Origin: Adineta ricciae
Lineage: Eukaryota > Rotifera > Eurotatoria > Adinetida > Adinetidae
DNA: 64,000 bases
Reading direction: 5' to 3'
NCBI GenBank assembly: GCA_905250025.1
Contig: CAJNOJ010000105.1
Coordinates: 62,001 to 126,000 of the forward strand
In this document: positions 1 to 64,000 of the stretch, in pieces
Layout of the letters: each line of letters opens with the position of its first letter
Position numbering within the stretch: position 1 is the first letter of the stretch
Translations under genes and position numbers: made by a program
Notes under the pieces: generated by a model
Told to the model about the DNA's origin: nothing
Databases searched by the model: none
What the model saw: the letters and a program-made list of their open reading frames with translations, nothing else

Positions 1-72
1 TTCGTTCTTAATTTTTCACTTCGCGAATTCGTTCACTTTGTCGTGTCGGATCAATATCAAAGAAACCATAAA

Positions 73-1127
73 TCAACATGAACAATTATAATCTTGATTG
101 TTATTCAAATTATTACAAGTACCATTGTTGAAACATGGATTTTGTATATCGCACAAGTAGTTCCACTTATATTACAATTAAATCCAATATTTGGGGAATT
201 TCTACATTCAAGAGCAACAAAAACTACTGAAGTGACATTATCTAAGAAATTCAGAACAGTTTAGATTATTTTTTGGAAATATTTTTCATGCACGTAGATG
301 TGTTTGTCAATCCGGCAACCTATTGAGAAGTTTCGAATAAATTGCTGGTTGCTGTTTCAATTAATTCTATCGTGAAATGAATATATTTATAAGGAAAAGT
401 TTCTTAAGAAACTTACCACAATTATTCACTGCCAAGGAACGAATTTTTGAATATTTTCATCAGTAACATACAAATCTCCAGAACTATGAAAACGAGCAGA
501 ATATGGTAAAAAAAGTCGATTTGATATTTCCGTGCAACCAATAACGCAATCATATGTATCATTGACTATTCGAATAATACGAGAATTTTGATTATCTGTT
601 ATGTATAACACATCATCGTCATCTAATATCATATCATAAGTTGGATTCTTTAATATTAAACCATTTAGAGGTGTTGTTTCCTGCTACTGTTGTTCCATCC
701 ATTTCTCCTCGTCGAAAACGGTGAATTCTTTGATTTCCTTAATCAGCTACATATAAGTTGAAGTCAATATCGACAAATATTCCCGAAGGAGAATGCAATC
801 GATCTATAATTATGGTCCTGGAAAACCCGTTCTAGCTATTATCACTATTGTTTGATTGCTACTATCTACTAACGTCTTCTCTACTTGATGTTTGTTAAAA
901 ACCGAACAATAAATAGAATTCTGAATGTCAACAAAAAGTCCCAAACAATTATCTGAAAATTTTGTTATTAATCGACTTTGTGTTGAATGTGATGTAAACT
1001 TATCGATTCGACCTGTTTCATTTCGACGTACAAAATAAATATCACGACTTAAACAAATCGCTCTGACAGTAACTTCCTGACCAGCCGTATTTGCATTGAA
1101 AAACGCCTGGCAAAAGCACAAACTCAC
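73..1127 (-). pseudogene. NHL-repeat/EGF membrane protein pseudogene
   Basis: Reading right to left, the fragments give NHL beta-propeller strands (810-1127, with GLFVDIQNSIYC), then a strand reading SGIFVDIDFNLYVAD that hits an in-frame TAA at 739-741 followed by GNQRIHRF, then 426-632 (ITDNQNSRIIRI, YVTDENIQKF). After that comes an EGF-like module at about 76-153 (CDIQNPCFNNGTC...YNCSC) that runs into TGA at 73-75. The fragments lie in different frames, so there are frameshifts as well as two nonsense codons. The order NHL then EGF matches the intact gene at 50556-54251, so this looks like a decayed relative. The 3' end may extend beyond the window edge. Confidence 0.75.
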
Positions 1128-2478
1128 GACTTGAAAGCTTTAATTCGAGCACTCATCGATACTGTAAGCTGATGCATAATTATAGAATATAGTGAACACG
1201 TTTTATTAAGCAAACAATTGCCACCTAAGACGTTGGCGGCTAAGAGAATTAGACAGATGCATTTGTTACACGACGCTTGACGAAGGTAGTACCATAGTAT
1301 CAATTGATTCGCCTTCAACACTGCTGATCACATTTGGCAAAAGGAAAATGCACGTGGAAAAGTATTGTTAGTTTCTTTATCATTTGAATCTGATCGATGA
1401 ACAAAGGAAAACACAAAATCGAATACAGCTGAGTTTCCTTTCATTATTTACTCTCGATAAAAGAGAATGTTATGTTTGTCTATGGAATTAGAAACGGAAT
1501 CAAAGATTACATCCTACCACCTTTTTGTGTATCAATTAAACTTTAATAGAAAAGAAGAATATAATGACATCAATGATTAACCTATTTCAATCACTATAAC
1601 ATTTGCATTCTATTAATGAATTAATACGTGAAGATTACTTGCTCAGCAGTATATACGAAGTATAGAGATTTTATTATTCTTTCAGAGAGACTGTTGTCAT
1701 GTTTCCATTATATGCGAAAATAGTAAATAGATAAGAAAATGTTGTCAAGTGACGGATATATGATAAGCGAGCCCGAAAGCTTTCTATCAACAAAACATCT
1801 CCTTATTTGAGACTATTATTTGTTTCTACAAAAGCTCATACATCTGCGCTCTTCTTTGCATTACTAAATTCGACAAAATTCCAACTACTATCATTTTTCG
1901 TCATGATGGACACATATTGGGATTACACCCTTCGGAATACTTGTCTAAACAAACGACTGATTGCCCTATTATGATTTAAGCGTCATTGATAGCTTTATGT
2001 AATGTGCCTATGAAAGTAGCGGTATTCAATGGATAAGTTGATTGGACCTATTCAATAGACTATAATGAGTTTTTTTTCATACAGAACGCATATAAGAGCA
2101 TTGTATCGCAGAGCCCAGGATGCTTAACTTTCTTCAAATGACAGCGCTAACACCCTCACCCTCACCCTCACCCTCATCGAACAGTGAGAGACTCGATCAC
2201 AAGTGGGAAGGTCGTTAACAAAAACTACCATGAAATCCGACAACATGACCATCGGTGATATCAGTTTCATACGTGGATATAACTATTCTGTGGTCTTGCT
2301 CGCCGATAACGGGTCGTTACAAACCAGAGTAAGAGATAACTCACTCGATGATGCTGCGCGGCGATCGCATCGTATCGTATCGTACTTCTAGTTCACATGA
2401 AACAAGAAGTACTCATATTGACCTTAAAATATATTAAAATACATATTTGCTCTTTAAGAGTATTACAGGATAGAGAAA
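1128..2478. other. Intergenic stretch, no gene recognised
   Basis: No convincing coding region was seen. It holds a short hexamer array at 2151-2176. A 62-codon ORF at 2203-2391 has no recognisable motif and was not called. Promoter elements of the following transporter gene presumably lie near the right end but cannot be pinpointed. Confidence 0.5.
2151..2176 (+). repeat. Short CACCCT tandem array (4.3 copies)
   Basis: Four perfect copies of CACCCT plus CA are visible. It is too short and of the wrong unit to be a telomere tract; simple sequence is the likely explanation. Confidence 0.9.
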
Positions 2479-4133
2479 ATGTTTATTTCTAGTTGTTGTA
2501 CTTTGTCCTTGAATTGCGCTATCTCGGTTCGTGTCATGCTGCACATTTTCTCATCTTTTTTTACTTATCAATTTCATCGGCTTTTGTTTTCCGTTGTCAT
2601 CCTCTTCTTTTATTATTCTCTTTATAGTAATAGAAACAAACGAGTCTTACAAACTATGGCTCGTGGTACTCATGTAGCTCTATCGAGCATTTTCCTTATC
2701 CTTATTCTGTACTTTTTGCAAGGTGTAAACATTGGACTCGCAACTAGTATACCCATATTCTTGGCTGTACGAGGAGCGACTTGGGCACATCAAAGCGTAT
2801 TTAGTTTCGTTTATTATCCATTTTCACTGAAGCTTTTTTGGGCACCTTTGATCGATACTATTCATATTCCTCGTTTTGGCCGACGTAAAACATGGTTAAT
2901 ACCGATTCAGTTGTGTATCGCGGCGATTCTCTTACTCCTATCGTTGTACGTCGATTCGTTTATCACGGCTAGTCACGTTGTATGGCTTGCCGGAATGTTC
3001 TTTGGCCTTATTCTTCTCACTGCATCCCAGGACATTTGTGTAGATGGTTTAGCTATTACATTGTTTTCTGCGACCAACCCTCAATGGACATCAACTTCGC
3101 AAAATGTCGGGCAAACACTAGGTCATTTCTCGGGCTTTTCATTCTTACTAACATTGGAATCAGCCAATTTTACAAATAAATACATCCGTCAACCGCTATC
3201 ATTGCCCTTCCAAACATATGGTCTATTCTCGCTCGAATATTTCATACGTTTTGCAGCATTGGCTTTTCTAGCAGTTACCGTGGGTGTTGCGATATTTTTT
3301 CATGAGAAAAAGGAAGTACCACTAACCAACAAGGAAGACGCACATCCATTAACAATATCCGAAACATATACTGCAGTCATAAAACTGTTCAAAAAGAAAT
3401 GTATGCGACAATTAGCCATCATATCAATTCTCGCACCGACTGGCTTAGTAGCTACTACGTATATGACACGTGTATCACTTACCAAGTAAATAGAAAAGTT
3501 GATTTCTTCATAGTTTTCGATCGACAATCTCGTTTTAGGCAAGGTGTGCCACAAGCTAATTTAGCACTTGTTGAAATTCCAGTCACATTGGTTTCAGTCT
3601 TTTCACCTCTTATCATTCGCCATACCAAACGGCCTCTGATTTGGTTCGTTCGATTCTACGCTTTGTATCTTCTTAGCGCAATTCCAACCGCTGCGTATGT
3701 GTATTTCACTCCTCAAATAATCTCATCGAGTTACTACTATCCTCTACTCATTGTCTTTCTTACATGTAATGAGTTTTTCCGAGTTCTTCGAGCTGCTGCT
3801 CAAATTGGTTTCTTTGCTTGGATCAGTGAAGAACGTACCGGTGGAACTTATATGACGCTGCTTGCCACTCTGAGCAATTTCGGATTCGCTATGAACTCTT
3901 CGGCCATACTTTATCTATCAAATTGGTTACCCAAGAAATACGATTATGTGATTGCAGTTAGTCTGTGTATCACCCTTGGTGTACTATGGATGGTGCTTTC
4001 ATTTCGAACTATAAAACGACTGCAAAAATTACCTAGACACAAGTGGTATTTATTTCCCGAGGCGATCGTAGATAACACAATCACATTGGAGAAAAAAGAT
4101 CATAGAAAGTTATTGGATGATGAAACAAACTAA
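2479..4133 (+). CDS. SLC33A1: Acetyl-CoA transporter (SLC33A1/AT-1-like)
   Basis: Multi-pass major-facilitator-type transporter. The family imports acetyl-CoA into the ER/Golgi lumen for acetylation of proteins and gangliosides. Family hallmarks are plain: LQGVNIGLATSIPIFL, SFVYYPFSLKLFWAPLID, FGRRKTWLIPIQ, ASQDICVDGLAITL, GQTLGHFSGFSF, QGVPQANLALVEIP and GGTYMTLLATLSNFG. Two exons, 2479-3485 and 3539-4133, are separated by a 53-nt GT-AG intron; the split codon restores TKQGVP, giving 533 aa. The first 59 residues, before Met at 2656 (MARGTHVALSS), do not look like the family, so translation may start at 2656. About 10-12 hydrophobic helices are present. Length and motifs indicate an intact gene. 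Confidence 0.93.
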
Positions 4134-4415
4134 GCAACTTTTTCAGAAGAATTGTAAATGAAAGACTACGATGTTTTTTTTCAAAATCATAAACATCTAC
4201 ATCGGATTTTCTCTGCTTTTGACATGTTTATCAGTATGATTCATAGGAAAGGTTTCGTCATGAATATCTAAATATATGAAGTCATCTGTATGCTTCATCA
4301 TCATGCAACTCTAATTAAACCTGTCATGATCAAAACTAGAAACAAGAAGTGCTTGCAGCACAGTTTGACTATAAAGGCAACGTCCATCAGTAATCCTTCT
4401 CAACATAGAAAAAAA

Positions 4416-5456
4416 ATGAATTCAACAGATGCATACTATGATGCCTTATTCGACAATCTATTCAAATATCTTTACCGATATGTAATTCCCGTGTGCTACA
4501 TCGCGGGAAATGTTGGAAGTCTCATCAGTGGATACATTTTTTCCACAAAGGCATGGAGAAGAAACGTTTGCGTCTTTTACTTTAACACATGCCTAGTGAT
4601 TAACTTGGCTGCTCTCAATTGTTATATGCTGCCAACTATTCTTATCAACGGTTACGACATTGAGCTTTACAATTCCAATATAATCTTTTGTAAGCTCTAT
4701 TACTATACAACATTCCTATTCTGTGCACTTTCACCTACCATGCTCATTCTGGCATCCATCGATCGTTTGCTCATATCGTCCCAAAATGTTAACCTTCGAC
4801 TGTATAGTTCAAAACGTTTAGCTTACTTTTCCGTTAGTTTGACTACAGTTTTCTGCATTATTTACTTTCTCCATATCTTAATCAAACCGGAAATTGTATC
4901 AGTCGCACCGTCGGTTACAGCATGTACACTTAGCACTGATTACGGTTACCTGCTGTTCTTTGCTTACTCCTCGTTGCTTGTTACGTCGTTTTTCTGCGTA
5001 AACATGATTGTGCTGTCGATTTTATCGATTAAAAACGTTCGGATTATTCGTGCTGCGCCTCGTCAACAAAAACGGCAACAACTGCGCACAATGAACAAGA
5101 AAGACTTTCAATTACTTCGTTGTCTATTCGCTCACGATATCATTTTTATTGCTTGCAATATTTTCCTCAACTTATATTATGTTTATCTTGTAGTCAGACT
5201 TTATGGTAGCATGTCAAGTCTGGAACGAATCTTCAGCAGTTTCCTAAACATTTTTCTCACCATGTTCCAACAGCTTTCGTTCTGCGCCAGCTTTTTCATC
5301 TTTGTCACCGTCTCGAAAGCATTTCGACATGAACTCCGGCGTACTGTGTACAAAATGATTCGGAAAAATTCGGTCATCATGCGGGAAGAAGAACAGATCG
5401 AACGAATCAATGTCGAAATCAATATTTTCAACGAGAATGGCCAACGTGCTCAATAA
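4416..5456 (+). CDS. Rhodopsin-like 7TM receptor (GPCR)
   Basis: Single-exon receptor of about 346 aa with seven hydrophobic helices. Landmarks: YIAGNVGSLISGYIF (TM1), the extracellular Cys of FCKLYYYT before TM3, the DRY-equivalent LASIDRLLIS after TM3, and a basic cytoplasmic tail (HELRRTVYKMIRKN). The ORF is open from 4290, but Met at 4416 follows an A-run and precedes a short Asn/Asp-containing N-terminus, so it is preferred. It is a clear paralogue of the gene at 46368-47369, sharing AWRRNVCVFYF, IDRLLISSxNVxxRLYSS and KKDFQxLRCLFA. The ligand is unknown; peptide receptors are common in this clade, but the sequence does not show it. It converges on the ADP-ribosyltransferase gene with a 141-bp gap. 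Confidence 0.88.
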   Translation: MNSTDAYYDALFDNLFKYLYRYVIPVCYIAGNVGSLISGYIFSTKAWRRNVCVFYFNTCLVINLAALNCYMLPTILINGYDIELYNSNIIFCKLYYYTTFLFCALSPTMLILASIDRLLISSQNVNLRLYSSKRLAYFSVSLTTVFCIIYFLHILIKPEIVSVAPSVTACTLSTDYGYLLFFAYSSLLVTSFFCVNMIVLSILSIKNVRIIRAAPRQQKRQQLRTMNKKDFQLLRCLFAHDIIFIACNIFLNLYYVYLVVRLYGSMSSLERIFSSFLNIFLTMFQQLSFCASFFIFVTVSKAFRHELRRTVYKMIRKNSVIMREEEQIERINVEINIFNENGQRAQ

Positions 5457-5597
5457 ACAAAGTGCGACAATAGCGCACTTATGTACAAAATCATGAACGA
5501 ACAGTTTTCCTTTCTTTCTGAACCTTTTTTTTCAAATCACACGAAAAATATGACCATACGTTTAAGAATATATTATAGTTGCTTATATATACGCCAT

Positions 5598-7451
5598 TCA
5601 CCAAGGTTCACATTCTTTCAGTTTGATTTCTACGGCAGGGACCTTGTTTCTATCTATTGTAACGTCAATGATTTTGAATGCTGAATATGGTAGTACTAGA
5701 ACTTCTTCTTCGTCGGGATACAATGATATATTTGTGATATCTAATGCCGTTCTCGGATTTCGTATCTCATATATGCATAATGTACTCATTCGGGAACTTG
5801 TGTCACGTTTATTACCATGGAATCCCGTGGCGACATTCAAACGTTTGGACGTTGACGCAAAGGATTTAGTTAAAATTCGCGTGCCTCGCTTGTACTGCGT
5901 AACATCATTCTCGGTAAGCATCATGCCGCGATACGTCGTTCCAAGATACGAGAGACTATCGAAATGTGGATGTCGAGCGATAATTCCGATGAAATACGCT
6001 AAACTAAGGTTCTCTGGAGCAGCTAAATTCTCAAGCTCTAATTGTGCCAAATCGGTATTGAGTGCCGAAGAAAAGCCTGTATCAGTTGTATAGGCTTTTA
6101 ATAAATAGTTCGGATCTTTTTCCTTGATTGTCACATCAAAAAATTGTCGGATTAAATCAATGCTCTGAACATTGCGCAGACTCTTTTCCAGATAATTTTG
6201 TTTGACGAAGAGAACTAGGCGATCGAATTGTGGATCGTTGCCGTAAGTTTCTAATGATTTCAGATACTCATGTGCTTGAAAATCTGCATCATACGAAGAA
6301 CGAATCCATTCCATGACATCACTGACAAAACGCGTCTTCGTCAGACGTCGTCGATGAGGCATTTGCTTTATCTCGTCACTTTTAGCTTCCTCAAGTACGG
6401 CTAAACGAGATTTGTTTTTCGTTGAACCAGAAGCTGTAGGGAGAGCAGTCGAACCATTCGGTTCCATTCGATTCATACTTTTCAGTGACATTGATTGCAG
6501 ATAGTTATGAACAACATCGATGTTGTTAGCACGTTGCATACGAGCGGAAGCATTCGTACCGACAGCTAAAACAGAATGATCGATTCGTTTGACTAAAACA
6601 TTCGATACAATGAACTATCGAAATTTTGTCTTGCGCAAATAGAGAAAGAACTGAAAGTGTTTTCAATCATCTCATACCATGCGAAGCGCTTACCTTTATT
6701 TTCTACCGTGGAATGTCTTTGTAATATACTCGCTTCGAGCGGTTTCCTATTTCTTGTCGCTTCTTCTTCATCTTTTGTGATACGTGCAGACAACATAGGA
6801 CCAACACCTGAAGTTCATGAGAAAAGAATCTGATTTTTTTTATTCATACATATACATGTATATGTACCGAAATCAACTTTTCGTCGAAAACCATCTGACG
6901 AACTGTCACTGCCGTCATCGGGTATGTCTTCCACGATTTCATCACCAATGAGGTCATGGACCGAATCTAAAATATTGAAATTAATTCAGAAATATTCGTT
7001 TTTTATCGGTATTACTTTTTCCTGATGATAATTTTTTCCTGAAAAAAAAAAGACAAGGAATATATATATACTAACGTCATACGCAAACCCCTACCGTTCC
7101 TGAATGACGCGCGCCTTATACATTTCATCACATGGATGATCCCAGGATGACGTACCCGTATCAAAATTAAAATAATATAGTTCTCCATTTTCCTCTTGAC
7201 ACGGTTTCCAACCTGATGGTAGCGGTTTAAGGATACCTTCTCTAGCCAGCCAAAGTAAATGGGACTCCTAAAAAGTTGGATGCAAAATACTGATCACTCG
7301 GTGTTCCGGCGTGTAAACTTACCTTGTCTGGATCAATACCAATATAAATGGCGTATTCACGGATTTCTTCTGAAGTTGGTTCGTAGTTTTCGTCTATATT
7401 TTCGCAGAGAACTGTTTGTTTATTTATTTTATATCCTTTAGATGGTAACAT
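5598..7451 (-). CDS. CEP164-type WW module fused to R-S-E ADP-ribosyltransferase
   Basis: Six exons (7451-7323, 7267-7095, 7038-7016, 6966-6868, 6807-6694, 6565-5598) join in frame to 501 aa; the third is a 23-nt microexon. Residues 17-101 match the CEP164 N-terminus: [38 protein letters not shown], then GELYYFNF and [11 protein letters not shown] (WW domain, W63 and W85), then [12 protein letters not shown]. An acidic linker follows. The C-terminal 310 residues are an arginine-type mono-ADP-ribosyltransferase: TTYRGM (Arg392), KSFASTS (417-419) and [10 protein letters not shown] (ExE, 465-467) form the R-S-E triad used to bind NAD+. Known: the CEP164 WW region binds TTBK2 at ciliary distal appendages. 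Inferred: the transferase could be targeted to cilia or centrioles. No signal peptide is seen, so it is probably cytosolic. Confidence 0.87.
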
Positions 7452-7853
7452 GATTGGCGATATGAGGCGTAGTTAAATTCCTTTTTGCGAAAAAAGTAAG
7501 AGTGAAAGTTGACTTTTTCTTTCAAGAATGATTCAACATTTTTCGTTGTATTTCATACATTTTATTTGCTGACTGTGGACAAGTTAAAGCAGCCCTTTGA
7601 AAGATGTTGCTGCGATAAAAATGAGTATAATTACATGTAACTTATGCTATATAACCAAATCAAGTATATATCTTTTTAGACAAGAATAAGTATAGTTTTG
7701 TCGGAAGACAGAAATCGACCTGTCTGATGGTGGCGCCACTGTATGGAATAAAAGAAAAGTAAAGTAAATATATACTAGCTATTCGATTTTCGTTAACAAA
7801 GGCGAAATCGAATCTTCCTTTGTTGATCATTTCGTTGAATCTACAAGTGAAAA
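7452..7853. other. Divergent intergenic region
   Basis: Lies between the 5' ends of the WW/ADP-ribosyltransferase gene (-) and the F-box gene (+), so both promoters are expected here. No distinct element could be recognised. Confidence 0.4.
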
Positions 7854-9521
7854 ATGGTGTGCTTGCTTGAAAATCTATCCAACGAAATTTTCTATGAAAT
7901 ATTCGATTATCTCGATGGTTGTGAATTATATCACGGATTTTCAAATCTCAATTCTCGTTTCCATCAGCTACTAAACTCTCCCTTACTTTTTTATGAACTC
8001 AAATTTCATTGTACATCGATTCAGTTCGATGAATGCATCAAATATATTAATCCAAATCAAATTCGTTCATTCAATGTCTCATCGGAATTGCGAATCGACA
8101 AGTTCTTCTCGTCGTTTAATATCGACTCATCACTTCATCATCTTCGATCGATTTTCGTTGAGAACATCAAGCCTGAAACGCTTTCCGATCTCTTGACGAA
8201 TTGCACTCATTTACCATGTCTTACTTCGCTGAATATCATGTCTTATCATCAGCTATTAGATCTATGCCAGATCTATCCATTGATTTTCAACTTATCAACA
8301 CTAAAATCTCTGACAGTAACGTCGCATGAATTCAAGAACTCCATGGCATTACCATACGCCACTGAAAGTCAACAAATAAGCAAAATCGAACATATGAACA
8401 TCAACCACCGTGTTACCTTTCAGGAACTTGCGACGGTCATTTCCTACACGCCAAAACTCTTTCGTTTAGAGTTTTTACACGAAGATGAAGATGATTCAAC
8501 AGTTGAATTGATCACACCAATGCAACTTTCAAACATCACGCACATCTCAATGACGATTATGTACTTGAATTACGATGATATGAACATCTTCTTGCACAAA
8601 TTACCATCCACTCTCGAAAGTTTCAATTTTTTCGTATGTGAAATCGATACGAGTTATCTTGATTTCAGCATGTGGGAAGAATTAATCAAAGAAAACTTTC
8701 CCCAATTGAAAAATTTCTATTTCAATTACACTGCCACGATTCATGACGAAGAAGAATTCATATTTACTGGTTGTGTGCTCGATCAATTTGTCTCGCCATT
8801 TTGGATCACTCGACAATGGTTTAATCAAATAATCATTCGCCAAGAATCGATTGCAGTCACGATTAAACCTCACAAGTATTTCTCAAACTTCATTCTCATG
8901 CCCACAATTTGATCTTTCATTTTCAGAAAAAGGTGGTACGAATGTCTTACAACCCATAGCAAACTGAATATAAATGAATCAAGTTTACTTAGCATTCAAT
9001 ACACTCCCGAAGATCAATGGTTGGATGTACTCTATGATGAAATCGAATGGGTGACCGATGTGGCAACGATTTATCATTTAGAAATGACAGGAACGTTTTT
9101 TATCGGGGTTATGAGTCAAATTTTCAATCTTCTGCCTGATCTTCATACATTCCGTATCTCCTCGATCACATTACCAACGGTTACATTGTTAACCGATGAT
9201 GAATTAGAACAGTTTATCGACGCAGCGACTTCTAATCGGATTACGAAAGTTTATCTGGAGAAAATGAACACATTTGATGATGTTCTTTTCCTTATTGATT
9301 TATTCCCGAGATTAGATTCGCTTCAGATCGGTTGTAAAAGCGATATTGATATTGAATTATTCTTGCACATGATTCTCATCAAGATAAATAGTAAAAAATC
9401 TAATCTTCGTTTACTGGCCATGCGCATTCCGACAGCTGACGACCAAATAGTGAAGAAAATACAGAATCTTACTGATCTTACGATTACACGTACAAATGAA
9501 ACAATTTTCTTGCGACTATAA
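7854..9521 (+). CDS. F-box protein with degenerate leucine-rich region
   Basis: Two exons, 7854-8875 and 8927-9521, split by a 51-nt intron, give 538 aa. Residues about 4-45 (LENLSNEIFYEIFDYLDGCE then FSNLNSRFHQLLNSPL) form an F-box, the motif that docks onto Skp1 in SCF ubiquitin ligases. The rest has irregular LRR-like beta/alpha repeats (LRSIFVENIKPETLSDLL, LTSLNIMSYHQLLDL, LKSLTVTSHEF), expected to bind a substrate. The splice restores KKRWYECLTTHSKLNI. An AATAAA follows the stop by 27 nt. The substrate cannot be deduced. Large families of such proteins are typical of bdelloids (known), which fits the organism call. Confidence 0.85.
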
Positions 9522-9547
9522 TAACACATGTTTCTTTTTTTATTATG

Positions 9548-9553
9548 AATAAA
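9548..9553 (+). terminator. Polyadenylation signal AATAAA
   Basis: Canonical hexamer 27 nt after the stop codon of the F-box gene; position and strand fit 3'-end processing of that transcript. Confidence 0.6.
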
Positions 9554-9591
9554 GCATTTCAATTGAGAGTACACTTAATTAGGTGCGAACC

Positions 9592-10339
9592 TCATGAATC
9601 TGTTACAGTAATAGTTCCATTATTGAACAAATTGATTTTCATATTTGGTCGAAAACCGCAGGTCTCATGAACGTAACCACGATGATTGCTGAAAACTTTT
9701 GTTGAATTGATCATTAGATTAGTCGACCGATGTGTATGACCATACACCCACAAACGAACATGATCTTGACAATCTTCGTCATGATCGTTAACGAAAGCAC
9801 CAGCAACACCTGATTCTGCGTCGTCATCCGTGCACGTCTCTCGACGCGAAGGTGCGTGATGAGTGATAATAATTACATTTTCTTGATTTTCACGTGCTTT
9901 TCGAATCTCTTCTAGCAACCAAGTATGTTGCTCGGCATGCTAAGCATTTGTATCATCAACAGTTAAACGATACGCCACAGTTCTGCACTTATTACGTGGT
10001 TCAGTTTCATCGCCAAGTTTAATTTAATAGTAATCATTCACAAACCGACTAACTTTCGAAGCTGTTAGTTCAGAAACATAAGACCAGAGTGTCGTGTGCC
10101 TAGGAGACGAACTTTATTCGGAAGAAGATAAGTTTGACTACGTAGAAAAGGCGTTCAAATTTGTCACATTGTGCCAATAAAAATGCGCTTAAACTGGGGA
10201 TGTCAGGTCTTCCAATGTCTCCAGCAACGATCAAGTTCGGTGCGACAACGTTGAACTCAGGTACAATGGCATTTGAAAATTCTAAATGCAGATCGCTCAT
10301 CAGCATTGTCTGAAAAATCAGTTTCAACTCTTCACTCAT
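9592..10339 (-). pseudogene. Calcineurin-like metallophosphoesterase pseudogene
   Basis: The N-terminal part keeps metal-ligand motifs (SDLHLEF and VAGDIG), and the C-terminal part keeps THHAPS and YGHTHRS. The segment between, which should carry the GNHE/D motif, is missing. The middle shows VRLLGT, then a frame change into TLWSYVS, then in-frame TAA (10024-10026) after NDYY and TAG (9940-9942) inside the conserved DTNA-HAEQ stretch. At least one deletion, one or more frameshifts and two nonsense codons make a working enzyme unlikely. Intact relatives are about 260-300 aa bacterial-type phosphoesterases, so the source gene could have been acquired laterally; this is inference. Confidence 0.8.
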
Positions 10340-12170
10340 TTTTTCGATCCTTTTAGTGATGTCAGTTGTGTTGTTTTCTTATAAACATGTACGAACGAGT
10401 CACCAACGAGGAAGAAGAAAAATACACACTCATATTGCCACCTGACTTCTCTGGATTTTCGCCTATCTTATGACAATTTATATCGGTAAATAACCTGTCA
10501 AATGTTATGAAATAACGGACCACCATGTATTCGCACATTCGACTTTTTCAGCTCAAATTTCACTGCGAAGTATATTTGTATATTTTTACATATCGAAGGT
10601 CATTAATGCTTATTCAATAAAATAGAACACAAAGGCATTTCAAATAACTCTCATCATGCAAATAAATTACTGAACGGAAGAGAAGAAAAGGAAAAACAAT
10701 GCGAGAAACAAGTTACATCTAGCAACATAACAATTCTGCAGAAATCGATATTGGAAATCACCGGTTTATATATTGAAACATATCTATTTACAAATTGGTT
10801 TGAAAATGAAGATAATGATTCAAATAGATAGGTTTGATTTGAAACTTGATGAAAAGTTATTTTTTAAAAAGTCGTTGGTAAGGAATGTAGTTTCCCTGAA
10901 CCGCATTGTGTTTTTTTGTTTTGACGGTTGCGAAGTAAAAATTCATAGTAGGCAAGAGAATGAAGAAAAAAGTTGGGAAAAAAACAATTCTAATGAGTAT
11001 ACATAGTTACACATTAAACGTCTTATTGTATATTTCTATTCTATGGGTGCCTTCACTAGCTATTTTCACTGTGAGCGAATTTGAATAGTAGAACAAACGA
11101 GATGATTCAAACAGCAGGTCTTCTGCCTGGAAATCGAATTCAAATGGGAACTTCCAAATAGTTTGACACTTTTGTTAATAAAGAAGTAGGTATTTTTTCT
11201 TTTCGTTGGATTTCCAGATCATTGTGGTATATTACACGTACAACAATATCTTTTCCACATTGTGGAAATAGAGTACACACGCCCTTGAACTTTTTTTTAT
11301 TAGCAGAAGAAGAGATCCCACTGACCATGCCGGTCCTATAGGAACAACTGAGAAGCGCGTGATGTACTGATGTAGTGAAGGATAACGACTGAAAAAAGGC
11401 AAGAAACGAAAGAGATTAAAGGATAACAAAAGAAAGGAAGAACAAGAAGAGAAATAATGATGAGAAAACGATGGTTAGTGAGCTTGTGGCACGTAGAGAG
11501 AGACGATTCGATCAACGAATCATTGGAGCAAAACGCTGTGAGTAAATAATAGCGACGAGAAGATATGCAATCTAAATAAATTACAACATGCCCTTGAACT
11601 GTTTCTATGACTTCTTGTTTGCTTCCGTCGATCGACTAGGGAAAAAGAATACCCGTTAGAAATCAATTGTGAAAAATATTGCATTTTATATGATTTTGTT
11701 TACACCGTAGAAACAGTGAACTGTCTGTTAACAGAACGACACGTACTTCACTTGTACAGAGTATTAATGATGAACAAGAGTATTTTAAACAAGAACAACA
11801 ATATCTATTTTTGAGATATTTTCGATAGCTCATCTTGCGAGATGATGTATTCTAACAAATTATTCGTTGTCAGCGAACGGAGGAAAATAACATGTTGCCA
11901 ACTTGTTTATCAGTCTACATCATTTTGTTAAAAATGTTCACGGAAACAAAAAAATGAAGTTCTCACTCTCCTCTGAGACACAGAACGTCTACGAAGTAAC
12001 TGTTTTCTCCTCTTTTCCTATATATACTTACGTCGACAGATTTTTGGACGACTGCTTTTTAAAATAGAAATTCTCTTTCTTTTTTCATTTCTCCGTACTA
12101 CAGTATACCCGGTGTTGTCAGATAGTTAACAAATATATATGTCGATCAATGTATTTACATTTTTATTCTA
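10340..12170. other. Gene-poor stretch
   Basis: About 1.8 kb of AT-rich DNA with only short unremarkable ORFs (for example 10773-11006 and 11140-11429). None shows a domain, a signal peptide or plausible splice partners. Nothing supported is called here. Confidence 0.5.
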
Positions 12171-13396
12171 ATGCAAAGTGAAATGGGAGAGGATACGGTA
12201 ATTTTCAATTTCATCCATTTTCTAGATGAAGTGAACTACATTAATGTTGCTCTTGTTTTACATTTCGTTTTTTTCCATTGGCATTTCTCAAGTCATAGCA
12301 AAAGAGAATGGTTTGCTTTTTTTTTGCGCAAACTTGAACACTTTAGTTGTTTACTTGTAGAAGTAGCTCCGTATGGATTGTTAAGTTCAGATTATATTCA
12401 TGCTCGAATAGCACGCCAAGTAATTGACGAGACAACCACCTGTACTGGTAACTGCGGCTGCACATGTACCTGTACATGCACCACGACGACAACTTCTTGT
12501 AGGCAAATCGTATTTCTAGAATCGACAGTAAAGCATTTCTATTTCTTTAAAATATAGCTACGAGTACCAGCAGTACAAGCAGTACTAGCTCTACAACAAG
12601 CACAACAGCGACCACCAGTACCAGCTCCACTTCAAGCACCTCAAGTACTAGTTCGACATCAAGTAGTAGCACTAGTACTACTAGTACAACCTCGACTACG
12701 ACGTCCACAACATCAACAAGTTCAACATCATCCACCAGCACTTCTTCGACGAGTACTACTAGTAGTACTTCTACGTCGACCACGTCCGCAACCACAAGTA
12801 CTTCATCAACAAGCACTACTTCCACTACAAGCGAGACAACATCAACTAGTAGCACGACAAGTAGTACAAGTACTTCGTCCACTAGCAGTACTTCGAGCAC
12901 ATCCAGCACGTCAACTAGCAGCACTTCAAGTACAAGCAGTACTACGTCAACTACATCAACAACAACTACTACCGCAACTACGACGTCAACAACAAGCGCG
13001 ACAACAAGCACGTCGACAACGTCAACAACCACATCGGCAACAACTACTACGACGACCACAGCAACCACCACTACCTCTACCACAAGTACCACCACTACCT
13101 CTACCACAAGTACCACCACTACCTCTACCACAAGTACCACCACTACCTCTACCACAAGTACCACAACTACAACCACGGTCGCAGTTGTAGCGGATAAAAC
13201 CGGTATAATCGTTGGAGCTGTCCTTGGTGGAGTAGCTTTTATCGCATTGGTAGCTGTTTTTATATATATTCTCATTGGATGGTTCAATCGACCGCACGTT
13301 GCACATTTACGCTCCGTTTATCAGACAAGAGTTCCCGCGCAGCGTCTCCCACCACTCCATCATTCAACTGGACAAGAGCGTATCAAATTTTTTTGA
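12171..13396 (+). CDS. Mucin-like Ser/Thr-rich single-pass membrane protein
   Basis: After a Cys/Thr-rich segment (TCTGNCGCTCTCTC), a 59-nt intron (12499-12557) leads into about 215 residues made almost only of Thr and Ser, a dense O-glycosylation substrate. Then comes DKTGIIVGAVLGGVAFIALV, a transmembrane helix, and a short basic tail (GWFNRPHVAHLRSVYQTRV). The topology is an extracellular mucin stalk with one membrane pass. Both ends are uncertain. The ORF start at 12171 does not give a clean signal peptide, so an upstream exon is likely. Unspliced, the tail stops at 13394-13396, but a GT at 13380 and the reading SLDAPLPVRDEGPR downstream hint at further splicing. AATAAA at 13655 supports a separate transcript from the next gene. 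Confidence 0.7.
13064..13159 (+). repeat. Four perfect 24-bp tandem repeats in mucin stalk
   Basis: The unit at 13064-13087 repeats without change at 13088, 13112 and 13136, each encoding eight Thr/Ser residues. Perfect identity at the DNA level points to recent slippage or unequal exchange, and copy number may vary between alleles. Confidence 0.92.
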
Positions 13397-13654
13397 TCGA
13401 AAGCGTACCTTTCATATTCAGCTACTGTTTTTCCCACAACGCGGATATGGTGCATAGTCTCGATGCTCCTCTGCCCGTTCGAGATGAAGGACCACGTAAG
13501 CTAGAATTATTTACCTGTTGTAAAGTCCTATGATATGGCAATTCTCTGCGAAATAACGCTTTCTTCACCCTTTTCTTGTTGCTTTATTGTTTTTTCATAT
13601 AAACCAAAGTGAAAATATGATTATTGAAATCTTGTTTCCATTCTTATTTTTGTA

Positions 13655-13660
13655 AATAAA
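13655..13660 (+). terminator. Polyadenylation signal AATAAA
   Basis: Canonical hexamer between the mucin gene and the start codon at 13749; supports the end of the mucin transcript here. Confidence 0.45.
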
Positions 13661-13748
13661 TATTTTATTTTCGAACTTTTCAATTGACACTTATTAGAAT
13701 CTTTTTCAGATAGGAATTTTTCGCTACCTTTCGAGTAGAAACTCGAAG

Positions 13749-16700
13749 ATGGGTTGCGGAACAATTGTCGCCAGACGACCGAATACTCCTCAAAATGCTC
13801 CAAATGCTGGCGGTCGACCGAAACCAGGTAAGACTTCTACCATTTCAGCACCAAAACGCAATTAATCCAATCGATCCTTCTTATTCTTTAACAGATACTA
13901 TAATGACGTCATTTCACACTGAGAATAATAAAACAAGCAAAAACAATCGTGTTCTGCATGTTACTACTCGTCGGTTTATTGAACTAGAACCCGTACGATG
14001 CGGTGATATTCTCGAATTGACATCACTTTCTGTACGAAAATACGATATCTTTCAAGTGTACAAGGATGGTGACGATTACTATCAAGTTGATCATGGTTAT
14101 GAATTGTTTAACATCAACATGTGTACACCGTTGAATGAACGACTCATGCGTCTTTCATTAGATCTTACTGTTCCTGAAATCGACTTCTATTTCTGTGTTA
14201 TTTTGTCATCGCGACGTGAAAGAATTGTTAGAGAACGCAAATGTCCTGCAGAATATTGTCGATTGAATCGTCTAACAATAAGAAAATGCGAAGAAAAAAT
14301 CGCTCTAACCGATCTGGACTTGAATCAAAAGGTTTATCTGAATAAAGGCGATACTATCGAACTCGATTGGTCGTCGAGTCAACATCACACTTATCGTATC
14401 GAAGAACGAAAATATTGTCCACAAACAGGACAACTATACACTGTTGGACAACCATCTCAACGACCATCCGCAGGAGGAAAATATCGAAAAACATTCAATG
14501 AACTGGGTAGTTCATTCCTATTTCGTTATACAAACACAAATCAACTTCGTGATATCATTGCAGTTATTGTTGACAATACATATAAGATAAAACATGTACA
14601 AATCACTGATGACGAGATTCAACCACAGCTTATTAACATCGAAGAAAATGATTGGATTATGTTTGATTGGAGTACCACTGCTAGTCAAAGTATCGTACAG
14701 ATCGAACCATTTCGTATCGACGAATGCACTCAGCAATCAATCGAAGTTTGTACTTTATAAGAAAAAATCATTACCAATGAACTTGCTTTGTTCTAATTGA
14801 CTAGTTGAGAAACGCTGGCGAACATTTCTTTTGGCCACATGGACCGACACGTCGTGGTCTGATGTATCATCAGTTCAAAGGAACCGGCGTGTATTGTTAT
14901 AAAACTGGAGATCGAATCGGTACGATTGTTGTCAAACCACGAGTGAAGATTCATCAAATAACGCTCTTCGATGAGAAATCAGGTTTGAAAACATTGAATT
15001 CGGATTTTGAGATTGTTTTCAATGTTCGAATATGTTTAGTCTATGCCAACATCAATACAAATGATTTCATTCAATTCAATTGGAAAAAGGCAAAACCAAA
15101 ACAAGACCCGATATTTCTAACAATTGATCGAGACACATCAGTACCAGCCGATATTCAGAATGATCGCACGCGACCATTTCAATGTCGTAAGTCATGCTAG
15201 GTTATGTGAGCTCTGAAAAAAGAAAATTAACTACGTTTAGATATCCATAAATGTCGAAATATTGTGCCGGCCTTTAGTTGGTATTTTGACACATGCGAAA
15301 CATTTCTCTACAACATACCTCAGTACGGCTTGTACAACTTTACCTGTTTGAAAGATATGAATACTGTTCTCATAAGTCTCATCATCGAAAATGCCATCGA
15401 AGTAAGTCGAAACTTCGATTTTTTCTCGAAAATTTTTCTTTTTATTTCATAGACTCATTATATAACTTACGATGAATACAACACATTTGAACCAAATATA
15501 ATCAAAATCAACCGTTGTGATCAAGTACAAATCCTCCCATCGCTTACCACTATCGCTAGTACAATATTCCAAACGAACGAGCATGGAAGACCAACAGAAC
15601 ATGGAAGTATATTATTCCAACCTCAAAGAAACAGTATTAATTATTTTGTGAAACATTTCAATGATCTCGGCGTTTTTTATTTCTCAACCAACGTGAAAAA
15701 TCATCTGAGAAAGACAATAAAGCAAACAATCACACACCCATTAGCGGTCATCGTCGTACCAGAAATTCGCTTTCATGAAAAACGAATAGAAACCAAGAAA
15801 GCTTTCGATAGCAAACTGATCATAACGACCAATAGCAAGGATTTTGTTATCTGGCGTTTCGATCAACCTATTTCTCACAATGTTGTGCAGTTACATCAAG
15901 ATGAAAAGTTCAATGATTTACTGGCTTGTCACACGAGAGCGGCGGTTGGAAGAAAACGACAATGTGTGGGTTTTTATTGCGAAAAATTGTCTATTGGAGC
16001 GTTCTTCTTTGCTAATCCAGGTAAAGATATGAAATTGATTGAGAACACAAGTAGAGAGATTTGATTGCTATTTAGATTTTGAAAAAGTCACTGGCTTTAA
16101 TGAAGTAAGGTTTATAGAAAAACAGAATTTTTCATCTGAATTATATGTTTGTTAAGACTCGACTGATATCGACGGTTATCATCGACCCACCGTTCAGTCA
16201 AAATTCGATTCTCGTCACTGACGAAAGCTTCCGTCCAAATGTTTTATATATTGAACAGGTATATGACGATATCTTCACTTATTGTTAACTCTTCATGTAA
16301 ACATAGAATGACACGGTGTCGTGGGTATCCAAAAATACCGAAGTAGAACACCACATCGTCGTGCAATCAAATGAGGACGAGGGTGAAGAAGGTCTGATTA
16401 GTCCTACTAATCGAAAAGTAAATGGTGAAATCAAAGGCATATGCCATCTGCATACATTTCTGCAACCGGGAACATACACTGTTCAGTCAAATCGTTTTGG
16501 GAATACGACAAATGTTGTTGTTTATTCAACTAGCGTTGATCGCGAGAATAGTAAGGATTTCTTTTCAAAATATTCGCTTATTATCTCTGTTGTTTGTATA
16601 AAAGAACGAATTTCACAGCCAGCTGTCAATGAAACAATTACTGATATAAGTCCATTTGACATGCAAGTACATTTAAAGTGCGAAAATGATCGCAATGCAG

Positions 16701-17999
16701 ACATTTACTATACAATGGATGGATCGATTCCAACACGGCCGGATAATCACATTCGGGTAAATGAAGAATTATGGCAAAATTATTTTTATTCATGTTTTTC
16801 GTAATTTAGCTGTATGATCCTGATGATGGTATACGTTTTCGACGGCCAGGCTTTCTGGTATTGCGTTCCTATTCAACGGAAGATCGGAAAATATCAAGCT
16901 TTGTTGATAATTGCAGGTTTGTGAATTGTATAACACCATGAAACTACAGGTTTCTTTTATTTTCCAGGCCAACATACGTTATGGGAGATGAAGACGTGGA
17001 ATCTGTATGGAGCAGTTGCAGTATTAAAATCTCCGCCGTCTTCAAAGATCCAGATAAGATCATCGGCCGAGTTGGAGTTTCACCAATACATTCACTTACA
17101 TTTATTGATTATTTTGAATTGTACATTAATAATATACTGAAAGAGACCATTCGTCCATCAGATGACGGTCACTATTCGGTAGACAATATCGCTACTACTG
17201 AAAACTATGAAATCAAAACTATTGCTCATCCAAAAGCTTCAACTGAACGTGCACCGATTACAGCAACGTTACAGGTAAGATTAGAGACACCGGGAGGAAA
17301 TGCGAAACGTATACCCTGGATGCCCTTTCAGCAAAAAGATAGAGTTCTAACTTCTATTGTTCAGTATGAATATCAGTTTATGCTTTTCTAAAAATTAGTT
17401 TTAAAAGACAGTTCAGTGGCGAGTAAGAAGTGAAGAAGAGCTTTACTCGTAACACGATTTCAAAACAGGGATTGAGCATGTGCAAATTCGAATAGATTCC
17501 GTTTCAAAATGAGATATACTGCATGTATCAATGTATTTAAGTGTTTCTCTCAATGGCAGTTTAATCATAGCCTTTGCGCATCGCCAACACGTATGTTTTC
17601 AGAACGTCTAAGAGAATTTTTTTATTTTGCTTTCTACAGATTAATGGAAGTAAATCATCGCGAAGTAGTCCGCAAGCATCAGCAAAAGAAACGAGACATA
17701 GCTCCGGTGGAGAGGGAGGAAAGAAAAAAGTGGATGGTGTTGCCGGGGGATCGCCAAAAGAAACAGGTGAGGGTGGTGGTGGCGGTGGCAAACCAGAAAA
17801 AGATGACCTGCCAAAATCCACTCAAACAATGAGTCATATAAATCGAGCAGTTGAACTTTATAAGGCGTTACAAGTGGCAATGGAAAGACGTTCAAAAATG
17901 CATCCACATAAGTCATACCCCGGTACTTATCATTATTATCGAAAGGAATCTTTATCACTGGAAACACTCATCTCTTCTGCAGAATCAGATGCAAAATAA
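13749..17999 (+). CDS. Multi-domain cupredoxin-like/chitobiase-type protein, N-myristoylation signal
   Basis: Twelve exons (13749-13827, 13895-14745, 14805-15186, 15241-15401, 15453-16020, 16076-16104, 16157-16258, 16307-16550, 16623-16756, 16810-16916, 16968-17274, 17640-17999) join in frame to 1107 aa. The start MGCGTIVARRP resembles an N-myristoylation/palmitoylation signal. Several copies of a beta-sandwich-like unit recur, each with Gly/Asn-Asp-x-I-x-Φ-x-W then a His-containing strand (GDTIELDW, NDWIMFDW, KDFVIWRFDQPISHNVVQ, NDTVSWVSKNTEVEHHIVVQ), suggestive of cupredoxin folds. A chitobiase C-terminal-type segment follows (IYYTMDGSIPT, about 834-843), then an FN3-like segment and a low-complexity Gly/Lys/Ser tail. 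The 365-nt last intron is unusually long here and could hide an exon; the 72-nt intron at 16551 is frame-neutral. I do not recognise an orthologue, and no function is assigned. Confidence 0.75.
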
Positions 18000-18179
18000 T
18001 AACTCTTATTATTACGTAGAATCAACAACTGTCATCAAAATCTCTTTGTGATCTTTGTCTCTTAATTTTTTTATATAAACGATATCATTGCTTGATATCA
18101 ATACGTATTCGATAACGACTCAGAGAAGAGACAATAGGAAGATAAACTAGCAGAGCTATGCTACCTAATCGTGTCTTTT

Positions 18180-21631
<3,452 letters not shown>

Positions 21632-23917
21632 ATAACTAATCTATTGATGGTTAAAATGTGAATTACAACAATCGAGTAAGGACTAAGACGAAATAATAAG
21701 ACGTATAGACCAGGTGTCATTACATTCCCATCCATAAGAGTGGTTGCATGTTAAAATTTCAAGATAATAGTACATGTTATTGTCGAGGAAAAGGCATTCT
21801 CAAGTTTGATTCACTACACTGTTCGTTGATGACCTAAAGGTGTCTTGACCAAGGTCTAAAATACCTATGTTCATTAGTCAAATCATCATACCTTTCGTGA
21901 TTTCGGCTCATCGGGATAAGTAACTCAAAATCAAAATTAAAGCTGCAACAACTCATATTCTGTAGGCTCTACTGAATATCTTGCTTAATTTTTCTTTTGA
22001 AAATGATTTTTTATTGCTAGACGAATGGGTGATTGGGATTGTCCACGTTGTTGGAAACTAAATTTTGCTTCCCGATCCGTATGTCTCAAATGTGAACAAA
22101 CGAAATACAGTAGCTACACTCAGGCTGCTATGTCAATAACAATATTACATTCTTCGCGTACACTTCGTGATTCACAGATGAGCCAAAACCTTTTCATGGT
22201 GGAAAATACAAAATATAGATGAATTTAATATGTAAGAATGAAGTAATGCTTTTGCCTTTCAATGTGCTTATCCTTCGCGTTTCTTTATTTATTATCGAGA
22301 AATTTCTGATGGTGCTGCAATAACTTCTCTAGGGGTTAGATATCGACATCGATTGATCACGAGCTCGAAAGTGAAGTTTTTCGGCACTGGGATCTTCTAT
22401 AGGTGAATTTCATATTGTCCAGTACGAATTTGAAAGTAGTAAAAGCTCTTCTTCAGAAGCGAAATTGCACAATGATGGTAGTTTTTCTTTGATTCAAGTT
22501 GAATAGATCGCTGTGATACATTTCCGAGCAAAGTGAAATGTAATGAGAACCGATAGTCGCGGGAAGAATAAAGTTCAACGAAACTTTGAGCAATATTTCT
22601 TTTCTTCGATGTTGACTATAAAGTATGCGTTTCAAGAACGAAATCTTCGGTGAGATGAAGGAAAAGAAGTGCTGTATAAGCATTGGTATTGCTTTATAGT
22701 GTATAGTGTTAATAATGCATCGATCCGATTTTTGTCGAAAAATTTCTCCTTGTGATGAAAAGATCGATGATCTGTTTGAGTCGCAATTGATATTCTTCGC
22801 AACACTCACGTTCAGTTCGCGATTTAATCGATGCTTTAAGAAAATGCGATCCATTTGCGTCCGAGGAAGATAAACAACCTCTTTACCAATTATCCAGAAT
22901 TCCAGATGAACCTTTACGAGTAAATTATCTCTATAGTTCATCATTAATTATCAACGTTCCCAACGCTACTTTTCCGTTTCGATTCAAAATCGTTCGGAGA
23001 GAATAAGATAAACGAAGTTGAATAATCTCAATATGCTTTCCTTAACACAATACCTGTAAAGCTGTATTTTACCATGGCCAGATTCAGTTAAGCAACATCG
23101 TTTGTACGACCTCAGGATTACTCGCGGCACAGGCTTCTTAGAATGAACTCGATTGTTGATTACTACATCGATCTTGAAAGAAATTTAATGCAAAAATAAC
23201 CTTGACAACCTTCTCTCTCATCTCGGTTTCAACATGATCGACCATCTCCGACAATATCATCTCATTTACATTCATTTCGTCAAGCAGCACTGTCATCGTT
23301 TAGTCTCTTTTCATCAGTTCGTCTGCTTCAGCAGTATTGATTGTTGATTCAATAACTATCAAGAAGTGTAAAACGGCATATGTATTTTCACATCTACTAG
23401 TTCCGATTCTATATGGTTATTACGGTATGTTGATGATCATATTAGTCGTTTTTAGAAGTATCTTGACATGTTTTTTTTTAACATAGTAGATAAATAATTA
23501 CGCGACAACAACCATGTGTGTGTTTTACATCCAGAATACGTTCCATTCAGATATGTTTTACCAATAATTCAACCACAATTCGCTATAATTAACTCAACTG
23601 TTTCGACAGCAGCATACAAACACATGAATCGCCTATGAATAGAGAAAACGTTGTTTAGTTCTTTTTTTTTAAAGCCGCACAAAGCACTGAAGAATGTAAC
23701 TTTAGCTTTCATATTTCAACGTCATTGAAAGTATAATAATTGATAAAGAAAATGTACGATGCATGTACAAACAAAAGAATGTAAGACATCAAATTACTCG
23801 TCTTCTTTTTTTCTTCATTAACGACCTTCATCATTGAAAAGTGGAGATAAGAATACCACTGAAATATACACTTCGGTTTCGTTGCGTTTTCTTTTCATTG
23901 TTCTATCGAATCGCAAC
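21632..23917. other. Spacer between GH31 and secreted-protein gene (copy A)
   Basis: Contains the RanBP2-type zinc-finger remnant at about 22021 and otherwise only unconvincing ORFs. A 163-codon minus ORF at 22453-22944 is broken in copy B and is probably not coding. Promoters of the flanking divergent genes must lie here. Confidence 0.45.
22021..22222 (+). pseudogene. RanBP2-type zinc-finger exon remnant (copy A)
   Basis: Preceded by a good acceptor (TTATTGCTAG), the frame reads RMGDWDCPRCWKLNFASRSV then CLKCEQTKYSSYTQAA. This is a textbook RanBP2-type finger (W-x-C-x2-C, then the N-F-A-S-R core, then C-x2-C) of the kind that binds single-stranded RNA in ZRANB2/FUS-like proteins. No RRM or other partner exons are visible, and the sequence after TQAA differs between copies A and B. 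It is most likely a stranded exon, though part of an unrecognised small gene is possible. Confidence 0.55.
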
Positions 23918-24051
23918 ATGTTGAAATTGATCCTTGTATTCGTTTTATGTATGTCCGTGTTGGGCAAAAAGGAAGAGCAGAAAAAAGGCGATGATTTCTG
24001 TCCGAAACTTCGTAATGTTCTCTGTGTTCAAAATATTCTTCGCGAGATTTT
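23918..24051 (+). CDS. Small secreted helical protein, 5' part only (copy A)
   Basis: Starts MLKLILVFVLCMSVLG (signal peptide), then KKEEQKKGDDFCPKLRNVLC, and is cut by the N at 24052 inside exon 1 after ILREI. It is identical at the protein level, up to the cut, to the complete gene at 28808-29589. The break is an assembly gap, not a mutation. Confidence 0.85.
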
Positions 24052-24052
24052 N
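24052..24052. other. Single ambiguous base at a chimeric junction
   Basis: The only N in the window. Sequence to the left continues the secreted-protein exon (as at 28941); sequence to the right continues inside GH31 exon 8 (as at 19647). The two sides are unrelated to each other, so this is a join between contigs rather than a miscalled base. Confidence 0.9.
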
Positions 24053-26025
<1,973 letters not shown>

Positions 26026-28807
26026 AACTAATCTATTGATGGTTAAAGTGTGAATTATAACAATCGAGTAAGGACTAAGACGAATGAATAAAACCTATAG
26101 ACCAGGTGTCATTACATTCCCATTCATAAGAGAGGCTGCATGATAAAATTTCAAGATAATAGTACATGTTATTGTCGAGGAAAAGGCATTCTCAAGTTTG
26201 ATTCACTATACTGTTCATTGATGACTTGAAGGTGTCTTAACCAAGATCTAAAATATCTATGTTCATTAGTCAAATCATCATACCTTTCGTGATGTCGTCA
26301 TTTAACTATGTATTTGGCTTCGGCTCATTGGGATAAGTGACTCAAAATCAGAATTAAAGCTGCAGCAGCTCATAGTCTGTAGGCTCTACTGAATATCTTG
26401 CTTAATTTTTCCTTTGAAAATAATTTTGTATTGCTAGACGAATGGGTGATTGGGATTGTCCACGTTGTTCGAAACTAAATTTTGCTTCCCGATCCGTATG
26501 TCTCAAATGTGGACAAACAAAATACAGTAGCTACACTCAGGCTGCTATACTCTAATTCTTTGATCTTCCATTTTCTCAAATCAACAGACATGAAATTGGA
26601 TCGTTTTCTTTTTCGTTTGAAATGTAGCTGTCGTCGATGTGTTGCTGCATTGTTTCTGTGCGTAAAAACTCAACCATTCCATTAAACAGTTATCCTATGT
26701 GAAAAAAATGCATTTAATATGGACGATGTTGTGAATAATAGTATTAAATTTCTCACATACACTTCGTGATTCACAGATGAGCCAAAACGTTTTCACGGTG
26801 GAAAATACAACATAGATAAATTTAATATGTAAGAACGAAATCACGCTTTTGCTTTTCAACGTGCTTATTCTTCGTGTTTCTTGATTTATTATCGCGAGAT
26901 TTCTGATGGTGCTGCAATAACTTCACTGGGAGTTAGATATCGACATCGATTGATCACGAGCTCAGAAGTGAGGTTTTTCAGCACTGGGATATTCTATAGG
27001 TGAATTTCATATTGCCCAGTACGAATTTACAAGTAGTAAAAGCTCTTCTTCACGAGCGAAATTGTACAATGATGGTAGTTTTTCTTTGATTCGAGTTGAA
27101 TAGATCGCTGTGGTACATTTCCGGGCAAAATGAAATGTAATGAAAATCGATCGTCGGGAAGAATAAAATTCAACGAAACTTTGAGTAATATTTCTTTTCT
27201 TCGATGTTGACTGTAAAGTACGTGTTTCAAGAACGAAATCTTGCCGCTACCAGGCCCATCGGTAGCCAGCAATATCCGTTAAAGTCATCCTGATAAACAC
27301 GATAAGAAAATTCGGTAAGATGAAAGAAAAGAAGTGCTGTATAAGCATTGGCATTGCTTTGTATTGTTATAGTGTTAATAATGCATCGATCCGATTTTTG
27401 TCGAAAAATTTCTCCTTGAGATTAAAACCTTGTTGATTTTCGTGATCGATGATCTGTTTGAGTCACAATTGATATTCTTCGCAACACTCACGTTCAGTTC
27501 GCGATTTAATCAATGCTTTAAGAAAATGCGATACTCGAGCAATAGTTGCTTTGATTTGCGATTCATTTGCATCTGAGGAAGACAAACAACCTCTTTGCCA
27601 ATTATTCAGAATTCCAGATGAGCCTTTACCAGCAAATAATCTCTATAGTTCATTATTAATTGTCAACGTTTTCAACGCGGCTTTTCCGTTTCGATTCAAA
27701 ACCTTTTGGAGAGAATGAGATAAACGAAGTTGAATAGTCTCAATATGCTTTCCTTAACGCAATACATGTAAAGCTGCATGCTACCATGGACAGACTCGGT
27801 TTGATTAATCTATTTCACGATTAAGTTAAGCAACATCCTTTGTACGATTTTGAGATTACTCGCGGCACAGGCATCATAGAATGAACTCGATTGTTGATTA
27901 CTACATGCTACATCAATCCTGAAAGAAATTTACTGGAATTTACAATTATATGTAAAAATAACCTTGACAACCTTTTCTCTCAATATCTATCTTGTTTCGT
28001 ATATAAAAATATCAAATCAAATAATTATCGTTCGCATTGAGAATTGTCAAGAAAATATGTGTGAACTACAGTCTAGTAGTAAGCATCTATTTTTCTGTTT
28101 ATTTTCTTCATCTCGGTTTCGACATGATCAACCATCTCCAACAATATCATCTCATTTACATTCACGTCGTCAAGCAGCACTGTCATCGTTGATTCTTCTT
28201 TTCATCAGTTCGTCTGCTTCAGCAGTATTGATTGTTGATTCAATAACTATCAAGAAGTGTAAAACGGCATATGTATTTTCACATCTACCAGTTCCGATTC
28301 TGTATGATTATTACGGTATGTTGATGATCATATTAGTCGTTTTTAGAAGTATCTTGACATGTTTCTTTTAACATAGTAGATAAATAATTACGCCACAACA
28401 GCCATGTGTGTGTTTTACATCCGCAACACGTTCCATTCAGATATGTTTTACCAATAATTCAACCACAATTCGCTATAATTAACTCAGCTGTTTCGACAGC
28501 AGCATACAAGCACATGAATCGCCTATGAATAGAGAAAACGTTGTTTAGTTCCTTTTTTTTCAAAAGCCGCACAAAGCACTGAAGAATGTAACTTTAGCTT
28601 TCGTATTTCAACGTCATTGAAAGTAATAATTGATAAAGAAAATGTACGATGCATGTACAAACAAAAGAATGTAAGACATCAAATTACTCGTCTTCTTTTT
28701 TTCTTCATTAACGACCTTCATCATTGAAAAGTGGAGATAAGAATACCACTGAAATATATACTTCGGTTTCGTTGCGTTTTCTTTTCATTGTTCTATCGAA
28801 TCGCAAC
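26026..28807. other. Spacer between GH31 and secreted-protein gene (copy B)
   Basis: Same order as in copy A: a RanBP2-type finger remnant near 26439, then non-coding sequence. ORFs at 27027-27272 (with a P-loop-like GPGSGKISFLK) and 27964-28371 are not conserved in copy A, so they were not called. Confidence 0.45.
26439..26550 (+). pseudogene. RanBP2-type zinc-finger exon remnant (copy B)
   Basis: Reads RMGDWDCPRCSKLNFASRSV then CLKCGQTKYSSYTQAA and hits a stop two codons later. The four Cys ligands are intact. It differs from copy A by W to S and E to G changes in the finger and by unrelated downstream sequence. Confidence 0.5.
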
Positions 28808-29589
28808 ATGTTGAAATTGATCCTTGTATTCGTTTTATGTATGTCCGTGTTGGGCAAAAAAGAAGAGCAGAAAAAAGGCGATGATTTCTGTCCGAAACTT
28901 CGTAATGTTCTCTGTGTTCAAAATATTCTTCGCGAGATTTTGTATTCCAATGGAATATTAAGAAATACTGTCAACGAAATCGAACAACTCATCGTAAGTA
29001 GACGTTGAACTCTTACGATTGGATCTTTGTTTTTACAGATTAGATACGACCCCAATGAAGAACTTCTCAACAACAACATCAAATCTCGCAAGAGCGCTAT
29101 TGAATCGAAACTTCCGAAAGCGAAATACCATCTTCAATTCGCTAATCGAAGTAACATTGACCAAGTATTGGAAGTTCTATGAGACGACTTTTTTCTAAGA
29201 TATATCTTTTTTTTTCTATACACTAGGCTGACCTGGTCAATTTGGTACAAGAAGAAGCCAATGCTTATGCTTACTTATACAATTCGATCAAGAATGTTCT
29301 TAAAGTTGGTAACGAGTTTGAAAAATCGACAGAGAGATTATTCAAACAAGCTTTGACAGACATCCAAGAGAATATCATCTGTCGATACCGATCGATTTTG
29401 AATGTTTATTCAGCAAGTTCGACACCAATCAGCGAAGTCGGCGGAATTGAATTCGCTGGAAGCGATAAGAAAGGTTTATGGAAATCATTCTTATACAACG
29501 TACACTCAGTCATCATCGCTCGATTATCACGCGAATGGGCGGATCATGCGGAGAATTTTCTAAACAACGTCGAATCGAAATTGTCATAA
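28808..29589 (+). CDS. Small secreted protein of unknown function
   Basis: Three exons (28808-28993, 29039-29164, 29227-29589) give 224 aa. An N-terminal signal peptide (MLKLILVFVLCMSVLG) is followed by a charged segment with two Cys (FCPKLRNVLC). The rest is predicted mainly helical with no further domain recognised (IRYDPNEELLNNNIKSRKS, ADLVNLVQEEANAYAYLYNS, SFLYNVHSVIIARLSREWAD). There is no transmembrane helix after the signal, so secretion or lumenal location is expected. Its 5' region diverges from the GH31 gene and is repeated in copy A. AATAAA at 29663 follows. No known family was recognised. Confidence 0.78.
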
Positions 29590-29662
29590 AATACTCATGA
29601 ACTTAGCATAAACTCACTTTTTCTTTTGTAGTACTAGTTGCTTTTATTATATTCAAGAAATT

Positions 29663-29668
29663 AATAAA
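29663..29668 (+). terminator. Polyadenylation signal AATAAA
   Basis: Canonical hexamer 74 nt after the stop of the secreted-protein gene, in the convergent gap with the aldo/keto reductase. Confidence 0.5.
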
Positions 29669-29710
29669 TTCGAAATTAATAACACTGAAAAACTTCAAAA
29701 AATATCGTCT

Positions 29711-30703
29711 CTATAGTTTTGGAAATAGATGGGCAAGATCAACACGATCAGTTTCATTCAGATGAAGACTTAACGCTTCTTTCACAGGTTCTAAATGTTC
29801 GGGTTTACGTGGTCCGATGATAACTCCTGTGATTCGATCATCACTTAATAACCACGCTAAACTTATACCAGCGAGACTTGCATCACCGAATCGTTGTTTA
29901 CTGAGTCTTTTCATTGAATCTAAACCATCGAATATGCTATCTTGATTTTGAACGAAGATTTCGTATGGATCAGGTCGTAATGACATACGAGAGCCGGATT
30001 CATAATGCAAACCACGTTGATATTTTCCTGTTAACCATCCACCAGCCAACGGACTATAAGGAGTAAAACCAAGGCCGTGTTTCGAACAGATTTGTAAGAT
30101 TTTTTCTGTCTCTTGATAACCCAATAACGACATGGAGTTTTGCACCCATTCATATCGATTTAAATTTCGACTTTCACAAATCGATAAACTCCTCTCTAAT
30201 TCTGCACAACTGATATTTGATGCTCCAAATGCCCGTATTCTTCCATTTCGTTGTAATTCATCGAAGCAAGTCAGAGTTTCTTCAAGCGGAGTTTTGTCAT
30301 CCATTTCATGCGACAAATACATATCTAATCGTTCGACTCCAAAACGTTTTAATGTACCATCTACTCTTTCTAATATTCGTTCTCTTGATAACCCACTACT
30401 GTCACCAGCAAACATTGGATTGTACGTTTTTGAACTAAGCACTACTTTAGTTCGCAGTTTTTCATCGGACTTTTTCAACCAAGTACCGATATATGATTCA
30501 CTTCGACCACCACCATACGCATCGGCAGTATCAAATGTGTTTATGCCGAGACGAACAGCAGCATCGAGAATTTCGTGAGCTTGCTCTTCATTTTCAGCCT
30601 GATCGAATAACGAAGGTTCAGAACCAATACCACCAAAACAACCACAGCCGAGAATTACACGGGATATCTCAATGTCTGTTTGCCCGACTCTTCGGTACTG
30701 CAT
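29711..30703 (-). CDS. Aldo/keto reductase (bacterial-like)
   Basis: Single-exon, 330-aa NADPH-dependent oxidoreductase with a full TIM-barrel length. The catalytic tetrad is visible: Asp58 and Tyr63 in NTFDTADAYGGG, Lys92 in LSSKTYN and His132 in MYLSHEMDD. Cofactor-binding stretches (GFTPYSPLAGGWLTGKY, GVIIGPRKPEHLE) are present. The start MQYRRVGQTDIEISRVILGC is the usual start for the family. The YRxxGxTdxexSrv...GC.G pattern and absence of introns look more like prokaryotic general-stress reductases than animal AKR1 enzymes, so lateral acquisition is possible. The substrate is probably a reactive aldehyde or ketone; the sequence does not define it. Confidence 0.92.
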   Translation of the reverse strand: MQYRRVGQTDIEISRVILGCGCFGGIGSEPSLFDQAENEEQAHEILDAAVRLGINTFDTADAYGGGRSESYIGTWLKKSDEKLRTKVVLSSKTYNPMFAGDSSGLSRERILERVDGTLKRFGVERLDMYLSHEMDDKTPLEETLTCFDELQRNGRIRAFGASNISCAELERSLSICESRNLNRYEWVQNSMSLLGYQETEKILQICSKHGLGFTPYSPLAGGWLTGKYQRGLHYESGSRMSLRPDPYEIFVQNQDSIFDGLDSMKRLSKQRFGDASLAGISLAWLLSDDRITGVIIGPRKPEHLEPVKEALSLHLNETDRVDLAHLFPKL

Positions 30704-32179
30704 TTTCAGCTAGAAAGAATTCGTTGTACGACATAAAAAAAGACCACGTCAGCATGTGATGTTATCGTTTTCATTCTTATCTTAAAACAAGAAGAAATTT
30801 GCACCTATAGAGAACATTAATATTGACTCATTGATGGACTTTTTCATCTTTTGCAATTCAGGATCTACAAATTTTGATATCAATGTTTATAGTTTAACTG
30901 TTCGTTATTGATGATCGATTATGTCTCATTCAATTTCAATTTGATTGAATCATGTTTACAACATCATTTTAACTTTGAAGCGCAAATCTTCGTACCTTAA
31001 CGAGTTTTTTTTATATTATCATACACGAGTTTAATATTCAAACTTTTTATAATCACACGCGCTGATGGTCATATCCGGAATTACAAAAAAGTTTTGGTTC
31101 TTGCTTGACTCTGCCAAGGTCGTTGATCAATTTATTCATATTCGAATTGATATTAACTTGTTTTAGATTGATAATACGAAAGATGCTGACTTTTCATTCG
31201 ACAAACTTTACAGTAGAGAGACATTCTCATTATTTGTCTGAACATCTACTAAGACTATATTTTGATCCATATTTACATAATGCGATAGGGTTTAACGAGT
31301 TTATACCCAATTGTCAACAAAGCTTTACATGCTGAAAATGGAGAAGGGAATGAATCTGTAGAGAAATTCAGTCAAGTCTCCTGCTCCTCACGAAAATTTC
31401 ATTGTGAATTGTCCGAATCGAAAACTGTTCAATGGAAATTTGATAAGAATGACAAAAAAATGTGACGAGTGGCAATGGTATAGGGAATGACATCTATCAA
31501 TGCAACTTTGACGAAAAAAACTTTCGTTATGTATGACGAATGGAAAACAAAGCTATCTATTGTATTGATTATTTGCATCATTGCGTAATGGGATGGAGGA
31601 AAGATATGAACGAAGGAATTATTGTTGCTACGAGAAATGAATAAAGAAAATAAGCGAAATCGATTGCACCGTCCGACAAAAATACTTGTTTAACGATTTT
31701 GATCAAATCATCGAGTAATGCGTTAATGTGAAAAATAAATCGAAGACAGATGCAAAGATAACTTTTTCTATTATGTGAATAAAATCTGAAAATGATTTTT
31801 TATTGGTTCATTCGTCCTTCAAATATCGCTCACCATAACGAAAGGAAGCGTCAAAAGCACGATCCGTCACTTTCTTTTCTATTTTGTCGAACAAAAAGGA
31901 AAGAGAAGAAAAAATTTCACTCTTGACATTTAACTAAACATCACTTAGCATTATAAACGACAAATCATATTCGAACGACATCTGTACGGCAATAAATGTA
32001 TCGACATTTTTTTTTTCTCGATCATTAGTGCATCTTCAATAGATGTGAAACTAATTGATATGTCACGCGTATGATTCAACATTGTCATCGAGTCGATCGA
32101 TGTACATATACGCGTTGTTTTTTAATAACTTTTAGTAGCACAATTGGTGTATACATTTGATAGATAAGTTGAATAATCC
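30704..32179. other. Intergenic stretch, no gene recognised
   Basis: AT-rich; the only ORFs are short and lack domains or plausible splice partners (for example 31105-31335). It contains the promoter regions of the divergent reductase and P4-ATPase genes. Confidence 0.5.
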
Positions 32180-35100
32180 ATGTATCATATACCTTTTCTA
32201 CACAAGAAAACAGTTGAAGGTTTGTCTGATTCAATGGAATATAGGAGAACTATACGTGGTTTAACTTTAGCGACGAGTCGGAAGTTCCGAGCAAATGGAC
32301 GTCGTCATGATAGTACACAGGAGTTCGCAGTAAGTACTGCTGATTTGTTAATAAGAGACAAAAACGAAAAGAATTCTGTATGTTTAGGACAATCGAATAT
32401 CTACGTCAAAATACAATTTAATAACGTTTTTACCAAAGAATCTCTTTGAACAATTTCGACGCTTAGCCAATAGCTATTTTTTAATACTCGTGTGTTTACA
32501 AGTAACGAGAAAGCAACTGATCTGTTTTTGATATACTGTATTCTTCTTTAGTTCATACCACAAGTCACTTCATTAACACCCGGTACAAGTATTGCCCCGC
32601 TGTCTGTTGTATTGTTGATCACTGCGATCAAAGACGCTGTCGATGATATTGTTCGATGATTTGACTATCTTCTTCGCATCATTTATTTGATTTTTTAGCG
32701 AAGACATCGAAGCGATAAACAGATTAATAATCGGGAGGTGAATATTTTAGCTGGACATGACTTGATCCGTAAGAAATGGCAAGAAGTTCAAGTTGGTGAT
32801 ATCATTCAAGTGGAAAACAACGAGTTTATTCCTGTAAGACATTAGGAGAAGCAAACGAACGAGAAAATATGCGTTTTTCAGGCTGATATGGTTCTACTAT
32901 CGACCAGTAAACCGAATGGTCTTTGCTTTATTGAAACAGCGGAGTTGGATGGAGAAATCAATCTTAAATTACGTCGAGCGCTGCATGAAACTTGTTCTCT
33001 CAAGGATCACATTGATGGCTTAGCCAGTTTTAATGGTAAAATTTCCAAGATTATTCCTTCTAGCGATGTGTTTGACTTTGTTTTGAGGTGAAATTGAATG
33101 TGAAGCACCGAATAATAGACTTGAGCGTTTTCAAGGAAATCTAATTTGGAATGAGAAGGTCTTAGCATTGAAGAATGAGAATATTCTCTTACGCGGAGCA
33201 AAATTGAAAAATACCCAATGGGTTTTCGGCAGTATGAACTTGACTTCGTTGTTATTTTTGTAAGTGTTATATTTTAAGTCGTCTGTTATGCTGGTTCAGA
33301 TACAAAGATCATGAAAAACAGTGGAATAGCCATATTTAAACGAACTAAAATCGATCATCTACTCAATCGATTTATCATCAGTGTATAACTACCGATTAAT
33401 TTCCTTTCTTTCAAACATGAATTCTTCCATTCAGATCTTTCTGTTGTTACTCATCATGTGTACAATAATGACTATCTCAAATGGTCTTTGGGAATCTTCT
33501 ATCGGTTATCATTTTCGTATTTATGTGCCATGGGAAACGTATATCTCTACAGAGCGCCGGATCGGTGCACTCGAAAGAAGTTTATTAACGTTCTTTTCAT
33601 ATGCTATTATACTGCACACGGTGATTCCGATCTCGCTTTATGTTAGCATAGAAATTATCCGTTTGATCCTATCAAAATGGATCGATTGGGATAATAGAAT
33701 GTATTACGAACCAAATAATGTTCAAGCACAAGCTCGTACAACAACGTTAAATGAAGAATTAGGCCAAATCCAGTATATATTCTCGGATAAAACAGGAACA
33801 TTAACACAAGTGAGTGTGCAATTCAGCTGAATTTATACTATATACATATTCTGTTTAGAATATGATGACTTTCAAGAAATGTTCAATTCGAGGGCAACTT
33901 TATGGGTATGCGGACGATGAAATCGAAAGTAGTGACATGCGATCTGTAGATTTTCAAGAGAAATATGGGACTTTCCAATGGTACGACGAGAAATTATTGG
34001 ATGCTATTGAGCGGAATGATCGAAATGTACATCGATTTTTTACTTTACTATCTGTTTGCCATACAGTAATGTCAGAAGAAAAAGATGGAGAGATTGTTTA
34101 TCAAGCGCAATCACCGGATGATGATGCACTTGTCTCTGCCTCACGTGCATTTGGATTTATGTTTCTCGTAAGAGATTTTGTGTGTTGACAGGAAGAATCG
34201 CCTGATTTTCTTTGCAGGATCGTACACAAAATAGCATTACAGTTCGTTTTGGAGATAGAGAAGAAACGTATGACTTGCTGCATATACTTGATTTCGATAA
34301 TGATCGAAAACGGATATCGGTGATTGTTAAACAACATGGAAGAATCTTTTTATATTGTAAAGGCGCTGATTCAAAAATTGAGGAACGATTAGATCCATCG
34401 GAAAGAGACTTAATGGCAATAACCAATGATCATTTACACGTAAATGATGTTTTATCTATCTTCACTCTACCCTGATTTTCTTCTAGCAATTTGCAACGAA
34501 TGGTTTGCGAACTCTTTGTTTAGCATATAAAGAATTGCGTGAAAGTGATTATCAAATATGGGCGAAAAAATTACATGCAGCAACGTAAGAGAGTTACGTA
34601 CAACGAAGAATTCAGTTCTGATTTACTTTCTAGAACAAGTATGGATAGACGAGATGAAAAAGTAAGCAAAGCTTATGAGGAAATTGAAAAGAATTTCAAG
34701 TTGCTTGGTGCGACGGCCATCGAAGATAAACTACAAGACGGCGTACCTGAATGCATCGAGCGTTTAACATCTGCCGGTATTAAAATTTGGGTGTTAACTG
34801 GTGATAAATTAGGTAAATAAGAGTTCTATCACCCTATTATGTCTTTGATTAGAACAATATTTAAGAAACGGCTCGTAATATTGGTTTATCGTGTCGATTA
34901 TTAACGGATGCAATGGTTCTGTATAATATTGAAGAAGAAACTGAAGACGCAGTTGGAGAAAAGTTACAACGAGTTCGTAATGATATGATTCATAAAATCG
35001 AGCAGTTATTCAACGTTCAGATCGAAGATAAAACTAAAAGACTCAATTGGAAGGACTGGAGTATCGATGTGATGAATTTCGATCAACACCGAAAATCGAC

Positions 35101-36640
35101 ACAGCAAACTGAACGGGATGAGGAAGCATTTCAAGGTTTCGGTTTGCTTATCACCGGTTCAGCGCTATTATTCGCTTTGAATGAAAACCTACAGATGAAA
35201 TTTCTCGAAATCAGTACCATGTGTCAAGCGGTTATCTGCTGCCGCGTCACTCCGTTGCAAAAAGCTCAGGTTGTTGATTTAGTTATGAAGAATGAGGACA
35301 AAATTACCTTAGCAATCGGCGATGGAGCGAACGATGTGTCCATGATACAAAGTAATTTTATAGTTCTTCGCTCTCGTAAGCAAAACTTCCGTTTTTTTTC
35401 CCCGTAGAAGCACATATTGGTGTCGGTATCAGCGGACAAGAAGGTCGTCAGGCTGTTCTAGCAAGTGATTATAGTTTAGGACAATTTCGTTTCCTTGAAA
35501 GATTACTACTTGTTCACGGGCGTTGGTCGTACATGCGAATTTCGAAATTTTTACGGTATTTTTTCTATAAGAATGTTGCCTTTACACTGTGCCATTTTTG
35601 GTTTGGAATCTTCTCGGGCTTTACAGCACAAGTTAGTATAAAAAACACCACACAGGCACTGAATTCTTGGTTTTTTAGACATTGTTCGATCCATTTTTTA
35701 TAGCAACCTATAATATCTTCTTCACTTCACTACCTGTCTTAGTTCTCGGCATTTTCGATCAGGTATACACATTCATCTTGCGCGAAAATGTACTCTTTCT
35801 TCTGCTTAGGACATTAGCGCCGAGCATTCACTGAGTAAACCCTATCTGTAAGTGAGAACTTATCGTCTGGAAATACCTTCACATTCATTGTCAATTTCAG
35901 ATATAAATTTGGCCAAAATGATGAACTTTTCAATAAGAGAATCTTTGCTGAAAGCATTTTCCATGGAATAATAACTTCATGCGTCATATTCTTTGTCCCG
36001 TACTTATCCGTGATAGATACGGCACGATCAAACGGCATAACTTTCAATGATGTACAATCATTTGGTTTTACCGTTGCAACGATCTTAATTATCGTTGTTA
36101 ACGTCGAAAATGCGTTGGAAGTTTTCTCTTGGACGAGTTTTTATCACTTTGTTTTCTGGGGTACAATCGTCGCACATTTTCTCTTTCACTTCGTGTTATA
36201 TTCAACGATAATCCAGAGAATCTATCAGAAAGCGAGGTATCCATACGTTGGCGTTGCTCAAGTGGTTCTATCGACAGGTCATTTTTGGTTTGCACTGATT
36301 CTTACCTGTGTTATTTTGCTGTTGCCGATATTCTTCCGAGAGTAGGAATCGCGTTTTTCTTTCATACGGGAGAAGAGTCGTTTTATTTTCATGTTACAGA
36401 TTCTTTCGCATACGTTTTATGCCCACGGAAATCGATCGTGCGAGATTAAATCAAAAGTTTCGCGTGGATGAAAAGATCGCGTTTTTTACAGATATCAAAA
36501 AGCATCTTCGGCAAGTTAGACGAGCACCGCGATCAACGTATGCTTTCTCACAAGAAGCCGGTTGGGGTGAACTCATTACTTCGGGAATAATGCAATCGGA
36601 ACTGAGATCAAGCGTAGTTGTTGTTCGACAAATCATATAA
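32180..36640 (+). CDS. P4-ATPase phospholipid flippase, ATP8B-like
   Basis: Eighteen exons (32180-32329, 32388-32501, 32552-32650, 32699-32833, 32882-33035, 33088-33231, 33279-33382, 33435-33809, 33859-34167, 34218-34439, 34487-34584, 34634-34812, 34866-35351, 35408-35631, 35679-35762, 35810-35847, 35901-36341, 36400-36640) give 1198 aa. The phosphorylated Asp418 lies in [11 protein letters not shown]. Nucleotide-binding motifs are [15 protein letters not shown] and [12 protein letters not shown] signatures are [23 protein letters not shown] and [15 protein letters not shown]. The C-terminal [16 protein letters not shown] is diagnostic of the ATP8B group. Such pumps move aminophospholipids or phosphatidylcholine to the cytosolic leaflet with a CDC50 subunit. 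Odd: the actuator motif, normally DGET, reads DGEI (Ile192). The frame is otherwise intact. Confidence 0.93.
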
Positions 36641-36670
36641 CGAAGAAACTCTATTCATCAAAACTTTTGC

Positions 36671-36676
36671 AATAAA
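36671..36676 (+). terminator. Polyadenylation signal AATAAA
   Basis: Canonical hexamer 31 nt after the P4-ATPase stop codon. Confidence 0.6.
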
Positions 36677-36854
36677 GATTTTACAGGTGTGTAACATAAA
36701 ACTTATATGATTACTCTTGAATTAAGTTGGGCAGAAATCTAAGTGAATCGAAATAACTTAGGTATAATTTCTTGATTTTATCCGTTGAAGATCATACTGA
36801 TCAACTAGAAACTGTTTTGGAACGATTTGAAATATTTGGCCGAACATTTCAAAA

Positions 36855-37277
36855 ATATCCCAACTCAATCTCGACCGTGATCTCTGTCTCCATAAATACT
36901 CGACAGAAGAAAATTGTGTTTTTCCGAAAAGTCGTAACGAACATCTGATCAGTTATTTTTCGATTTTGTAATTCATCGATGAGCACTCCGGTATCAATAT
37001 AATGCGAATGAAATGTACTGGATCAATAGTACATCAACGCTGTGCTAAACGTCACAAACCACGGCAAAGATAGATTATCAAACGTCTGGTGAGCTTTGAC
37101 CAAACACGAAGTAAACTTATCCTCGACTGATTCCGGGTAAACCTTCTTATCGGATAATGTTTGTTGGTGAATAGTATTTGTAAAATATAGCAGGAACATT
37201 CCGAGGATAAACAATAATAAACAACCAAGAACTACCGTTTTGTGCATTATAATAGTTTCTTTCGGATTCGAATACAC
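36855..37277 (-). pseudogene. LicD/fukutin-like transferase pseudogene
   Basis: Begins with a type II membrane anchor (VVLGCLLLFILGMFLLYF), then FDNLSLPWFVTFSTALMYY and an in-frame TGA at 37023-37025. The same frame continues SSTFHSHYIDTGVLIDELQN then RKITDQMFVTTFRK before running out. The pattern FxxxxTALxYYR...DIDTGxxxDDL is that of LicD/fukutin-related phosphotransferases. The stop sits where Arg is expected (CGA to TGA), and about two thirds of a usual catalytic domain is missing. It is a short decayed 5' fragment; the family call is moderate. Confidence 0.6.
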
Positions 37278-37659
37278 ATCTTGTAATACAAATATGAAAT
37301 CACAAAATTGTTCTTAATTAACCTGCTTTACCGCCCCACAGAACAGTGAATTGTATTTGTAATGGAATCATACAAAAAAGGCTTTTATTTCTCTCCAGTA
37401 ACTATACAAAATTCTCTTTTCGACGCGTTCTCTATATTCTTGTCAACTACTTCATATAAATTTACTTTTAAATGTAGGATTAGAAAATGAATCGAATGTA
37501 TGACATGCAAATGTCGGTCTGGATACAAAGCAGCAAGACAAGTTTGTTTTCATCCTCAACATAAAAGAACAAAAGTTTCAGAATTTATTCGACATAATAA
37601 GTAAAACAAAACGCACGACGATGTACAATAGTGAATGACAAAGCTCTGATGATTTACAT
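37278..37659. other. Intergenic stretch, no gene recognised
   Basis: Between the LicD-like remnant and the 3' end of the following receptor. No coding or RNA feature seen. Confidence 0.45.
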
Positions 37660-38799
37660 CTACCGTTGTCCCGATGTTGACCACGCTACGATCAATTGCG
37701 TTCGTGTTCGATTGAACATGTATAAAACTTGTTGTCTCAAAATTGATCGAAATAATTGACTACTCATGGTGTTCAGATAGAATGTTTTACAGTAATTCAA
37801 GTAATAGAACCATGTTGCAATGTAAGAGAGAACTGCATTGAACGGTGTTGCTGGTGTAGACTTGAAGAGATTGTTTAAATAGATGACAACATAAGGTAGG
37901 TTGAGGAGAATAGTAAGAGATACTTGAAATAACAGCATGATAATGAGACTATGATTGGCTCGGCTTATGACTCGAACTGGATTTCCATTGGTTGTTCCTG
38001 TGGCAGACAGACTGCCCAGATCGACAGTTTGTCGAGCTACGGCAGGAGCAACAATAGCTCTTTTTTGTGATTGACGAACATGAAGAATGATAAGTATTCC
38101 GAACAGAGCCAAAAAGAATGGAACAATCGCCCCGTTGAAAAGTGCGAAAAAGAATCCATCGACGATCACAAAAAATGTATATACACTTCTATCTGGTGTG
38201 CATGAGATCGTTGTTGAATTTGGATTAAATTGTCTTAAATCATACGCAATTACTGTATGTAATGAGAAGATAGCCCAACCGACGAAGATCGCTGGTATAA
38301 CAATTCGGCAAACTTTAATTGAACTCAATTTTCGCCATGTTGCTCGTCGTGATGATGAACAAAACCGATCGATTGATGCACATGTAATATACAGCGACGA
38401 GAGGCAAGGAAACGTAAATATCGAAAAGTTTCCAAATTTACACCAAAATAATGTGCGCGCAAACTGCCCGTAACTTTGAGGATTGTAAAGTGAGAGAATT
38501 TTCGTAAGAATGAAAATGTTGCAGATCAGTAGATCACATAGTGAACCAACCAGAAAATACCATGAACATGAATTAGTTCGCAATTGTTTTTGTAAGAAAG
38601 TGAAGATGTTCAAAAATGCACCACAGACGCCACTGACGTAAAGAATAACTTCGATGTAACGATCCGCAACGTTTAGGATTTGTTTGGTCAGTACGAGATC
38701 AGTTACAGCAGCAACGGTGGTGGTGGATGAGTTCGAAGGATTCGACATACGTGGAACAGAAGAGAAAGTCAACTGAGCTATAGCCATTGAAGGTGGCAT
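37660..38799 (-). CDS. Rhodopsin-like 7TM receptor (GPCR)
   Basis: Single exon, 379 aa. The Ser/Thr/Asn-rich N-terminus has glycosylation sites (PSNSSTTT). Seven hydrophobic helices start with YIEVILYVSGVCGAFLNIF. The Cys of FWCKFGNF precedes TM3, and the DRY equivalent is CASIDRFCSS. The third loop is long and basic (LHVRQSQKRAIVAPAVARQ). TM7 ends NYCKTFYLNTMSS with a basic tail. It is not closely similar to the other receptors in the window. The second candidate start (MAIAQ or MSNPS) cannot be excluded. Ligand unknown. Confidence 0.85.
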   Translation of the reverse strand: MPPSMAIAQLTFSSVPRMSNPSNSSTTTVAAVTDLVLTKQILNVADRYIEVILYVSGVCGAFLNIFTFLQKQLRTNSCSWYFLVGSLCDLLICNIFILTKILSLYNPQSYGQFARTLFWCKFGNFSIFTFPCLSSLYITCASIDRFCSSSRRATWRKLSSIKVCRIVIPAIFVGWAIFSLHTVIAYDLRQFNPNSTTISCTPDRSVYTFFVIVDGFFFALFNGAIVPFFLALFGILIILHVRQSQKRAIVAPAVARQTVDLGSLSATGTTNGNPVRVISRANHSLIIMLLFQVSLTILLNLPYVVIYLNNLFKSTPATPFNAVLSYIATWFYYLNYCKTFYLNTMSSQLFRSILRQQVLYMFNRTRTQLIVAWSTSGQR

Positions 38800-39018
38800 G
38801 TAATTAAAGGAATGCGATGCGCGATATTCATGTTTCTTTCAAAAATAGACTTTGTTTATCCAATTAGAAATAGTAGTAGATTGCATAATTAATTTCCAAG
38901 AACTTCTTGCACTTTATTCTTATTAAAAATATGAAGAATAGATTTTTATTAAGCAGACAAGACTGAGCGTACAATTATAGTCAATGTAAAGAGGAAAATA
39001 GTTTCTGTTTCGAAGAGG

Positions 39019-41823
39019 TTAATGATGAGGATGTTGATGATGATTATTGTTATGAAATGTCATTTCATGACTCGGATCGATTTTATTTTCAGGGTGACCA
39101 ATAAATCGAGCAAGGAGCCGATGCCAAATTGGTTCGATAAGTAGTTTGCAGATAAGGAATATCATTGCACAGATTTCCAAACATAGGAATGTAAATAAAA
39201 GGGTACGAAACATAATTTCTGCTTGTTTCGCAATGGGTGATTGAGTGTTTTTCATATAATATGATGTTTCACTGATATCAATTGTTAATGTTGTCGACGA
39301 ACGATTAGCTGATGTGACATAATATTCGTTGGTGACAAACATTTCGTCGAGACTGTAGGTGAATGTTGGATACCACAAACCTTCGAACTTGGAATCACCA
39401 TCAGCTAATGGTTCAGTTTGATTGACAACCTTTGTCAGGGCGATTTTCAGAGTTGCAACTTGAGCAAATGTTTCCTTTGATTGACTGTAAAATGATCGGA
39501 GAAAGCCCAGTTGTTTTAATGTACTTGTGTCGTTCTGTTTCGAAGGACCTGAAATTCCCGCGCGAAAGCCGCCAATCAATTGGATGTCACTCAGTACTAC
39601 TCGAAGCGTTATTTCATGCTGAGGCAATGACAATGTTGCATAGAGTGTACCATTTTGATTCGAACATGACGATATTGGTAATATTGTTGTTGATAATTCG
39701 GTCACTTCGTAAATTAATAACACTTGACAACTAGTTGCTGTGTTGACAAAATCTAGTTGAAGTGTGAAGTTTTGTTCGTTCAGTAAGTCGAAGATCACTT
39801 GTTCCTCGTCAGAAACAGGAACGGCTAGGGCTTGTAATTTCGAGTCGAATTGAGCATTTCGGAGAGTTTTGTCGCATGAAAATCGTGAACCATTGGTTTT
39901 CTCTGCTGGATATTCATTCAAATATGAAATTGAAAATGCATAGGCCATAACTGAGATTAGAACTACCGCAAGGGACGCTAATCCACCAAGCCACAGTTCA
40001 CCTTCGCCCTAGACGAAAAAATTTCTGAGTAGAGCAAACTATTCTGTTGTAGTACTTACAACAAGATCTGTTCTTTGAAAAACATTTTTAATCGTCATTC
40101 GATATCGCTCACGCTTTGGCTGCGAAACACATAAATTCAAGGATGCCATGAGTATAAGTAAAACACTAATGATACCCAGAAGAACCAAACACCAAAATAC
40201 GGATGAAATATGTAAACACTCCCATGTTGAGCCGAGAGTAAACATCTGTTGTAAAAGAATATCTTCATACGAAGTCATGTCTGGTGAACGCGGATAAGCA
40301 TATGCTTGTGAAATTGAAGTAAGCAATGTTGCATTAATTTCATAAGCAGCACCCAATGGACAAAAGCTACTCGACAGACAAGTCGTACATGATGTACCAC
40401 TATTAGGACCTCCTGAATTGTGCGTTCCACTCAGACATAATTGGCAAGGATGAACACCACTGTCTACTTTGAATGTACCAGCAATGCATGAAGTCGAATG
40501 ACTAATCACAGGCATGGCTGCTGCAACAGGAGAATTAGTAGTGTCCGTTGATGCATAGAAGCCGGCTTGTTCGTTTAAAATGAGAATAACTCCGCCGGCA
40601 GTATCGAGTACAGCTAGAGTTGATGGGGTGGAAACCAGTCGGATTAATTTCGAGTTGATCGTTGACGGTATTGGTTGTTGAGCATTCGGGAAACTTGCTG
40701 ATGGTGTTGTTGGGATAGTTGTATCATTAAATGCTGTATAGATGAATATGTTGGTTGAATACCACGTAAGATAACTCAACGAGTAGTATGTCACGAGAAT
40801 TGCTGCTTGTGTTTTCGATAGCCAAGTAACACTTTTGCCAAAACCAACTGATTGACCATTGTCAAGTGAACTAGCCAATGTTAGTTGGGTATTGTTAGTA
40901 ACAACAAATAGGAAAACTGTATTCAGGAAAGGCATACCAACTAACACTCGAGTTGAATCTTGAGGATTAATTTTCACTGACATAATGTATTGATTGTTCC
41001 AAGATTCAACATTAGAATAAGTTAAACGCGATTGCCACGAATTGTTTGCTGCACTATAAGACCATGTTGATAGAACAGTCAGATTGGAATTCCACAATAG
41101 GTAAACCGCTGGTGTTGCACGTACTCGAGATCGAGCTGTGCCGGCAACAAAACCGGCAACGATAGTGAAGGTAGTAGTAGCATCGGCTGCATATGGACTG
41201 AAGGTCGAACTATTGGGCCAAACTGCTGTGCTCGCCTTTGTCAATATAGAACTCATAGGATACGGTTGATACTTAAAAACAAAATCAGTTGCTAAACCGA
41301 TGGCATATTGTCCATAGGGTTCAACCGCAATAGTGAAGAATTCTTGATGTCCATATGAATTTAGATATACTAATCGTTCAGTTTGAAAATTATCGCAAGA
41401 TAATGGCTGATGCGTTGTTGAATACATTTGAATATTCTGAGAATCTCGATCGATCCATACGCCAATATACGTACCGTTATGACCGGAATGATCCGTAGCT
41501 ATTGGACCTGATGTGACAACTTCTCCAGCATAGTAAAAATATGGATTTGTCGTTGAATTTTGACTTTGTCCTACACCGACTGAGTAGACATAGTGTGTGG
41601 AATCATCGAAATCGAATGAGCATTGAAGAGAATCGAATGTATAATTGTACGGAGCAAATTGAACAAGAAACGTTTCACCGGCATTATCAACCTGCACGAA
41701 GAGAACATCATTCGCAGCTATTTTGATGCCATACGCATCGTAATCACTTGTATCAGGAGAAAATGAACTGCTGGAAACGAATGGTCCTTGATAGGCAATT
41801 AGATAAAATAGAACGAACCACAT
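39019..41823 (-). CDS. Large Cys-rich ephrin-receptor-like membrane protein
   Basis: Two exons (41823-40060 and 40008-39019) with a 51-nt intron give 917 aa. The signal peptide is followed by about 420 residues of beta-rich, Asn-glycosylated ectodomain with repeating strands (SVKINPQDSTRVLVGMPFLN), possibly propeller-like. A Cys cluster follows (CIAGTFKVDSGVHPCQLCLS then GTSCTTCLSSSFCPLGA), resembling the GCC2/GCC3 ephrin-receptor-like repeat. Then a TM helix (FWCLVLLGIISVLLILMA), a second hydrophobic segment in exon 2 (LWLGGLASLAVVLISVMAYA), another extracellular-like domain, and a final TM near the C-terminus ending in a His/Asn tail. A cell-surface role is likely; no enzyme motif was seen. 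Confidence 0.78.
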
Positions 41824-42442
41824 AATAACTCGTTAATTGTAATTTGAAAGAAATGATGATATATTCTCTTGAAGTATTCTGATTTTATATGCCTTACTCC
41901 ATTTCAGTGGATGTCAGGTAATTGCAATGTACTATTCTTTTTCGGAAGTGTCTTTCTTGACAGGTTAGTTGATCGAAAATGAACAGGAAATGTGAAACTA
42001 ACTTTCCGATCTCTGTTTGATTAGTGAGAGCACTTTTCTTATTGAAATTATTTTAAAATGATGCCATTAGATCGGTGAAACGATGTTTGTTCATCAGTAT
42101 TGATTTTGACAAATTCTTATTGCGCAGAAAAAAATTAAAAAGCACTTTTGTCAACTCATCGGTTACTAGATGAAAAAAAAGTCAACCGTCCACTTATTTC
42201 TTGTTGTCAAGAGAAGAATGTGTATGTATTTGACTAAGGTTCTCGTATATAGAACTAAAAGACGTCAAATACAAAATAAATGACTCAGGACGATCAAAAC
42301 ATAATGTGTCATGTTCTTATCTAACAAGAGATTAAGGCATTCGTACGAAGAGAAGCTGAAAAAGAAAATAAATATTTGGGTTCGAAATATATTATATCTT
42401 TAACAACATACGCATTTTAATGTGAAAAGTATAGCAGCACGA
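41824..42442. other. Divergent intergenic region
   Basis: Separates two divergent genes; no coding feature. Promoters are expected, but no specific element is identifiable. Confidence 0.4.
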
Positions 42443-44551
42443 ATGTATCGCCATCATCCATCGACGTTTATTTTATACTCATGCTGGTTTGCATTATGTT
42501 CTACAATATTGGCCACGGAGTTTTCCTGTCAGACATCTAGCATATCCAAAGTACTTCTGTCGAATGGCCCACCTATTTCATTCAATTCTCCCTATGCTCA
42601 AACGCTCTCTGTGAATTTTCTCTTTCAATCGCCATTTCAACTTGCTTCTGCTATACAAGTCAGCGCAATTAATATTTTTCCCCGTCAAAACAGTATTTCC
42701 CTTACCATGCGAGCTGCTCTGTACGATGCTGCATCGATGCTTATTGCACAGACGCCTACCATCACTACGCCCACAGCTGAATTTTCGAACACACAATCTA
42801 AACCATGGTCTCTGCCACTGGAACGATCCGTCAATCTTGCAGTTGGAATTAATTACCATGTTGCTTATTGGTTTGCTAATTCCAGTAATAATGGAACTGG
42901 CGTCGTTGCATTGTATGCAACGAGCCCAGCCAATGCCACCTGGTTGAAACCAACGGCTGACTTCATATCAGTGAATGGATCATTTCCTGCTCTATTATCG
43001 GCACCTTACACGTTCGGTTCTGGTCGAGCTGCTCCATTCATTGAATTGATTGGAAAACCATGCCTGAACGAAATTTCTGCTGCTACCATAAATCTCGACA
43101 ATACAATTCTTTCTATACTGCAAACCATTCGAATAAAATATGGCGGAATACCAGCTCTAGGCGCTTCAATTATACAGATGCCCACATCTGATTCTTTCGA
43201 AGGTGTTCAACCGATAAAAGATACTGTTTGTCCTTTCATTCCGGTTTCAACAGTAGTATCAGGCGTACGACGTGCTGATGCCAAAATCCCAGAACCGGTT
43301 ACAGTGAATGATAAATGGCATCTGGGATCGAATACGAAAGCAATGACAGCAACTCTTGTTCAAATGTTAATACAAAAAGGTAGATTAAGTCTTAACACTA
43401 CCGTTGGAGATATTTTTCCGTACCTACCCTATTCTTCAATGACCACAACGCCATCATCATCATCATCATCCGAATCTTGCATCTGCGATAATCTTCAACA
43501 TACAAATGGCTATTTTAGTAAATCTCTCTATTCATGCAATTTGAGAATTCACACATCATGGAAATACATTACTATCGCGCATTTATTAACTCATACTTCG
43601 GGTTTAGAATCTTTGGATGCATTATTTTCCGAACAATACTTCATCGATTCTGTAGCACTCGATACAAATGGCTCTAACGAACTGTGTACTAACTATCCTA
43701 TACCTTCACGTCGCTACCATTTGAGTGTCATGCTACCAGTGATGATTCCTAACTCACCGCCATCTATCGATGTTCCAGTGAATTCTGTATATTCAAACAA
43801 CAATTTTATTCTACTGGGATTAATTTTAGAAGAATTATTGTCTTTGCCATGGGAGACAATCATTCAACAACAATTATTCGATCCATTGGGAATGAGCACA
43901 GCTGGATTTCTATCACCTATTACTAATGTATCATTGGATGCTTATGCTATCCAACCGTTAGGTCATTACAAGGATCATAATAATATAATTCGAAGCGTCG
44001 ACAGCGATCTTCCAAAATCGTGGGCGCCGACAGGTTTAGTTCACGCTAGCCTTGGTGACTGGAGCAAATTCATTGCTTGTCAATTGCAAGAAGGACGTGA
44101 TCTAGCAGCACTAGGCTTTCCTCCTACAAATACCAATTTTCTAAACATAACAAATTCACTGTACATCTTCTCGCCATCTGTGTGGCAAAGTATCCATGAC
44201 AGATACACTTTCCCATCGGCAAATTCATCTATTTCTTCGCATTCATTATCAGAATTGATAAATGAAAATGATCAGATTGGATTCTCTCTTATGCACACGG
44301 GTAGCAACACCGTTTGGTATGCTTACGTTGTCGCTTATCCTCGACTATCTCAGCCGATGGCGATTTTAGTGACAGCTAATATCGGCATTGACGATGTGGT
44401 TTGGGAAGCCAAAGCTGCTATCATTAATCTGTACCTTGCTTGGCAAGAACAAGGCCAACCAGCTTCAACCATCACATCCACAGCTCCATTGTCAGTCACA
44501 TTGAATAACTATTTCGTTTTTATCTTCACTTGTTTAACTTTTTTTCACTAA
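42443..44551 (+). CDS. Secreted beta-lactamase-fold serine hydrolase
   Basis: Single exon, 702 aa from Met at 42443, which precedes a signal peptide (FILYSCWFALCSTILATEFS). Residues about 35-205 form a beta-sandwich-like module of the kind found before bacterial hydrolases. The rest is a class C beta-lactamase/PBP-like domain: SxxK in LGSNTKAM (Ser296, Lys299), HTSGL (384-388) and the YxN motif in VYSNNNF (450-452). A Ser-rich insertion with Cys pairs lies between. The C-terminus ends in a hydrophobic stretch (NNYFVFIFTCLTFFH) that could be a GPI-anchor signal. Animal relatives (LACTB-like) are proteases or esterases; the true substrate here is unknown. Absence of introns is notable. Confidence 0.88.
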   Translation: MYRHHPSTFILYSCWFALCSTILATEFSCQTSSISKVLLSNGPPISFNSPYAQTLSVNFLFQSPFQLASAIQVSAINIFPRQNSISLTMRAALYDAASMLIAQTPTITTPTAEFSNTQSKPWSLPLERSVNLAVGINYHVAYWFANSSNNGTGVVALYATSPANATWLKPTADFISVNGSFPALLSAPYTFGSGRAAPFIELIGKPCLNEISAATINLDNTILSILQTIRIKYGGIPALGASIIQMPTSDSFEGVQPIKDTVCPFIPVSTVVSGVRRADAKIPEPVTVNDKWHLGSNTKAMTATLVQMLIQKGRLSLNTTVGDIFPYLPYSSMTTTPSSSSSSESCICDNLQHTNGYFSKSLYSCNLRIHTSWKYITIAHLLTHTSGLESLDALFSEQYFIDSVALDTNGSNELCTNYPIPSRRYHLSVMLPVMIPNSPPSIDVPVNSVYSNNNFILLGLILEELLSLPWETIIQQQLFDPLGMSTAGFLSPITNVSLDAYAIQPLGHYKDHNNIIRSVDSDLPKSWAPTGLVHASLGDWSKFIACQLQEGRDLAALGFPPTNTNFLNITNSLYIFSPSVWQSIHDRYTFPSANSSISSHSLSELINENDQIGFSLMHTGSNTVWYAYVVAYPRLSQPMAILVTANIGIDDVVWEAKAAIINLYLAWQEQGQPASTITSTAPLSVTLNNYFVFIFTCLTFFH

Positions 44552-44807
44552 TTTTACTCTCGATTATACATAGCATATTTTACGTATCACGATTTTATTC
44601 AAAACTATTCGAAAAAAAAATATATAGAACGATCGAAAGTATTTTGACCTTCTAGCTTGACACAAACATATCAGTATCTGACGTATTCTCACCCAAGTAC
44701 TATTTAACGAAAAAATAGTCATGCTTGAATAATTTGTCGTATAATAACCGAGAAAATTGCGTTGTGTCGCATTTATTTTCTATTTCTTCGCTTTCATCCG
44801 ACACATC

Positions 44808-45017
44808 ATGGCTAACTCTTCCAATACAAACACAGAGTTGCAAACGGCTGAAATTGTTTCCAAAGAACCAACGTCGAACAATGATAAAGTATTGCCCAAT
44901 ACTGAAAACGAAAAGGAAGACTCGAAAAAGTCGTCATCGGATAACACCAATACTTGTTTATGCTGTTGCGATTTTTGTCTTTCGATTATGGACTTAGTCC
45001 TGATTTGTATTCGTTGA
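44808..45017 (+). CDS. Small acidic protein with Cys-cluster C-terminus
   Basis: A 69-aa ORF with a good start context (ACATCATGG), a polar acidic/lysine body (ENEKEDSKKSSSDNTN) and the C-terminus TCLCCCDFCLSIMDLVLICI. The Cys run next to a hydrophobic tail suggests palmitoylation and membrane attachment, or a tail anchor. AATAAA lies 11 nt after the stop. No family recognised; composition and the tight 3' signal favour a real gene over chance. Confidence 0.5.
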   Translation: MANSSNTNTELQTAEIVSKEPTSNNDKVLPNTENEKEDSKKSSSDNTNTCLCCCDFCLSIMDLVLICIR

Positions 45018-45027
45018 CATGTTGAAA

Positions 45028-45033
45028 AATAAA
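45028..45033 (+). terminator. Polyadenylation signal AATAAA
   Basis: Canonical hexamer 11 nt after the small Cys-rich ORF. Confidence 0.5.
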
Positions 45034-45275
45034 TCACAGACTTCAATTAAATATTTCTATTTTCACCTGCTCCTACACCCGAACTCGACTTCTATTTGTG
45101 CATCGAGTCTCCAAATGTCTGAACATCTGCATATTTCTTCCTTTTGACACTGAGCTCGATGCGTGTCTACAAAAATCTGAAATATCTTTCTTGCATTGTC
45201 ACGACACATCAAATCATAGATAGGATTATTAATAAGAAACACTCACGATTCATTTGCGCATTCTCGAGTGCATCG

Positions 45276-46232
45276 ATGTCTTCTTCAACGAATGAAACCA
45301 TTGCTCTATTTACTTATCTGACTTTACATGTAAATGCCGTTCTTGCTCCGCCGATTTTCGTTCTTGGTATGATTGGTAATGCGATTAATATTTGGATCTT
45401 TACAAGGAAATCTCTGCAGAAAAATCCCTGCTCAATATACTTTTGTTCAGCATCTATCGTCAGTTTGCTCGCGCTCTGTTCGGGATTGATGAGTCGTCTT
45501 CTCGGCGGTTATTCAATTGATCTAACAACCTGGAATAGTGTTTTATGCAAATTACGTTTCTACTTCTATTATTTAAGTATTGTTCTTCTCTCATGGTTTT
45601 TAGTTTTTGCATCACTCGATCGTTTTCTGTCAACGTCACAATTCGTAAATTATCGAAAATTGAGTTGTACTCGAGTCGCCTACCGACTCGTCTTCTGTTC
45701 GACAGTTTTTAATATCTTACTCTATCTTCAAGTCTTTTACTGTTTCATCGCAGATCCAAATCAATATCCAATTCAATGTTATGCATACGGAGACATCTGT
45801 CGGACTTTTAATGATCTAGAATTTCTCATCATTTACTCACTGCTACCGGCGATTCTCATGGGTATCTTTGGATGTCTAACAGTTCGAAATATTCAACAAA
45901 TGGAGAGACGAATTGATTCGACAACAAATATTCCCAATTGCCGACAAAAGAGAATTCAACTTGTTCCGATGCTACTCGTCCAAATCGCTTTCTTTCTTAT
46001 CTTTACAATCCCGCTGGCTGTAACCAAATTCTACAATACGCTAATCGTTCTTTTACATCTGTCACTAACACCAGAACATCGGGCTTTCGAAACATTTGTT
46101 TTCAACATTACAGTGCTGGTATCATATCTGAATTGTTCGATCAGTTTCTACGTTTATACTTTGGCTGGCAATGTATTTCGGCAAGAACTAAAAAAAACCG
46201 CACAACAAATCGTGGCGAAGATCAGATGTTAA
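45276..46232 (+). CDS. Rhodopsin-like 7TM receptor (GPCR)
   Basis: Single exon, about 318 aa from Met at 45276 (MSSSTNETIALF, with an N-glycosylation site); the frame is open from 45144. Helices start FVLGMIGNAINIWIF (TM1 with the conserved Asn). The Cys of VLCKLRFYFYY precedes TM3, the DRY equivalent is FASLDRFLS, and the last helix leads to GNVFRQELKKTAQQI. The third loop is short and basic. Overlapping frames (45938-46351) are shadows. It converges with another receptor at 46368, 135 bp away. Ligand unknown. Confidence 0.87.
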   Translation: MSSSTNETIALFTYLTLHVNAVLAPPIFVLGMIGNAINIWIFTRKSLQKNPCSIYFCSASIVSLLALCSGLMSRLLGGYSIDLTTWNSVLCKLRFYFYYLSIVLLSWFLVFASLDRFLSTSQFVNYRKLSCTRVAYRLVFCSTVFNILLYLQVFYCFIADPNQYPIQCYAYGDICRTFNDLEFLIIYSLLPAILMGIFGCLTVRNIQQMERRIDSTTNIPNCRQKRIQLVPMLLVQIAFFLIFTIPLAVTKFYNTLIVLLHLSLTPEHRAFETFVFNITVLVSYLNCSISFYVYTLAGNVFRQELKKTAQQIVAKIRC

Positions 46233-46367
46233 GCAAAAAACTACTACAAAAAACTGATGACAACGTAAATGAATTCTTCTTCTATCGAACGAATCGACTA
46301 TCTCTTTTATTATATGTACGAAAGGATCATAACGGAGATATAATGTCATGACAGTCTGATTATATAT

Positions 46368-47369
46368 TCATCGCGGGAGTGAAACAGCACTGGCATTAGG
46401 TAATTCCAACTGTTCGTTATTTATGTGTCGAGTCTCTACAGCTTTCAGACCCACTATTTTCCAAAGTGAACGCTTCAATTCTTGACGAAAAGACCTGGAA
46501 GCGATAAGATAGATATAAAAATCGGTACAATTTGATATCAAATGCAAGAATATACCAAGGTTGAATATAAAATTATCGCGATTCTGTTCCCAAGCTATCA
46601 ATACTTCAAAACTAGTTGACGCTTTATAGATGGTATACGTCCCGATGAGACTGTCACCGATGACATGAACAACGTTCATTGCAAATAAACAGCGAAGCAT
46701 TTGGAAATCCTTCTTGTGCATCTTTCGAACAATATGCCGTTGTTCAGATGGAACTGTTTTCATTTCACAGACATTTTGCCACGAGTATATCGACAGCAGG
46801 ATCATAAGTAACGATAAAACAACATTGATTATTAACTGAGAACAACGTAAAAAATCTGAGTAGTATCCTGTGAGTTCAAATATACATAGAAAGATCACGG
46901 AATTCATTTGATAGATATTGAATTTGACAGGAACATGAATATAGTAAATACACCAGATGACAAGGCTTATACTAAGAGAAAAATATGCCAGACGACTTGA
47001 ACTGTACAAACGAATATCAACATTAGCCGACGAAATCAATAAGCGATCGATGGAAGCAAGGACAAGGATACTCGGCGACATTATATCAAAAACAAAAAAC
47101 ACATATTTCGATAGTTTACATAAGAAGACACTATCATTCAAGATTTGATTGTCAAATCCATAGACAAGGATGTTACATAACAAGATGTTGTCGATATTGA
47201 TGAATTCGGTTACAAGAAGAATAAGAAAATAAAAGACACAGACGTTCTTACGCCACGCTCTTTGAAGAAATATCCAGAGACTTAGTAGAATCCCAATATT
47301 CCCACTAATGTACAATGGAATACCAATGAATTGATAGAGGTAACAGATGAGATGTGCGAAAGCATCCAT
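46368..47369 (-). CDS. Rhodopsin-like 7TM receptor, paralogue of 4416-5456
   Basis: Single exon, 333 aa, seven helices from YISGNIGILLSLWIF. The DRY equivalent is LASIDRLLISSANV, followed by IRLYSSSRLAYFS; the third loop has KMHKKDFQMLRCLFAMN and the tail SFRQELKRSLWKIVG. These stretches are shared with the receptor at 4416-5456 about 41 kb away, so the two belong to one expanded subfamily. The start is unambiguous (MDAFAHLICYLY). Ligand unknown. Confidence 0.88.
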   Translation of the reverse strand: MDAFAHLICYLYQFIGIPLYISGNIGILLSLWIFLQRAWRKNVCVFYFLILLVTEFINIDNILLCNILVYGFDNQILNDSVFLCKLSKYVFFVFDIMSPSILVLASIDRLLISSANVDIRLYSSSRLAYFSLSISLVIWCIYYIHVPVKFNIYQMNSVIFLCIFELTGYYSDFLRCSQLIINVVLSLLMILLSIYSWQNVCEMKTVPSEQRHIVRKMHKKDFQMLRCLFAMNVVHVIGDSLIGTYTIYKASTSFEVLIAWEQNRDNFIFNLGIFLHLISNCTDFYIYLIASRSFRQELKRSLWKIVGLKAVETRHINNEQLELPNASAVSLPR

Positions 47370-47757
47370 GGGAAAGTGATTTGTAGTATTAAAATGATAT
47401 TCCAGTATCGGGAAAGCTACTTCTATTTATTCTGTGCACAGCTTCGTTTCTTTGAAAATGCGCCTAGACGGTTCAACTAATTATATTTCATCAAAAGTCA
47501 GCAGATTTCTCAGACAAGCATAATTATAAACGATATTAATCAGTATAATCCCACTAACGCAAAGAGGCCTTTCATAAGGCTAAATTAGTTTCTGCTCGAA
47601 CAACATCAAATAATTGGCTTAGAAATGCTCGAAGGCTTTAGCGTGCGGCATCTTTTTAATATTCGACAGAGGGCGTAGAAAATAATTTTCAAACTAAAAA
47701 ACCTTTCAGCAAGTATTTAAACAAACGTAGAACATGTCTTTTCTTATTTTGCATCTT
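47370..47757. other. Intergenic stretch, no gene recognised
   Basis: Between the receptor and the 3' end of the PARP gene. No coding or RNA feature seen. Confidence 0.4.
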
Positions 47758-49254
47758 TTATTGATAATATATTAAATACTGTCCGTATGCTTGCGCATCA
47801 TGATACGTGACATAGATGTGATCGCCGTCGGTAGTTGTATGATAATTTCCCGGGCAAACTTTCATGTTAGTATTCCCTAATGTTGAGTTACCAATTAGAA
47901 CCCGTGCATAAAACATACATCGTTCTCCATGATTGTTCGGTACGCTATACACATGACTGTAACTTGCATTGGATGAAAAATAAACTCCGCAACCATATTG
48001 TGTTCCTTTTGTAGAAAAAAAAACGAAGCAGAAATGCAAAACCAATAAGATACGGAATCATCAGTATTCCATACCGTTTTCTCCACTTAGACTTCGATTG
48101 AAATAGTCTTTGATGATACTATCTGCAGCCATAGCCGAACAACCATGGTAGAGAAATTTCTCCGTATTCATCTTCACACGGTTTTGAAAATCCTCTCGAT
48201 GTATTACGTATTGCTTATGCCATCGATCGTTTTGAATATGTTCGATGCGATTGATTCTTCGATAAAGTCCAGACATGGTCGTATTGAATTCTTCAACAAT
48301 GATACGCCATTCGTGAGTATTTCGAGCGACTAGATAACGCAACTTATTTAAATCATTGACATACAACCAAGTATCGGGGAGCGATTGAATAACCGGAATT
48401 TTCGCTAATAGAATAAGGAAATCAAAGAGTAGTCCTCATCAGCTAATCCTTACCATTAGCATTTTGAAAAGCTTGGAATATGTGATGGAATTTCGGGCAA
48501 ATAGTAATCGTGATGCTCAATGGATACGATTCGGATTTGATATGATTTATCATTGCACGAGCGATAAAATCCGCATCGAAGCCGTATTGCCCACAGCCAA
48601 TTGCAGGAAATGCCACGCTTGTGTAGTTTTCATCGAGTACATATTTCACCGCTTTGGATAGAAAAGTTTTTATCGTTTGTTCGGTGAAAATGAGCTTTTC
48701 ATCGGGTGTCCATGGTAAAAATAAAATCCGTTGACATGGTAAATTAGAACATTCCAAAGCAATCATTTCATCGCGGGATTTTGTTCGTTTAGCTTGTGCA
48801 TATGCTCTTTGAATATGCGGACCAGCTGCTCGAAGGACAGATTCTCTTAATCCATCCGATGATGAACATACTACAATTACATCGACCTAACAAATACGAA
48901 AAAAGCATTGGAAACATCGTTCAAATCGTCTGGCTTATTCGTTGATTAGTCAAATATCCCTTGTTTACCTTCAAATTTAAAGTGAGTAGAGAGCATATGT
49001 CATAAATACCTAACACACATAGACCTAGTGGCATAAATTCGTGATCTGGAGATAGTTGACAAATGTATCTAGGACAGTGACATTCACAACTACAAGAAAA
49101 TAGATAAAACAACGTGGATAAAAGAAGCGTTTTACCAAATTTCATCTTCATCATGTTCAAAATCATGATCAGTATCCGTATCAGTATCATTTGCGGTGCA
49201 AAAACGAGCAATATGACCCGGTTTTTCACACTTGAAACAGATTTTTCCACTCAT
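47758..49254 (-). CDS. Zinc-knuckle/macro/PARP mono-ADP-ribosyltransferase
   Basis: Five exons (49254-49136, 49089-49017, 48886-48454, 48404-48075, 48005-47758) give 400 aa. Exon 1 encodes a CCHC zinc knuckle (CFKCEKPGHIARFC) and an acidic tail. Exon 2 is a Cys-rich link. Exon 3 is a short macro domain (VDVIVVCSSSDGLRESVLRA, AFPAIGCGQYGFD) whose usual NAAN loop is replaced. Exons 4-5 form a PARP catalytic domain with His295 (LYHGCS) and Tyr327 (GCGVYFSS), and Ile384 where PARP1 has the catalytic Glu (IYVTYHDAQAY). H-Y-I enzymes add single ADP-ribose units (known from PARP10 and PARP12). The exon 2 donor is GTGTTA, chosen for frame, so that junction is the weakest; upstream exons may exist. 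Confidence 0.82.
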
Positions 49255-50555
49255 AATCTAAAAAAAGCACATCAATCAGTAAAACAATGGAAGAAATGAT
49301 TTTCTGCGTAATTATCCTCTCAATCGATAAAAATCGTTTTTCTTTTCCAAGAAATTTTGACCTATGATTGTACCAAACAATGAAGTGACCTGCACATAAC
49401 GGCGATAAAAGACACACTGGCCAAATTTTCGTTACAAGCGATTATATATACACAGAGAGGAGAGAGAAACGAAAAGGAAAAAGAAAACGAGACATACCAC
49501 TCACATGGCTATAAAATAACTTCTTCACGTCATAGTTTGGTATTTTCGAAGATATAAGTATGTACTTGGAATAATCCATTTGATCTTCTTTGTTTTATGC
49601 TGTTGCTATCATTGTATGACAACTATCGAAACACATAATTACGGGATTTTTTCACTCTTTAACAGTCAATATCGTCGTTAATGTTTTTCCACTAATTCAA
49701 AAACACGTTCAGTCCACATGGACGGATTCCTGAAGTCACAGGCGATATGTACAAATACGATGACGTATGATGGAAAATTTCATAGATTACAAAACTGCCC
49801 ATTATGATAAATTCATTCGTAACAAAGGAAGTTTGAAGTGGCTTCACATGAAAATGAGATATTTTTGCAGTTATTAGTAATGAAGAGGGCAGAAAGAGAA
49901 GAAAAATACGATTCGAGACTAATCAAACAGAAATGAACGATTACGAGTATGGATGCAAACAGCGCGAGAAACAACGAGAGAACGACAGCACAGTATTTTT
50001 AATATATATTAAAGCATCGTTTTCTTTCAAATTAGTAATAATATGAAAGAAACATTTCGAAATCGCATGTGCCTGCCACATACTTTGCGTTGCTTCACGT
50101 TCTAGAAATATTTACACTGATATCAATTGAAAACTAGATAAATCTGTATGTGCATATACATCTTGCCACGCATCATTGACCGTTGCATTTCTGTCTTTGA
50201 CCGATCATTATGAACAGTAAAAGGTCAATGCTGTTGAGAAATTTCGATAACTAGGAAATATTCAATTTTACCGAGTACATTGTTCTATAGCTTGTACTTT
50301 GCTTAGAACTGTTATAATTTTAAATTCTATCGGCAATGTGTCAACAATTCAATGTTTAGATAGTTACGGAGAACTCGTCAAATATAGTTTTTTTTTTCTC
50401 CGCATCGAGGAAAATCTAGATCAATAGTGAAAAATGAGTTTTATTAATCATTCTGTTCGGACGTGAAAGTTTCATTACCATTTTTTTTTTCTTCATGACG
50501 AACTTGTCATTCAAAGTCAAAGTGAAGAATACAGTTTACTGAACATTTTCAAACT
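49255..50555. other. Intergenic stretch, no gene recognised
   Basis: AT-rich, with purine-rich and T-run tracts; no convincing ORF or RNA gene. It holds the divergent promoters of the PARP-type gene and the NHL-EGF gene. Confidence 0.5.
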
Positions 50556-53500
50556 ATGATGTTGAAAAATGTGTTTGCCGTTGTATTTTTGACATGCCTT
50601 TTAATTATTGTCAATGTATCAGGTATCAAAATAGAGATGCATTTGATTGAAGAAATTCTTTACGAATGTTGTTTTAAGACGAACTACAGTTATCATCGGA
50701 CAAAACTTGGGACCAAAATGGAATCACAGTTGTTGGAAATGCAAATGGAAGCAGTGGTTCATCACTCTACTATCTTGATCAACCAGCAGGCATCGTCATT
50801 CCTGATGATGACGGTGATGTGCTCTATGTCAGTGATGATTTCAATAATCGTATTGTCGCTGTTCAACTTGAAGTCACAAATGATGTGTTTACCATTGGGT
50901 CTGGAAATGGTAGCGCTCTTACTGAATTCACTCGTCCATGTGATGTGTTCATAATCGATGCAGCTCTATACATTAATGACGCTCACAATTCACGAGTGAA
51001 AAGAACTTCATTGAATGGTTCGAATCCAACCATTGTTCTCAACTATACTGGTGCACTGAATTCACCTACTTTTTTATACGTTGATAAAAACAATGGCATT
51101 TATCTCAGCAATACAAACGGTCATACAATAGTCTATTTTCCTGTAAATTCATCGTACAGTTCCGTTGTCGCTGGTACAGGAATGCCAGGAGCGAATACCT
51201 ACCAGCTTTGTTCACCCTATGGATTTTTTGTTACCGATAATGGAACACTGTATATTGCAGATAGTTCCAATCATCGAATACTAAAATGGTTATCGGGAGC
51301 ATCATCAGGCACTGTAGTGGCCGGCAACGGCACAGCCGGGGCAACTTTATCGCAACTTTTTGTTCCGACAGACGTCATTGTTGATGACAATGAACAAATC
51401 TACATTTGTGAATATGGAAATTCGAGGATTACGCGATGGAAACCGAATTCACCATTTGGTGAATGTATTGCTGCATGTACAGGAACATCCGGAATTGCAG
51501 CAACACAACTATACTATCCAATTTCTTTAGCATTCGATAGATGCGGTTCGATTTATGTCAGCGATTCTGGAAACAATCGAACTCAAAAATTTCAAATCAC
51601 TCCCCACAGTAAAATCATTTCGATTCTAGTTTCATTCGTTCTTTGCTTTTGCTTTTCACTTAGATATTTCGTTCAACCAACCTAAATTCTCCACTTGTAC
51701 AACATGGAAGTCTCATGCAACTACTAGTCTAAATCAAAGTCACGTTGGAACAACAGCGTACAGTTTATTTATCGATACGAACAATATGATATACGTCAGT
51801 GAATATGCTCGTAGTCGTGTTCAAGTTTGGCTCGAAGATATCACGACACCGACGAAAAATATATCTGGTGGTTTGAGTTATCCGTATTCTGTATTCGTTG
51901 CAGATAATGGTGATGTTTATGTTGACAATGGTGTATTTAACAATCGGGTAGACAAATGGACGATAAATACAACAAATGGCGTTCCTGCAATGTATGTTCA
52001 GGGTCGCTGTCGTGGTCTATTTGTTGACGTTTATGAGAACATTTACTGCTCTATGGATTTACAGCATTGTGTTGTAAAACGATCGTGTAACGATGGACCA
52101 AATGTCACAAAAATGATTGCTGGAAATGGAAATGTTGGAGCATTGGCACATATGCTGCATGGGCCAACTGGTATTTTTGTCGATATAAATACGAATTTGT
52201 ATGTCGCAGATTGTTATAACAACCGCATTCAACTTTTTTTGTCTGGAAAACTAAATGCTACCACAATCGCGGGCAGTGGCGCACCAGGAACAATATCGCT
52301 GATGTGTCCGACCGATATTAAACTTGACGCGGATGGATATTTGTTTATTGTTGATAGTCAAAACAATCGTATAGTTCGATCGAGATCTCTTGGATTTGAA
52401 TGCATTGTTGGATGTTCGAGCGGTGCTGGTTCCACATCGAACAAATTGAATCAACCGATGACTATCAGTTTCGACAGCTTTGGTAATTTATTCGTCGCTG
52501 ATCTGCTAAATAATCGTATACAAAAATTTCTATTGACCAACGAGAACTGTTGTAAGTAATTTTTGTGTCCATTGGCTTTCTGTAGACTCTCCTATTCTTT
52601 CTTTAGTCGTCTCCTACAATCAACCGAAGTTCTGTCTCAATGCCACTTGGGATTCGAATGCCACCACGTTTCTGGATTCGAAAATAATTGGCTCTGAACC
52701 TCAAGATATTTTCATTGATACGAACGATACCGCCTACTTAGTCTCTCGTGTTTCAGGCGATGTTTTCATCACATCCAAAGACGGTAATAATACACTACTG
52801 TTGAATATATCAGTTAGTTCAAAAATACGATACAGTCTTTTCGTCGCAAATAACAAAGATGTCTACGTGGACAACGGCGCTGTTGATGGCAGTGTTGATA
52901 GATGGATATTCAGTACGGCGAAAGTTGTCACATCTATGAATGTCACAAGTTTGTGTTATGATTTATTCATTGACATAGATGATGTTCTTTACTGTTCCGA
53001 CGACAATCAACATCAGGTTGTAAAAACACTACTCGAGAGTAATTCGTCGACAGTGACCATTGCTGCTGGAAATGGTACACAAGGATCCGAATCAAATATG
53101 TTATACTTTCCTAGAGGAATCTTTGTTGATATGAATAGGAATCTGTATGTCGCAGATTGTGGTAATAATCGAGTTCAAAAATATAGTTCGAATCAGTTGA
53201 ATGGCATAACAATTGTTGGCACTGGTTCAAATCATTCGATTATACTTTCGTGTCCAGCTGGTATTGTACTCGATGGGAATGATTATCTTTTTATCGTTGA
53301 TTCAAACAACAATCGCATCATTGGCTCATCATCAAATGGATTTCGATGTATAGTTGGTTGTTCAGCTGTGGCAGGTTCAGCAGCAGATGAACTAAAGTCT
53401 CCACAGCAAATTAGTTTTGATAGTTATGGAAATCTTTTCGTCACTGATTCGGACAACGATCGTGTACAAAAATTTCTTCTCGACCCGAATTCTTGTGGTA

Positions 53501-54251
53501 AGATTAGCATATTCAATAACCGTTTTAGTCTTTCAATTTAGATAACATCACGCTCTCGACTACCAAGCAGACGAGTTTGTATTCAACTGGACTTTCCACA
53601 ACGGCACCTATCTCAACCAGTAATATATGCGACATGCTTCGACCGTGTCAGTATAATGGTTCGTGTTATGCTGGGAATAATACACAGTATGGTTACATTT
53701 GTACATGTCTATCAGACTTCAATGGTACCGAATGTCAATATGATTATCGCCTGTGTAAACCAAACACTTGTTGGAATAATGGTTTGGAACTTTTTTTTTC
53801 TTTTAACCATAAACTTCAAAGATTTTTCTTAGGTGTTTGTTATGGAACACCGAACAGTACGTTTCTGTGCTCCTGTCAAATGGGTTGGATGGGCATTTAT
53901 TGCGAAGAAAAACTTAATTATTGTCAGAATGTCACATGTGAAAATAATGGAGTCTGTCGAGGATTATTGCTTGGTTATCGTTGTGAATGTCTTGGCCATA
54001 GTTACTCCGGTCGCCATTGCGAATTTACCGATGGAAGTATAATTTTGTATAAGAAAGTTGCCAAATCATTTGCTTACATCGCAATAATTGCAATGAGTCT
54101 TGTCGCATTGTTTGTTGTGTTTATGGACATATTGAAATATTGTTTTGGCATTGATCTAGTTGATAGAGATTTACCACGAAGAAACAAAGTCAAGAAACGC
54201 AGAGCACCTGTTATTCTCCGATTTATTTATGTTGATTCAGTAAGATCATGA
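50556..54251 (+). CDS. NHL-repeat/EGF single-pass membrane protein
   Basis: Six exons (50556-50622, 50679-51608, 51664-52551, 52607-53497, 53542-53781, 53833-54251) give 1144 aa. The signal peptide is VFAVVFLTCLLIIVNVS. Three NHL beta-propeller blocks follow, one per long exon, each with many copies of the F/V-x-D-x-x-x-x-LYVADxxNNRIQ strand pair and each ending with a Cys-containing turn. Then come EGF-like domains (CRPCQYNGSC-type, GYICTCLSDFNGTEC, ENNGVCRGLLLGYRCEC), a TM helix (YIAIIAMSLVALFVVFMDIL) and a basic tail. NHL propellers usually bind protein, glycan or RNA partners; with a signal peptide this one faces outside the cell. The exon-per-propeller pattern suggests internal duplication. 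Confidence 0.9.
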
Positions 54252-54404
54252 ACAATGGAGAAATTTGCCGAGAGCGCTTCGGAATAATCGAATTCTTTAT
54301 TTGTTTGTACTCAGAATATAAAGTGACGTTGAATTGACTTTATTTTTTTGTAAACGAAGAGAAGTCAGTTGAGCACATAATCACACGACTGTTTGTTTTT
54401 CACA

Positions 54405-54410
54405 AATAAA
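54405..54410 (+). terminator. Polyadenylation signal AATAAA
   Basis: Canonical hexamer 154 nt after the NHL-EGF stop codon. Confidence 0.5.
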
Positions 54411-54569
54411 CGCATCCGACTATAGTCCTACTAAAAGAAATTCACTACTTTCTCTCGTATTGAAGAAGATTTGTTTCAATGGGGAAAACTTGTCATTTAT
54501 TACTACAGAAGAAAATCAGAAAACTGTATGAAAATCAAAAGTGCGAAGAAATTGTCATTGTCGAGCAAT

Positions 54570-54824
54570 TCAATTTATTTCGTCATAATTCACCAAATAT
54601 TCCAATCTTTTCCAAATCACGACTCCACCTTTACTGTTCACTTCTTTCAAATCTTTGTTCGGAAGTCGAACCAACGCTGAATATCCTTTACCGGTCCATC
54701 CAGCTGGAAGAACTATGATATCTTTCGTGAACATTGGATGTGGCGCTATTCCCACATCGGATCGTTCGATATTATATCCACCGACGACGAGTGTCACTGA
54801 ATCACATCCATAAATACCATCCAT
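54570..54824 (-). CDS. Hypothetical 84-aa protein
   Basis: MDGIYGCDSVTLVVGGYNIE continues with HPMFTKDIIVLPAGWTGKGY and ends RLEYLVNYDEIN. The composition is protein-like, and a good splice acceptor (TTTATTTTAG) lies just upstream of the Met, so the start may sit in a second exon after an untranslated first one. No domain recognised. It could also be the last exon of a longer gene whose first part was not found. Confidence 0.4.
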   Translation of the reverse strand: MDGIYGCDSVTLVVGGYNIERSDVGIAPHPMFTKDIIVLPAGWTGKGYSALVRLPNKDLKEVNSKGGVVIWKRLEYLVNYDEIN

Positions 54825-55309
54825 TGTAAATGATTATCTAAAATAAACCGACAGAATATTCAAAGTTCATCGAAATACGTCAAGAACAACGATACGACCA
54901 AATTCGTCCAGTTTTTATAGTAACGAACACCGTTCGTTTTCTTCCGATGATAATGAAGATAAAACTGATGTTTACAAGAAAATAATACGCAATTTCTTCA
55001 TGAAAACACACACAAACACCATTGATTTCAAGATCGTATACGTAATACAACATCGAATATTTCATATGTAATTGACGCAATTGCCTTCAGATCGTAACAG
55101 ATTATTTATCTGGACAATCTTCATTAGAACGATATCAACGTGAAAGATGGACTTGAAAGAGTCGATGATGAAATCAGAGAAACAAGCAACAGTTGGGGGG
55201 TTTTTTTACAACATAGCGCGCGTTTATTGATCTACCTTGATGAGAAAAGAAGATGCTGATGTCCTTCATCTAATGAAAAGTTTAACGAAGAAAAGCAATT
55301 GTGAATACA
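54825..55309. other. Intergenic stretch, no gene recognised
   Basis: Contains a poly-G/poly-T tract near 55195 and no supported coding region. A 66-codon minus ORF at 54880-55080 has no recognisable feature. Confidence 0.4.
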
Positions 55310-58300
55310 TTAGACATGAAAACATCGTAGTAGTTTTTTTCGATATTCAAAAATGACTTTCTTGAATTGCTTTTTGTAGAATGTCGATGGTAGCACAAAG
55401 ATGGAGAATGTCAACATCGGCGGAATCAGTGCGATTAAATGTCCAATTAAAAATACCCACGAGTCGCTGACTGATTCCATACATTTTGTTACGAAAGAGA
55501 TGATCACACGAGGTATTGCGAGAATCACTAATAACAGCGGAGCAGTCAGCAGATGTTTGTGTTCACGAATTTGTTTGATCAGAAGTTTGCGAAAACTTCG
55601 GTGAGCGTGTACTTTCGCTTGTTGGTAGGTTTTTTGTGTTATTAAGATAATCGTTGAGATCAGATTGATGATAAATGGACCGAAGAAATGGAAAATATAC
55701 ATTGCGGAGTTGAACGTTTGCAATGCACGAGAATATTTTGCAATACACCACACTCGTGTGTGATCGTTATCTTCGTTTTCTTCTTCAATGAGTTCGCGAA
55801 AAAAAGCATCGTGTACCACTGTGCCTATATTGATAATCAAAACAATGACGATCATATGTTTAGCAATTTGTCGACTTTTGATCTTGTTAAACGATGGACC
55901 TTTTATAGATGTAACAGCTCGTTCGATGGCGACGCATGCGTTGAACCATTGCTCAGAGTTGATGAGAACACGTAAAAGAAAGTCAACCGAATGACATTGA
56001 ATCAATAGAAATAATTTATTGGATAGAATATCCATTTGCGAAAGGGTTAATGTCAAGAATTTCAGCGTAAAGACAATCATGATAAATAACGTTATTATAG
56101 ATGACGCGAAAAGATAAATTCCACAGCCAACTTCTTGGATAATATTGCATCTAAACGTGAGGATTGAAAGTAAGCTATTGATGAGAATAATTGTTGCGCA
56201 TATTAGCGATAATACGAGACTGAATTTGAAAATGATTGATTGATGTGTCAAAGGAGTATCTGGTCGAATGTGATAACCGAGAATAGCATCAAGTGATAGA
56301 CCGAATCCACTCGTGCGAAATTGGCATAATCCTCCATAATAGCATAATTGACAAACACATCGCGAACGCATGGGACAATCGGGGTGATCTTGAAAGCAAC
56401 GAGCACCGTTTTGACATTCACTACTTCCCGAACAGTCGTATGTCATATTATGTTGAAATTCGAAACAATTGGCCAAACGTTTTTGATTGTATGTATAGCA
56501 TAAACACATGTGAATATCATCGTAAAAACATGAAAGATTCAATGAATGATCTTGACAATGTAAATGAGAATACTTGATTTGATGAATGTAAGGTAATTGA
56601 CGTAATGTTTTATTGAACAGTTCGTTGATATGAAAACAGCGATTGGATGGTTTGATGTGTTCTGTTGTAGGTATATACAATTGGAAACTTTTGTCCATGG
56701 AAACAAGATAATATTGGTTTATATGAAGTTCAATAAACGCGATATGATATACTCTTGACCAGTATATCGTCAATGATGCCTCGTTTACTGGAGTTATGGC
56801 ATAAGTACTTGCTCTCGAATGAGTAGTGTAAAGGTCAACATAGACAAAATGAATAATTAAGTCTCGAGATAAAGAAATTCCCTTGTCAAACGAAAGAATT
56901 ATCTTTTTATCTTGGTTTTGACATCGATTGCCAGAGTAACCTTTCGAACATATGCATTTGAATGTAGACGGCAGTTCGCTGTACTCATCACTGGGAATAC
57001 ATGTCCCATTGTTTTCACATGGCGAAGATTGGCAAATAGTACTTGTAAGAAGACATCGCGAACCGAATTTCGGTAAAGGACAAACACATAGTGACCGATT
57101 AGCAGCGCTTATGCCAATGCATATTGAATCTTCCGCACATGAACAGTTATATTTAATCGTACAATCCGATCCTGTCCATCCTTTCTCACATTTACAAAAG
57201 CCGAAGTTTTCTTCGCTATTCATGTACTTGACACATTGGCCATGACGACATGCGTGTTTCGAGCAGTAATCAATATTGGCTTCACTTCGAGGAATATCAA
57301 TAACGACTGGTACGTAATGAACGGGTAAAAACGGAAATTTTATCGGGAATAAGAAACTTCCTCGATAAGCAAAAGAGAGTCTTTCAAAGATATCCACATG
57401 TATTGAATAGCCTCTTGTTTGATTCTTTGGTCGAGTAGAATACAGTAAATAGAGACGATATTTTCTTTGACAATCTCGCACCGGTAGATAATTGATTTGT
57501 TCGTACGAATGAACAATCCGCTGATAAGTATTGTCAATAAGAGAAACCACTATGACAAAGGGTATCTGCCGAGAGTTTGATGACTCGCGAAATCGAGCAA
57601 TGAAAATCAAACGTTGATTTTGATATTGGCATGCGTTTCCATAGAAATTCGGCGGGCAGAGACACGCCGGTATCGAGGCATTGCCATTCAACCAAACACG
57701 TATTTCCAGACCATGATGACAACGACCTTGGTATTCACTCGAATAGGATATTAACTGACTCTGCCGTCTCGATCTGACAAGCGGTTTTTTCTTTTCGATT
57801 AGAGAGAAATATGTCAAGCTAAGTAGTCTTCGACTTTGTAAGTACGGGCATAAGACTTTATCTATCTCATTTCGTTGTGATGAAGACAGAACTATATCAG
57901 CACAATGATCAGAGGATTCGCCCTCTTCCGAAACGACCACACAAAATTTTTCGTCATCTCCATGCAAACAATCGATTTTCCCATTACACCATTTTTCACT
58001 ACTGACACAACTCGCGTTCGTTCCCATACAATAGAAATTATCCGGAAATTCAACTTCATAATCTTTTCGGCATAAATGTTGCTCATCAGTTCCACCAAAG
58101 CAATGGACAACACCATCATTCGCTTTTTCGATGGGTAGACACATTGGCTTGTAATCATCCATTGAAATGCATAGATGGTGATTTCGTGGGCAATTCATTA
58201 ATCTTGAACGATTACAATGCAGTTCGTCTGCACCATTTGGACAATTCCAATAGTCATTACAGTGTGTATATATACTGTTACATTCCCAATATTCACAATC

Positions 58301-60034
58301 AGTTTCATCGGTATGATTCTTCCCAAAAATAGTTATTGGTAATAATTCGGTGAAACCATTACAAGTTGTTAGAAATGAAATATTTTTTCTTAGATAATTT
58401 AGCAATTGTATATTTTCCTCGTATTGATTGAATGTAATACTACCAAATGGATCAATAACATCGGGTGAAACTAACACGCCGTTATCTAAGCGAGGACAAT
58501 AAAGCATACTCTTGCTAACATTGCAAATGTGAAGATACATACCTTTGACTGGTGGAACACATAGCTGGTTATTTGATTGATTGCAAAATGTCGAATTATA
58601 GAGAAATATTTGATGATACTCTCGAAGATTTATATATATACTGGATAAATCCATGTAAACGATAAAATGTTTTCTTGGAAGGAAAAACCAAAGTTTAAGG
58701 AGATGTGTCGAACATGTTAAATTACCAATCATTATCTTCTGCTCATTAAAGTGATACACGTCATGGTAAAAAGCATTGTAACACATAAAAAACGCTAAAT
58801 CATTCTTTCCGCCGAAGATCTCCGAAAGATTTTTATGATAGACAATATAAATATGGGTAAACAACAATGGAATTGACGGGAGAAACAGCGTTTCAGGACA
58901 TTCATTTTTAATAATATTCATACACGTTCTGTGATCACAAACCTTATTGCAAGCCAGATCGGTATTTTCATAAATATGAACAAAACATTTGATTGCAGAA
59001 AAACATTCATTCGAGACCGAACTGTCTTGATTAACAAACAGGGCTTGTATTAACAAATATTTTCGTTTCTCATAACAAGAACTAGTGTACTCATTTTTTT
59101 TGCATACCAAATCTTCACATTTGAATGACATAGAAATGAAGCCGCATAGATCATTTCCAGCGTTCGATTTTCTTGCATCACTACCGTCACTACATTCGAA
59201 ATCATGTGTAACTTTATCGGCACGGAATATTTTCGGTATACAGTGTCCATTCTGGCATTGAAATTCATCTTCATTACATTTATTTAAATCAAGTTGCCAA
59301 CAATTTTCTTCATCAAAGTCACCATTGAGACAATTCAGTACGCCATCACATATTTCAGTCCAATCTAAGCAAACAGGATGCGGTCCACGGTCACAATTCA
59401 GATGAACATAACAAGTTAGTGTAGTCGGAGTATATTTATGTGCTTCATAAAATGCTTGAACCAAATGAGTAAACGATGGATATCCTGAACTTTCAACTTC
59501 CAACTGGTACTGACATTTCGGACCGAACCGTGGCCATGTACAATTATAAAAAACTTCATTCGCTAAAGCTTGATCATTGTTTGCCAAGGATAGCTCATCC
59601 ACATATGACTGATATCGTTCGATAATGTCGATCGGAGTTGACCAGATATACAATTGCAAACTTGTGACGTTGTGTTGATAAAGTTTGGCAAATGTGAAAG
59701 TTGAAGAAAGATTAGCGTTATCAATCGTCAAATTTGGTGGTAATTCACTCAAACAAAATGTTGAGAGGCCACGAAAAGGGGGATCAGCACTGTTTTCGAT
59801 CAAACGTAAACAATTGCTCGAGATTGAATTTTCTTCACTGTCGTAATCCGTATAGTAAAGATTCAGTTGTGGTATACCATCGAACGAATTTAGGAAAAGA
59901 AGAAAGAATAATAATGTTGTAAAACTCATTATTTGCAAAAGAAAATGCCATGAAAACAGAAATAATGCTGCTCCTTTTGTTTTCTCGTTGGAAAACACGA
60001 CATATGCGAAAAGTTTGCTGAGGGAAGCTACCAT
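55310..60034 (-). CDS. Giant intronless LDLR/EGF-ectodomain 7TM receptor
   Basis: One uninterrupted 1574-codon frame. A second Met at 59929 starts a better signal peptide (MSFTTLLFFLLFLNSF), so translation probably begins there. The ectodomain has LDL-receptor class A modules (CDGVLNCLNGDFDEENC, FQCQNGHCIP then FECSDGSDA, CNGKIDCLHGDDEKFC) and long unassigned stretches. EGF modules follow (CRHGQCVKYM, FCKCEKGWTGSDC, CENNGTCIPS, FKCICSKGYSGNRC, CQNGARC). The last about 300 residues are a rhodopsin-like 7TM domain (FNACVAIERAVTSIKG at the DRY position; C-terminal KKQFKKVIFEYRKKLL). It resembles LGR/relaxin-type receptors in plan but lacks leucine-rich repeats. A ligand-binding surface receptor is inferred. 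Confidence 0.9.
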   Translation of the reverse strand: MVASLSKLFAYVVFSNEKTKGAALFLFSWHFLLQIMSFTTLLFFLLFLNSFDGIPQLNLYYTDYDSEENSISSNCLRLIENSADPPFRGLSTFCLSELPPNLTIDNANLSSTFTFAKLYQHNVTSLQLYIWSTPIDIIERYQSYVDELSLANNDQALANEVFYNCTWPRFGPKCQYQLEVESSGYPSFTHLVQAFYEAHKYTPTTLTCYVHLNCDRGPHPVCLDWTEICDGVLNCLNGDFDEENCWQLDLNKCNEDEFQCQNGHCIPKIFRADKVTHDFECSDGSDARKSNAGNDLCGFISMSFKCEDLVCKKNEYTSSCYEKRKYLLIQALFVNQDSSVSNECFSAIKCFVHIYENTDLACNKVCDHRTCMNIIKNECPETLFLPSIPLLFTHIYIVYHKNLSEIFGGKNDLAFFMCYNAFYHDVYHFNEQKIMIGNLTCSTHLLKLWFFLPRKHFIVYMDLSSIYINLREYHQIFLYNSTFCNQSNNQLCVPPVKGMYLHICNVSKSMLYCPRLDNGVLVSPDVIDPFGSITFNQYEENIQLLNYLRKNISFLTTCNGFTELLPITIFGKNHTDETDCEYWECNSIYTHCNDYWNCPNGADELHCNRSRLMNCPRNHHLCISMDDYKPMCLPIEKANDGVVHCFGGTDEQHLCRKDYEVEFPDNFYCMGTNASCVSSEKWCNGKIDCLHGDDEKFCVVVSEEGESSDHCADIVLSSSQRNEIDKVLCPYLQSRRLLSLTYFSLIEKKKPLVRSRRQSQLISYSSEYQGRCHHGLEIRVWLNGNASIPACLCPPNFYGNACQYQNQRLIFIARFRESSNSRQIPFVIVVSLIDNTYQRIVHSYEQINYLPVRDCQRKYRLYLLYSTRPKNQTRGYSIHVDIFERLSFAYRGSFLFPIKFPFLPVHYVPVVIDIPRSEANIDYCSKHACRHGQCVKYMNSEENFGFCKCEKGWTGSDCTIKYNCSCAEDSICIGISAANRSLCVCPLPKFGSRCLLTSTICQSSPCENNGTCIPSDEYSELPSTFKCICSKGYSGNRCQNQDKKIILSFDKGISLSRDLIIHFVYVDLYTTHSRASTYAITPVNEASLTIYWSRVYHIAFIELHINQYYLVSMDKSFQLYIPTTEHIKPSNRCFHINELFNKTLRQLPYIHQIKYSHLHCQDHSLNLSCFYDDIHMCLCYTYNQKRLANCFEFQHNMTYDCSGSSECQNGARCFQDHPDCPMRSRCVCQLCYYGGLCQFRTSGFGLSLDAILGYHIRPDTPLTHQSIIFKFSLVLSLICATIILINSLLSILTFRCNIIQEVGCGIYLFASSIITLFIMIVFTLKFLTLTLSQMDILSNKLFLLIQCHSVDFLLRVLINSEQWFNACVAIERAVTSIKGPSFNKIKSRQIAKHMIVIVLIINIGTVVHDAFFRELIEEENEDNDHTRVWCIAKYSRALQTFNSAMYIFHFFGPFIINLISTIILITQKTYQQAKVHAHRSFRKLLIKQIREHKHLLTAPLLLVILAIPRVIISFVTKCMESVSDSWVFLIGHLIALIPPMLTFSIFVLPSTFYKKQFKKVIFEYRKKLLRCFHV

Positions 60035-60408
60035 ATGCCGATCATGATTTGCTGCTAGTTGGCAATCTTAAGCAAACTTTTTTATCTCGTTTTCAAACAT
60101 TCGTGACTATTCGACGGATGCAACAGAAGATTAATATAATTAAGAGAATTAAATCGTACTTAATTCATAAATATAAGGCTTTGAACAGAATAATAAAGAG
60201 TGCGAAGAATAACCTCGACGACAAATAGAAATAAAATATTTTAACATAAAATCAAAGATTACAAGCGCAATAGAACGAAAAGCAAAGGAAAACAAACTGT
60301 TGACAGTATAATTAGTAACACATTTATTTCTCATCATTCAAGTTTTTGATTACAAACGTAAACGTCATTTAGAATAGTTCGATTTTCTTCACAACATATT
60401 TTGACGAT
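60035..60408. other. Divergent intergenic region
   Basis: AT-rich promoter region between the giant receptor (-) and the first single-pass gene (+); no coding feature seen. Confidence 0.4.
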
Positions 60409-61068
60409 ATGTTTTCGTTGTTAACATTGGGATATTTTCTATTTATATTACTAAAACTTTCATTACTAACTGCTGCAAATAAATCTCATAGCTTTTGTGC
60501 AACAGAATCTTGCGTCATTCAGCAATATGAGCAAAGCATTATCAACGCCATAATGGTTCTTATCATCTGCTCCATTCTCTGGTGTATAATTATGTTTTAT
60601 ATTTATGTATTTACAAGTCAACAAAAATCTCGAACGAACGCAACATCTGCTAGTGTTCATAACAGCATCGATTCAGCAACACAAAATGAACCACATGTGA
60701 ATATAATGTTCGAATCAGGACAATGGATCAGTCGATATTTTCAGCGTGGTCAATGGCATAGATCGTATCTACATAAGATCGCTTTTGACATGAACCAGAA
60801 TACTTTCGTCGGGTATGGTAATGATGATCTTGGACAATTTCGAACAATCGGACAGGTATCACTGACGTCTTCGACTATAAATATGACGCAGACCTACGTT
60901 CGCGCTCTTCACGATAAAAAGATGGACTTAAAACATGAACTGACGATTAGACTGGAATGGAATGAAGAACAACGCGCATTTGTAGGTAAATGGACGAGTG
61001 AGTCCAATGGATATGAAGGAAAAGGTTCATACGAACTGAGAAAATTGCAGTATCAAATAGCAAAATAA
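60409..61068 (+). CDS. Single-pass membrane protein, tandem paralogue 1
   Basis: Single exon, 219 aa. The signal peptide is followed by a very short ectodomain with two Cys (SFCATESCVIQQYE), one TM helix (IINAIMVLIICSILWCIIMF), a Ser/Thr-rich linker, then a compact beta-rich cytoplasmic domain beginning FESGQWISRYFQRGQWHR with GNDDLGQF and FVGKW motifs. The same layout and motifs recur in the next gene, 133 bp downstream in the same direction. The cytoplasmic domain resembles a lipocalin-like barrel seen beside RING or signalling domains in protists and rotifers; this is inference. No enzyme residues recognised. Confidence 0.78.
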   Translation: MFSLLTLGYFLFILLKLSLLTAANKSHSFCATESCVIQQYEQSIINAIMVLIICSILWCIIMFYIYVFTSQQKSRTNATSASVHNSIDSATQNEPHVNIMFESGQWISRYFQRGQWHRSYLHKIAFDMNQNTFVGYGNDDLGQFRTIGQVSLTSSTINMTQTYVRALHDKKMDLKHELTIRLEWNEEQRAFVGKWTSESNGYEGKGSYELRKLQYQIAK

Positions 61069-61201
61069 AAATACGTTGTTGTTTACTTTAGCGGTTTGTT
61101 TTTTTTGTTCACGCGTTGAAAGCGATACCAAGAGTAATTAATGATATGATATTAATTACCAATTTGCTTCTGTTTCTTTTTCCAAATGTCATAGACTGCT
61201 G

Positions 61202-61852
61202 ATGCTTTCTTTTTTGTATACAATGATTCGTTATCTAATGCTGTTGGCTATCTTGATCTTCTTTGCTGAAGTGACTGCGGAAGATCAGAAGGGGAGATCA
61301 TATGCGGCTAAATGTACAACAAAACAGTGCGCTACACTAAAACGGATCGCTTACTCTCTGTGGATTGCTGTATGGGCTGTCTGTATCACCGGTACTTTTA
61401 GCGTATGTATTCTCTTATGTTATCGGTGTGCTTGTCGACGAACAAATCAATCATCGAATAAATCGGAACAGGAGTTGGCTGTTTCGCCAGCCGAGGAAAA
61501 TATTTTCCAATCAGGACGATGGGTCAGCCGATATCATCAAGATGGGTTATGGTATAGTCCACATTTTCAACAGATAAACTTCGATGTAATACAAGATAGT
61601 TTGGAAGGCGATGGTGAAGACGACGTCGGACGATTCAATGTAATTGGTCACACTTCTAACACTGCGCTCACAATGAGCATGATCAAAAGATATCCATCCG
61701 AAGCTGATGGTTACGAAGTTAAGGTTGATTTAGAATGGAACAGTCGGCAAAATGCATTTGTAGGAAAATGGTTTGTTCACACAGACATGTATCAAGACTC
61801 GGATCGATTTGAACTAAAAAAGGTACAGGCTATGAAAAATGACATTCAATGA
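61202..61852 (+). CDS. Single-pass membrane protein, tandem paralogue 2
   Basis: Single exon, 216 aa, same plan as its upstream neighbour: signal peptide (MLLAILIFFAEVTAED), short ectodomain with two Cys (KCTTKQCATLK), TM helix ending in a Cys-rich juxtamembrane run (ILLCYRCACRR, likely palmitoylated), then FQSGRWVSRYHQDGLWYS, GEDDVGRFNVIGHT and FVGKWFVH. Conservation between the two is strongest in the cytoplasmic barrel. A Met three codons later (MIRYLML) is an alternative start. The 3' end lies 26 bp from the convergent patatin gene. Confidence 0.78.
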   Translation: MLSFLYTMIRYLMLLAILIFFAEVTAEDQKGRSYAAKCTTKQCATLKRIAYSLWIAVWAVCITGTFSVCILLCYRCACRRTNQSSNKSEQELAVSPAEENIFQSGRWVSRYHQDGLWYSPHFQQINFDVIQDSLEGDGEDDVGRFNVIGHTSNTALTMSMIKRYPSEADGYEVKVDLEWNSRQNAFVGKWFVHTDMYQDSDRFELKKVQAMKNDIQ

Positions 61853-61878
61853 GGCGAAGACAATCATTCTCTCAAGTG

Positions 61879-63762
61879 TCAATTTTCAATTTTATTTTCT
61901 AATTTTTGTATACAATTTTCCAGTGTCAATCGAATTCGTTCTCGATTTTTAATCATACTGAACTTTCTCCAAGCAGTCAGTTTGCCTTCTTGGAGATAAC
62001 GAGCAATAACATTCACATCTTTAATATCACTAATCAATCGAAAGTAATCGATCAATCGTGCATTGGGCACCATAGTTATTTGACCTTGAAATTCCTGTAA
62101 GAATAAAAACGACCAATCTTGTTCTTGAACGGCAGGTAACACATCTAACATTCCTAAAACACGTAGATACTTCTTCATATCTTCTTTTAAAAGTAGTTCA
62201 AATGTAGCTAGAAGAAATCCTCCACGATATGCGCCCCCGCGTAAACGCCAGCCGGATGGGAGTCCACCTTGCCCACGCGCATTGAAAAAGAATGGAATTA
62301 TGTGTGGATTGGTTTGACTAACTAGAAAATAACTACAACCAAATACTTCCGATAGTGTATTCAATGGAATATCATTCTCGAAACTTCCGTCACGGAACTG
62401 TAATCGTTCATCATGCAATGGTCGGTAACTTATTTCACCATGTCGATTGACTAGTTTTTCAATTAAATGAACGGGATGAATCAGACCAGGCACAGCTGCT
62501 GATGCTAAGACAGCCGATGCTATTGTGACATTCGGCGTTGAGAGATAATTGAGACAGAGAGGCGGCGAATGTTTCCGTGCGCTTGTTGCGGTGATGTTCA
62601 ATATCCGACCGGTTTTTTCATATGCTTCCTTGAAAGTCAATCCAACCGTTCCTGGTCCATCGGCACCTGCAAACCACTGCAATTTCTCTAGCCAACGATC
62701 TCGATCGAACATCGCGCGATGCTTCACATAATTTTTCAGTCGATCGATCCAAGAAACATCGAAACAATTGAATTGTGATAATAAAATATTCGCTTCTAAT
62801 GTTGATCGTAGTTCTTCATCAGATCGGGTGCAAACAACAGCTGCCACAACTGCTCCACTACTTGTACCACTGATAATTTTCGGTAGATATCCAGAGGACA
62901 GAAGTGCCTTGACGACTCCCCAATGATAATGACCAATACCAGCGCCACCTGATAAGCATAATGCTGTTGCACCGTAATGAAATTTCATTGCTTTCAACGC
63001 TTGTAAGACAAGTTCAGTCGATGGAAGTTCCTCTGATGTACTGTTCACATTTATCATATCGATTGTTCGCAATTCACTGTAATCGATCGATGATAAATTA
63101 TCTGTTGAATGTGAACTTTTGATTTGAATCGATTGAGCTTGTTCGGTAAGATACTCTAAACTTGTAACAATCTCTTCAATATATTCCTCAATGACGTATT
63201 TCGTGCCAACTAAACTTTTCGAATACAAATGCTCGTTGAGTATACCATTCATGTTTTTATTGATACACATTTGCAATAGTTTCATATTCTTTTCTAAATC
63301 ACCAGATTCACGAGAAGTTTTTAATTCATTAGTCAACTTTCGAATTAGTGTATTGTTGTAATATTTCGATTCCGAACTGGCTTTCCACACTTCTCGTCCG
63401 TGTAGTTTATCGGTTTCGTTAGCATATTCATACCATTCTTCATATGTTTCAGCATTGTTCAACATCGGTGGACGAATAAAGATTGATTCGAGTAGTCGAA
63501 TGAAGTACCGTAGAGATATATAAATAATCAATTCAATGATGATAAACGACATAAAACAAACAAATATCGGCCATTTCAAAACGCGTTTTGTGCCAAGTAG
63601 ATAACAGAAGAATACGACGATGCCGATCGTTACATAGAACGCATGTGTCGATGTTATGTCGTATCCTAGCCATTGAAATAGTGTTTGTGGTATTATGACA
63701 AGTACTCTCTTTTGAGAAATAAAGTAACATATGGTACCAACAATGAATAATCCCATAAACAT
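61879..63762 (-). CDS. Patatin-like triacylglycerol lipase (SDP1/TGL type)
   Basis: Single exon, 627 aa. Three N-terminal hydrophobic segments (residues about 4-90) anchor it to a membrane. Then comes the DUF3336-type region (MCINKNMNGILNEHLYSKSL, GTKYVIEEYIEEI) typical of yeast Tgl3-5 and plant SDP1. The patatin domain has the oxyanion loop LSGGAGIGHYHWG, nucleophile Ser301 in GTSSG and partner Asp458 in FRDGSFEND. It should release fatty acids from triacylglycerol at lipid droplets or ER. The patatin/DUF3336 architecture is the fungal, plant and protist one rather than the usual animal PNPLA type. The start is MFMGLFIVGTICYFI. Confidence 0.92.
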   Translation of the reverse strand: MFMGLFIVGTICYFISQKRVLVIIPQTLFQWLGYDITSTHAFYVTIGIVVFFCYLLGTKRVLKWPIFVCFMSFIIIELIIYISLRYFIRLLESIFIRPPMLNNAETYEEWYEYANETDKLHGREVWKASSESKYYNNTLIRKLTNELKTSRESGDLEKNMKLLQMCINKNMNGILNEHLYSKSLVGTKYVIEEYIEEIVTSLEYLTEQAQSIQIKSSHSTDNLSSIDYSELRTIDMINVNSTSEELPSTELVLQALKAMKFHYGATALCLSGGAGIGHYHWGVVKALLSSGYLPKIISGTSSGAVVAAVVCTRSDEELRSTLEANILLSQFNCFDVSWIDRLKNYVKHRAMFDRDRWLEKLQWFAGADGPGTVGLTFKEAYEKTGRILNITATSARKHSPPLCLNYLSTPNVTIASAVLASAAVPGLIHPVHLIEKLVNRHGEISYRPLHDERLQFRDGSFENDIPLNTLSEVFGCSYFLVSQTNPHIIPFFFNARGQGGLPSGWRLRGGAYRGGFLLATFELLLKEDMKKYLRVLGMLDVLPAVQEQDWSFLFLQEFQGQITMVPNARLIDYFRLISDIKDVNVIARYLQEGKLTAWRKFSMIKNRERIRLTLENCIQKLENKIEN

Positions 63763-64000
63763 GCTGGTAGAAACAAATGAGTCGAATTTAGCCTGTTATT
63801 GTTAAGATAATCTTGTTCACAGTGGTCTTCAAACTTTTTAAGTGCAAAACGAAATATATTTTCTTTTCTCTGTGCGAGTGATAAACACTCTACTCACCTG
63901 TTATCAGCATAAATGAAATCACGTCGGTTTTTTTACTCCGTTTCTCATCTATTTATTGAATTTACAAAAAAAAAGTAAAAGATAAAAAAGATATGACCCA
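63763..64000. other. Window-end sequence, no gene recognised
   Basis: Upstream flank of the patatin lipase; AT-rich with A-runs, no coding feature visible. Confidence 0.4.

Follow-up and report, generated by a model that had tools for sequence, protein, structure and literature searches.

Structure of the chimeric gene

In the window, a 64,000-nt stretch of Adineta ricciae DNA (C105:62001-126000 of a 130-Mb assembly, whose contigs are given C-numbers here), a gene on the minus strand joins six exons between 7451 and 5598 into 501 codons and a stop (Table 1). Its frame is open throughout, all five introns are GT-AG and the exon join phases are 0, 2, 1, 1 and 1, in agreement with an earlier note on this DNA, which had read here a CEP164-type WW module in frame with an arginine ADP-ribosyltransferase (ART) of the R-S-E type. 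Pfam and PDB matches confirmed both parts, and the six-exon frame is conserved in a second copy of the gene. Judged from the sequence, the locus is a genuine chimeric gene.

Exons 1 to 5, including the 23-nt microexon, were recovered exactly and unprompted by a simple, purpose-written gene finder that uses codon usage and generic splice weights. For exon 6 the program's choice was an acceptor at 6592, which lies 27 nt upstream of that at 6565 and is likewise in frame; in the second copy the 6592 AG reads AC and the 6565 acceptor is kept, which identifies 6565 as the conserved choice. The absence of a signal peptide, also claimed previously, was corroborated by a simple Kyte-Doolittle scan alone, in which hydropathy peaked at 0.99 over 19 aa (-0.28 near the N-terminus) and neither a hydrophobic signal peptide nor a GPI-type tail was found.

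Table 1. Parts of the chimeric gene, in positions of the window
Feature	Positions	Strand	Basis
Exon 1: start codon, then the beginning of the CEP164 N-terminal domain, aa 1-43, including Q12 (human Q11)	7323..7451	-	PDB alignment, gene finder
Exon 2: WW domain and flanks of the CEP164 N-terminal domain, aa 44-101	7095..7267	-	Pfam, PDB match
WW domain proper, aa 59-88	7133..7222	-	Pfam PF00397, E 5.9e-9
Exon 3: microexon of 23 nt that corresponds to CEP164 exon 3, in equal phase	7016..7038	-	Gene finder; kept in second copy
Exon 4: acidic linker, its end similar to CEP164 exon 4 (DDFRGKVDFG)	6868..6966	-	Sequence comparison; 111 nt in second copy (+12)
Exon 5: resembles the start of CEP164 exon 5 (GIDPSLSARIEDDE)	6694..6807	-	Sequence comparison
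Junction intron between CEP164-derived exons and ART exon, 128 nt, phase 1	6566..6693	-	Matched only in the two C105 copies
Exon 6: ankyrin remnant, ADP-ribosyltransferase and stop	5598..6565	-	Pfam; ankyrin part by paralogue comparison
Catalytic R392 codon (TYRG)	5928..5930	-	Family alignment
Catalytic S417 codon (FASTS)	5853..5855	-	Family alignment
ExE codons E465-E466-E467 (PDEEEVL)	5703..5711	-	Family alignment

Elsewhere in the window, a 1585-codon open frame on the minus strand (55313-60067) appears by eye to encode LDLa/EGF-like repeats and, after them, a C-terminal part that is seven-helix-like. A plus-strand frame (12551-13393) consists, also by eye, mostly of Ser/Thr repeats, with a membrane-span-like stretch after them.

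The CEP164-derived exons and their parents

Residues 6-106 of the protein align without a gap (101 residues) to the N-terminal domain of CEP164 (PDB 7nwj and 7o3b, E 1.6e-37), and the chimera is 59% identical to this domain over 96 aa. A full-length CEP164, whose presence elsewhere in the genome the earlier note had proposed to check, was found at three loci, C149 and C236 (755 aa each) and C32 (655 aa), all as gene models; a pair with a third copy would fit the pattern of a bdelloid. Exon 1 measures 129 nt in the chimera, C149 and C236, and 132 nt at C32, and exon 2 measures 173 nt in the chimera and at all three CEP164 loci. The parental exon 3, with 218 nt at C149 and C236 and 47 nt at C32, has the same phase as the microexon of the chimera, implying that the latter is a shrunken CEP164 exon 3, and exons 4 and 5 are recognisable by their sequence as CEP164 exons 4 and 5. 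Everything beyond the start of the parental exon 5 is missing from the chimera, where the ART exon is found instead. At C149, C236 and C32, exon 5 is followed by charged exons that look coiled-coil-like by eye; this coiled-coil and C-terminal part, which in human CEP164 serves localisation to the mother centriole, is absent from the six-exon model of the chimera.

In the WW region the chimera and C149 are 85% identical, and comparisons of either with C32 give 77% and 76%. The closer relationship to C149 suggests that the front half left the C149 lineage after its split from C32. When the WW exons were compared with those of the C149 gene, about 46 of 59 synonymous sites differed while Ka was 0.106; heavy synonymous divergence together with a low Ka indicates an old front half retained by selection.

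A second copy of the fusion

A second gene with all six exons and every splice site lies on the same strand at C105:38654-40509. With both flanks counted in, identity between the two copies is 94.4% across 7.2 kb and 93.1% across another 0.7 kb. Their introns differ in length by 3, 7, 4, 1 and 0 nt, and the only length change in a coding exon is the 12-nt difference in exon 4 (Table 1). Three of the five introns thus changed by lengths not divisible by three, so that a frame read through them would be broken; the spliced frame is intact. Ka/Ks between the copies is 0.34 overall, 0.31 in the WW exons and 0.15 in the ART, values below 1 on either side of the join that imply purifying selection on both parts; the CEP164 linker exons 3-5 (0.49) and the ankyrin remnant (0.72) evolved faster. 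Since the two copies share the join and both flanks, an assembly error at this point was rejected, and an origin of the fusion in such an error or in a chance join appears very unlikely.

The CEP164 copies at C149 and C236 are equally diverged (94.3% identity over 7.1 kb). The two C105 copies, being as far apart as this pair, may therefore be alleles placed end to end in the contig rather than a true tandem.

The ART exon and its family

Pfam PF01129 (NAD:arginine ART) matches residues 391-488 with 24.3 bits, just above its cut-off of 22.3; four paralogue models score 29.0, 28.6, 26.6 and 64.4 bits, the last being the C38 model, which holds a second ART stretch. With a threshold of E 0.001, at least 116 genomic matches to the exon were obtained (matches rather than genes, of which the best candidates were scored), and 30 loci were defined among them. 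The catalytic R and S are present in 30 of 30 aligned family loci and ExE in 29, the exception being L030, which lacks the second E beside an undetermined base. This R-S-ExE signature suggests that the enzyme is arginine-specific. The earlier note had called the transferase complete, which holds for the catalytic signature but not for the ankyrin repeat ahead of it: such a repeat opens the ART exon in the four nearest paralogues (C20, C38, C980 and C507), while in the window protein it has no Pfam match and looks partly deleted. The second copy is 93% identical to the ART exon of the window, and these four paralogues 52-59%.

A profile built from nine of the 30 loci retrieved mostly ankyrins from the PDB. 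When the profile was restricted to the ART part (11 of the 30), the nearest structure was the bacterial ART Vis (4xzj, E 1.3e-13), other bacterial ARTs being weaker. Single-sequence structure prediction of the exon gave a mean pLDDT of 31, from which the fold is not readable. The genome also contains a further type of ART (95 matches, partly overlapping the 116), and two ankyrin-ART frames, L029 and L032 (G000:C344), have by eye a hydrophobic, membrane-span-like C-terminal stretch unlike anything in the chimera.

Other front ends in the same clade

In a tree of 28 of the 30 loci, the window gene, its copy, C38, C20, C980 and C507 form a clade with 100/100 support; the tree is midpoint-rooted, has nine open forks and long-branch warnings outside this clade, and leaves out L022, whose frame begins past the ankyrin part, and L030, whose E motif is disrupted. 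A close examination of upstream sequence covered the six clade loci. Gene models place a phase-1 acceptor at the entry to the ankyrin-ART exon in the window gene, its copy, C38, C980 and C507; at C20 the model reads through, and the phase-1 entry comes from reading the sequence. An in-frame Met upstream of the ankyrin part is lacking in the CEP164 pair, C980 and C507, occurs at C20 only inside the kinase and is found once at C38. Among the 24 ankyrin-ART loci outside the clade, the ankyrin start was recognised in 20, every one of which has an in-frame Met upstream, so related ankyrin-ART genes may stand alone.

At C20 a casein kinase 1 (CK1; Pfam Pkinase, E 2.6e-23) and an ankyrin-ART share a single uninterrupted open frame. 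Between them lies a 48-nt GT-AG stretch in phase 1, which the gene finder took as coding and which manual reading suggests is a short intron, the frame being open either way. The CK1 of this chimera has NFG in place of the DFG found in the two parents read, C17 and C33. Near these CK1 genes, at about 2.5 kb and on the opposite strand, there are ankyrin-only matches to the ankyrin-ART exon (G000:C17:648361-648657 and C33:72313-72612). At C507, LIM domains (E 4.2e-21) precede a GTAAGT donor, and donor and acceptor are both in phase 1. Left unspliced, the LIM frame stops right past the donor (SGK stop) and could end there, so this fusion is graded as probable only; no close parent of the LIM part was found, the best other match reaching 46-50% over short stretches.

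The remaining two loci are ambiguous. At C38 (L044, G000:C38:13201-18200) the model runs from another ART through a TIR domain to the ankyrin-ART, but the joining stretch is longer and an in-frame Met upstream of the acceptor offers a possible independent start. If the model holds, two kinds of NAD-using enzyme may lie in one protein at this locus. At C980 two PDZ domains lie upstream in a frame with its own stop before the ART exon, and because the tail of this frame is similar to that of relatives on C51 and C78, a separate PDZ gene is equally likely. We therefore rejected a view of all five front ends (CEP164, CK1, LIM, TIR and PDZ) as certain fusions, given the PDZ tail and stop and, for TIR, the upstream Met and the preceding ART. 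The CEP164 and CK1 fusions are firm at the sequence level, the LIM fusion is probable, and those of TIR and PDZ are ambiguous. The CEP164 chimera is thus not a one-off, as a CK1 and probably a LIM front end stand on the same kind of ankyrin-ART exon within its clade.

The junction intron

Genome matches to the junction intron (E up to 1) were found only in the two C105 copies. In the parental CEP164, a candidate phase-1 acceptor lies 159 nt from the start of the modelled exon 5, with no donor above a score of 4 there; it is plausible that a native CEP164 intron was reused at the join. On the other side, the ART exon of the window is one open frame of 338 codons counted from the preceding stop, with no Met until inside the ankyrin remnant. 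At L017, a distant family locus, a strong acceptor of equal phase lies a short way upstream of the Met, and one idea is that a trans-splice acceptor was reused as a cis acceptor at the join; a query with a presumed bdelloid spliced-leader sequence gave no matches in the genome, a result of no weight either way.

The predicted TTBK-binding surface

Human CEP164 binds the kinase TTBK2 with its N-terminal domain; the contact residues are I8, Q11, V13, Y73, F75, F77, S82 and W84, and those on the TTBK2 side F1074, R1076, P1077, P1078 and G1080 (available text of PMC8752127). Human residue numbers were placed on the chimera through the alignment to the PDB domain, and all eight of the contacts listed in that text are identical in the chimera, as are W62, P59, H86 and P87; R93 is replaced by K, as in the parents.

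One TTBK kinase is encoded at C10 (phmmer E 5.1e-85 against TTBK1 chains, 5e-84 against TTBK2 chains), marginally closer to TTBK1, although sequence alone does not tell which of the two it is, and another at C48, by eye a close relative. Near the end of both tails, as read here, lies HLPKPPPGIPSQNAR, identical in 15 of 15 residues while its DNA differs at 6 of 45 positions and the surrounding tails have diverged. Its LPKPPPG fits the spacing F1074-x-R1076-P1077-P1078-x-G1080 given for human TTBK2 in the text of PMC8752127 at hand, with two important positions changed, F to L and R to K. Conserved contact residues facing a conserved ligand suggest that the CEP164 module of the chimera would bind TTBK.

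The ciliary or centriolar docking role proposed in the earlier note stands only in part. The piece retained is the one that binds TTBK2 in human, but the part needed to reach the centriole is absent, and human CEP164 truncated at residue 525 cannot localise to the mother centriole, according to the portion of PMC8752127 available. The function suggested by the retained piece is therefore better described as TTBK capture, with no implication of residence at the centriole.

Discussion

We consider it fairly probable that the locus is a chimeric gene encoding a TTBK-addressed, cytosolic, arginine-type ART that is old and selected and counts among several chimeras of its clade. In the mechanism that we propose, exons 1 to 5 of a duplicated CEP164 gene would have been joined through a phase-1 intron to a terminal ankyrin-ART exon, whose frame, as read from its sequence, has no start codon of its own ahead of the ankyrin remnant. 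The CEP164 module would bind the proline-rich tail motif LPKPPPG of TTBK, the chimera would compete with full-length CEP164 for the kinase, and it might ADP-ribosylate TTBK or its neighbours, so that ciliogenesis or microtubule regulation would be damped or re-routed. Substitution patterns suggest that the fusion is old and was retained by selection, and the presence of several chimeras with differing front ends suggests that the enzyme is re-addressed across the clade by front-end exchange. A broader reading, which we offer tentatively and hold somewhat less probable than its opposite, is that the startless ankyrin-ART terminal exon is a reusable effector cassette placed through a shared phase-1 entry behind unrelated front ends: the TTBK-binding module of CEP164, a kinase-dead CK1, LIM, and possibly ART-TIR and PDZ. 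Such an address-labelled ART repertoire would include the CEP164 member, which would direct NAD-dependent modification at the ciliogenesis-initiating kinase TTBK.

The join could also be an in silico artefact that merged two adjacent genes, a truncated duplicate of CEP164 and an independent ART gene 128 nt downstream. The single 338-codon frame of the ART exon and the in-frame Met at all 20 recognised ankyrin starts outside the clade speak for such a separation. It is nevertheless highly improbable: the five upstream exons run free of stops to a good donor in both copies, the ART frame of the window has no Met before the ankyrin remnant, both copies retain the 6565 acceptor together with its phase, both sides of the join have Ka/Ks values under 1, and the CK1 relative at C20 holds both parts in one uninterrupted frame. 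A different view accepts the fusion and gives it another purpose, the CEP164 module, the dead CK1, LIM and TIR being baits for parasite effectors and the ART an immune executor. Plant NLR proteins with integrated host domains that serve as decoys are the model for it. The change from DFG to NFG in the CK1 chimera, set against DFG in the two parents read, suggests a binding rather than a catalytic role, and the many ART matches in the genome (the overlapping sets of 116 and 95, which are not gene counts) and the TIR domain upstream of the C38 clade member are in line with the same view. We know of no pathogen effector or immune induction for chimeras of this kind, and the contacts for TTBK, a physiological ligand, are kept instead of drifting; we regard the decoy explanation as unlikely, though the least so of the three alternatives.

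The ART could also be inactive baggage in a natural dominant-negative protein that acts only by sequestering TTBK from CEP164. The overexpressed N-terminal region of CEP164 is indeed dominant-negative on cilia, probably by competing for TTBK2 (PMC8752127, in its available text). With the ART being the most constrained part of the protein (Ka/Ks 0.15) and its R-S-ExE residues kept, this explanation is decidedly improbable.

If the reading of a TTBK-addressed ART is true, ADP-ribosylation would have a direct link to the CEP164-TTBK switch in cilium formation. The chimera would then be, in a natural and selected form, what cell biologists overexpress as a dominant-negative CEP164 fragment. The clade would offer an example, in an animal, of exon shuffling giving an effector exon new addresses. 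For the bdelloid Adineta vaga, the text available of two reports describes enrichment of ADP-ribosylation terms, among genes over-expressed in desiccation-related conditions (PMC10809525) and among genes under-expressed in spaceflight (PMC12220480). No description of a CEP164-ART architecture was found in the accessible portions of the openly licensed PMC literature on rotifer or bdelloid ADP-ribosylation, on CEP164 together with ART and on exon shuffling.

Compared with known PF01129 ARTs, for which the bacterial Vis (4xzj) is the nearest solved structure by profile, the chimera has the R-S-ExE signature and a Pfam score just over the cut-off, and differs by its CEP164 front end, its ankyrin remnant and the lack of any hydrophobic signal or tail in our scan. 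This last trait also sets it apart from the ecto-ARTs, which are secreted or GPI-anchored. Tankyrase, an ankyrin-SAM-PARP protein with a PARP domain of the H-Y-E type, likewise carries ankyrin repeats ahead of an ADP-ribosyl-transferring domain, whereas the chimera has an R-S-E ART, a short and decayed ankyrin part and no SAM among its Pfam matches. Bacterial polymorphic toxin systems, as presented in the available part of PMC3482391, resemble the clade in placing varied front ends before an exchangeable C-terminal enzyme domain; the chimera differs from them in being eukaryotic and spliced and in carrying a CEP164 front end, and no secretion or delivery part was seen in it. CEP164 itself (7nwj, 7o3b) shares with the chimera an ungapped N-terminal domain and identical listed TTBK2 contacts, and the chimera departs from it in having exon 3 shrunk to 23 nt and an ART exon in place of all that follows the start of exon 5.
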